A DNA stretch of 38,050 nucleotides from Candidatus Chloroploca mongolica (GTDB taxonomy: Bacteria; Chloroflexota; Chloroflexia; Chloroflexales; Chloroflexaceae): contig NZ_SIJK02000050.1 of NCBI RefSeq assembly GCF_004762035.2, positions 1 through 38,050 of the forward strand. The letters run 5' to 3'. Positions 1-38,050 of the stretch are shown one piece after another. Made by a program: the position numbers and the translations under genes. The notes under the pieces were generated by a model. It ran no database searches and was not told the origin of the DNA. It saw only the letters and a program-made list of their open reading frames with translations. Within the stretch, counting starts at the first letter, position 1; each line of letters starts with the position of its first letter.

Positions 1-35
1 CCGTGAATAAAAAACCTACCCCCAAAAGGTGCCCC

Positions 36-101
36 TGCCCCGCCTACGGGCACGGCTTGCCCGTGCCCCTGCGTACGGGCACGGCGTGCCCGTGCCCGTA
101 C
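36..101. repeat. GC-rich palindromic repeat at left window edge
   Basis: Copies of a CGGGCACGG / CCGTGCCCG palindrome are packed together. The clearest hairpin has 12-bp perfect arms at 73-84 and 90-101 with a 5-nt loop. It touches the stop codon of the minus-strand gene ending at 101, so it could also end that transcript. The same type of sequence fills the right edge of the window (from 37901). Confidence 0.7.
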
Positions 102-1024
102 TATGGTGCCGGGGCCGTCGGCTCAACCGGCACTGCCGTCGGCTCAACCGGCACTGCCGTCGGCTCAACCGGCACTGCCGTCGGCTCAACCGGCACTGCT
201 GTCGGCTCAACTGGGGGGGCCGTCGGTTCTCCTGGTGCGGTTGGTTCGACCGCCGGGGCCGTCGGTTCCTCGGGAGGGATCGTCGGCTCGACCGGGGGTG
301 TCGGCTCGACCGGCCAACCGGGGGCCTCCTCGGTCGGGATTGGTTCTAGATCAGGTGGTGGGGTAGGCTCAGGTAAGAAGGTTGGTGTTGGAACGATAAT
401 CGGTGGCACAATAACGGGCGGCACATAGATCGTCGGGACAGGCGTCACCGTCACAGACTCAATTGTCGGCAAGATTTCCGTCGGGGTCGCTGAAGGCAGC
501 GGTGTCCTGGTAGGTGTTGCTGTCAAAGTCGGGCTTGGCGTCGGCGTTAGCGTCGGCGTTGCCGTCGCAGTCACTTCAATGGGCACCGTTGCACTCGCCG
601 GAGGCAAGCCGGGTGACGGATCGCTGCCCGGGGTCACGTTGCCCCAGATCAGACCCACACTCGCAAAGGCGTAAAAGGCAACAACGACAGCAAGTGCCGT
701 CACAAGGAACGCATAGATCAAGCGTTCACGCGCAGGAAGATCGTTGAGCCACCCACGCATCCCAACCGAAGTAGCCCCTGCCGGAGCCATTGTCAGGCTA
801 TGTCCAGGTACGGACGTTGAAGAGAGACCAGAGCCCGTGTATAATGGGCACTTGATATGATCAGACGACAAACAGAATGCGGTCTGATAATCAGGCTGAA
901 CAAGAGGAATCTCCTGGGCCTGACCAGCAGCGTAACAGCGATGTTCAGGAGTCGGTGAAGCAAACCGAATCGCCTGATTCTGTTTGAGTCCAAGGTATGG
1001 ACAGTGGCCGGTTGATTCAACCAT
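101..1024 (-). CDS. Cys-motif single-pass membrane protein with Pro/Thr-rich repeat tail
   Basis: A 307-residue protein of unknown function. The N-terminus carries four spaced cysteines (C8 in CPYLGL, C30, C51, C59), a pattern I associate with small, possibly metal-binding Chloroflexota domains. Residues about 103-125 form one hydrophobic transmembrane helix. After it comes a long region rich in Pro, Thr, Val and Glu, first TPTPTLT-like, then a heptad repeat close to VEPTAVP repeated to the C-terminus. The topology suggests a small cytoplasmic Cys domain with an extended exported stalk. The upstream Shine-Dalgarno (AAGA) is weak, and an internal Met at 79 or 89 could be used, which would drop the Cys motif. 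The reading frame itself is secure because the amino-acid repeat is regular in this frame. Confidence 0.75.
   Translation of the reverse strand: MVESTGHCPYLGLKQNQAIRFASPTPEHRCYAAGQAQEIPLVQPDYQTAFCLSSDHIKCPLYTGSGLSSTSVPGHSLTMAPAGATSVGMRGWLNDLPARERLIYAFLVTALAVVVAFYAFASVGLIWGNVTPGSDPSPGLPPASATVPIEVTATATPTLTPTPSPTLTATPTRTPLPSATPTEILPTIESVTVTPVPTIYVPPVIVPPIIVPTPTFLPEPTPPPDLEPIPTEEAPGWPVEPTPPVEPTIPPEEPTAPAVEPTAPGEPTAPPVEPTAVPVEPTAVPVEPTAVPVEPTAVPVEPTAPAP
117..200. repeat. 21-bp tandem repeat, four copies
   Basis: Units GTCGGCTCAACCGGCACTGCC lie at 117-137, 138-158, 159-179 and 180-200. The first three are identical and the fourth differs by one base; decayed units continue to about 330. On the minus strand each unit encodes seven residues of the VEPTAVP tail. 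Near-identity of the copies points to recent slippage and likely length variation between strains. Confidence 0.85.
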
Positions 1025-1108
1025 AAGTCTTATCTACTCCAACAACAACACAACTATTCGCCATTATAGCCCCGTCACGTAAACGGCGTCAACGAAGCGC
1101 AGGTTTTT

Positions 1109-1861
1109 ATGCGGATTTTGATTGTCTCAGATATTCATTCGAATCTTGTTGCCCTTGAAGCTGTGCTCCAGGCCGTCGGTAGTTTTGATGAGTTCTGGTG
1201 CCTGGGTGATACTATCGGCTATGGACCACGCCCCAATGAATGTGCCGCGTTGATCCGTGAACATGCGACGCTTACCATCACGGGAAACCACGATCTTGCC
1301 TGCCTCGGCAAGATCGATCTCCGCGATTTCAACCCCGAGGCACGTAAGGCCAATCAATGGAACGGTCAACAGTTGCTCCCTGAACATCGCGCCTGGCTCG
1401 AAGAGTTGGCACCAATGATGATCGTTGATCGTGAGATTATGCTGGCCCACGGCAGCCCCCGTGAGCCAGTATGGGAATATCTGCTGGCCCCAGAGACGGC
1501 CTCGGCGAATTTCGAGCTCTTTACACAGCAAATCTGTTTCATTGGGCATTCACATGTGCAACTCGGGTTCCGTCAACGTCACGGCTTTGACCGGGTTGAA
1601 CGCTTCTTCCCGGATTTGCTGCGCGTGCCTCCGCGCAATAATGTGATTGATCTCAGTAGCAACTGTCGTTTTTTTATTAACCCTGGCAGTGTCGGTCAGC
1701 CACGGGATCAAGATCCACGCGCAGCCTATGCTATCTTCGATCCTAGCGCTGGTACGCTCACCTTTGCCCGCGTTGAATATGAAATTACCCGTACCCAACG
1801 CGATATGGTCGAGGCAGGCTTGCCAGGACCGCTGATCCGTCGTCTGGAATATGGGATGTAA
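1109..1861 (+). CDS. Calcineurin-like metallophosphoesterase (YfcE/MJ0936-like)
   Basis: A 250-residue cytoplasmic protein of the calcineurin-like phosphoesterase superfamily. The dimetal-site motifs are all present in order: D8-x-H10 in SDIHSN, G33-D34 in LGDTIGYGP, GNHD at 59-62, a His in LAHGS and the GHSH motif near 149. The family hydrolyses phosphodiesters or phosphomonoesters with Mn/Ni/Fe; the substrate cannot be read from sequence. Length fits single-domain members. The ATG at 1109 follows AGG with about 5 nt spacing. The stop lies 9 bases before the aminotransferase start, so it is probably the first gene of a three-gene forward operon ending with uppP. Confidence 0.9.
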   Translation: MRILIVSDIHSNLVALEAVLQAVGSFDEFWCLGDTIGYGPRPNECAALIREHATLTITGNHDLACLGKIDLRDFNPEARKANQWNGQQLLPEHRAWLEELAPMMIVDREIMLAHGSPREPVWEYLLAPETASANFELFTQQICFIGHSHVQLGFRQRHGFDRVERFFPDLLRVPPRNNVIDLSSNCRFFINPGSVGQPRDQDPRAAYAIFDPSAGTLTFARVEYEITRTQRDMVEAGLPGPLIRRLEYGM

Positions 1862-1870
1862 CCAACGGAT

Positions 1871-3217
1871 ATGCAAAAACTCGAACAACTCTATCAGGCC
1901 CGTTTCGCTCGCTCTGGCTACCTGGCAGAGAAGGCCCGCTCACATTTCCCGGGTGGTGTTACCCACGATGGGCGCAGCGCGGCACCGTTCCCTCTTTTTA
2001 TAGAACGAGCCTTAGGCGCAAATAAGTGGGATGCCGATGATAATCAACTGATTGATTACTGGTGTGGCCACGGAGCGTTGTTGCTTGGTCACGGGCATCC
2101 GGCAATTGTGGCGGCGGTGCGCGAGCAAATTGAACGCGGTACCCACGCCGGGGGCGAAAATGCGCTGGCCCTGCGCTGGGCCGAGTTGATCAAGCAATTG
2201 GTGCCCGGGGCTGAACGGGTGCGGTTTACCGCGTCCGGCACCGAGTCGACGATGCTCGCGCTCCGTCTGGCGCGGGCCGTGACCGGACGTTCCCGCATTA
2301 TTCGTTTCGAAGGCCACTTCCACGGCTGGCACGATAGCGCAGCCCCCGGCGCAGATCCCGATGATCCGCACGCTGGGCTCTCTGCCGATTTGCTCGGCAA
2401 TATTCTGACCCTTCCAGCCAGGCTTGAACTGGTCGCCGCGACGCTCTCAACCGACCACGATATTGCTGCGGTGATCCTCGAACCGACCGGGGCAGCGTAT
2501 GGTATTGTGCCGCTCGCCGATGCTTTTTTGCAACAGGTGCGCACGCTCACCACTGACCACGATGTGCTGCTGATCTGTGACGAGGTGGTCACAGGCTTTC
2601 GCGTGAGTCCTGGCGGCGCGGCGGCACGCGCTGGCGTCACCCCCGATCTTACCTGCCTCGCCAAGATCCTCGCCGGTGGCTTGCCCGGTGGTGCCGTTGT
2701 GGGCAAAGCCGAGATTATGGATCGTCTCGCGAGTGGCGCCGATAGGCGCGACGTGCGCGGGCGCATTCGCCATCAGGGGACCTACAATGCCAATCCGCTC
2801 TCAGCGGCGGCCGGCGTAGCCTGCCTCGAACTCGTTGCCACCGGCGAACCTGGGCACCTCGCCGCCCTGCGCGGCCGTGAACTCGCCGAGGCAATGAATG
2901 AAGTCTTGCGCACACGCCACGTCCATGGCTTCACCGCCTATGGCGATGGCTCCATTGTGCATCTCTTTGCCGACCCGACGAGCCAGATCAGCCCGGGTGA
3001 TGTGCCCACCGGGGTTCCCCTCGCAACCCTCAAACGAGGCGGTGATGCCACCATCACCCACGCCTTGCGCATGGCCCTCCAGATTAACGGCATCGACCTG
3101 ATGCGCGGGCGCAGCGCGTTTGTCAGTTCCGTTCACACCAGTGAGCATGTGCAGGCCACTGCCGCCGCCCTCGACGACGCTCTTGCCATGCTGAAAGCAG
3201 CAGGGATGATCAAATAG
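1871..3217 (+). CDS. Class III PLP aminotransferase, glutamate-1-semialdehyde aminomutase-like
   Basis: A 448-residue fold-type I PLP enzyme. It shows SGTES near 120-125 (phosphate-cup region), FEGHFHGWHD, D237 in CDEVVTGF (pyridine-nitrogen Asp) and the Schiff-base lysine K265 in CLAKILAGGLPGGA. The closest family pattern is glutamate-1-semialdehyde 2,1-aminomutase and related amino-acid aminotransferases. A true HemL would feed tetrapyrrole synthesis, which is tempting in a phototroph, but neighbours give no support and the SGTEST/HGWHD forms fit the broader HemL-like group. The ATG at 1871 has only a weak ribosome site, consistent with translation coupled to the upstream phosphoesterase gene. 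Confidence 0.85.
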   Translation: MQKLEQLYQARFARSGYLAEKARSHFPGGVTHDGRSAAPFPLFIERALGANKWDADDNQLIDYWCGHGALLLGHGHPAIVAAVREQIERGTHAGGENALALRWAELIKQLVPGAERVRFTASGTESTMLALRLARAVTGRSRIIRFEGHFHGWHDSAAPGADPDDPHAGLSADLLGNILTLPARLELVAATLSTDHDIAAVILEPTGAAYGIVPLADAFLQQVRTLTTDHDVLLICDEVVTGFRVSPGGAAARAGVTPDLTCLAKILAGGLPGGAVVGKAEIMDRLASGADRRDVRGRIRHQGTYNANPLSAAAGVACLELVATGEPGHLAALRGRELAEAMNEVLRTRHVHGFTAYGDGSIVHLFADPTSQISPGDVPTGVPLATLKRGGDATITHALRMALQINGIDLMRGRSAFVSSVHTSEHVQATAAALDDALAMLKAAGMIK

Positions 3218-3226
3218 TAGATTGTT

Positions 3227-4165
3227 ATGCAAAAATCACCCGCCACCGCACGTGTGGCTTCACCTCACTTGCCACTTCCATACATCATTATCGCCGCCAT
3301 CGCCCTGATCGCGAGCCTCGCCATGGTCGTTCCTGGTGACCCGGAATGGTGGAAAGTCGTGGTGCTCGGCATTGTCCAGGGCATCACCGAGTGGTTGCCT
3401 ATTTCGTCAACCGGCCACCTGCTCATCGTCTCAAAGCTGCTCAACTATCAGGGCAGCATTGGGGGCACCTTCGAGATCTTTATCCAGGTGGGAACCGTCG
3501 TCGCGGTGGTGGCTTTCTATTTCCAGGATCTGCTGAAACAGGCGCAGGCATTGCTCGGGCGGAGCACGAGCGAGGAGGCCCGCGCTGCCAGGACGCTCTG
3601 GCTTGGCATTGTCATCGCGATGGTTCCAGCCGGCATCATCGGGTTGCTTGCCCGCGATTTCATCAAAGCGGTGCTCTTTGAAACCCCACAGGTGATCGCC
3701 GGGGCGCTGATCTTTGGTGGCATCATCTTCCTGGTGATTGAACTGATCCCACAGCGCCAGACCCTCACCACCGACCTCGGCCAGGTTTCGTGGAAGCAGG
3801 CCCTTGGGGTCGGCATTGCGCAGATTCTCGCCCTGATCCCTGGGATGTCGCGTTCGGGTTCGTGCATCATTGGTGGCTTGTTAGCCGGGCTTGATCGCCG
3901 TACCGCCACCGCTTTCTCGTTCTACCTGGCAATGCCCGTGCTCGGTGGGGCCACCCTCGTTGATCTGATCAGCAGCCTTGACGAGGTGCAACCCGACGAT
4001 TGGGGACGACTCTTGCTCGGTGCCGTTGTCTCGATGATTGTCGGCTACCTAACCATCGGCTGGCTCTTGCATTATATCGCTCGCCACAACTTCGTCGCCT
4101 TTGGCATCTACCGCATTATCATCGGGGTGCTCATTCTGGGGCTTGTGGCGGTGGGTGTGCTCTAA
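3227..4165 (+). CDS. uppP: Undecaprenyl-diphosphatase UppP (BacA family)
   Basis: A 312-residue polytopic membrane enzyme that dephosphorylates undecaprenyl diphosphate to recycle the lipid carrier for peptidoglycan and other envelope polymers. Both signatures are present: GIVQGITEWLPISSTGHLLI near residues 45-65, which includes the catalytic Glu and the Ser/His region, and PGMSRSGS near residue 205. It is longer than the usual 265-280 residues because of an N-terminal extension of roughly 40 residues containing an extra hydrophobic segment. The gene begins 9 bases after the aminotransferase stop, so it is the last gene of the forward operon. Confidence 0.95.
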   Translation: MQKSPATARVASPHLPLPYIIIAAIALIASLAMVVPGDPEWWKVVVLGIVQGITEWLPISSTGHLLIVSKLLNYQGSIGGTFEIFIQVGTVVAVVAFYFQDLLKQAQALLGRSTSEEARAARTLWLGIVIAMVPAGIIGLLARDFIKAVLFETPQVIAGALIFGGIIFLVIELIPQRQTLTTDLGQVSWKQALGVGIAQILALIPGMSRSGSCIIGGLLAGLDRRTATAFSFYLAMPVLGGATLVDLISSLDEVQPDDWGRLLLGAVVSMIVGYLTIGWLLHYIARHNFVAFGIYRIIIGVLILGLVAVGVL

Positions 4166-4194
4166 GATCATTGCTCGCATGCTAAACGTTCTGG

Positions 4195-7100
4195 CTACCA
4201 CTGGTCTGGTCGCTGGACAATCGGCAGATAGAGGGTATATTGCTCGCGCTGAGTGCTGGGCACGCCGTCGTTCAGCGCAGTCAGGGTCAAGACGCCGCTG
4301 GGGGCCGCAAGTGTGAACTCGAAACCCGGCTCTAGCCCGGTGATCACCACATTTTGAGGCGCACCGTTGACTGTATTTGCCTGGATCAGGGCCAGTTGGT
4401 CGCCCTGTTTGGGAGCGTAGCCGTTGCCGAAGTTGAACGCTAGATCGCCGTTCAGGTTGAGGGTTCCGCTCACCACCAACCGATCTTGCAAATCCGAGGT
4501 AGGCCCCAACAGGCTCATACTGATGACGCCGGTTTCGCTGATGGTCACATTGCCCTGGATGGTCAGCGTACCGACCTGATGGGTCGCGTTGGCGCTGCGC
4601 TGCATCCGGCTGATCTGCACGACACCGGGCGCGATGCTGCCGCCGTCGAAGGTCACCACTCCCTCTGTGGCGATGAGGAGGCCGCTGCCGCGCAGCCGCC
4701 CGCCATTGCCGATCCCCACGATCCGGGCTTCCAATTGACCATCCGCACCCAGGATCACATCCCCCCGCACATTGTTGCCAGAACCGCCGCATAGGGGCAC
4801 GCGCCCAATGCACATGGCGCCATCCTCGGCGCGCGAACCTGCCACTACCACCTGCGCAGCCACGGCGCGGAAGAGGCCGTCGATATTCATCTCCCCCCGA
4901 CTGCCCCCGTTGAAGCCTACGGCAAGCTGACGACAGCGCAGCAACGCTCCATTGGAGACATTGAGCGTCCCCCGCCCGGCGCGGCCGACGACGCAGTTGC
5001 CTTCGTCCGAGTTCTGGGCGTCCGTGCTGGCTTCCGGTGCCGACGCGGGGGGAGGCAAGGGTGCGATCACCGTCGAGCGGCGGTCGCCATCCTCGGCGAT
5101 CTCTATGCCATCCACGAACATGAGCGCGTTGCTCTGAGCGCCGTCAGCCAGGGAGAGTTGGGTCAAGGTCATTGTGCCGCCCGCACTCACCGTGACTAGC
5201 GCGTCGGTTCCGTTCCCCGTTGCCACGAAGAGGCCGCCCCTGCCCACATTGCCGGAAGTGAAGTTTGCAACGCGGGTGGGCGTCGTCCCTTCCACGGTGA
5301 GGAAGCCGTCGGTCGTCGCGCCGTGATCACGCGTTCCAACGGTCGTGGTGACGGCGATGGCGCTGCCGCCGTTGGTCACTTCCAGCCGCCCGATCAGAGA
5401 TTCGCCGATGACCAACTCCTGCACGGGCCCCAGCAGCGTGCCCAGGTTGAGTTTGCCGCCAGCGTCGGCGGTGTTGTCCACGACGACCCGGCCTGTCGCG
5501 TTGCGCACGGGCAAGCCGAGGACGCTGCCGCCCACAAAGAGGCGATCCGAGCCAAACCCGACCACTGCGCCCTCCTCCACCCGCAGCAGTGCATCGTGGG
5601 TGAGGCCCATCGCCAGCGTCGGCCAGAGCCAGAAGCCACCTGCTGTCACCGTGGCCGTGGCCGGGGTGCTGAAGCCCATGATTGCACCCACTGCATCTTC
5701 CATTCCTTCGGGGGGCTTCAGCGTGGCACTCTCGATGCGCAGTTCGCCGGGGCCGCTTGCCCCAACCACGACTGCCGGTGCGGCAACCACGGTATCCGTA
5801 CCGGCGATGGTCAGGAGCGCCCGGTTGTCGGGGGAACGGGCGCCGATGCCCAGTTGGCTGCCTGCGTTGCGAAGTTCGAGCGTGCCGTTGCGGAACGTAA
5901 CTTCACCTTTCTGGATCGCTACATCGCCCACCTGATGCGTGCCCAGGTTGACGGCATACTCGGCGGACAAGTTGAAGCGCGCCTCGTCGTTGGCGCCGGG
6001 GACTACTGCCGGCGTCCAGTTGTCCGCCGCGCCCCAGTCGCCGCCGTTGGGATTGTTCCACTGCGGCGGTGACTGCGTGGCCAGGGCAATGCCCCGGGCC
6101 CCGTTGTCGAGCCCATAGGTAAAGGCAAAAGCTCGCCCTTCCCCCGCCACCGCCGCTGGCCGCGCCACCCAGCCAACGCCGCTCACCGTCTGCCCAAAGA
6201 GTGCGTCACCCGGCCCAACCACCCGGTCGGTCTCCAAGCTGGGGCCGCCCAGCAACACAGTGGCAATAGGATTGGCATCCAGCGACACAGAATAGAGCAC
6301 GCGCCCCTCCTGGTCGAAGTCGGCCAGGAAAATGCCATCGACCGGCCCTTCCGTATCCTGGATGATCGTCTCCTCGCCGTTGGCGCCGAAAACGACCAGC
6401 TGTTCGCGGACGCGGAAGGTCGCGGGGGCGTTGTGGATTTCGCGCACGGCGGCCACCTGGTTCTGGTTGTTCACCAGAAAGAGGCTATTGTCCGACAGCT
6501 CCGTACCGGTGTGGGTGTTGCCATTGATGAAAGACGTGCCACTGGCGAGGGTTCCGGTTGCACCACCAGCCAGATTGACCGACCAGGCGTTGGTCACCGG
6601 CTCGGTACACCGGTCGCCGTCGGCGGTTCTGGTCTGCACTTCGCGATAAGAGGCCACCACATTGCCAGCGTTGACGGCCGCACGCAGAATCCGGTCGCCG
6701 ACACAGTTAGCGGAGGTGCGCGTAAACGTAAAGAGCGACTGGCGCGTCGTACCGTCAGTCAAACCATAGTCTGTCGTGATGTTCGGAAAGGTTCCCGAGG
6801 TCAGATTCGCCAGCCAGCGGCCATCCGATGTCACCTGCAAAAGATCATGGTCAAACGCCTGCGTCTGGTTGACAGGATCAATGTCAGTCGAGGGTTGAGC
6901 CAGCGTGATGACGCCGTTGCTCCAGCGAAAGACGTAGCGGAACTGCGGATTCAAGGAGCCACCGGTCACAAACGACGCGAAGACAACATCACCATCGGGC
7001 AGGATGGCATGCTGGGACAAGGAAGTGCCGGGCTGAACCAGGTTTCCAAGCCCACCGGTCAGCGCTGTACCGTCGGTCGCCACCTCGGTGACGGTGCCGC

Positions 7101-7428
7101 CCTGGATACGGAACAAGCCTATGCGTCCATTGCGCACACCGGAAACCACGACCACGCCGTCCGGCCCGGCGCGACCTGCACTCAGTTGGGTGAATCCATC
7201 CTGCCCAACGCGCACCACATCAACGAATGTCCAGCCATTGAGGGGCGTCGCAGGTGAGCCAACCTGTGCCTGAATTGGTCGAGGCGAAGGCTGGAGAGCA
7301 AGTGCCAGGATGACTAAAACCAGAGATGTAAGCTGGACGAAGCGGCAGCATCGTCTTTGGCATAAGCAACCCAATGTCCATGCACGCGGCACAGACTGAC
7401 CTTTTTGCCAGCGAGTTTCCTGATCCAT
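4195..7428 (-). CDS. Large secreted beta-repeat (autotransporter-like) protein
   Basis: A 1077-residue protein of unknown function, secreted by a Sec-type signal: a long basic n-region, then a hydrophobic stretch ending near PIQAQ. The first third resembles a beta-propeller or NHL-like reading. It is followed by a motif of the form GGDW..ADNW...VVPG..DEARF, typical of beta-helix/autotransporter-like surface proteins. The rest is a long series of G-, V-, T- and N-rich strands (GELRIESATL, GTLNVSNGALL and similar). The last residues carry LYLPIVQR four residues from the C-terminus. The ATG at 7428 was chosen because the upstream in-frame GTG (7449) has no ribosome site; the ATG has only a weak GAG. 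It converges on uppP with a 29-bp gap. Likely a cell-surface or sheath protein, by inference. Confidence 0.8.
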   Translation of the reverse strand: MDQETRWQKGQSVPRAWTLGCLCQRRCCRFVQLTSLVLVILALALQPSPRPIQAQVGSPATPLNGWTFVDVVRVGQDGFTQLSAGRAGPDGVVVVSGVRNGRIGLFRIQGGTVTEVATDGTALTGGLGNLVQPGTSLSQHAILPDGDVVFASFVTGGSLNPQFRYVFRWSNGVITLAQPSTDIDPVNQTQAFDHDLLQVTSDGRWLANLTSGTFPNITTDYGLTDGTTRQSLFTFTRTSANCVGDRILRAAVNAGNVVASYREVQTRTADGDRCTEPVTNAWSVNLAGGATGTLASGTSFINGNTHTGTELSDNSLFLVNNQNQVAAVREIHNAPATFRVREQLVVFGANGEETIIQDTEGPVDGIFLADFDQEGRVLYSVSLDANPIATVLLGGPSLETDRVVGPGDALFGQTVSGVGWVARPAAVAGEGRAFAFTYGLDNGARGIALATQSPPQWNNPNGGDWGAADNWTPAVVPGANDEARFNLSAEYAVNLGTHQVGDVAIQKGEVTFRNGTLELRNAGSQLGIGARSPDNRALLTIAGTDTVVAAPAVVVGASGPGELRIESATLKPPEGMEDAVGAIMGFSTPATATVTAGGFWLWPTLAMGLTHDALLRVEEGAVVGFGSDRLFVGGSVLGLPVRNATGRVVVDNTADAGGKLNLGTLLGPVQELVIGESLIGRLEVTNGGSAIAVTTTVGTRDHGATTDGFLTVEGTTPTRVANFTSGNVGRGGLFVATGNGTDALVTVSAGGTMTLTQLSLADGAQSNALMFVDGIEIAEDGDRRSTVIAPLPPPASAPEASTDAQNSDEGNCVVGRAGRGTLNVSNGALLRCRQLAVGFNGGSRGEMNIDGLFRAVAAQVVVAGSRAEDGAMCIGRVPLCGGSGNNVRGDVILGADGQLEARIVGIGNGGRLRGSGLLIATEGVVTFDGGSIAPGVVQISRMQRSANATHQVGTLTIQGNVTISETGVISMSLLGPTSDLQDRLVVSGTLNLNGDLAFNFGNGYAPKQGDQLALIQANTVNGAPQNVVITGLEPGFEFTLAAPSGVLTLTALNDGVPSTQREQYTLYLPIVQRPDQW

Positions 7429-7762
7429 AGTCTGACTCGTTCTTATCACGTATCGGTGTACATTTAGTATACCATGCCGAGCGAGATCGTGACCTGATCA
7501 AGCTTGAGCCCACGCTGGGCGGCCCTAGGGCGCTTGCATCTTCTTGCCGTAGCCGTCAACGGCTCGGTTGCTGGGGAGCGAAGGCCGCCTTCGTGGCCTA
7601 ATCCAGCCGCCGCAGGCCGACTTTGCCCTGCATAGCCTAGGCGTTTACGCCGACGGAGGGAGAGGATGGAGGCGATCCGCGAACATGGCGGCACACACCC
7701 ACAGAAGATGCAATCGCCCTAGTGCAGTGCTAGACGCAATACCTTGCAAAGAAGGCGGCTCT

Positions 7763-7791
7763 TTTGACGCAAAGGCGCAAAGGCGCAAAGG
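7763..7791 (+). repeat. 29-bp dispersed repeat, copy A
   Basis: The sequence is TTTGAC followed by iterated GCAAAGGC. The exact reverse complement (29 of 29 bases) occurs at 15153-15181, and two diverged copies lie at 21503-21531 and 21533-21561. All copies are intergenic. Confidence 0.85.
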
Positions 7792-7814
7792 TTTTTGCGT
7801 AGGTGAGCGTAGCC

Positions 7815-7838
7815 CTTCGCGTCTTCGCGTCTTCGCGT
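7815..7838 (+). repeat. 8-bp tandem repeat CTTCGCGT x3
   Basis: Three perfect tandem copies of CTTCGCGT lie just downstream of the 29-bp repeat copy A. It looks like part of the same low-complexity intergenic element. Confidence 0.7.
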
Positions 7839-7874
7839 GAGCTTAAGGGAACCTCTGAGGCGCGACATGCCGCC

Positions 7875-8021
7875 TCACCGTGCGATCAACGGAACAAAGA
7901 CGTCCCCCGCGATCATCTGCGGTGTCTCGATCAGCGCGGCTGGCGCTGAGCCATCAGCCGGAACGGTGTAGAGATACGGCCAGTAGGTGCGGCTAAGAAG
8001 GCGTGTGCCGGTGGCAAGCAA
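7875..8021 (-). pseudogene. C-terminal remnant of a secreted protein ending in VFVPLIAR
   Basis: On the minus strand 48 codons stay open from just below an in-frame TGA (8022-8024) to a TGA at 7875-7877. They encode a peptide containing TRLLSRTYWPYLYTVPADG and ending in GDVFVPLIAR. There is no start codon with a ribosome site and no N-terminal part. The end resembles the LYLPLV-type ending of other secreted proteins here (4195-7428 and 10879-13074). I read it as the leftover 3' end of a decayed secreted-protein gene; it could be chance, but the ending makes that less likely. Confidence 0.5.
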
Positions 8022-8043
8022 TCACAACAAAGATCGCTCTGCA

Positions 8044-8661
8044 TCAATCCCGGTCTAGATCGATGGCGAGGTGATGGTGCCCAAGTTCGGGGTGCATGTG
8101 ATCAGTCGGTTCAGGGGGAGGGGTAACGTCCGGCAGTGGTTGTACCTCAAGCCGCCAAATCTCCTGGGCAAGCGCAAAGCCAGCCCGGGTGTAGAAGGCC
8201 CTGGCCCGCTCGTTCGAGGCGGTAACGTAGAGTTGCACGCGATCAAAGCCATGCTCAGCCGCCCAGGCTGTGCTCGCGTTAACCAGTTGTTGGGCCAAAT
8301 CCGTTCCACGCGCACGCTCATCAACATAGAGCGCCACCAGTTCGGCCCAGCGGCGTTGCGCAAACAGCGGCGAGTCAAGGTGTGATTCCATCAAGAGCAG
8401 ACCAACCGGTTCGCTATGCGGCGGATCATCGGCAGCCGCATCAACCCAGGCCAGCAGCCAGAGCGAGCCAGGGGCATTGTGGGTACGCACAAAATGCTCG
8501 TGCAACAAGGCCTGCCAGCCCTCGGCAAGGGCAAAGCAGGGATCGAGTGAAGCGTTAAAGGTGTGCAGGGCCGCAAAAAGACGCGCAACGTCTGCGAAGT
8601 CCTCTTCAGTTGCGACAGCCAGGCGAAACGCCCACGAGTGAGCAGACAATGTGCGTGTCAT
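8044..8661 (-). CDS. GNAT-family N-acetyltransferase
   Basis: A 205-residue protein of the Gcn5-related acetyltransferase fold, which transfers acetyl from acetyl-CoA to an amine. Visible are the beta-4 segment WAELVALYVDERARGTDLAQQLV (motif A, with RGTDLAQ in the place of the usual R/Q-x-x-G-x-G/A loop, here partly degenerate) and motif B, VTASNERARAFYTRAGF. The ATG at 8661 was chosen over an upstream in-frame codon because GGAG lies 5 bases before it. The C-terminus is His-rich (HPELGHHHLAIDLD). It stands alone between repeat-rich spacers; the substrate is unknown. Confidence 0.85.
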   Translation of the reverse strand: MTRTLSAHSWAFRLAVATEEDFADVARLFAALHTFNASLDPCFALAEGWQALLHEHFVRTHNAPGSLWLLAWVDAAADDPPHSEPVGLLLMESHLDSPLFAQRRWAELVALYVDERARGTDLAQQLVNASTAWAAEHGFDRVQLYVTASNERARAFYTRAGFALAQEIWRLEVQPLPDVTPPPEPTDHMHPELGHHHLAIDLDRD

Positions 8662-8711
8662 CAAAACTCCAGAAAACGAGGGGGTGCAGAACACCCAGAA
8701 CCTCATGCGGG

Positions 8712-8784
8712 AAACCTGCTAGGTGTGCGCCGCAAGGATCTTGGGGGTAGCAGAGCGCTGTCCCGGCGCACACCGGGCAGGTTT
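8712..8784. repeat. Inverted repeat with 21-bp arms (MITE-like)
   Basis: Arms AAACCTGCTAGGTGTGCGCCG (8712-8732) and its near reverse complement (8764-8784) match at 19 of 21 positions around a 31-nt spacer. It lies in the spacer upstream of the GNAT gene. No transposase is encoded, so it is a small palindromic intergenic element of unknown origin. Confidence 0.7.
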
Positions 8785-8860
8785 GACGGGGATCCCTCAA
8801 ACCCTGCCAGCAGAGCGAGACAGGCTCCTCTGCTCGGCGGAGGGAGTTTGGGAAAGGGCT

Positions 8861-9010
8861 GTAGTGCCGACTTCAGTCGGCTGAGGCCGACTAATGGTTT
8901 TAAACATTACATCAGGCAAACCGGAGTGCCGACTTCAGTCGGCTTCCGGCTTAGCCGACTGAAGTCGGCACTCCCTGTTTTCATTCTTAAAAACCATAAG
9001 TCGGCACTAC
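8861..9010. repeat. Nested inverted-repeat element (GTGCCGACTTCAGTCGGC type)
   Basis: Outer arms GTAGTGCCGACTT lie at 8861-8873 and 8998-9010. ATGGTTTT and its complement sit just inside them. Within these is a perfect 22-bp-arm hairpin, 8923-8944 against 8953-8974, built on AGTGCCGACTTCAGTCGGCT with an 8-nt loop. The left outer arm also continues as GCCGACTTCAGTCGGC, itself a palindrome. The 150-bp structure resembles a non-autonomous element (MITE or REP cluster). Confidence 0.8.
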
Positions 9011-9051
9011 GATGAGCGTAAACTCTAAAGCACCCTAAAACCTTGTCTTAG

Positions 9052-9173
9052 GAGCGAAGCGAAGGGTCTCAGGCTTGCCAACGGCAGAGATGCTTTGCTG
9101 CGCTCCTGATAACATCCGAGGATGTTATCTCGGCATCACTGGCCCGCCGGCCATTTAGTACTCAGCATGACAA
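9052..9173. repeat. Inverted GAGCGAAGC-type repeat with an internal insertion
   Basis: Arms GAGCGAAGCGAAGGGTCTC (9052-9070) and its imperfect complement (9087-9105, 15 of 19) form a stem. The right arm should run on into CAGCATGACAA, but is broken after CTC. The continuation resumes as CTCAGCATGACAA at 9161-9173 after about 55 bases, with CTC duplicated. The inserted part holds a perfect 10-bp-arm hairpin, GATAACATCC/GGATGTTATC, at 9108-9129. Confidence 0.55.
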
Positions 9174-9208
9174 TGCAGCCCCTTCAAGCACCATTGGTAT
9201 AAACCATG

Positions 9209-10558
9209 TTACGACCGAATCAACCCCAGGACTTCGTCACGTTTCTCGACCATCTCTTCAGGTGAGGCAACCGATTCGAGATTCAGCCGAATCAGCGGCT
9301 CGGTGTTCGAGCCACGAACATTGAAGTGCCACGTCGGATAACTAACCGAAACGCCGTCCATCCGCTCGATGGTGGCATCGGGATACTGTGTCGCAAGCTT
9401 TTCGAGGGTGCCTTTAACATCGGCAACCTTCGAGTTGATCTCGCCCGAGATGAAGTACTTCGCTTCAAGCTCTTGCAACAGATCGCTCATCTTGATGCCC
9501 CGTTTCGCCAGCATCTCCATCAAGAAGAGCGACGGCAAGAGGCCCGAGTCGGCATAGAAGAAATCTTTGAAGTAGTAGTGACCGGTCACTTCACCAGCAA
9601 AGACCGCGTCTTCCAAAGCCATACGCTGCTTGATGAACGCATGGCCGACCCGCTCCATCAGGGGGGTGCCACCCTTGGCGCTGATCAGGTCGGGCACCGC
9701 CCACGAGGCACGGACATCGTAGAGGATCTTGGCGGCAGGATATTTTTCGAGCAGATATTGACCCATAATCGCCGTCAGGAAGTCGCCCGAGATAAACTCG
9801 CCACGATCATCCACGGCAAAGAAGCGGTCGCCGTCGCCATCAAAGAGAAAGCCAATATCAAAGCCTTCGGCCACCACCCGCGCCTGCAATTCGGCGCGAT
9901 TCTCGGGCTGCAAGGGATCAAGGCCGTGATTCGGCAGATTGCCGTCAGGGTCAAGATACATCCCGGCAAACTCGATCGGCAAACGCTCGTAGAGCGCTTG
10001 CAGCGAAGGCCCCACCATCCCGTTGCCTGTATCGGCAATCACCTTGAGCTTGCGATCTTTCAAAAGATCAACATCGATCAACGAGAGCATCTTCTCAATG
10101 AACTGCGCCTGGAAATCAAGCTCGGTCATCGTGCCTTTGCGGGTCGTCGTCGCGAAGGCCTCGCTCTCGACGAGACGACGGAGATCCTGGATGCCCTCGT
10201 CGCCGCTGAGTAGGTAGGGCATCTGGCGCACCATCTTGAAGCCACTGTACTCTTTGGGGTTATGCGAGGCAGTCACCATCATCCCGGCCCCACCGAGCGT
10301 AGCACAGGCAAAATAGTATTGATCGGTGCTGACCATGCCAATGTTGACCACATCTGCGCCCTGATCCATCAAACCACGCGTCACCGCCTCGAAAATGGCC
10401 GGGCTTGAGATACGCATGTCACGCCCGACAATGACCTTTTCTACCCCAAGAAAGCTTGCAAACGCACGTCCGATGAGATAAGCTGCATCCTCATTCAAGT
10501 CGGTCGGATAGATGCCACGAATGTCATATGCTTTGAAAATTGACGGGTTGACGTCCAC
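9209..10558 (-). CDS. Phosphomannomutase/phosphoglucomutase (alpha-D-phosphohexomutase)
   Basis: A 449-residue cytoplasmic enzyme interconverting hexose 6- and 1-phosphates, supplying sugar nucleotides for polysaccharide and glycolipid synthesis. All four family loops are present: the catalytic phosphoserine loop TASHNPKEYSGFK, the Mg-binding DGDGDRFFAVD, the sugar-binding GEVTGHYYFKDF and the C-terminal phosphate-binding RGSNTEPLIRLNLES. The fold begins at SIFKAYDIRG. I prefer the GTG start at 10558 because it has a purine-rich AAAGGGGGGG ribosome site a few bases upstream and starts directly before the conserved fold; an in-frame start at 10627 would add 23 unconserved residues. Whether mannose or glucose phosphate is preferred cannot be told. 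Confidence 0.92.
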   Translation of the reverse strand: MDVNPSIFKAYDIRGIYPTDLNEDAAYLIGRAFASFLGVEKVIVGRDMRISSPAIFEAVTRGLMDQGADVVNIGMVSTDQYYFACATLGGAGMMVTASHNPKEYSGFKMVRQMPYLLSGDEGIQDLRRLVESEAFATTTRKGTMTELDFQAQFIEKMLSLIDVDLLKDRKLKVIADTGNGMVGPSLQALYERLPIEFAGMYLDPDGNLPNHGLDPLQPENRAELQARVVAEGFDIGFLFDGDGDRFFAVDDRGEFISGDFLTAIMGQYLLEKYPAAKILYDVRASWAVPDLISAKGGTPLMERVGHAFIKQRMALEDAVFAGEVTGHYYFKDFFYADSGLLPSLFLMEMLAKRGIKMSDLLQELEAKYFISGEINSKVADVKGTLEKLATQYPDATIERMDGVSVSYPTWHFNVRGSNTEPLIRLNLESVASPEEMVEKRDEVLGLIRS

Positions 10559-10878
10559 GTTCCCCCCCTTTGCACTCAGCGGCGACGCACCCAGTAGCGT
10601 CGTTGCTTCTGTGCTGTATGCTACCACACCAGCGCAAGGTGCAATGCAGATCTGAGGAGCAATCCAGCCCTGATTCCGCGTCGATTTGTGTCATTTTCGC
10701 AAGCAATCTGCGTTTTTTCTCATACCGCAGTTCGTGGAAGCGTGGGGCAAAGTTCCCTCCGCCTGAAGGTAAGCCTCCAGGGAGGCTGGGGGCCTATGGC
10801 TGAAGGCCGACAGCACCCAAGAATCGCGCTTGTGCTGGCGAGAATAGCTAGCACATCTATGGGTTTAAGGAGAATGTG
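10559..10878. other. Divergent intergenic region
   Basis: Lies between the divergently read hexomutase and secreted peptidase genes, so both promoters should be here, but I find no convincing -35/-10 pair. A tight palindrome AGCCTCC/GGAGGCT lies at 10772-10787. AAGGAGA at 10867-10873 is the ribosome site of the peptidase gene. No credible gene is present. Confidence 0.45.
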
Positions 10879-13074
10879 ATGCCCAGGTGTAATCATCCAG
10901 GACGGTTGTTCCTACTGATTGGCAGTAGTTTGCTTGTCGTTGCCATGCTGATTGGCAGTGTCCCAGTTGCCGCCCAGAGTCAACCGCCTAGTCTGGCGGT
11001 GAATCGTTCCGTAGTCACGCCGGGGATGCGCCTGACGCTGACGCTCGCCGGGTTTACGCCGCAGATCGATCTCACGGCCCTGTGGAACGGGAGCAGAATT
11101 GCCGATCTTGGCCCAGCAGTAGCGGGCTCATTTACACGCACCCTCGAGGTGCCCCTCGACGCCCAAGCAGGCACAGCAACCCTCAGGGTCTGTGCCGCGC
11201 TCTCGGATGGCACCTGTTTCACCGGGGAGTTTGCCCAACAAGCCGACGTGCAACTCGTGGTCGAGCCAGGGTTAGGCATTGTGCCTGCGGCGCTCTTGCG
11301 CCGCGCCGCAACGTTTGTCGCCGAATTACGGGGCAGCCCACTCGTGCCAAACTGGGCCGAGGCCCACCTGGGCACCGTTGCCCGCCCACTCTATCGCCCC
11401 GATCTTGGTGATGCGCCTGCCTACTATGAGATCGAGGTGCTTGGCGCTGCGACGCTGGGCCAGCAGTTTGAACCCAACCAGGCCCCACCTCCAGCAGACA
11501 TACCGGCTGGCTTTGTGATCCTCGCCACTGGCGAGCACGATCTGCCCATCCCTCACTGGCATAGCGAAGGCCCAACGCTGACCGAGCAGATGCGTGCCCA
11601 GGCGCAAGCAAACGGCCAGGCTGCGCCCGAACGGTTCTTCAAACTTGATACACTCGCCTATGCAGCGCAAGGGCCAAAGGGGGAAGTCGTGGCAACCCTC
11701 GGTTCAGAACTCGTGCGCATCGTTGGGGCCTCACCCGATCTTCACCAGACTTTCACAGAAGATAGTATGATGGAATGGACCCCGGATCCCGAAGGTGGCG
11801 AAGGTACGACCATCGAGCGTGGCCCTGGCACCCCGAATGGTTCGGCCCTACCCGACGGCTTTAGCCTGGCCGAATGGGAGTCGTGGGAAGCGCTCAAGGC
11901 GGGCTATACCGAAGCCTATACGCCGTATATGGCCAATCTGCGCGATCTGGCTGCCGAGGCATGGACATTTGAACGCGAGGCCAACACGTTTGGCCTTGGC
12001 CTGCGCGTTGGCGATATCTACCACCTGCCGCTCATTGCTGAAACAGGTGCGGGGAGCGCGCTTGCCGCCGCACCAGGCGTTGTCCTGAGCGGCCCTGGCG
12101 AAACCTTGGTTGAAGGCGTTCTGGTGGAGAACGAAGGCCCGCTCCCCTTTTATCGCATCACAGTTATCGAGGACCGTCCAGGCACTGACGTCGAACTGAT
12201 CGCGACCGTTACCTATGCAGACAACACCAGCGAGCAATTCACCTTCTTCATTATTGGCGCGCTACCAAACCGCCTCTATCTCCCGCTCGCCCTGGTGGGC
12301 AACAGTGCAACGCGCAACCTCGTTGCCCAGTCAGGGGCGCACCTTGCCCAGAGTTGGGGGCCGTGGCGCTTCTGGTGGGCCGGCACGAAGGCCGACCAGC
12401 GGATCTACCGCCAACTCCGCCGCGACGAAGGCCCCAATACGTCACGCTGCGTGAGCGGCTGTGGGGCCACCGCCTGGGCCATGCTCTTTGGCTGGGTTGA
12501 CCAGCAAGCCCACAATAACGTCGCCCCGTGGGTCGGCAGTGAAGGCATCTACCGTACCGGAGGCTTTGCGACCGGCTCGCCAGCGGCTATCGCGCCACCG
12601 CAGATGAACAACCCGCTTACCACCGAACAGCAAGGCGTTGCGACGATGACCTGGGAGATCCGCGGGCGCATCGGCACCTTCTGCGCAGCCGGCAACGGGG
12701 CCACGTTCCCGTGGCGGATGAGCGATGCACGGCGGTACCTCCAGAATCGCAGCCCCAATCCGCTGCGCACTGACTACAGTTCGGTGGGCATCAAACGTGA
12801 CCGTTTCCGTAACGCCGCCCGTGACTCCATCGTCCTACGGGGAACCCCGGCGATCATCGGTACCGGCTGGCTCAGCCACTACCCACTGGCCTACGGTTAT
12901 GCCGAACGCACCCGCCGTGTCCGCTCGTGCAACATCTTCGGGCGCAACTGTAGCTGGAAGACCGAATTCCAGCGCTCCTTCTTTGTCAACCAGGGCTGGG
13001 CTGGCAGCGACGACAACCTCGCCTGGGTCTCTTCAGGAACCTGGTTTGTCGGTCAGATCTATCCGACACGCTAA
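10879..13074 (+). CDS. Secreted multidomain protein with C-terminal papain-like cysteine peptidase domain
   Basis: A 731-residue exported protein. The signal peptide has a hydrophobic core and ends near VPVAAQS (residues about 30-34). Residues about 40-130 look like an Ig-like beta domain. A middle region of unknown fold follows, then the marker RLYLPLAL at about 465. The C-terminal domain has the order expected for a papain-fold peptidase of C10/C39 type: C528 in SGCGATAWAML (C524 nearby), H667 in GWLSHYPLAYGY and N704 in FFVNQGWAGSDDN. Peptidase activity is inferred from this triad and may instead be transglutaminase-like or degenerate. ATG 10879 is chosen over GTG 10876 because AAGGAGA sits 5 bases upstream. 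Transcription probably stops at the hairpin at 13083-13135. Confidence 0.8.
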   Translation: MPRCNHPGRLFLLIGSSLLVVAMLIGSVPVAAQSQPPSLAVNRSVVTPGMRLTLTLAGFTPQIDLTALWNGSRIADLGPAVAGSFTRTLEVPLDAQAGTATLRVCAALSDGTCFTGEFAQQADVQLVVEPGLGIVPAALLRRAATFVAELRGSPLVPNWAEAHLGTVARPLYRPDLGDAPAYYEIEVLGAATLGQQFEPNQAPPPADIPAGFVILATGEHDLPIPHWHSEGPTLTEQMRAQAQANGQAAPERFFKLDTLAYAAQGPKGEVVATLGSELVRIVGASPDLHQTFTEDSMMEWTPDPEGGEGTTIERGPGTPNGSALPDGFSLAEWESWEALKAGYTEAYTPYMANLRDLAAEAWTFEREANTFGLGLRVGDIYHLPLIAETGAGSALAAAPGVVLSGPGETLVEGVLVENEGPLPFYRITVIEDRPGTDVELIATVTYADNTSEQFTFFIIGALPNRLYLPLALVGNSATRNLVAQSGAHLAQSWGPWRFWWAGTKADQRIYRQLRRDEGPNTSRCVSGCGATAWAMLFGWVDQQAHNNVAPWVGSEGIYRTGGFATGSPAAIAPPQMNNPLTTEQQGVATMTWEIRGRIGTFCAAGNGATFPWRMSDARRYLQNRSPNPLRTDYSSVGIKRDRFRNAARDSIVLRGTPAIIGTGWLSHYPLAYGYAERTRRVRSCNIFGRNCSWKTEFQRSFFVNQGWAGSDDNLAWVSSGTWFVGQIYPTR

Positions 13075-13082
13075 GGATCGCC

Positions 13083-13135
13083 TTCGATGCAGCAAGGCAC
13101 GGCCAGCAGAACTGGCCGTGCCTTGCTGCATCGAA
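13083..13135. terminator. Perfect 24-bp-arm hairpin between convergent genes
   Basis: Arms at 13083-13106 and 13112-13135 are perfectly complementary with a 5-nt loop (CAGAA). The hairpin lies 8 bases after the plus-strand peptidase stop and 3 bases from the minus-strand binding-protein stop, so it would serve both. There is no long U-tract on either side, so it may act as a bidirectional terminator or 3'-end protecting structure. Confidence 0.8.
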
Positions 13136-13138
13136 AAC

Positions 13139-14176
13139 TTATTCGCACGCAATACCCTGCGCCGCATAGAAATCAAGCACCGGCTGATTGAGCAAGACAT
13201 CAGACAAAGCCACTGGTTGCCGCAACAGATCGAGCTCGGTGAGCAGGGTCGCCTGCGCCGCCCACACGTCGGGGTCACTAAAGCCAATACAGCGCTCGCC
13301 GGGGCCATGCTGCAACAGGGCAATCGTTTCGGCAGCCTCAAACATTAGTTGATCGCGATCAAGTTCAGGATTATACGTTAAAATCAGATCGACTGCTTCC
13401 TCAGGATTGGCAATGGCATCCTGCCAGCCACGGAGAGTCGCTTCAACAAAGGCCTGCACCGTACGAGGATTATCCCGCGCAAAAGCCGCCGTCGTAAAGA
13501 GCGTATCACCCATCATCTGGACACCATAGTCCCGAGCGAGGATCAGATCGACCTCGGCCCCTTCACGGCGTGCGGTAAAAGGCTGATCAGTCGCATAGAC
13601 CGGCCAGACATCAACCCGGCGCTCAAGAAACGGTGCGATATTATAATCGCCCGGGATCTCGGTGATCTGCGAACGGTCAACCCCACTCGCCGCCAGCAAC
13701 GCCAGATACTCGGTCTCGACATTATCGCCGTAGAACATACCAATGGTGCGCCCTGGAAAATCTTGTGGGCCAGCGATCCCTGCGTCAGCATGCACCATAA
13801 ACGCGACCGGACTGGCCTGGAACCAGGTTGCCAGGGCCACGATATCGATGCCCTGCTCACGGGCCAGCAGCACCGTATCGGCCCCGGTACTGCCAAAATC
13901 ATCAGCACCAGCCGCCACCAGCGGCAACGGCACCATATCAGGGCTGCCAGGGTGCAGCGTCACCTCAAGGCCGGCCTCCTCATAATAGCCCTTGAGTAAC
14001 GCCACAATATAACCAGCAAATTGCCACTGCGGAAACCACTGCAAGCGCATACTAACGACCGGCTTTTCAGGGCCATCAGGCATCACCGAGGCCGCAGGCT
14101 GCGCTGGCGCACCACAACCGACGACAAGCACCCCTACGAACACAACCAAAACCAGACGACGCAACGCTCGCGACAT
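13139..14176 (-). CDS. ABC transporter substrate-binding lipoprotein, NMT1/ThiY/RibY-like
   Basis: A 345-residue extracytoplasmic binding protein. The lipoprotein signal is basic, then hydrophobic, ending in the lipobox LVVGC with lipidated C21. The mature part opens with RLQWFPQWQFAGYIVALLKG, the hallmark of the NMT1/THI5 family that binds thiamine-pyrimidine precursors (ThiY) and, in the related RibY group described from Chloroflexus, riboflavin. The substrate is therefore likely a vitamin or its precursor. ATG 14176 was chosen because it begins the signal peptide and has AAAGG 7 bases upstream; an ORF extension to 14242 would overlap the permease gene and spoil the signal. The permease gene is 40 bases upstream. 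Confidence 0.88.
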   Translation of the reverse strand: MSRALRRLVLVVFVGVLVVGCGAPAQPAASVMPDGPEKPVVSMRLQWFPQWQFAGYIVALLKGYYEEAGLEVTLHPGSPDMVPLPLVAAGADDFGSTGADTVLLAREQGIDIVALATWFQASPVAFMVHADAGIAGPQDFPGRTIGMFYGDNVETEYLALLAASGVDRSQITEIPGDYNIAPFLERRVDVWPVYATDQPFTARREGAEVDLILARDYGVQMMGDTLFTTAAFARDNPRTVQAFVEATLRGWQDAIANPEEAVDLILTYNPELDRDQLMFEAAETIALLQHGPGERCIGFSDPDVWAAQATLLTELDLLRQPVALSDVLLNQPVLDFYAAQGIACE

Positions 14177-14216
14177 AGAGCAACCTTTCACCATCCGACA
14201 CCAACCATCAATCGTC

Positions 14217-15029
14217 CTAACCAGGGCGCCGCCAGAAGACAATCAGGCGCTCGGCAAGCGCAATCGCCCCATGCAGCGTCAGGCTAATCAGCGCAGCCAG
14301 AACCACCGCCGCAAAGACGCGATCCGTCTGAAGGCGATAACTGGCGACACTGACCACAAAACCGAGGCCGCGCCCACTGCCGGCCAGTTCACTCACAATT
14401 GCCCCGACAACCGCCAGCGCCGCCGCAACCTTAAGCCCGGCAAAGATGGCGGGCAAGGCCACAGGAATGCGCAGATGCCACAAGAGTTGCCAGCGATGCG
14501 CCCCCCACGAACGCATCAAAGCAAGTTGTTCGGGCGAAAGATCACGCAACCCACGCGCCGCACTGACCAGCACCGGAAAGAAGGCAAACAGGGCCGCCAT
14601 CGCCGCCCGTGGCGCAAGGCCATTGCCCAGCCAGATCGTCAACAGCGGCGCAAGTGCCGCCGCAGGCACCGCCTGTGAGAGCAACACCCACGGATAGAAG
14701 GCATCCTCGACCGGGCGGGCATGCACAAACGCGACGGCAAGCAACAGACCCATCGCCGCCCCAAAGGTCAAGCCAAGCAACGCCGCCGACGCAGTCGCCC
14801 GGGCGTGCCCAAAGAGATCACCCCGCGGATCGCCAAAGCTTGCCACGACCTGCGAAGGCGTGGGCAGCAGATAGCGAGGCACACCAGCCGCAGGGAGGCC
14901 CCACTCGAGCCCACTCAGCAGCAACACCATCAGCGCCAGGGCAGCAGCATACCGGCGCATGAGACGGAACAGCCATGCGGAAACGCGTGGCGTTGCCCGC
15001 AGATCGCGTAAAAGAGCACGATTCGACAT
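14217..15029 (-). CDS. ABC transporter permease (SsuC/ThiX/RibX-like)
   Basis: A 270-residue inner-membrane permease with about six hydrophobic helices. It contains the EAA-type loop that contacts the ATPase (ALMRSWGAHRWQLLWHLRIPVALP). Its type is that of taurine/sulfonate, thiamine-precursor and RibX permeases. ATG 15029 has AGGAG close upstream. It is the first gene of a two-gene operon with the binding lipoprotein. No ATP-binding subunit is encoded here, so the complex must borrow one from elsewhere. I saw no TPP or FMN riboswitch core in the leader, so the vitamin assignment rests on the binding protein alone. Confidence 0.88.
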   Translation of the reverse strand: MSNRALLRDLRATPRVSAWLFRLMRRYAAALALMVLLLSGLEWGLPAAGVPRYLLPTPSQVVASFGDPRGDLFGHARATASAALLGLTFGAAMGLLLAVAFVHARPVEDAFYPWVLLSQAVPAAALAPLLTIWLGNGLAPRAAMAALFAFFPVLVSAARGLRDLSPEQLALMRSWGAHRWQLLWHLRIPVALPAIFAGLKVAAALAVVGAIVSELAGSGRGLGFVVSVASYRLQTDRVFAAVVLAALISLTLHGAIALAERLIVFWRRPG

Positions 15030-15051
15030 GCTCCTATCGTACCACGAAACT

Positions 15052-15081
15052 GATCCTCATCACTCCTCAGGAGTATGTCAA
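15052..15081 (-). mobile_element. Possible IS200/IS605-like terminus remnant
   Basis: On the minus strand TTGACATACTCCTGAGGAGT is followed by GATGAGGATC. This resembles the TTGACATACTCC...hairpin...GGATTC ends seen for many IS200/IS605 (TnpB) elements. It contains a palindrome ACTCCTcAGGAGT. No transposase gene is nearby, so at best it is a scar. Alternatively TTGACA could be a -35 box for the permease gene, although no good -10 follows. Confidence 0.3.
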
Positions 15082-15152
15082 CGAAACGCTCTGACCCACC
15101 TCTGGCACAGCCATCGGTCGCACGTTTAGCATCCAGATGCGCTCTAACTCTC

Positions 15153-15181
15153 CCTTTGCGCCTTTGCGCCTTTGCGTCAAA
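15153..15181 (-). repeat. 29-bp dispersed repeat, copy B
   Basis: Exact reverse complement of copy A at 7763-7791 (29 of 29). It lies between the ABC permease start and the acyltransferase stop. Confidence 0.85.
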
Positions 15182-15205
15182 CCATCAACAAACTGCGTTC
15201 ACAGA

Positions 15206-15892
15206 CTACTCACGCTCGCCCAGCGGCGCACCTTCGGCCAACTTTGGCGCATGGATCCCCCGTCGCTCCTCGGGCAAGAGGATTGCAATGCGCCCCATCA
15301 AGTCATCCGTCAACCGAGCCATCTGATCCGCCGGGATTTTCGTCCCCACTGGCACCTCAATGCGATACGGCTCACCGATCGTCACATGCACCGGACGGCG
15401 CTTGATTGTCCCCCAGAAACCCAGTTCGGTGCCAGTCAACGCCACAGGCACAATTGGCACCTGGGCCTGCATGGCAATGCGCACCGTGCCACCACGCCCA
15501 GCCCGCAGAATGCCTGTCCGCCCACGGGTACCTTCGGGAAAGATCAACAAAACCTTGCCTGCACGCAGGGCGGCAACCACCGAATCAAGGGCGGCCAGAT
15601 CGCGCTGTCCGCGCTTGATCGGCACAACATCCATCGCACGCAATAACAAACCTGCCGCCGGGTTTTCAAAAAGCTCGGCTTTGCCCATCCACGAGAGACG
15701 ATAGCGAAACGGGAGCATCGCCCCGATAATCGGAATGTCAATCCAGTGAACGTGGTTCATCGCGATGATCATACCGCTGGCTTCCCGTGGAGGCAACCGC
15801 TCGGTGCCCTCAACACTCCAGCGAAACCAACCAATCAGACGCATAAAACCAAGCCAGAGATAGAGCAACCCATACGCAAACTGGACAAACAT
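15206..15892 (-). CDS. 1-acyl-sn-glycerol-3-phosphate acyltransferase (PlsC-like)
   Basis: A 228-residue membrane-associated acyltransferase that adds the second acyl chain in phosphatidic acid synthesis, or acts on a related lysolipid. Motif I is NHVHWID (the NHx4D catalytic pair), motif III is IFPEGTRGR, and motif IV is about VPIVPVAL. A hydrophobic stretch near the N-terminus anchors it. ATG 15892 overlaps the DUF2231 stop as TAATG, so translation is coupled; an in-frame upstream Met at 15940 would lie inside the DUF2231 gene. It is the last gene of a three-gene minus operon. Confidence 0.9.
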   Translation of the reverse strand: MFVQFAYGLLYLWLGFMRLIGWFRWSVEGTERLPPREASGMIIAMNHVHWIDIPIIGAMLPFRYRLSWMGKAELFENPAAGLLLRAMDVVPIKRGQRDLAALDSVVAALRAGKVLLIFPEGTRGRTGILRAGRGGTVRIAMQAQVPIVPVALTGTELGFWGTIKRRPVHVTIGEPYRIEVPVGTKIPADQMARLTDDLMGRIAILLPEERRGIHAPKLAEGAPLGERE

Positions 15893-16332
15893 TAGCGTAC
15901 CCCCAGACCAGCAACATAAACAAGGTAGCCACCAAGCCATCCACCCACAATCAAGAGCGCCGCACCCAGCACATGAAGACGGATATAGCCTCGACGTGCT
16001 TCGGTATCATCAAGAAGATCGGGTTGGCGACGATGACGGAGCAAAGCCAACCCATAGGCAACCAGGGCCGCAATACTGGTAAACGCATGCGCATTCACCT
16101 GACCAATCAGTTCATTCGTGTACAACGCATCAGGCCCGGTCAAATGACGTGCCGCATCAAACAGCCCGGTGAACACCGCAACCACACCCGCGAACCAACC
16201 GACAAGCAGGCAATGATAAGCGCTTGTCACCCATGCGCCACGCATCTGCCTCAGGGCCAAGAAGGTAAAAAGCGTGCTGGCGAGCAAGAGCGCGATCGGA
16301 AAATGAACCGTGATCGGATGCAACACATACAT
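15892..16332 (-). CDS. DUF2231 family membrane protein
   Basis: A 146-residue polytopic membrane protein with about four hydrophobic segments. It opens with LHPITVHFPIALLLAS, the family's conserved HP-x-x-VHFP start; a second conserved His lies in QVNAHAFTSI. The function of DUF2231 is unknown; conserved histidines have suggested haem or metal binding. It lies between the AI-2E-type transporter gene (18 bases upstream) and plsC (TAATG overlap). Confidence 0.88.
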   Translation of the reverse strand: MYVLHPITVHFPIALLLASTLFTFLALRQMRGAWVTSAYHCLLVGWFAGVVAVFTGLFDAARHLTGPDALYTNELIGQVNAHAFTSIAALVAYGLALLRHRRQPDLLDDTEARRGYIRLHVLGAALLIVGGWLGGYLVYVAGLGVR

Positions 16333-16350
16333 AGGACATGCTCATGATCT

Positions 16351-17484
16351 TCAGCGCGACGGATCCGGATCAGCAGCCGCCACAACTGGAACAGAGGCAG
16401 CAAGCGCCTGCTCAGCTTCCAGCGGATCGCGGAGGCGCAGAATATCCTCGCGGGCACGGATGATCGCCGCTGCGGCAGGCGTACCGAGCATAGCCCCAAG
16501 AATGCCCACCAGGATGCCACCGAGAATGGTCGCAATGAACGTCACCAGGGGATGCAGACGAAGCTGCGTGCTCGCCAGTTTATTCTGGATAATCGTCTGG
16601 ATAATATTCTGCATCAGCAGCACGACAAAAAGCACCATAATCGCTGAGCCAACGCCACCAGCGCCGAGGGCCACCAGAAAGGCAAAGGCGCCCGACACAA
16701 TCGCCCCGAGATAGGGAACATACGAGGTAACCATTGTCACCAGGCCAATCGTCAAAGCCAGGGGCAAACCAAGCAGGGCCATGGTACTGCCAATGGAGAC
16801 CGACACGACCATACTCGAAAGGGTCAGCGCATAAAAATAGCGCCGCACCGCATTCGTCGTATTCGCGATCACTACTTCACCCAATGCAGGGGCCAGACCA
16901 ATATTCCGGGCCAGCCAGCCGACAATCCCATGCCAATCAATCAGCAAATAGTAGAGCAAGAAAACACCAAGAAAAAGGCCCATAAAAAGTCCGACCATAC
17001 CCGCAAAACTGGCCGTAAAGAACGAGCCGACACCCGCCGCAATCTGGGGCACGGCATTCAAGGCATTGGTCACCGCCCAGTCAAATAAACCAACCGGCAG
17101 ATCTGTGTCAGATGTCCACTGCTCAAGCGCTTGCAAGCCCGACAGCACAAGCTTGCCGATCTGGTCACCCTGACCAAGAATGCCATGAACCGCCAGCCAG
17201 AGCGCCCCCACCAGGATCACCCCAAGCAAAGCCATCACCCCGAGCGCACTGAAGAGGCGGGGAACGCGATGAGCCTCAAGCCAGTCAACCAACGGATAGA
17301 AGAGCATCGCAATAACCGTGGCAAGCACCAGCGGAACCACCAGGCTTCCAATCGCACTCATAATGAACAACACAGCGATCGCAAATGCAGCGACTCCAAG
17401 ATAGAGCCAGCTACGAATGCCGATAGCAAGCAACCCTGGACTAACCATATCCAGTGGCGAACGACGGTCAGGCTTCTGCTCCAT
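16351..17484 (-). CDS. AI-2E family transporter (PerM/TqsA type)
   Basis: A 377-residue polytopic membrane protein of the AI-2 exporter superfamily, whose members export autoinducer-2 or act as antiporters or permeases of other substrates. The hydrophobic profile of about seven or eight helices and the C-terminal region LGLPLALTIGLVTMVTSYVPYLGAIVSG (conserved P-x-x-G) fit the family, as does the length. ATG 17484 was chosen; a TTG at 17487 is equally compatible with the GAGAGG ribosome site. It is the first gene of the operon with DUF2231 and plsC. The substrate cannot be inferred. Confidence 0.88.
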   Translation of the reverse strand: MEQKPDRRSPLDMVSPGLLAIGIRSWLYLGVAAFAIAVLFIMSAIGSLVVPLVLATVIAMLFYPLVDWLEAHRVPRLFSALGVMALLGVILVGALWLAVHGILGQGDQIGKLVLSGLQALEQWTSDTDLPVGLFDWAVTNALNAVPQIAAGVGSFFTASFAGMVGLFMGLFLGVFLLYYLLIDWHGIVGWLARNIGLAPALGEVVIANTTNAVRRYFYALTLSSMVVSVSIGSTMALLGLPLALTIGLVTMVTSYVPYLGAIVSGAFAFLVALGAGGVGSAIMVLFVVLLMQNIIQTIIQNKLASTQLRLHPLVTFIATILGGILVGILGAMLGTPAAAAIIRAREDILRLRDPLEAEQALAASVPVVAAADPDPSR

Positions 17485-17588
17485 CAATAATTATCCTCTC
17501 CATCGTACCCATACCAAGGCCTCGTCACATGTGAACCGTTTCCTATTGTACAGCGTTTTGCAAAGACGGCGATGCGATTATATCATTG

Positions 17589-17617
17589 TTGCTTCTCATC
17601 GCAAGGCATGCTATATT
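17589..17617 (+). promoter_or_regulatory. Putative promoter of the helicase pair
   Basis: TTGCTT (17589-17594), a 17-bp spacer and TATATT (17612-17617) make a plausible sigma70-type promoter. It ends 51 bases before the ATG of the UPF1-like helicase. Judged by eye only. Confidence 0.45.
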
Positions 17618-17668
17618 CGGAGGCAGGCAGAGCATTTGCGTGCCCTCTTCATGTGAGAAAGTTGTGCT

Positions 17669-19468
17669 ATGTTGACGCCCGACGCAGGCCGCCTTCCCTT
17701 GCCTCCCGATGATACCGTTTTGCATGATTTCATTACCGAATTAGCGCGCCTGGTGCGGGCCGAGGCCAATGAAGCAACACGGCAGATCGAGCATCTCTGG
17801 TCACAACCGCTGTTGAAACGGGTTGCGACAGGGCGGGCGATTGATGCTATCACGATCGTCAAGGTTCACCCTGACGGTCTGGTTGAACTATGCTGTCATC
17901 GCAACGAATCACGTTTTCGTGAGGGCGACATGCTCTGTTTGAGCCGCGGCGACCCTTTCGCTGAGCCAAATTTCCTTGTCACGCTCGAGCTTGATGAAGA
18001 GACGGATCTGCTTGTCTCGACTGATGCACCTGGGATCACGGCTTTTGACTTTGTCGCTCAACCCGATGGCTGGGTGCTTGATGAGGGCTATCTCAATGTG
18101 AGCGACTACATCCTGGAGGCACTTGACGAAGCCGCCGATACGGCGGCTGGTCGCGAACGGGTGCTGCCCTTGCTCACCGGGCAGATCCGGCCAAGCCTGG
18201 ATCTCGAACGCTTTGAATATGCCCTTGAACGGGCTGAACAGTGGGGGCTTAACGCGCAGCAAGCCGATGCGGTTGCGTCGGCGTATGCGAGCGATCTTGC
18301 CTATCTGGTTCAGGGTCCTCCGGGAACCGGCAAGACGGTGGTGCTGGCCCGCCTCGCCCAACTCTTTGCCGAAGATGGCGAGCGTGTCCTGGTGACGTGC
18401 TTTACCCATCGGGCGATCGCCAATGCCTTGAATAAACTGGCCGAGCTCGCCTCACGCGAGGATGCGACACCGGTGACGGCGGTGAAGATCGGGCATGAGG
18501 CCCGTGCCGATGGACTACAGGTTGAGCATTATGCCACGTTTGACTCGTCGCCGCTCTGCGATCTCTCCGGGGCGTATATTGTTGGCGCAACGCCATTTGC
18601 TACACGCACACGTCGGTTGCACGGGGTAGAATTCGAGACAGTGATTGTTGATGAAGCGAGTCAGATCACGCTCCCGCTGGCTATTATGGCGATGCTCGTG
18701 GCGCGGCGTACGATTTTCGTGGGCGACCATCAGCAACTACCGCCCGTCCTGGCGACCCGCTATGGCGACCAGATGCTGCGCGATTCGGTCTTTGGTGTAC
18801 TGGTTGACCGTGGCTTCGATACGATGCTCGAAGAGACCTATCGCCTCAATGATGTGCTGGCCGCCTGGCCAAGCAAGGCCTTTTATGCGGGACGCCTTGT
18901 GCCCGCCGAAGGCATAGGTTCGCGACGCATCAGCTATGCGCAGCCGCCCGAGCGCTTTGCCGAGATTCTTGATCCAGCCGTGCCGAAGGTCTTTGTTGAT
19001 CTTGGTCATCGGAACGCCACCACGCGCAATGAACAGGAAGCCCAACTCGCGGTTGAGCTCATCCTTACCCTGGTGGCATGCGGGGTGGCTCCTGCCGAAA
19101 TCGGCGTAGTGACACCCTACCGCGCCCAGAGTCGGGCCATCCGCAATCGGTTGCGTCAGGCCCTGCCCGAGCATAATGCAGAGCGCCGTGCGCTTGTGAT
19201 TGATACCGTTGAACGCATGCAAGGCCAGGAACGCGATGTGATCATTGTGTCACTGACGAGTTCCGATGCCAAGTTTGTCAGTGAAGTGGCCGATTTTTTC
19301 TTCCAACCTGAACGCCTCAATGTGACGATCACGCGCCCACGTCACAAATTGATTATCCTGGGCAGTCGTCACGTGCTTGAGGCTCGCCCTGGTGAGGCAA
19401 CTTCACAACACGGGCTTGAATTATGGCGTGATCTGCTTGCCAGTTGCGCCCACCCGAGCATCACCTGA
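17669..19468 (+). CDS. SF1 helicase, UPF1/IGHMBP2-like (AAA_11/AAA_12)
   Basis: A 599-residue ATP-dependent nucleic-acid helicase of the UPF1-like group of superfamily 1. Residues about 40-110 (LWSQPLLKRVATGRAI ... NESRFREGDMLCLSRGDP) resemble the small beta-barrel (1B) of IGHMBP2-like proteins. The motor follows: Q-motif near LNAQQADAV (196-203), Walker A GPPGTGKT at 216-223, DEAS (motif II) at 328-331, GDHQQLPPV (motif III) at 352-360, then TVERMQGQERDVIIVSLTSSD and RLNVTITRPRHKLIILG (motifs V and VI). It acts on DNA or RNA; the role is unknown. It is the first of two adjacent helicase genes, 10 bases apart. The ribosome site is weak (GAGAAAG). Confidence 0.9.
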   Translation: MLTPDAGRLPLPPDDTVLHDFITELARLVRAEANEATRQIEHLWSQPLLKRVATGRAIDAITIVKVHPDGLVELCCHRNESRFREGDMLCLSRGDPFAEPNFLVTLELDEETDLLVSTDAPGITAFDFVAQPDGWVLDEGYLNVSDYILEALDEAADTAAGRERVLPLLTGQIRPSLDLERFEYALERAEQWGLNAQQADAVASAYASDLAYLVQGPPGTGKTVVLARLAQLFAEDGERVLVTCFTHRAIANALNKLAELASREDATPVTAVKIGHEARADGLQVEHYATFDSSPLCDLSGAYIVGATPFATRTRRLHGVEFETVIVDEASQITLPLAIMAMLVARRTIFVGDHQQLPPVLATRYGDQMLRDSVFGVLVDRGFDTMLEETYRLNDVLAAWPSKAFYAGRLVPAEGIGSRRISYAQPPERFAEILDPAVPKVFVDLGHRNATTRNEQEAQLAVELILTLVACGVAPAEIGVVTPYRAQSRAIRNRLRQALPEHNAERRALVIDTVERMQGQERDVIIVSLTSSDAKFVSEVADFFFQPERLNVTITRPRHKLIILGSRHVLEARPGEATSQHGLELWRDLLASCAHPSIT

Positions 19469-19478
19469 TCCCACCGTT

Positions 19479-21464
19479 ATGGCAACGATTCTTCCCGAAC
19501 ATCCGGTTGGCTCGTACCCGCGCGAAACGATTCGCGTCTTTCGGCTCCTCAAACAACTCCCTGATAGTTTTGTTATCTGGCAACGGCTGACCATCCAGGA
19601 TCACGGGCCTTCCTTCCTGGTCTATACGCAGGATGAACGCTGCGCCTTGATCACTGTTGTGCCTGCCACCCTCACCGATATGCGTCAGGCGCATCAGCAA
19701 GGTCTCTTTGGCGCAACGACCGCGCCCGGAACCACGGAAACAGAGGCCCTCAATCAGTTTCGGACGCACCTGGATGTTGCCGATGCCCTCGCATGCATTC
19801 CTGGCCTCATCCTCTTCCCAGGCATACCGGTCGTCGATCTGCAGACGGCCCTGGCCGAACCTCCACCAGGCATTGTCTGGGGTGCTCGCGAGGATCTGAC
19901 CAGTGAGGCGTTTTTACCCTGGCTCGTGTCGCGGCTTGGTTCACGCTGCACACCCGAGCAGTTTGAGCGTTTGCGACGCGCTTTTAGCCCCGAGATCATT
20001 ATTCCTTGCCAGCTTACCATCCGCCAATCACTAGTGCGCGCCACCGAACCAGTGCTGACCGAATACCTACTCAGTTACCAGCAAGAGTGGGTGCTCAAAT
20101 ATGATCTTGAACTCTCCGAAGAGGCTGAAGAAGCAAACCACGAGTTGCACCTACAACTTGTCAATGGTGTAGCAGGCAGCGGCAAGTCACTGCTCCTGCT
20201 GTATCGAGCACGCTTGCTCCGTCAGTTTTTTCCGCGCAAGCGTATGCTCGTCTTGACCCACAATCGTCCCCTTATCCGCGATCTCCAGCATCGGTATCAC
20301 GTCTTGAGCGGGGGCGATCAGGGCGTCGAATGGAAAACCTTTTTTGGGTGGTGCATCGCCTATTGGCCGACGTCACCCAGGCCACGTTTGATCAAAGAGT
20401 ATGAACAACGTGCGCTTCTGCAGCAAGCCTGGGAACAACACCTCGCCGATACGTCGATCTCGCTTGATCTCTTCAAGAGTGAAATTGATTGGCTCAAAGA
20501 TCGTTTGATTACGACACGCCAGGGTTATCGCGAGGCCGATCGCAGTGGCCGCGGCTTTGCGCTCAAAGAATCGATGCGTGACCGCGTGTACGAGGCGATT
20601 CTGGCCTATCAGCACCTGTTGAACGCAAAAGGAAGGCTCGATTTCGGTGATGTGCCGCGCCGTATCTGGCGCGCTTTGATCGAAGAAGACCCCCACCTGC
20701 CAACCTATGATGTTATCTTGATTGACGAGGCTCAGTTTTTTGCCCCGATCTGGTTTGCGATTATCAAGCGCGTTTTGCCAGTGCAGCGGGGACAGATTTT
20801 TCTGGTCGCCGATCCCACCCAGGGCTTCCTCAAACGACGCCAATCATGGCTCGCCAGCGGCTTCAATGTGCGTGGTCATACCCGCCGTCTTGACCGGTGC
20901 TATCGTACAACCAGGGAGATTCTGGCCTTTGCGACCCGGTTCTATCAGCACCGCCTACCCGACGATGAAGAGGCACTCATTGCCGCCAATGTGCAGCAGA
21001 CGCCGAGTGGGTTGCCGCCTAAAGTCGTTGCCCTCACCAGTGAACAGGATGAACTCACGCGGGTCGTCAAGGAGGTCAAGGCACTGGTTGCGGCTGAGAC
21101 GCCGCTTGAGCATATCTTGATTTTGCACGCCGACTGGCAAGGCGCAAACCGACTGCTCACACGACTCGGGGCTGAATTTGGTACCGCGCATGTGACTCAT
21201 CCCAAAGAGGGTGTGCAGCCGGAACAGATCCGCGTCTGCCAACTTGGTTCAGCGACTGGCCTCGAGAGTCCGATTGTCTTTCTTGTCGGCATCCATCGTC
21301 TGCTTGAAGCCGAAGGGAGCCTGCGGCTGTCTGAAGAGGAACGAGCCGAGCAGATCCGCGATAATACCCGCAAGCTCTATATGGCGATGACACGTGCAGG
21401 CCAGCGTCTGGTCATAACCTATGTGGGCGAAGTACCCCGTGCGCTAGGTGGAACCCACACATAG
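19479..21464 (+). CDS. UvrD/Rep-like SF1 helicase with degenerate NERD-like N-terminus
   Basis: A 661-residue helicase of the UvrD-like group. Walker A is GVAGSGKS (230-237) and motif II is LIDEAQFF (DEAQ at 416-419). Motif III-like LVADPTQGF and motif VI-like RKLYMAMTRAGQRLVITY follow. Residues about 25-120 look like a NERD (nuclease-related) domain in position and hydrophobic pattern, but I cannot find the E-x-K catalytic pair, so the nuclease is probably dead or the match is spurious. ATG 19479 lies 10 bases after the upstream helicase stop, and is preferred over the in-frame start at 19377 inside that gene. The two genes look like one operon, suggesting helicases that work together. Confidence 0.88.
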   Translation: MATILPEHPVGSYPRETIRVFRLLKQLPDSFVIWQRLTIQDHGPSFLVYTQDERCALITVVPATLTDMRQAHQQGLFGATTAPGTTETEALNQFRTHLDVADALACIPGLILFPGIPVVDLQTALAEPPPGIVWGAREDLTSEAFLPWLVSRLGSRCTPEQFERLRRAFSPEIIIPCQLTIRQSLVRATEPVLTEYLLSYQQEWVLKYDLELSEEAEEANHELHLQLVNGVAGSGKSLLLLYRARLLRQFFPRKRMLVLTHNRPLIRDLQHRYHVLSGGDQGVEWKTFFGWCIAYWPTSPRPRLIKEYEQRALLQQAWEQHLADTSISLDLFKSEIDWLKDRLITTRQGYREADRSGRGFALKESMRDRVYEAILAYQHLLNAKGRLDFGDVPRRIWRALIEEDPHLPTYDVILIDEAQFFAPIWFAIIKRVLPVQRGQIFLVADPTQGFLKRRQSWLASGFNVRGHTRRLDRCYRTTREILAFATRFYQHRLPDDEEALIAANVQQTPSGLPPKVVALTSEQDELTRVVKEVKALVAAETPLEHILILHADWQGANRLLTRLGAEFGTAHVTHPKEGVQPEQIRVCQLGSATGLESPIVFLVGIHRLLEAEGSLRLSEEERAEQIRDNTRKLYMAMTRAGQRLVITYVGEVPRALGGTHT

Positions 21465-21502
21465 GGGCACCTGCACTCCCAGGAGAGCCGCAATACACCA
21501 AA

Positions 21503-21561
21503 CCTTTGCGCCGCTGCGCCTTTGCGTCAAAACCTCCGCGCCTCTGCGCCTTTGCGTCAAA
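21503..21561 (-). repeat. 29-bp dispersed repeat, copies C and D in tandem
   Basis: Two direct copies, 21503-21531 (2 mismatches to copy B) and 21533-21561 (3 mismatches), both end in CTTTGCGTCAAA. They lie between the convergent helicase and YigZ genes. Confidence 0.8.
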
Positions 21562-21569
21562 AAACCATC

Positions 21570-22184
21570 TTATGTGAGACGTAGCCGTACCTGACCCGCA
21601 GTGCTTTCGGCCAGTTGCGCACTGATGCGATCAACGTCTGTTACTGGCAGACGCGCTATGATGACGACGGTCGCCCCAAAGGCTTCGTCATCAATCAACG
21701 CCTGAGCGTTTTCGAGGATACGGCGCACCGTTGCATAGAGGCTGTAGTCTATTTCGATGCGCAGGCGCTGCAAGACAACGTGTTCGCCGCGGGGTAACTC
21801 GGCAAGCACGGCCCGCACCGCATCGCTGTAGGCCCGTACCAGTCCTCCGGTACCAAGCAGGGTTCCACCAAAGTAGCGCGTCACAACAACCGTGACATCG
21901 CCCAGATCGGCCCCGCGCAACACGGCCAGCATCGGGCGCCCGGCTGTGCCCGATGGTTCGCCGTCGTCGCTCATCCCGGCGGTGACACTGGCACCATAGC
22001 CAACCAGGTAGGCAAAACAGTGGTGCGTTGCGTCGGGCTCGGCGGCACGGATGGCAGCAATGAATGCTTTGGCAGCATCCACGTCAGGGGTGTAGCCCGC
22101 ACGGCTGATGAAGCGTGAATTGCTGACCATCAACTCGGTTGTCGCACGTGCGGCAGGGATAGGATAACGGGCTTCGAGACTCAT
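21570..22184 (-). CDS. YigZ / IMPACT family protein (UPF0029)
   Basis: A 204-residue cytoplasmic protein. The N-terminal IMPACT domain (about residues 1-120) has the conserved stretch SDDGEPSGTAGRPML followed by VVVTRYFGGTLLGTGGLVRAYSDA, the family signature. The C-terminal DUF1949-like domain (about 135-204) has an alpha/beta pattern. The family is linked to translation regulation in eukaryotes; the bacterial role is unclear. ATG 22184 starts just before the domain; an ORF extension to 22253 would run into the divergent DUF1028 gene and adds nothing conserved. Confidence 0.9.
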   Translation of the reverse strand: MSLEARYPIPAARATTELMVSNSRFISRAGYTPDVDAAKAFIAAIRAAEPDATHHCFAYLVGYGASVTAGMSDDGEPSGTAGRPMLAVLRGADLGDVTVVVTRYFGGTLLGTGGLVRAYSDAVRAVLAELPRGEHVVLQRLRIEIDYSLYATVRRILENAQALIDDEAFGATVVIIARLPVTDVDRISAQLAESTAGQVRLRLT

Positions 22185-22236
22185 CAGGATGTTCCAATAT
22201 GCTATACTACGCAGAAGTTCAGAGAAAGGGACGAAT

Positions 22237-23109
22237 ATGCAACCAGTTGCCACTTTTTCTATCGTTGCCTTCGATCCTGAGCAGGGCGATGTTGGTGTGG
22301 CGGTTCAATCCAAGTTTCTTGCCGTTGGCTCGGTTGTCCCCTGGGCGCAAGCTGGTGTCGGTGGCCTTGCCACCCAGGCATGGGCCAATATTCGCTACGG
22401 CCCCGACGGGCTGAAACTGCTGGCCGAGGGGCTCTCCGCCGAACAGGTATGCGATCAGTTGATTGCCGATGATCCTGGACGCGATCAACGCCAGCTCGGC
22501 ATCGTTGATGCGCAGGGCCGGGTTGCCGCCTATACCGGCAGCGCTTGTATGCCCTGGGCGGGGCATTATCTCGGCGCTGGCTATACCGTGCAAGGCAATA
22601 TCCTCGCCGGGGCCAGGGTCGCCGAGGCGATCGCCGAGGCCTTTGAAATGGCCCAGGGTGAACTCGCCGAACGCCTGGTCATTGCGCTGGCAGCCGGCGA
22701 AGCAGCCGGCGGCGATCGCCGCGGGCGCCAGGCCGCCGCGCTCTATGTCGCACGCACCGGCGGTGCCTATGGTGGCAATCATGATCGTTATGTCGATTTG
22801 CGGGTTGACGATCACCCAGAGCCGATTGTTGAACTCGAACGCCTCCTCAGGCTCCACCGTCTCTATCTTACCACGTCAGATCCGGCGGCGCTGCTGCCCA
22901 TTACGCCCGAATTGACCTGCGAGATCCAGACGATGCTCAGCGAGGCGGGCTATTACGCCGGCCCTGCTGATGGCAAGTTCGAGACCCTGACCCGCAGCGC
23001 CCTTGAGACCTATGGCGGGGTCGAGAATCTCGAAATGCGCCTCACTAGTCTCGATGAGCACAAAATCGACCCGCTTGTGCTCGATTTTATGCGCCGCAAA
23101 CGAGAGTAA
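22237..23109 (+). CDS. DUF1028 (Ntn-hydrolase-like) protein with C-terminal peptidoglycan-binding-like segment
   Basis: A 290-residue protein. Residues 1-200 match DUF1028, a family with an Ntn-hydrolase-like fold: the start ATFSIVAFDPEQGDVGVAVQSKF, the internal TQAWANIRYGPDGL and the later LAAGEAAGGDRRGRQAAAL are all typical. The last about 80 residues (ELTCEIQTMLSEAGYYAG ... DGKFETLTRSALE) resemble the PG_binding_2 domain often fused to DUF1028. The substrate is unknown. ATG 22237 was chosen because AAAGGG lies 7 bases upstream and it starts at the conserved ATFSI block. It is divergent from the YigZ gene with about 52 bases between starts. Confidence 0.88.
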   Translation: MQPVATFSIVAFDPEQGDVGVAVQSKFLAVGSVVPWAQAGVGGLATQAWANIRYGPDGLKLLAEGLSAEQVCDQLIADDPGRDQRQLGIVDAQGRVAAYTGSACMPWAGHYLGAGYTVQGNILAGARVAEAIAEAFEMAQGELAERLVIALAAGEAAGGDRRGRQAAALYVARTGGAYGGNHDRYVDLRVDDHPEPIVELERLLRLHRLYLTTSDPAALLPITPELTCEIQTMLSEAGYYAGPADGKFETLTRSALETYGGVENLEMRLTSLDEHKIDPLVLDFMRRKRE

Positions 23110-23315
23110 AATCCTGCAGTTGAACAACTATACTATTGCTCGTTGCAACAGTACATTGTCGACGACAACACGCGGATCGTTCCATCATCGGAACGAGTCG
23201 CATTATTGTTGTCTATGCTTATCTTAGCACTCGACTCGTGTTATGCAAAGCATTAGAATGTGCTTAAGCGACACCACAACGTTTGCTCGTGGTATACTCG
23301 TAGTGGGAATGATGA
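23110..23315. other. Non-coding spacer before the TA cassette
   Basis: Nothing coding is visible. A 7-bp-arm hairpin TCGTTCC/GGAACGA (23177-23196) could end the DUF1028 transcript. GGTATACT just before the first 66-bp repeat resembles a -10 box that could drive the cassette. Confidence 0.4.
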
Positions 23316-23380
23316 CAGTTCAAGGCTGCGAGGTGCTGTCGTGACCGTATCAGTTCAGGCAAAGCCGCTGAACTGCTCGG
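23315..23380 (+). repeat. 66-bp direct repeat, left copy
   Basis: Matches 24145-24210 at 64 of 66 bases (substitutions only near the AGGTGCTGTC part). It starts at ACAGTTCAAGGCTGCG and ends at GAACTGCTCGG. The flanking sequences differ on both sides. It brackets the DUF4258-DUF2283 pair together with the right copy. Confidence 0.9.
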
Positions 23381-23489
23381 CATCGAGCGCCTCGACTTCA
23401 TCCGCCTGCTTGCCGAAGAAAAGACACCCTACCTCGACTACTCAGTCACTGAACTCGAAGCCGAGATCGAAACGCTTGCCCATGAGTGA
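23316..23489 (+). pseudogene. UPF0175-family antitoxin remnant
   Basis: A stop-bounded frame of 57 codons reads FKAARCCRDRISSGKAAELL..., then RLDFIRLLAEEKTPYLDYS and a short acidic C-terminus ending LAHE. This matches the helix-turn-helix end of UPF0175 antitoxins, typically GKAAELLG-x-S...FLDLLAE. There is an in-frame TGA directly before it (23313-23315), no start codon inside and no N-terminal part, so the gene is broken. The first 64 bases lie in the left 66-bp repeat. Confidence 0.7.
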
Positions 23490-23579
23490 ATAGCCAGATA
23501 CTCAGGCACTCGTGCAACTCGCCAAAAGCAATGGTTTGCACGTTTCTGTGGCAGGCAACGTCAGTGGAAAGCCATACCC

Positions 23580-23846
23580 GTGCCTCGCTTTACCTATTCA
23601 TATCACGCTCATGAAGAGATGGAGCATCGCAGGATCCCACAATCCCTCGTAGATTCCGTCCTCGAAAACCCTCAGCAGGTAGTGCCAGAGGGCAATGGAC
23701 GAGTTGCCTACCAATCTCAGGTTGATTTTGGTGGGGGCAAGATCTTCTTGCTCCGTGCCATTGTGGTTGACACTATTGACCCTGCTATCGTTGTTACGGT
23801 TTATCGCACCAGCAAGATCAGCAAATACTGGAAGACAATGCCATGA
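23580..23846 (+). CDS. DUF4258 protein, probable toxin of a TA pair
   Basis: An 88-residue protein starting MPRFTYSYHAHEEMEHRRIP, the typical DUF4258 opening (a His followed by A-x-x-x-M-x-x-R). It continues with LENPQQVVPEGNGRVAYQ and ends in VVTVYRTSKISKYW, again typical. DUF4258 proteins are RelE/BrnT-like and are usually found beside small antitoxins, so an mRNA-cleaving toxin is likely but unproven. The start is GTG 23580, with GGAAAG about 8 bases upstream. It overlaps the DUF2283 gene by 4 bases (ATGA), so the two are co-translated. Confidence 0.85.
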   Translation: MPRFTYSYHAHEEMEHRRIPQSLVDSVLENPQQVVPEGNGRVAYQSQVDFGGGKIFLLRAIVVDTIDPAIVVTVYRTSKISKYWKTMP

Positions 23847-24049
23847 AAGTTACCTACGATGCCGAAGTAGATGTGTTGCGTCTCATCTTCAGTAATGCAC
23901 CAATTGAGGAAAGTGATGAGGAGAAACCCGGTCTGATCCTCGACTATGATCAGGCAGGGAATATTGTCGGCATCGAAATCCTTGATGCCTCGAAGCGTAC
24001 TGATAATCCGTTTGCAGTTGAGTATGCCGTCATCGGGAAAGCTGCTTAG
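23843..24049 (+). CDS. DUF2283 protein, probable antitoxin
   Basis: A 68-residue acidic protein. MKVTYDAEVDVLRLIF near the start and EEKPGLILDYDQAGNIVGIEILDAS in the middle are the DUF2283 signature. The family regularly follows DUF4258 and is treated as its antitoxin. It starts in the ATGA overlap with the toxin gene. An AGCCAGGC/GCCTGGCT inverted repeat (24055-24088) follows the stop within 6 bases and may terminate transcription. Confidence 0.85.
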   Translation: MKVTYDAEVDVLRLIFSNAPIEESDEEKPGLILDYDQAGNIVGIEILDASKRTDNPFAVEYAVIGKAA

Positions 24050-24054
24050 TGCCG

Positions 24055-24088
24055 AGCCAGGCACGGGCTTCCCTACCCACGCCTGGCT
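24055..24088 (+). terminator. Possible terminator hairpin of the TA operon
   Basis: 8-bp arms AGCCAGGC (24055-24062) and GCCTGGCT (24081-24088) flank an 18-nt loop just after the DUF2283 stop. No U-tract follows, so this is tentative. Confidence 0.4.
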
Positions 24089-24144
24089 TGCCAGCGTTCC
24101 CTCAGCCCTCCGCCAAGCACACGCAGAACCAACCCGGTCAAACC

Positions 24145-24210
24145 ACAGTTCAAGGCTGCGAGGTACCGTCGTGACCGTATCAGTTCAGGCAAAGCCGCTG
24201 AACTGCTCGG
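24145..24210 (+). repeat. 66-bp direct repeat, right copy
   Basis: Second copy of the repeat at 23315-23380 (64 of 66). It encodes the same UPF0175 segment (RRDRISSGKAAELLG), but the homology stops at once after it and the frame runs into unrelated CTGCAATC(T/C)AAAA tandem-like sequence (24217-24252). It is therefore a fragment copy, not a gene. Confidence 0.9.
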
Positions 24211-24270
24211 CGCGGCAATCTGCAATCCAAAAGCTAAAACCTGCAATCTAAAACGAGGTGCCACCGCCTG

Positions 24271-25977
24271 CTAGCCTCGTCCAAGGGTTCCATGCAGCAC
24301 TGCGTCGAGCAGCCGTCGTCGTGTCGCTTCGCTTGCGCTTAGGCTTACCTCGAGTTGGTCGCAGAAGGCCATCAGTTCGTCGACCCTCGCGACGATGCGG
24401 TGTTGCTCGGCGAGTGGGGGGAGGGGAACAACAAATTGGGTCAGGTCGGTAAGTCGAAAGCTGTTCTTGATGCCCCGCTGAGGCTTGTTAAACTGATCTT
24501 GCGCGAATGACGAGCGGAATAGCTCTGGCAAGTAGTGCCCTTTCATTTCGGGCATTAGCCGTACCATCGCTGTGTGCTGGTTAATGTATGCCTCGCCGAA
24601 TCCCTCAGGGATTAAGCCGAGCATCCCCACATCGCCAGTTATTGAGATGAGGATGTCGCCAGATTCGAGGCGAGTTCGTGTGCCTTCACCATCAACCGGT
24701 GGCTTTACTCGCTGAACATTGCCAAGGCGAAGACGATAGTGATCTTTTGAAAGGTTTCCCATGCGAATAAAGATCGCCCCTTCAGGTGAATAGTGTTTCG
24801 CCCAGTCGCGTGAGCCACTGGTAACAAATTCGCTCAGATTGCCGAGGCGCGTCCACGCCCACCCATCGGGTAGTTCAAATGAGAGTTCATCCTCAGAAAG
24901 GAATGGTAGCAACTTCTCCCGCTTAATCCTCCCCGTTATCATCATCCGCGCCTTCTCCTCCTTTATCCGCCTCAACAACTCCGCCGCTGGCTCATCCGCC
25001 GGGTCTTGCGGCACGAGTTTGCCGCGCACGGCGAGGTTGAGAATGGTCTGGCGCAGGGCTTTGATCTGGTCGGGGCGGGTGGTGATTGCGCCGAGATGCT
25101 CCAAGGCAAACGCGGCGTGCGCGTGGAATGTCTGCGGGTCGGGGGTGGGCTGGCTCAGGCGGGCGAGGCTCGCTGCCGCCAGTCGGTCGCGGGTCGCTTC
25201 CCGCCGCGCCCGCGTTGCCTCGATCTGGTCGCACAGCGCCATGAGTTCGTCGACCTTCGCGACGATGCGGTGTTGCTCGGCGAGTGGGGGGAGGGGAAAG
25301 GGTGTCCGAATAATCTTTACTTTAGAAATATTTGGTTGAGCCCCCCCTTCACTCGCTGAGCGAAACTGTTCTCGCTGCGAAAGCAAGAATAAAAACAAGT
25401 AGTGACTGAAAACGCCAAGATAAGAGCTACAACCGCATACTGCCTGATTCGTAACAGCCTGCTCAGCCAAGACCGCAACCTTGCCAATAGTTGCGCCGTA
25501 CATCGCGATCAGTACATCACCCGGCTTGTTTAAGCGAAACGAACCCTTTTTAATTGCCAACTCTGTAACTGTTTCTTCGGAACCAGCTAACTGTCGATTG
25601 TCATTGAGTTCACCGGACTTCAGCCACGTAATACCACCCCCATAGAAATCGGCATTACCGCGCAGTGGCGTAGAACCAGAACCCCAATCGCCGATCGACC
25701 CGAGACGTGTCCATATCCAGCTATCAGGAATAACGAACAGTGCTTCTTCGGAGTCTACCAGTTCAACATCAAATTTTCTTACCCCTCCCTTCTTTTCCCT
25801 ACGCGCCTTCTCATTCTCGATCCGCTTCAGCAACTCTGTCGCTGGCTCATCCGCTGGATCCTGTGGCACAAGTTTGCCGCGCACGGCGAGGTCGAGGATG
25901 AAGCGGCGCAGTCGGACGATGGCATCAGGCGCGTCGGCGATGCGGTCGTAGTGGGTCAAGAGTTGGTCGGCGTTCAT
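24271..25977 (-). CDS. hsdS: Type I restriction-modification specificity subunit HsdS
   Basis: A 568-residue DNA-recognition subunit that directs the methylase/nuclease complex to a bipartite target. Two target-recognition domains are visible (about residues 80-230 and 365-520). Each is preceded by the conserved helix LAVRGKLVPQDPADEPA and followed by PLPPLAEQHRIVA-x-VDELMA. The half-subunits are internal duplicates, with nearly identical DNA in the conserved parts (see repeats). Its start overlaps the hsdM stop by 4 bases (ATGA). Full length with both domains, so probably functional. Confidence 0.95.
   Translation of the reverse strand: MNADQLLTHYDRIADAPDAIVRLRRFILDLAVRGKLVPQDPADEPATELLKRIENEKARREKKGGVRKFDVELVDSEEALFVIPDSWIWTRLGSIGDWGSGSTPLRGNADFYGGGITWLKSGELNDNRQLAGSEETVTELAIKKGSFRLNKPGDVLIAMYGATIGKVAVLAEQAVTNQAVCGCSSYLGVFSHYLFLFLLSQREQFRSASEGGAQPNISKVKIIRTPFPLPPLAEQHRIVAKVDELMALCDQIEATRARREATRDRLAAASLARLSQPTPDPQTFHAHAAFALEHLGAITTRPDQIKALRQTILNLAVRGKLVPQDPADEPAAELLRRIKEEKARMMITGRIKREKLLPFLSEDELSFELPDGWAWTRLGNLSEFVTSGSRDWAKHYSPEGAIFIRMGNLSKDHYRLRLGNVQRVKPPVDGEGTRTRLESGDILISITGDVGMLGLIPEGFGEAYINQHTAMVRLMPEMKGHYLPELFRSSFAQDQFNKPQRGIKNSFRLTDLTQFVVPLPPLAEQHRIVARVDELMAFCDQLEVSLSASEATRRRLLDAVLHGTLGRG
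24374..24428. repeat. HsdS internal 55-bp repeat, distal copy
   Basis: Matches 25244-25298 with one mismatch (CGACCC against CGACCT). It encodes the conserved PLPPLAEQHRIVARVDEL segment after target-recognition domain 2. A second pair of conserved-segment repeats lies near 25005-25050 and 25863-25910. Confidence 0.9.
25244..25298. repeat. HsdS internal 55-bp repeat, proximal copy
   Basis: Pairs with 24374-24428. The identity at DNA level exceeds what protein conservation alone needs, since synonymous positions are also identical; this suggests recent gene conversion or selection for recombination. Confidence 0.9.
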
Positions 25978-27431
25978 CGCAGCAGCGCCTCCGCCAAAAT
26001 CGCCTTTAGCTGGTTGCGCAAAGAGGCTGTCTCGCTCTCGGCCCTGGTCAGTTCGGCGAGCAGTTGTTCGGGGTCGCCGTGGTTGTCCGCGACGGTATGG
26101 GGGTTCTTGATGTCGAGGTTATAGCCGCGTGCCTTTATCTCCTCGGCGGTGACCTGCCACGCCTGCGGTGTCTCTTCACGCCCTGTGCGCTGCGGCCCGC
26201 CCCACCAGGCGATGCACGGTTGCATATGCTCTAGCCTGATCGGCTTCGTCATCGAGTAGGCCTTTTGCCCCGCTGGCACCTGGTGTTCGTAGTACCAGAT
26301 TGTCTCGGTCGGTTGGCCCTTTTCAAAGAAGAGCAGGTTGGTACCGATTGAGGCGTAGGGTTTGAAGACCGAGTTGGGCAGGCGCACAATCGTGTGCAGG
26401 TTGCACTCGGTCATCAAGTGCTCTTTGAGGCGTGTCTTGACGCCCTCGCCAAAGAGTGTGCCATCGGGTAGCACGACAGCAGCGCGGCCACCTGGCTTCA
26501 ACAGGCGGATGATCAGGGCCAGAAAGAGATCCGCCGTCTCTTTCGTACGGAAGTGCTGCGGGAAGTTGCTCTCGATGCCGTCCTCTTCGCGCCCCCCAAA
26601 GGGCGGATTGGTCAGGACGATATCAACGCGATCTTTCTGCTCCCAGCTGATGTAGGGGCGGGCCAGAGTGTTGTCATGGCGCACGAAGCTCGGCGCTTCA
26701 ATGCCGTGCAGCAGCATATTGGTCACGCAGAGCATATGCGGCAGTTGCTTCTTTTCAACGGCCCGCAGGCTTGCCTGCATCTGCTGTTCGTCCTCAGGAA
26801 GCTTCACATAGCGCGCGCGCATATGGCGGATCGCAGAGGTAAGAAAGCCGCCTGTCCCGCAGGCCGGGTCGAAGAGAAGCTCGCCTGGCCTAGGGTCGAT
26901 GCGATCAACCATAAAGGCAGTGACGGCGCGAGGAGTGTAGTATTCGCCCGCGTTGCCAGCCGATTGCAGGTCGTTGAGGATCTGCTCGTAGATATCACCA
27001 AAGTGCTGGCGCTCGGTCAGGTTGTTGAAATCGATCCCATTGATCTTGTTCACCACCTGGCGCATCAACTGGCCGGACTTCATATAGTTGTAGGCGTCTT
27101 CAAACACATCGCGCACCACGCGCCGACGATCGTCGGGCTTGCCCGTCAAAGGCAGGTTCTTCAACTCGGGGAAGAGTTCATCGTTGACGAAGGTAAGCAG
27201 CGCCTGGCCAGTAAGACCTTCCGGGTCTGCCGCCCAGGTACGCCACTGCAAGCGCACGGGAATTGGTGAGCGATACGTCGCGTCCAGCAACTCCAGTTCC
27301 TGATCCTGGTCATCAATAATCTTGAGAAAGAACATCCAGCATAGCTGGCTAATGCGCTGGGCGTCACCATCAACACCCGTATCCTGGCGCATAATATCTT
27401 GAATGGACTTGACGAGGGTACGAACAGACAT
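25974..27431 (-). CDS. hsdM: Type I restriction-modification DNA methyltransferase subunit HsdM
   Basis: A 485-residue N6-adenine methyltransferase subunit. The HsdM N-terminal helical domain spans about residues 5-150. The SAM-binding motif I is DPACGTGGF (188-196) and the catalytic motif IV is NPPF (275-278). It methylates host DNA at the site chosen by HsdS and supplies part of the restriction complex. Length and both motifs are normal. It begins 3 bases after the hsdR stop and its stop overlaps the hsdS start. Confidence 0.96.
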   Translation of the reverse strand: MSVRTLVKSIQDIMRQDTGVDGDAQRISQLCWMFFLKIIDDQDQELELLDATYRSPIPVRLQWRTWAADPEGLTGQALLTFVNDELFPELKNLPLTGKPDDRRRVVRDVFEDAYNYMKSGQLMRQVVNKINGIDFNNLTERQHFGDIYEQILNDLQSAGNAGEYYTPRAVTAFMVDRIDPRPGELLFDPACGTGGFLTSAIRHMRARYVKLPEDEQQMQASLRAVEKKQLPHMLCVTNMLLHGIEAPSFVRHDNTLARPYISWEQKDRVDIVLTNPPFGGREEDGIESNFPQHFRTKETADLFLALIIRLLKPGGRAAVVLPDGTLFGEGVKTRLKEHLMTECNLHTIVRLPNSVFKPYASIGTNLLFFEKGQPTETIWYYEHQVPAGQKAYSMTKPIRLEHMQPCIAWWGGPQRTGREETPQAWQVTAEEIKARGYNLDIKNPHTVADNHGDPEQLLAELTRAESETASLRNQLKAILAEALLR

Positions 27432-27434
27432 AGT

Positions 27435-29885
27435 TCAGGCGGTCTCCTGGTAGAGTGCAGCTTGCAAGTCGTGTACCGCGCGATCGAAGTCGTCGCGAGT
27501 ACCAAAGGCTTTGATCAGTTGCGTCGGGGTGCCAAGGGCAGAAAAGGGCGGAATCTTGAGCACCTGCGGATCGTCGAGGTTGAGCATGCCCTCATCCTCA
27601 TACTTCGCCAACAGAGCTTCAAGTACGGCACGAGCCTGAGAGCCGTATCGGGCAAAGACATCGCGTTTCTTGACCTTATCGGCCCGTTCGCGGCGCGTCA
27701 GCGGCTTTGCATCAAAAGCAAGGTGGCAGATCAGATCAAACGGATCGAAATCCTTGCCGACTTCATCGGCGAGCAGGTCAAGGCTCAACCCCTCGGCTGC
27801 CAACTCTTCGACAATCGCCTGCTTGCGCTCAATCGACTCCCAACGCTTCAAAAAAGCATTGAGGCTGACAAACCGCTTCTTGAGCGCCTTCTTGGTATAA
27901 TCGTGCAGGCTCTCGGTAATGAGCTTGCCATACTCATCGAGGTATTCTACGCGCTCAGCAATAATCTTGACCGCGACCCCGTCCACATAGACTTTGCGTT
28001 GCCCGTAGTCACCCAGCGGGAAGCTGATGTCAGGCGGCCCAACAACAACCGTCTCCTCCTCGCCAGGCTCGGGGGCCAGCGGCTCGTCATCATCGCCAAC
28101 GGGCACCTCGTCTTCAGGCGGAGTGAGCGGATCGCTCTCGCCGGGCTCGTAGATCTGCACCGGCTCGCCGTCAAACTCCGGGTCAGCAAAGTGGTTCGTC
28201 GCGCCACGGAAGTCCATCAGGGTAAAATAGTACTTGCGCGTATCTTCATGCACGCGAGTACCGCGCCCAACGATCTGCTTGAACTCAGTCATCGAGCCAA
28301 CCTCGCGGTCGAGCACAATCAACCGACAGGTCTGTGCATCCACACCGGTCGAAAGCAGACGCGAGGTTGTAACAATGACCGGATGCGATGCCTCCGGGTC
28401 GATAAAATTGCCAAGTTGCGCCTGGCCCTCGGCGTCGGCCCCAGTAATCCGCATGACATAGCGATAATTCGCGGCCACGAGGTCGGCATTCTCATTAATC
28501 AAAGCCTGGCGCATGCGTGCGGCGTGCTCTTGGTCAACACAGAAGACGATCGTTTTCTGGAAGCGGTCGCCACTCTCCTTCAGGAAAGACGTCACCTTGC
28601 GGGCCACCACCTTCGTCCGCTCATCAAGCACAAGCGTACGGTCAAAATCCTTGACATTATAGATCCGGTCTTCGACCTCATCGCCCTCGCGGTCGCGCTG
28701 ACCGCGCTCAGGGCGATAGCCCGCGACATCGCGGTCAATATGCACCTTGACCACCTTGTAGGGCGCGAGGAAGCCATCGCGGATCCCTTGCTTGAGCGAA
28801 TAGGAGTAGACCGGCTCGCCAAAGTAATGGATATTAGAGACATAGCGGGTCTCCTTCGGGGTCGCAGTGAGACCAATCTGCGTCGCCGCAGCAAAATACT
28901 CGAGGATCTCACGCCAGGCCGAATCCTCCGCCGCGCTCCCACGATGGCACTCATCGATCACAATCAGGTCAAAAAAACCAGGCGAAAACTCCCGAAACAG
29001 TTTTTGGCGCTCCTCAGGGCCAGTAATCGCCTGGTAAAGACCGAGGTAAATCTCATAGGCTGTATCAATGCGGCGCTTCTTATCAAGCGCGAGGGGCAAA
29101 TCCTCAGTCGTACCATCACTGCGCTCGATCGTCTTCGCGCTCGTCGAAAGCCGGGCCATCGCCGCACCAAACGGGCGGAAATCATTAACCATCGTCTGAT
29201 CGACCAGCACATTGCGGTCAGCAAGGAAAAGAATGCGCTGCTTACGTCCCGCCTTCCAGAGACGCCAGATAATCTGGAAGGCCGTATAGGTCTTGCCAGT
29301 CCCCGTCGCCATAACGAGCAGAACCCGCTCCTGCCCTCTGGCGATAGCCTCGATAGCCGCATTAACCGCACTCACCTGATAATAACGCGGAGCCTTGCCG
29401 CCGCCGTCATCGAAATAATCCTGAAGCACAAGCGCCTCAGCCTCGGGCGTCAGACCCTTCCAGGCTCGATAGCGGCCCCAGAGTTCTGCCGGTGAAGGAA
29501 AGGCATATAGACTCAACGTCTCCTCAAGCTGCGCGCCGGTGCCAGTGCGGTCGTGGAACACAAAACCATCGCCATTCGACGCGAAGACAAAGGGGATATC
29601 AAGTGTCTGAGCATAGTCAAGAGCCTGTTGCATACCATCGCCAACACTATGGGTATTATCCTTCGCCTCAATAATGGCAACCGGAAGATTGGGCTTATAG
29701 TAAAGAATATAATCAGCGCGCTTCCCCTTGCCGCGCGTCACCAACTTGCCACGCACAATAATGCGGCCATTCGTAAAGCTCACCTCTTCGCGGATCTGCG
29801 CCAACTCATCCCAACCCGCCCGACGCAGGGCAGGCGTAATGAATTTCGTACAAATATCACGCTCGCTGAGGCTCTTTTTATCCAT
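27435..29885 (-). CDS. hsdR: Type I restriction endonuclease subunit HsdR
   Basis: An 816-residue motor-nuclease subunit. The N-terminal PD-(D/E)xK nuclease shows D58 (RADYILYY), E73-A-K75 and Q87. The SF2 translocase follows with Walker A ATGTGKT (193-199), DECH (311-314), LTATP and the late motif QIVGRGTRVHE. The C-terminal about 150 residues resemble the EcoEI R C-terminal domain that joins HsdM. It cuts DNA unmethylated at the target after translocation. It is the first gene of the hsdRMS operon. The Shine-Dalgarno is weak, and a GCTGG/CCAGC hairpin sits just upstream of the ATG. Confidence 0.95.
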   Translation of the reverse strand: MDKKSLSERDICTKFITPALRRAGWDELAQIREEVSFTNGRIIVRGKLVTRGKGKRADYILYYKPNLPVAIIEAKDNTHSVGDGMQQALDYAQTLDIPFVFASNGDGFVFHDRTGTGAQLEETLSLYAFPSPAELWGRYRAWKGLTPEAEALVLQDYFDDGGGKAPRYYQVSAVNAAIEAIARGQERVLLVMATGTGKTYTAFQIIWRLWKAGRKQRILFLADRNVLVDQTMVNDFRPFGAAMARLSTSAKTIERSDGTTEDLPLALDKKRRIDTAYEIYLGLYQAITGPEERQKLFREFSPGFFDLIVIDECHRGSAAEDSAWREILEYFAAATQIGLTATPKETRYVSNIHYFGEPVYSYSLKQGIRDGFLAPYKVVKVHIDRDVAGYRPERGQRDREGDEVEDRIYNVKDFDRTLVLDERTKVVARKVTSFLKESGDRFQKTIVFCVDQEHAARMRQALINENADLVAANYRYVMRITGADAEGQAQLGNFIDPEASHPVIVTTSRLLSTGVDAQTCRLIVLDREVGSMTEFKQIVGRGTRVHEDTRKYYFTLMDFRGATNHFADPEFDGEPVQIYEPGESDPLTPPEDEVPVGDDDEPLAPEPGEEETVVVGPPDISFPLGDYGQRKVYVDGVAVKIIAERVEYLDEYGKLITESLHDYTKKALKKRFVSLNAFLKRWESIERKQAIVEELAAEGLSLDLLADEVGKDFDPFDLICHLAFDAKPLTRRERADKVKKRDVFARYGSQARAVLEALLAKYEDEGMLNLDDPQVLKIPPFSALGTPTQLIKAFGTRDDFDRAVHDLQAALYQETA

Positions 29886-29913
29886 TGGCTTTAGCTGGCT
29901 TCCAGCCCATTAC

Positions 29914-31011
29914 CTACCTCTCCGGCGCAACCAGCGGTGTTGCCGTTGGCCCCGGGGCAGGCGGAGGAGCCAGCAGGTCGCTCAGGCGGCGCACGTCGCT
30001 CCAGTTGGTCTGGCTTTCAACGGGGGCAATCGGGGTGTAGAGGGTGTCAAGGGCAAAGACTTGCACGGCAAAGCGTTGCCCGTCAAGCGTGATGATCCGG
30101 CTCTCGTCCATCGGGACGCCCAGGGGTCGCCCGGCCCGCGCTTCGGCGAGCATATATTGGTGGAAGGCCCAGTTGGGGTAGTAGACCACCGATGAGGCCA
30201 GGAAGGTTTCGCTGATCAGGGCTTGATCGAGTGGGCCGGTATAGGCGCGGAGCGTGACATCGGCACCGGCGTTCGCACTGCCACTCCACGAGGCGACTTG
30301 TCGCCGAATAGCATTGATGTAGGCCGTCGGCACATTGCCGTCCGATGTGGGCGCATAGACTGGCACGGCTTTCTCGACGGTATCCATACCACGATTGATA
30401 TAACCCAGCATCAGTTCTGACCAGTCACGGACACTGTCTTGCCAGGTGGCATACCGCGCAAAGCCGTCAACAAGGCCTGCGTTGCGTTCCTGTTTGATAT
30501 GCCGACGCAGCATGCCCCAGTTTTGCAACCCCGAACGGGCACAGCGCCCGGTGGTGCAATACTGACTCTCGTGCTGAAAAAAGGCGAGCGCAACCGCCGG
30601 ATCAAGCCCATAGCCACGAATAATATCGTAGAGTTCGTTGCCATACGGGGCGGCGGGCGAACCGGCATTCGCCAGGATGCGGCTGAAATTGGTCTGTGAG
30701 ATCCGGGGCGCGGCGCGAAAGGTCAACCCCTGGCTCTGCGCAGATGCCGCAGGGGGCAAGGCTGTGACGCCAACGATGATCCCGGCGAGGGCCACCATCG
30801 CGACGAGTAGGCCAAGCCGACGACTCTCACGCTGCAACAGGGCAGGGAGGCGCAAGGCAAGCAGCGAAACAGCCATCCACGCGAGCACAATCGCAGACTG
30901 TTGCAACTGAAGCGGCGTAAGCAGACCGAGGAGGAGCAAGGGCACCAGACTGATGCCCAGCAGAACGAGGATCGTCAGCGCAAGTGGTTCGCCATGGGTA
31001 CGCCAACGCAT
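29914..31011 (-). CDS. Membrane-anchored glucosaminidase-like (lysozyme-fold) protein
   Basis: A 365-residue envelope protein. Three hydrophobic segments lie in the first 95 residues, the last ending near PPAASAQS. The exported region has the pattern of a Glucosaminidase / peptidoglycan-hydrolase domain: AVALAFFQHESQYCT (likely catalytic Glu in HES), GLQNWGMLR, then FARYATWQDSVRDWSELMLGYI, with YAPTSDGN and YINAIRRQVASW further on. The tail after about 340 is Pro-rich. The role is probably cell-wall turnover in the sheath or septum, by inference. It lies 28 bases upstream of hsdR on the same strand, which may be chance. Confidence 0.8.
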   Translation of the reverse strand: MRWRTHGEPLALTILVLLGISLVPLLLLGLLTPLQLQQSAIVLAWMAVSLLALRLPALLQRESRRLGLLVAMVALAGIIVGVTALPPAASAQSQGLTFRAAPRISQTNFSRILANAGSPAAPYGNELYDIIRGYGLDPAVALAFFQHESQYCTTGRCARSGLQNWGMLRRHIKQERNAGLVDGFARYATWQDSVRDWSELMLGYINRGMDTVEKAVPVYAPTSDGNVPTAYINAIRRQVASWSGSANAGADVTLRAYTGPLDQALISETFLASSVVYYPNWAFHQYMLAEARAGRPLGVPMDESRIITLDGQRFAVQVFALDTLYTPIAPVESQTNWSDVRRLSDLLAPPPAPGPTATPLVAPER

Positions 31012-31025
31012 GAGCTTTGCTTTCC

Positions 31026-31072
31026 TGGACTACGCCCGCAGGCCAGCAAAGCTGGCCTGCGGGCGTAGTCCA
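31026..31072. terminator. Perfect 21-bp-arm hairpin
   Basis: Arms at 31026-31046 and 31052-31072 are perfectly complementary with loop CAAAG. It stands between the bchH stop and the glucosaminidase-like gene start, so it would separate their transcripts. Confidence 0.75.
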
Positions 31073-31079
31073 ACCAATC

Positions 31080-31113
31080 AGCTTCCGGGAAGCTCTCAAG
31101 CTTCCCGGAAGCT
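31080..31113. terminator. 15-bp-arm hairpin directly after bchH
   Basis: Arms AGCTTCCGGGAAGCT (31080-31094) and its complement (31099-31113) with loop CTCA abut the bchH stop codon (TAA at 31116-31114). Each arm is itself nearly palindromic. It probably acts with the next hairpin to end or protect the bchH mRNA. Confidence 0.75.
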
Positions 31114-34100
31114 TTACACAACCCCTTCCAGCCGATCTTCGAGATCGGCGTAGAGTTCGCGCAGGCGATCAAGGGTTTCGTCATCGGTCTGCCACATACC
31201 ACGGGTATTGGCCTCGAGCAAGCGCCCGACGGCATTGCGCGTCGCCTCGGGATTCGCCGCCTCGAGGCGCTGCCGCATCGCATCGTCGAGCACAAAGGTG
31301 GACGCTGCCTCATCATAGACCCAATTGTCCACCGCCTCGGTCGTCGCACTCCAGCCGAGCATATAGGTAAAGCGGTGCGCAATCTCGGCAGCCCCGTTGT
31401 GCCCATGCTTGAGCATCCCCTCATACCATTTGGGGTTGAGCAACTTGGTACGGTACTCGACGCGCAACACCTGGTCAAGATTCTGTATCTTGGTTTCGGC
31501 GGTATAGCTCTCGACATAGTTAAGCGGCACGTGCTGGCCGGTGGCGCGTTCAGCGGCTGCCTTGAGCGCACCGGAATAGCCATAGTAGTGCTGCATATCA
31601 GTCAGGCCATACTCAACACTGTCAATCTCCTGGGCCACCCGACCCACAGTGCCAAGCAACGAACGCAGGACTTCCGGCTGAGCACCGCCCGCCTTGTCGC
31701 CACCAAAAGCAAAAGCGTTGCGCTTAATAAAGAGCTCTTCCAGCTCCTGGCGATCTTCCCAGGCACTGCCGTCAATGGCCTCATCAACATCGGTGCCATA
31801 GGTACCCTCGGCCTGCGTAAAGATCCGTGCGGTTGCGGCTTCCAGGGTCTTGCCCTCAGCCAGCATCGCATTGACATGTTTGCGAATAAAATTCTGATCT
31901 TCAGGCTCATCAGCCACCGCCGCCTCGCGCACCAGCCGGTCAAGGATATCGATCGTCCCGGCGAAGGTATCACGAAAAATCCCCGACGCCGTCATCAGGA
32001 CATCAATACGGGGGCGCCCAAGTTCTTCCAGGGGAATCAGGCTATAGCGCCCAATCTTGCCCTGACCATCTTTGACCGGGCGGGCACCCATCAGGCCAAG
32101 CACGATCCCGATGGACTCACCCTTCGTCTTAATCGCATCAAGGCCCCAGAGCACCTGAGCAATCGTCTCGGGGTACTCACCCTGTTCGGCAACGTGCGCT
32201 GCGATCAGCGATTCAGCGATCCGGACACCGCGTTCATAGGCGCTATCCGAAGGCACACGGAAGGGGTCGAGGCTATGGATATTACGGCCCGTGGGCAACA
32301 CGGCCATACCATCGCGGATCAAGTCGCCACCAGGAGCAGCGGGAATATACTTGCCGTCAAGCCCGTGGAGCAGATAATCAAGCTCTTGCGTATTATCACG
32401 CAGGGCCGCGAGCATCGCCCGCCCGTGTTCAGCCAGCGGATTGAGCGCCATCGACCAGGGGACAACCTCGGTGAGCCCAAAGATCGCCCGCCAGGCACTA
32501 TCGGGGTTTTCGCCATCGAGGATCGCCCGGCGCACAAAGGCATGGCAACCTGCCTCAATGCGGTCACGCAGCGCAAGAGCATGGACATCACCGCGACGTG
32601 CGGATGCCAGCATACCCGTATAATCACCAAAGCTCGACACGACACCATTGCTATCTGGCCCATTGCCCACAGCGGTCAGCGCCAGATCACCAAGGCCCAT
32701 ATTGCCATCACGCGGAATCTTGAGTGCCTCGGCGATCAGGGTCAACTGCTGATCGGGGGGCGGCGCACTCCCCATCACGTGCAGACTATCGGTAATCAGC
32801 GTATTCTCGAGTTCACGCAGGTAGGCATACGCACGTGAGACAAACGCACTGAACGACTCATCAGGAAGTTGCGCCAGCTCGACGTCAAGATTGAGCAACT
32901 CGATCTTCTGCTGGATCGCCAGCATCGCCGGATGCTCACCGGTCTCAGCTTCAACCTCACCACGCTCACCGCGGCTCCGCTGTTCATCAAGCAGATCCTT
33001 AAGCGCCTGCAACTCTTTATAGAGCCCGGCGCGGCCATAGGGCGGGATCGCGTGGCCGATGATCGTCGCATACCCGCGACGCTTGGCGATATTAGCCTCA
33101 GCCGGATTATTGATCGGATAGACATAGAAATTGGGCAACGTACCAAGCAACACATCAGGCCAGCAATGCTCGGTCATCCCGAGTTGCACCCCCGGCATCC
33201 ACTCAGACGTCCCATGCATCCCAACATGGACAAGCGCATGGGCACCGAACTCTTCGCTGAGGTACTTATAGAAGAGCGCATACTGATGGTGGGGCGTATT
33301 CTCGCGGTCAAAGAGCAGCCGCATCGGGTCACCGGGCATGCCAATCATCGGCTGGATACCGACATACACATTGCCGATGTGCATCCCACCGAGGCGCACA
33401 CGGTCGCGGCCAGCGGGAGCGATATCACCGGGGAACGACCCCCAGCGACTATTGATGCGCTCTTGATCCTGGGGGCGGATCCAGCGATAGAACGCTTCAT
33501 TATTGACCGTTGGCAGATTGAGGGGCGGATGGCCGGGGGGCAGCTCAGGCATATCAGCCCGCAGGGTGGCCTCAAGGCAGCGGGCAAACTGAACGGGATC
33601 ACGCGGATAATCACCGACCGTATAGCCAGCGGCACGCATCCGATCAAGCAGCGCAATCAGGCTAGATGGCACATCAAGCAGGGCTGCCGTTGCCACATTG
33701 CCCTGTCCGGGCGGATAATTGTAGACGACCAGGGCGACCTTCTTGTCACGATTCGGCGTCTTACGCAGCCGCACATAACCACTGGTCTGCTCACCAAGGC
33801 GATTCAGGCGGTCGGGCACCGTCCCAATCTCACTGCCCCGCATCCCACCGAGCACCACCGGCGCAATCGCGCCATCCATCTCGGGCAACGCATACATCAT
33901 CGTCGCCTGGATCGGCCCGACGCCGTGCTCACGCCAATTCTCTTCATCTTGCACGAAGAGTGGCGAAGAGACGATATAGGGAACATCAAGCTTGCTCAGC
34001 AACTCACGGGCCACGGCGACAGTCAGACCAGCCTTGGTTGAACCAGCGGGGCCGCCAACGAGGGGGAAACCCATCGTATTGATCACCGCATCGACGTGCA

Positions 34101-34992
34101 TCCGCCCGAGCCACTCACGGACAACAACGTGGCCTTCGATGCCCTGGACAAAGATGGGCAGCACACGGAGATTGGCCGCCTCGAGGGCGCGCACGACATC
34201 ATTGTGATAATGGGTACCACCGAGGATATGGCTACGGAACGAGAGCACGGCCACGGTACCGAGTGGTTCGGCCCCCTTCTTGCCGCCATTGCTCCGTTTG
34301 CGCCGCTCGCGCTCCCACTTCTCATACTCATCAGGTTTCGCAAAATATTTTGGCGCATCGGGATGAGCAAAACCCATATCGGGCACCTGGACGGGAGGGG
34401 GCACCTGCAATTTGGGCATATTGCAATACTCACGGAGAATGAGCTTGAACATGCTCGCCGTATTAGCGACATTGCGCGTATTCCAATAGGTGGTGACATT
34501 CGTCCAGTTACGGAAATCGGTCAGGCGCTTGCCTGGCAGAAAATTGACCAGCTTGCTGGTAATCTTCTGGAGCTTGACATAGCCATAGAACGCATCTTCT
34601 TCGCGGTTACCGACGAGCAGACGGGCGACATTCTGCACCGGTTTGGGCATCCCACCGCCACCGCCCTTGCCGCCCATCGCATAATTGCCAACCTTGGTAA
34701 GGCGCATGACCTCAGGGACACCCTCGAAACAAAAGACAATCGGCGGATCGTGACGCTGAACCACAGGAACCAGCCACTCGGTACTTTCAGCGAGCGTAAT
34801 CAGCGAAGAAAAGAAACATGAACAACGAGCGATCGCCGCCTCAACCTCATCGGGTCGCTGTTGAATATCACGATCTTCAAAGACACGCAGCCGAAAACTT
34901 GGTACCTCTTTACGTACCTCAGCTTCGGCAGCCGTAAAGAGATCCTGGCTGTAACGCTGCAAACCCAGTACCATCACAAACTCATGCGCCAT
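31114..34992 (-). CDS. bchH: Magnesium chelatase subunit H (BchH)
   Basis: A 1292-residue large subunit that binds protoporphyrin IX and inserts Mg2+, with BchI and BchD, in the first committed step of bacteriochlorophyll synthesis. The N-terminal DUF3479 domain (VMVLGLQRYSQDLFTAAEAE ... TEWLVPVVQ) marks BchH/ChlH as opposed to CobN. The CobN/BchH core follows, with HVGMHGTSEWMPGVQLGMTE, CWPDVLLGTLPNFYVYP and NNPAEANIAKRR. Length matches BchH. ATG 34992 was chosen over GTG 35016 because GAGG lies 8 bases upstream. bchI and bchD are not in the window. Regulation may act through the palindrome at 35036-35059. Confidence 0.95.
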   Translation of the reverse strand: MAHEFVMVLGLQRYSQDLFTAAEAEVRKEVPSFRLRVFEDRDIQQRPDEVEAAIARCSCFFSSLITLAESTEWLVPVVQRHDPPIVFCFEGVPEVMRLTKVGNYAMGGKGGGGGMPKPVQNVARLLVGNREEDAFYGYVKLQKITSKLVNFLPGKRLTDFRNWTNVTTYWNTRNVANTASMFKLILREYCNMPKLQVPPPVQVPDMGFAHPDAPKYFAKPDEYEKWERERRKRSNGGKKGAEPLGTVAVLSFRSHILGGTHYHNDVVRALEAANLRVLPIFVQGIEGHVVVREWLGRMHVDAVINTMGFPLVGGPAGSTKAGLTVAVARELLSKLDVPYIVSSPLFVQDEENWREHGVGPIQATMMYALPEMDGAIAPVVLGGMRGSEIGTVPDRLNRLGEQTSGYVRLRKTPNRDKKVALVVYNYPPGQGNVATAALLDVPSSLIALLDRMRAAGYTVGDYPRDPVQFARCLEATLRADMPELPPGHPPLNLPTVNNEAFYRWIRPQDQERINSRWGSFPGDIAPAGRDRVRLGGMHIGNVYVGIQPMIGMPGDPMRLLFDRENTPHHQYALFYKYLSEEFGAHALVHVGMHGTSEWMPGVQLGMTEHCWPDVLLGTLPNFYVYPINNPAEANIAKRRGYATIIGHAIPPYGRAGLYKELQALKDLLDEQRSRGERGEVEAETGEHPAMLAIQQKIELLNLDVELAQLPDESFSAFVSRAYAYLRELENTLITDSLHVMGSAPPPDQQLTLIAEALKIPRDGNMGLGDLALTAVGNGPDSNGVVSSFGDYTGMLASARRGDVHALALRDRIEAGCHAFVRRAILDGENPDSAWRAIFGLTEVVPWSMALNPLAEHGRAMLAALRDNTQELDYLLHGLDGKYIPAAPGGDLIRDGMAVLPTGRNIHSLDPFRVPSDSAYERGVRIAESLIAAHVAEQGEYPETIAQVLWGLDAIKTKGESIGIVLGLMGARPVKDGQGKIGRYSLIPLEELGRPRIDVLMTASGIFRDTFAGTIDILDRLVREAAVADEPEDQNFIRKHVNAMLAEGKTLEAATARIFTQAEGTYGTDVDEAIDGSAWEDRQELEELFIKRNAFAFGGDKAGGAQPEVLRSLLGTVGRVAQEIDSVEYGLTDMQHYYGYSGALKAAAERATGQHVPLNYVESYTAETKIQNLDQVLRVEYRTKLLNPKWYEGMLKHGHNGAAEIAHRFTYMLGWSATTEAVDNWVYDEAASTFVLDDAMRQRLEAANPEATRNAVGRLLEANTRGMWQTDDETLDRLRELYADLEDRLEGVV

Positions 34993-35035
34993 TGCTTTAC
35001 CTCGCTTCTCAGGCACAGAACGTATAAAGATCTAG

Positions 35036-35059
35036 CGTACATTATCGGTGAAATGTACG
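35036..35059. promoter_or_regulatory. Palindromic operator candidate upstream of bchH
   Basis: CGTACATT (35036-35043) and AATGTACG (35052-35059) are perfect 8-bp inverted arms around an 8-bp spacer, 44-67 bases before the bchH ATG. On the minus strand a TTTATAC -10-like box (about 35021-35027) lies just downstream, with a weak TTCACC -35 inside the palindrome. A dimeric repressor there would block bchH transcription. The hairpin could alternatively end the flavin-reductase transcript. Confidence 0.5.
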
Positions 35060-35097
35060 GAAAGAACAAACTTTGCATTCTATGAACAAAAGAAGAA

Positions 35098-35565
35098 CTA
35101 GCCAAGACGATGATAGCCTGAGCGATAGTAGAGCAACGGATTACCCTCGTAGCACTGCGCAGCGATCACCTCACCGATAAAAATCGTATGATCACCCCCG
35201 GGCAACGTACTGTGAACGTCACACTCGATATGGGCGAGCACGCCACGTAACAGGGGCAACCCATTGGGCGAAATATCAAAAGTCCCACTGGTAAACTTCT
35301 CGGCCTCTTCACTAGCAAAGCGGCGCGAGATATACTCTTGATCTTCTGCCAGAATATTAACGGCATAGCGACCCGAGGTACTAATCACCGCGTGACTACC
35401 GGCACGATGATCAATCGAAACGAGCACGAGCATGGGATTGAGTGAAAGTGAGGTAAACGAACTAACCGTCAACCCGGCTGGACGACCTTCATAGACCGAA
35501 GTAACAACCGTAACTCCGGAAGGAAACCGCCCCATCACTTGACGAAACCGCGATTGGTCAATCAT
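35098..35565 (-). CDS. Flavin reductase family protein (FMN-binding split-barrel)
   Basis: A 155-residue flavin-dependent reductase or the small component of a two-component monooxygenase. It shows the family start FRQVMGRFPSGVTVVTS, the flavin-binding AGLTVSSFTSLSLNPMLVLVS, a central NILAEDQEYISRRFA and the terminal GEV...GNPLLYYRSGYHRLG. It would supply FMNH2 or reduce flavin with NAD(P)H in the cytoplasm; the partner is unknown. It lies upstream of bchH on the same strand with a 105-base gap containing the palindrome, so co-transcription is possible but not assured. Confidence 0.9.
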   Translation of the reverse strand: MIDQSRFRQVMGRFPSGVTVVTSVYEGRPAGLTVSSFTSLSLNPMLVLVSIDHRAGSHAVISTSGRYAVNILAEDQEYISRRFASEEAEKFTSGTFDISPNGLPLLRGVLAHIECDVHSTLPGGDHTIFIGEVIAAQCYEGNPLLYYRSGYHRLG

Positions 35566-35652
35566 CCTCTGTTATACCTCTATCTCTACATCTTGTAACA
35601 GTCACCATCTCAAAGGCTATTTTCATTGTACCTCAACTTCCACATGTGCGCC

Positions 35653-35681
35653 TTGTATAATGTGTCAGCTTCATGTATAAT
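35653..35681 (+). promoter_or_regulatory. Strong sigma70-like promoter match
   Basis: TTGTAT (35653-35658), an exact 17-bp spacer, and a perfect TATAAT (35676-35681). It points rightward into about 370 bases without a gene before the antitoxin ATG, so it either gives a long leader or a separate RNA. Confidence 0.5.
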
Positions 35682-35994
35682 AGTTAATATTTGGTTAGGG
35701 GGCATCCGGACGGTCGGAGACACCTGCCACATCAAATGCAATAACTCGTACCTATACCGTGCTCTGAAGCGAATCTCAGTCTTTAAATTCATAATATGTA
35801 TCATTACCATAACGAATAGATCTAGATTTTTCTTCAACAAATAGGAAAAATGGTGTTATAATTGCATGACTAACAGCATAAGATTCGGATTAACAAACTA
35901 TGTTGTTTTAGTCTACCATGTAGCCCCGCACAGTCTCATCCACTGTACAAACTGACAGCAATGCGGGTAAGCGGGTAGAGGTATTGTTGGTATC

Positions 35995-36012
35995 GTCAAC
36001 AACCGTGTTGAC
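35995..36012. promoter_or_regulatory. Operator-like palindrome before the antitoxin gene
   Basis: GTCAACA (35995-36001), a 4-nt centre and TGTTGAC (36006-36012) form a perfect inverted repeat 43 bases before the ATG. Phd/YefM antitoxins repress their own promoters at such palindromes, so this is the expected place for autoregulation. Confidence 0.5.
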
Positions 36013-36055
36013 TGTGTGGATCGTCAGGGTGAGAAGATTGTAGCGGAGGATTAGA

Positions 36056-36313
36056 ATGGTAGATCTGAAGGATTATACGCTGGACGTTGACCTGAAGCAG
36101 GGCGTCGTGCCGATCTCCAAGGCCGCATCATCGTTGGCCGCACTGATCAAGCGTTCACGGGCCAACCATCAGCCCATTATTGTGACGCAAAAAGGCTATC
36201 CAACTGGTGTCATTCTTGATGTTGATCTCTTTACTGCCCTACGTGAACTTGCCGATATTCATCTTGAGAATGAGACAGTTGAAGGCGCAGCAGATCCTGA
36301 CGCTAGTGCATAA
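36056..36313 (+). CDS. Phd/YefM-type antitoxin, solitary
   Basis: An 85-residue protein of the PhdYeFM fold: VVPISKAASSLAALIKRSRANHQPIIVTQKGYPTGVILD is the typical DNA-binding dimer core, and the acidic C-terminus (ENETVEGAADPDASA) is the flexible toxin-neutralising part. The strong GGAGG ribosome site sits 7 bases before the ATG. No toxin gene follows; the next gene (rarA) is convergent. It is either an orphan antitoxin or a transcriptional regulator. Autorepression at the upstream palindrome is likely. Confidence 0.88.
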   Translation: MVDLKDYTLDVDLKQGVVPISKAASSLAALIKRSRANHQPIIVTQKGYPTGVILDVDLFTALRELADIHLENETVEGAADPDASA

Positions 36314-36350
36314 TAGGTAGCGGTAAAACCTCGCATACAAATACAAAAGA

Positions 36351-36383
36351 AAGAAGGTGAAGAACGAGGTTCTTCACCTTCTT
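36351..36383. terminator. Bidirectional terminator overlapping the rarA stop
   Basis: Arms AAGAAGGTGAAGAAC (36351-36365) and GTTCTTCACCTTCTT (36369-36383) form a perfect 15-bp stem with loop GAG. A/T-rich tails follow on both sides (CTTTTGTTGT to the right, TTTTGT on the minus strand). The right arm contains the rarA stop codon (36376-36374) and the last Lys/Arg codons. Confidence 0.85.
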
Positions 36384-37846
36384 CTTTTGTTGTGCTCGCC
36401 AGGTGAGGGGGCTTCTTCGGGCGGTTCCTGCGACTCTTCGCCTGAAAGGGCCTGAGGGTCAAGGGCAGTGAGCGTTGGCGAGGAAGCGGGACGAGGAGGT
36501 TGACGTTGCTCACGCCACGCCAGTCGTTCGCGTACACGGCTCTCGAAACCGCGGTCGGTCGGCTCATAATAGACGCGGCCCTCAAGATTGGGGGGCAGGT
36601 GAGTCTGTTCACTCCGGCCTTCGGCGAGGTCGTGGGCATATTCGTAGCCCTTGCCGTACCCAAGGCCCTTCATCAAGCGGGTCGGCGCGTTCCGCAGATG
36701 CAGGGGCACCGGTTCGTTACGGGTTTCGGCGACATCCTTGAGCGCCGCCCCATACGCCCGATAGACGGCATTGCTCTTGGGGGCCTGACAGAGATAGACG
36801 ACCGCCTGGGCAAGCGCCAGATCACCCTCGGGTTGGCCCATAAAGTGGATCGCCTGCTGTGCCGCGATGGTCTGCGGCAACGCGGCTGGATCAGCCATGC
36901 CAATATCTTCCAGGGCCATGCGGACGATGCGCCGCGCAATGTAGAGCGGGTCTTCGCCCCCATCCAACATCCGCCCAAGCCAGTAGAGCGCCCCATCAGG
37001 ATCGCTATCGCGCACGCTTTTGTGCAGGGCCGAGATTGCATCGTAGTGCAATTCGCCGTGCTTATCATAGCGAGTCGCCCGGGTCTGCAAGGCATCACGA
37101 AGATCATCGAGCGTAATCAAACGCTTATCGCCAAGACTCGGTGGCTTGGACATGACTGCTGCTTCGAGCGCATTGAGTGCGGTACGGGCATCGCCATTGG
37201 ACATATTGACCAGATAGCCACGGGCATCGGCAGCAAGCATGACTTTGAATGAACCGAGCCCGCGAACCTCATCGGCCAGCGCCCGATCAACCAGTTGCCC
37301 CATCGCCTCATCGCTCAAGGCTTCAAGCTGAAAGACCCGCGCCCGCGAAAGCAGGGCGTTATTCACTTCAAAGGAGGGGTTCTCGGTCGTCGCACCGATG
37401 AGCGTGAGCGTGCCATCTTCCACAAAGGGCAACACTGCATCCTGCTGCGCCTTGTTGAAACGATGGATCTCATCAATGAAAAGCACCGTCCGCTGCTGAA
37501 ACATCCCCAGGCGATCCTGCGCTTCCTGGATGACCCGCCGCAGATCAGTGACGCCGGCACTCACCGCGCTCAATGGCTCGAAATGGGCACTGGTACTCGC
37601 CGCCATAATGCGGGCCAGCGTTGTCTTGCCACTGCCAGGCGGCCCCCAGAGGATGATCGAAAAGAGCTGATCGGCCATGATCGCCCGCCGCAGGAGGCGT
37701 CCTTCGCCAACCAGAGCCTCTTGCCCGAGATACTCATCAAGGGTACGCGGTCGCATCCGTGCCGCCAGCGGTGCTTGATGTTCAAGCGCCTGCGCACGTT
37801 GCGCATCAAAGAGCGTTGGACCTGTCGAGCCACGTTTTGGAGGCAT
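36374..37846 (-). CDS. rarA: Replication-associated recombination protein RarA (MgsA/Mgs1 family)
   Basis: A 490-residue AAA+ ATPase of the clamp-loader-like RarA family acting at stalled replication forks. Walker A is GPPGSGKT (68-75), Walker B is LFIDEIHRF (D125-E126), and the sensor-1 region [21 protein letters not shown] follows. The tetramerisation part ([19 protein letters not shown], then [10 protein letters not shown]-like) is present. The C-terminus adds a Pro/Gly-rich tail beyond the normal family end (about 440 residues). ATG 37846 has AGGTGA 7 bases upstream. It converges on the antitoxin gene and shares its terminator. Confidence 0.93.
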
Positions 37847-37900
37847 AATCTGTCACCTGCTGAGGCGAACCCAGTTGCCTTGAATTGTACCACAGCCGCC

Positions 37901-38050
37901 GGGGGCACGGGCGAGCCGGGGGCACGGGCGAGCCGGGGGCACGGGCGAGCCGTGCCCCGCCCGCCGCCCCGTGCCCCGCCCGCCCCGCCGTGCCCCCCCC
38001 CCCGCCCCCTACGGGGACGGGGGCGCCGTGCCCCTACCGCCGCGCCCTGG
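37901..38050. repeat. GC-rich tandem and palindromic repeat at right window edge
   Basis: Three tandem 17-bp units GGGGGCACGGGCGAGCC lie at 37901-37951. GCCCCGCCCGCC and GGGGACGGGGGCGCC-like stretches and an 11-C homopolymer follow to the end of the window. The type is that of the left-edge repeat (36-101). Confidence 0.75.

Follow-up and report, generated by a model that had tools for sequence, protein, structure and literature searches.

In the 38,050-nt stretch of DNA analysed here (hereafter the window), from a filamentous photosynthetic bacterium, a repeat search revealed two direct repeats of 67 bp, called the left and right copies, which start 830 nt apart and are identical at 65 of 67 positions (97%), i.e., two positions differ. 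Two near-identical repeats at this distance had been expected from a first inspection of the sequence (the original prediction), as 66 bp with 64 matches instead of 67 bp with 65. Also as expected, the repeats flank an operon of two genes encoding the domains DUF4258 and DUF2283, both of which exceed the respective Pfam cut-off and the genes for which overlap by 4 nt (Table 1). The right copy is followed by a short repeat array and by the genes of a type I restriction-modification system, and beyond hsdR stand a 365-aa open reading frame (ORF) without a Pfam match and then a CobN/Mg-chelatase gene. The unit of the short array recurs many times in other genomes of the family, and the array is longer in Ca. 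Chloroploca sp. Khr17 than in the window. A scan from 22189 to 29885, which covered six genes and two UPF0175 fragments, gave no match to a transposase or an integrase, and a tRNA-linked island was rejected, as the window contains no tRNA.

Table 1. Features at the locus and at the second site of the genus (coordinates are those of the window unless a contig or locus is named)
Feature	Position	Strand	Basis and remarks
Leader of the former UPF0175 gene, TTGCTCGTGGTATACTCGTA	23283..23302	+	extended -10 like TGGTATACT; putative promoter
Left 67-bp copy, native, with leader and tail retained	23315..23381	+	repeat search; B7-9 shares 62/67
Headless UPF0175 tail, 35 codons and stop	23382..23489	+	PF03683 positions 32-75, 50.7 bits over 23316-23486
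Presumed inserted segment (toxin-antitoxin pair and flanks)	23495..24144	+	presumed identity of the insert
DUF4258 gene, GTG start, predicted RelE/BECR-type toxin	23580..23846	+	PF14076, 32 bits, cut-off 25
DUF2283 gene, predicted antitoxin	23843..24049	+	PF10049, 71.8 bits, cut-off 23; antitoxin role suggested by the pairing
Right 67-bp copy, bare fragment, both edges foreign	24145..24211	+	same edges in Khr17, C137:470-536
Short repeat array, CTGCAATCTAAAAC-type, directly after the right copy	24212..24256	+	unit matches several other genomes of the family
Type I restriction-modification: hsdS 24271-25977, hsdM 25974-27431, hsdR 27435-29885	24271..29885	-	
UPF0175-DUF3368 site, Khr17 contig C9	L043:8006-8793		

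The repeats and their origin

The longest exact direct repeat between 22000 and 26000 is 44 nt, while the maximum over 200 mononucleotide shuffles was 16 nt. We also screened the window and 20 stretches of 20 kb from the same genome, together 438,050 bases, for direct repeats of at least 40 nt and at least 90% identity whose copies lie over 100 nt but no more than 3 kb from each other. Ten rows were obtained, two of them in the window (the left/right pair and one inside hsdS); six of the others have spacings of 155-300 nt, and the remaining two come from one family of 132-134 nt with spacings of 1.65 and 2.37 kb. When the whole draft genome (160 contigs) was searched with the 67 bp, only these two places matched, and a genome-wide family of the repeat was hence rejected. 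A larger repeat family in relatives was rejected as well: with a 223-bp query against 61 genomes, stretches of 45 nt or more were confined to three Chloroploca genomes, and all other matches were 44 nt or shorter. No special structure was recognized in the 67 bp, the folding of which (z = -1.0 to -1.3) was not clearly better than that of shuffled sequences. Nor was a sigma-70 promoter at the repeats supported, as a scan of 23100-24300 selected one promoter-like site (23231-23259), with 0.9 expected by chance; terminators in the same scan numbered zero.

Both repeats derive, as the original prediction held, from a gene of the UPF0175 family. The left copy together with its tail matches UPF0175 at 50.7 bits (cut-off, 27.9), reaching the last of the 75 profile positions, and runs on beyond the repeat for 35 codons and a stop, about 36 codons having been claimed. 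The right copy, read in the same frame, gives QFKAARYRRDRISSGKAAELLG; its open stretch of 32 aa, scanned alone, has no Pfam match, and its neighbours on either side are unrelated to UPF0175, so that it is indeed a bare fragment ending at the repeat edge. Immediately ahead of the left repeat are two in-frame TGA codons, and no ATG, GTG or TTG precedes the matched part; with neither a start codon nor the N-terminal part, the left UPF0175 sequence is a remnant only, having no usable start as it stands. Upstream of it stands the leader, an identical 20-mer that each of the three Chloroploca genomes contains a single time, directly ahead of a UPF0175 remnant in every case; a fourth occurrence, in Ca. 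Chloroploca asiatica B7-9, has three mismatches. This leader might now feed transcription into the downstream operon; the promoter scan, which also demands a -35 hexamer, did not select it and gives no above-chance support.

An intact donor gene, the search for which had been proposed, was not found: none of the five other UPF0175 matches in the genome has a DNA match to the 67 bp or to the remnant. The best relative of the remnant outside Chloroploca, among the matches listed, is 64% identical, and a protein search of the class (E-value of 1e-8) hit three of 158 genomes, all of them Chloroploca. We then considered 16 relatives from other genera, out of at least 54 relatives found; in 10 of the 16, but not in the other six, the longest ORF to start in the 200 nt that follow UPF0175 is a DUF3368 gene above the Pfam cut-off. 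In these respects, i.e., the assignment to UPF0175 by Pfam and the neighbouring DUF3368 in relatives, the remnant resembles the COG2886/UPF0175-PIN type II toxin-antitoxin (TA) modules as they appear in the relevant part of Makarova et al. 2009 (PMC2701414), from which the window differs in lacking both the N-terminal part (positions 1-31) and the PIN gene. Given also that Khr17 keeps a UPF0175-DUF3368 module elsewhere, the idea that the DUF4258-DUF2283 pair lies amid the ruins of another TA locus is supported. By PADLOC, the UPF0175 tail weakly matches two candidate models named PDC-S70 and the TA pair matches none; no NCBIfam model was hit by the remnant or by the TA pair, and searches for the tail gave no plasmid match and no relative among viral contigs.

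The DUF4258-DUF2283 pair

DUF4258 would probably act as an RNase-like toxin with a RelE fold, restrained by DUF2283 translated from the overlapping start. DUF4258 (PF14076) is indeed placed among the BECR-fold toxins of the RelE/ParE superfamily in the relevant part of PMC11980606. The arrangement in the window, with the toxin gene first and its partner downstream in a two-gene operon, is also that given for DUF4258 toxins of E. coli in the section of PMC10790755 concerned with them. The partner differs, nonetheless, from those named in the pertinent portions of the literature, namely MqsA fusions (PMC11980606) and HicB (PMC4963859). Furthermore, a table in PMC11980606 gives the order for DUF4258 as A/T, which we take as antitoxin first, with the function as unknown, while the window has the toxin first. 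Our literature search returned DUF2283 in no paper and DUF4258 together with DUF2283 in none; searches for DUF4258 among plasmids and for DUF2283 among phages gave no match.

DUF2283 was matched in 33 of 82 genomes of the order, and 30 loci were examined for their neighbourhoods. In nine of them, including the window, the DUF2283 reaches 59% identity or more to that of the window; in the other 21 it is remote or unalignable, and these were left uncounted. The pair is conserved in relatives: in the nine loci, DUF4258 is whole and directly upstream of DUF2283 in three (the window, G064 and G012), cut down to a C-terminal piece in four (Khr17, G013, G006 and G017), and absent in two (G028 and G035, the latter having only a partial DUF2283 match itself). 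Seven ORFs upstream of DUF2283 were scanned: three gave DUF4258 above the cut-off, one gave a weak PBECR2 match below the cut-off, and three gave none. Loss of the toxin more often than of its partner would be the pattern expected of a TA pair, although the count is blind to the reverse case, in which the partner is lost and the toxin kept, because the search began from DUF2283. The C-terminal pieces in three other genera stand before an open DUF2283 (L142:1430-1498 in G013, L147:1656-1754 in G006, and L153:509-595 in G017). Together with Khr17, where the toxin gene is apparently broken by an IS200-type element, they suggest a common fate of such pairs, in which DUF2283 stays open.

Comparison within Chloroploca

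Our comparison set within the genus consists of three draft genomes, namely that of the window (6.3 Mb), of which the window is one entire contig (G000:C106), B7-9 (contig NZ_LYXE01000101.1, 49,334 bases) and Khr17 (contigs NZ_RYFF01000036.1, 58,085 bases, and NZ_RYFF01000059.1, 30,322 bases), and the window is about 93-95% identical in nucleotides to the other two in long common blocks.

Khr17 has the TA pair and the right copy with the same edges as in the window (C137:104-572, 96%), the right copies differing at four of 67 sites; the right copy is therefore older than the split between the window's genome and Khr17. The DUF4258 gene of Khr17 is split, with its 3' part on C137 and its 5' part on C87, where it adjoins a gene with an IS200 transposase domain (Y1_Tnp, 121.4 bits), and the two contigs presumably adjoin through this IS200-type element. 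The left copy is missing from Khr17: homology to the window stops at 23265 and resumes at 23495, 6 nt past the UPF0175 stop. The gap is filled by a DDE transposase gene (DUF772 and DDE_Tnp_1_6), belonging to what we take to be an IS1182-type element, and by a 38-nt copy of a neighbouring gene of 901 aa, such that direct copies of the 38 nt surround the element (95%; L042 952-989 and 3268-3305). The 901-aa ORF (L042:3055-5757), having no Pfam match, lies between DUF1028 and the TA locus, and the window has no match there.

B7-9 matches the window from 23268 to 23459 at 93%, covering the leader, the ATGATG, an identical headless joint and most of the tail, and then jumps straight to the homologue of 29914, continuing to 35102. 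It thus has a left copy but is devoid of the TA pair, the right copy, the end of the UPF0175 tail and hsdSMR, and a search of its whole genome gave no match to DUF2283. The state of B7-9 is best read as a deletion rather than the original empty site, because past 23459 the UPF0175 tail has its normal end in both the window and Khr17 contig C9 (see below). The contig of B7-9 breaks off 192 nt past the match, and blastn aligned nothing of the left flank with the window; orthology of the locus hence rests on the right flank. The empty site that the original prediction had proposed to look for was found only in part: one copy without the pair does exist, but the end points (23459 and 29914) fall outside the repeats and the restriction genes are gone as well. 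None of the three Chloroploca genomes has this locus in a state that lacks the pair but keeps a single uncut copy, and in none of them do the same repeats surround unrelated content. To judge from these alignments, the locus is rearranged differently in each of the three.

A second case was found on Khr17 contig C9, where another TA module of the genus has been inserted with a 48-nt direct repeat on either side (88% identity, spacing of 740). The module starts with the same leader 20-mer as the window's remnant. Its UPF0175, again headless, matches the profile at positions 23-75 (57.5 bits) and has an open frame from a TTG or GTG, and a DUF3368 gene (53.1 bits) lies downstream. At the syntenic places of the window's own genome (G000:C84) and B7-9 (G001:C108), there is one copy of the repeat (40 nt, 95%) and no module; in all three genomes the site is framed by a sulfatase-like and a SEC-C-like gene, both named by eye. 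The sequence left of the Khr17 module is, nonetheless, also unlike the other two genomes over about 675 bp; in those two a palindromic element stands there, and this event is therefore not a bare insertion either. The palindromic element (L114:1363-1481 and L115:1545-1663), with GGACTTTGCAT ends and GTCCGCAGATTACGCAG arms, resembles a small non-autonomous repeat, and similar sequences, TGATGCAAAG / GCAAAGTCC, are found at the ends of the IS1182-type element on Khr17 C87 (L042 996 and 2820).

The tail and part of the repeat on C9 match the window from 23338 to 23482 at 94%. In the UPF0175 frame, nine of 47 codons differ between the left copy of the window and C9 (seven synonymous and two nonsynonymous), nine of 47 between the window and B7-9 (one and eight), and 10 of 40 between B7-9 and C9 (five and five). 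Small as these numbers are, they suggest that selection maintained the UPF0175 sequence over some of its past and that in B7-9 it has undergone decay.

Origin of the arrangement

The locus in the window is most likely the scar of the pair's insertion. As to the mechanism, we tentatively prefer, at somewhat less than even confidence, insertion of the DUF4258-DUF2283 module into the headless UPF0175 locus with a long duplication of the target, the right duplicate having later been cut. The ancestral Chloroploca locus would have contained a UPF0175 antitoxin gene that was already headless. At the end of this gene, the module would have entered by the same route as that on C9, and the target stretch, comprising the repeat and the tail (23315 to about 23490) and hence up to about 175 bp in length, would have been duplicated on the far side of the insert, the TA segment (from about 23495) having entered just after the original stretch. 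The left duplicate would then have retained its native leader and tail, while the right one would have been trimmed at its 3' side to 67 bp as the short-repeat array and the hsd genes became its neighbours.

Several observations are consistent with this course of events. The left copy has both native flanks, its leader and tail being found also in B7-9 (23268-23459) and its tail on C9, and the right copy starts at the same base as the left but lacks either flank, just as expected of a duplicate that has been truncated. The presence of the right copy with unchanged edges in Khr17 places the event before that split. The tail is homologous to C9 up to around 23482 and the TA segment is homologous to Khr17 from 23495 on, which puts the edge of the insert at the end of the UPF0175 gene. 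The C9 module, with its single-copy sites in the other two genomes, furthermore provides a precedent in the same genus. A comparable process is known from Helicobacter pylori, in which insertion of restriction-modification genes with long target duplication was described by Nobusato et al. 2000 (as cited in PMC1643837 and PMC3874152), the duplications being of the order of 100 bp according to the part of PMC3874152 that deals with restriction systems. As portrayed in those citing passages, a selfish unit stands between long direct repeats of its target, with one copy at the unoccupied site, and the C9 module matches this description. The window departs from it in that the right duplicate is incomplete, a clean empty site is missing, and the unit is a TA pair, though hsd genes adjoin.

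Plain target duplication predicts, however, that the UPF0175 sequence continues on the right copy, whereas the 67 bp are all that the copies have in common; the left one extends into 105 nt of UPF0175 tail and the right one has none of it. A right copy of only 67 bp agrees with a simple duplication only if part of it was subsequently deleted, and direct traces of such a deletion are lacking. It also counts against the long target duplication that Khr17 lacks the left copy, with a break within about 13 nt of the presumed edge of the insert, a coincidence that is left unexplained. In addition, the two copies in the window differ from each other at fewer sites (two of 67) than do the right copies (four) or the left copies (five) between species, a pattern not predicted by a pure model of an old duplication.

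Alternatively, the pair might already have stood beside UPF0175, and the right 67 bp might have been copied from the left ones through template switching or be the start of a deleted tandem unit (67 bp, tail and TA pair). Such a patch or lost unit would leave the same picture, with edges that are foreign and sharp on both sides of the right copy, and the 38-nt copy around the IS1182-type element of Khr17 tells us that small patches do arise here. Why the TA pair starts exactly at the end of the UPF0175 gene would, however, be left without explanation, and searches of the three Chloroploca genomes turned up no second tandem unit; we rank this possibility second and regard it as rather unlikely. 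The original prediction had spoken of a cassette integration or a recombination scar on account of the sharp repeat edges. The edges are real, those of the right copy being common to Khr17, but the clean empty site that would go with such an event was not found.

The repeats had also been thought to allow loss or amplification of the pair, and 44 nt of uninterrupted identity would indeed offer a substrate for homologous recombination. The closer likeness of the copies within the genome than between orthologues hints at gene conversion, as does site 55, which is T in both copies of the window and C in the left copy of B7-9 and the right copy of Khr17; these numbers are small and prove nothing. 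Against active excision or amplification through the repeats, the predicted single-copy product (leader, 67 bp and right flank) is present in none of the three draft genomes, the loss in B7-9 has its end points outside the repeats, and the right copy has been in place since before Khr17 split off. We thus consider it improbable.

Sites of the attC type carry the core motifs GTTRRRY and RYYYAAC. Least probable of all is that the pair represents an integron-type cassette, with the repeats as attC-like sites, or else a transposon bounded by its ends: TA cassettes do occur in super-integrons as noted in the pertinent part of PMC2654758, and all three genomes have integron-integrase matches above the NCBIfam cut-off on other contigs, but neither core motif exists in either copy or within 40 nt around, the folding of the 67 nt is little better than that of shuffles, the repeats are UPF0175 coding sequence, and the genes scanned around them gave no transposase or integrase match.

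To our knowledge, the means by which TA pairs on chromosomes spread when no transposase is visible are unsettled. TA modules of unrelated families in Chloroploca (UPF0175-DUF3368 and DUF4258-DUF2283) could move as stand-alone units that need no transposase and duplicate between 48 and about 175 bp of their target, one of them having landed in the wreck of the other; as a general statement, this is doubtful. Movement of this kind has been proposed for restriction-modification genes. The locus is in this sense a modest example of the movement of a TA pair, a known kind of event and not a new type of system. Its value lies in the concrete junctions that the window, the C9 module and the two single-copy sites offer for comparison with the long target duplications of restriction-modification genes, and it is through the C9 module and those two sites that the mechanism becomes open to testing.

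As for the integron integrases, matches to the family TIGR02249 above its curated cut-off are found at G000:C86:66099-66857 (L174, 311.6 bits), G001:C119:553-1314 (L173, 314 bits) and G002:C102:69697-70638 (L172, 474 bits), and chromosomal integrons in phototrophic Chloroflexota are hence possible.
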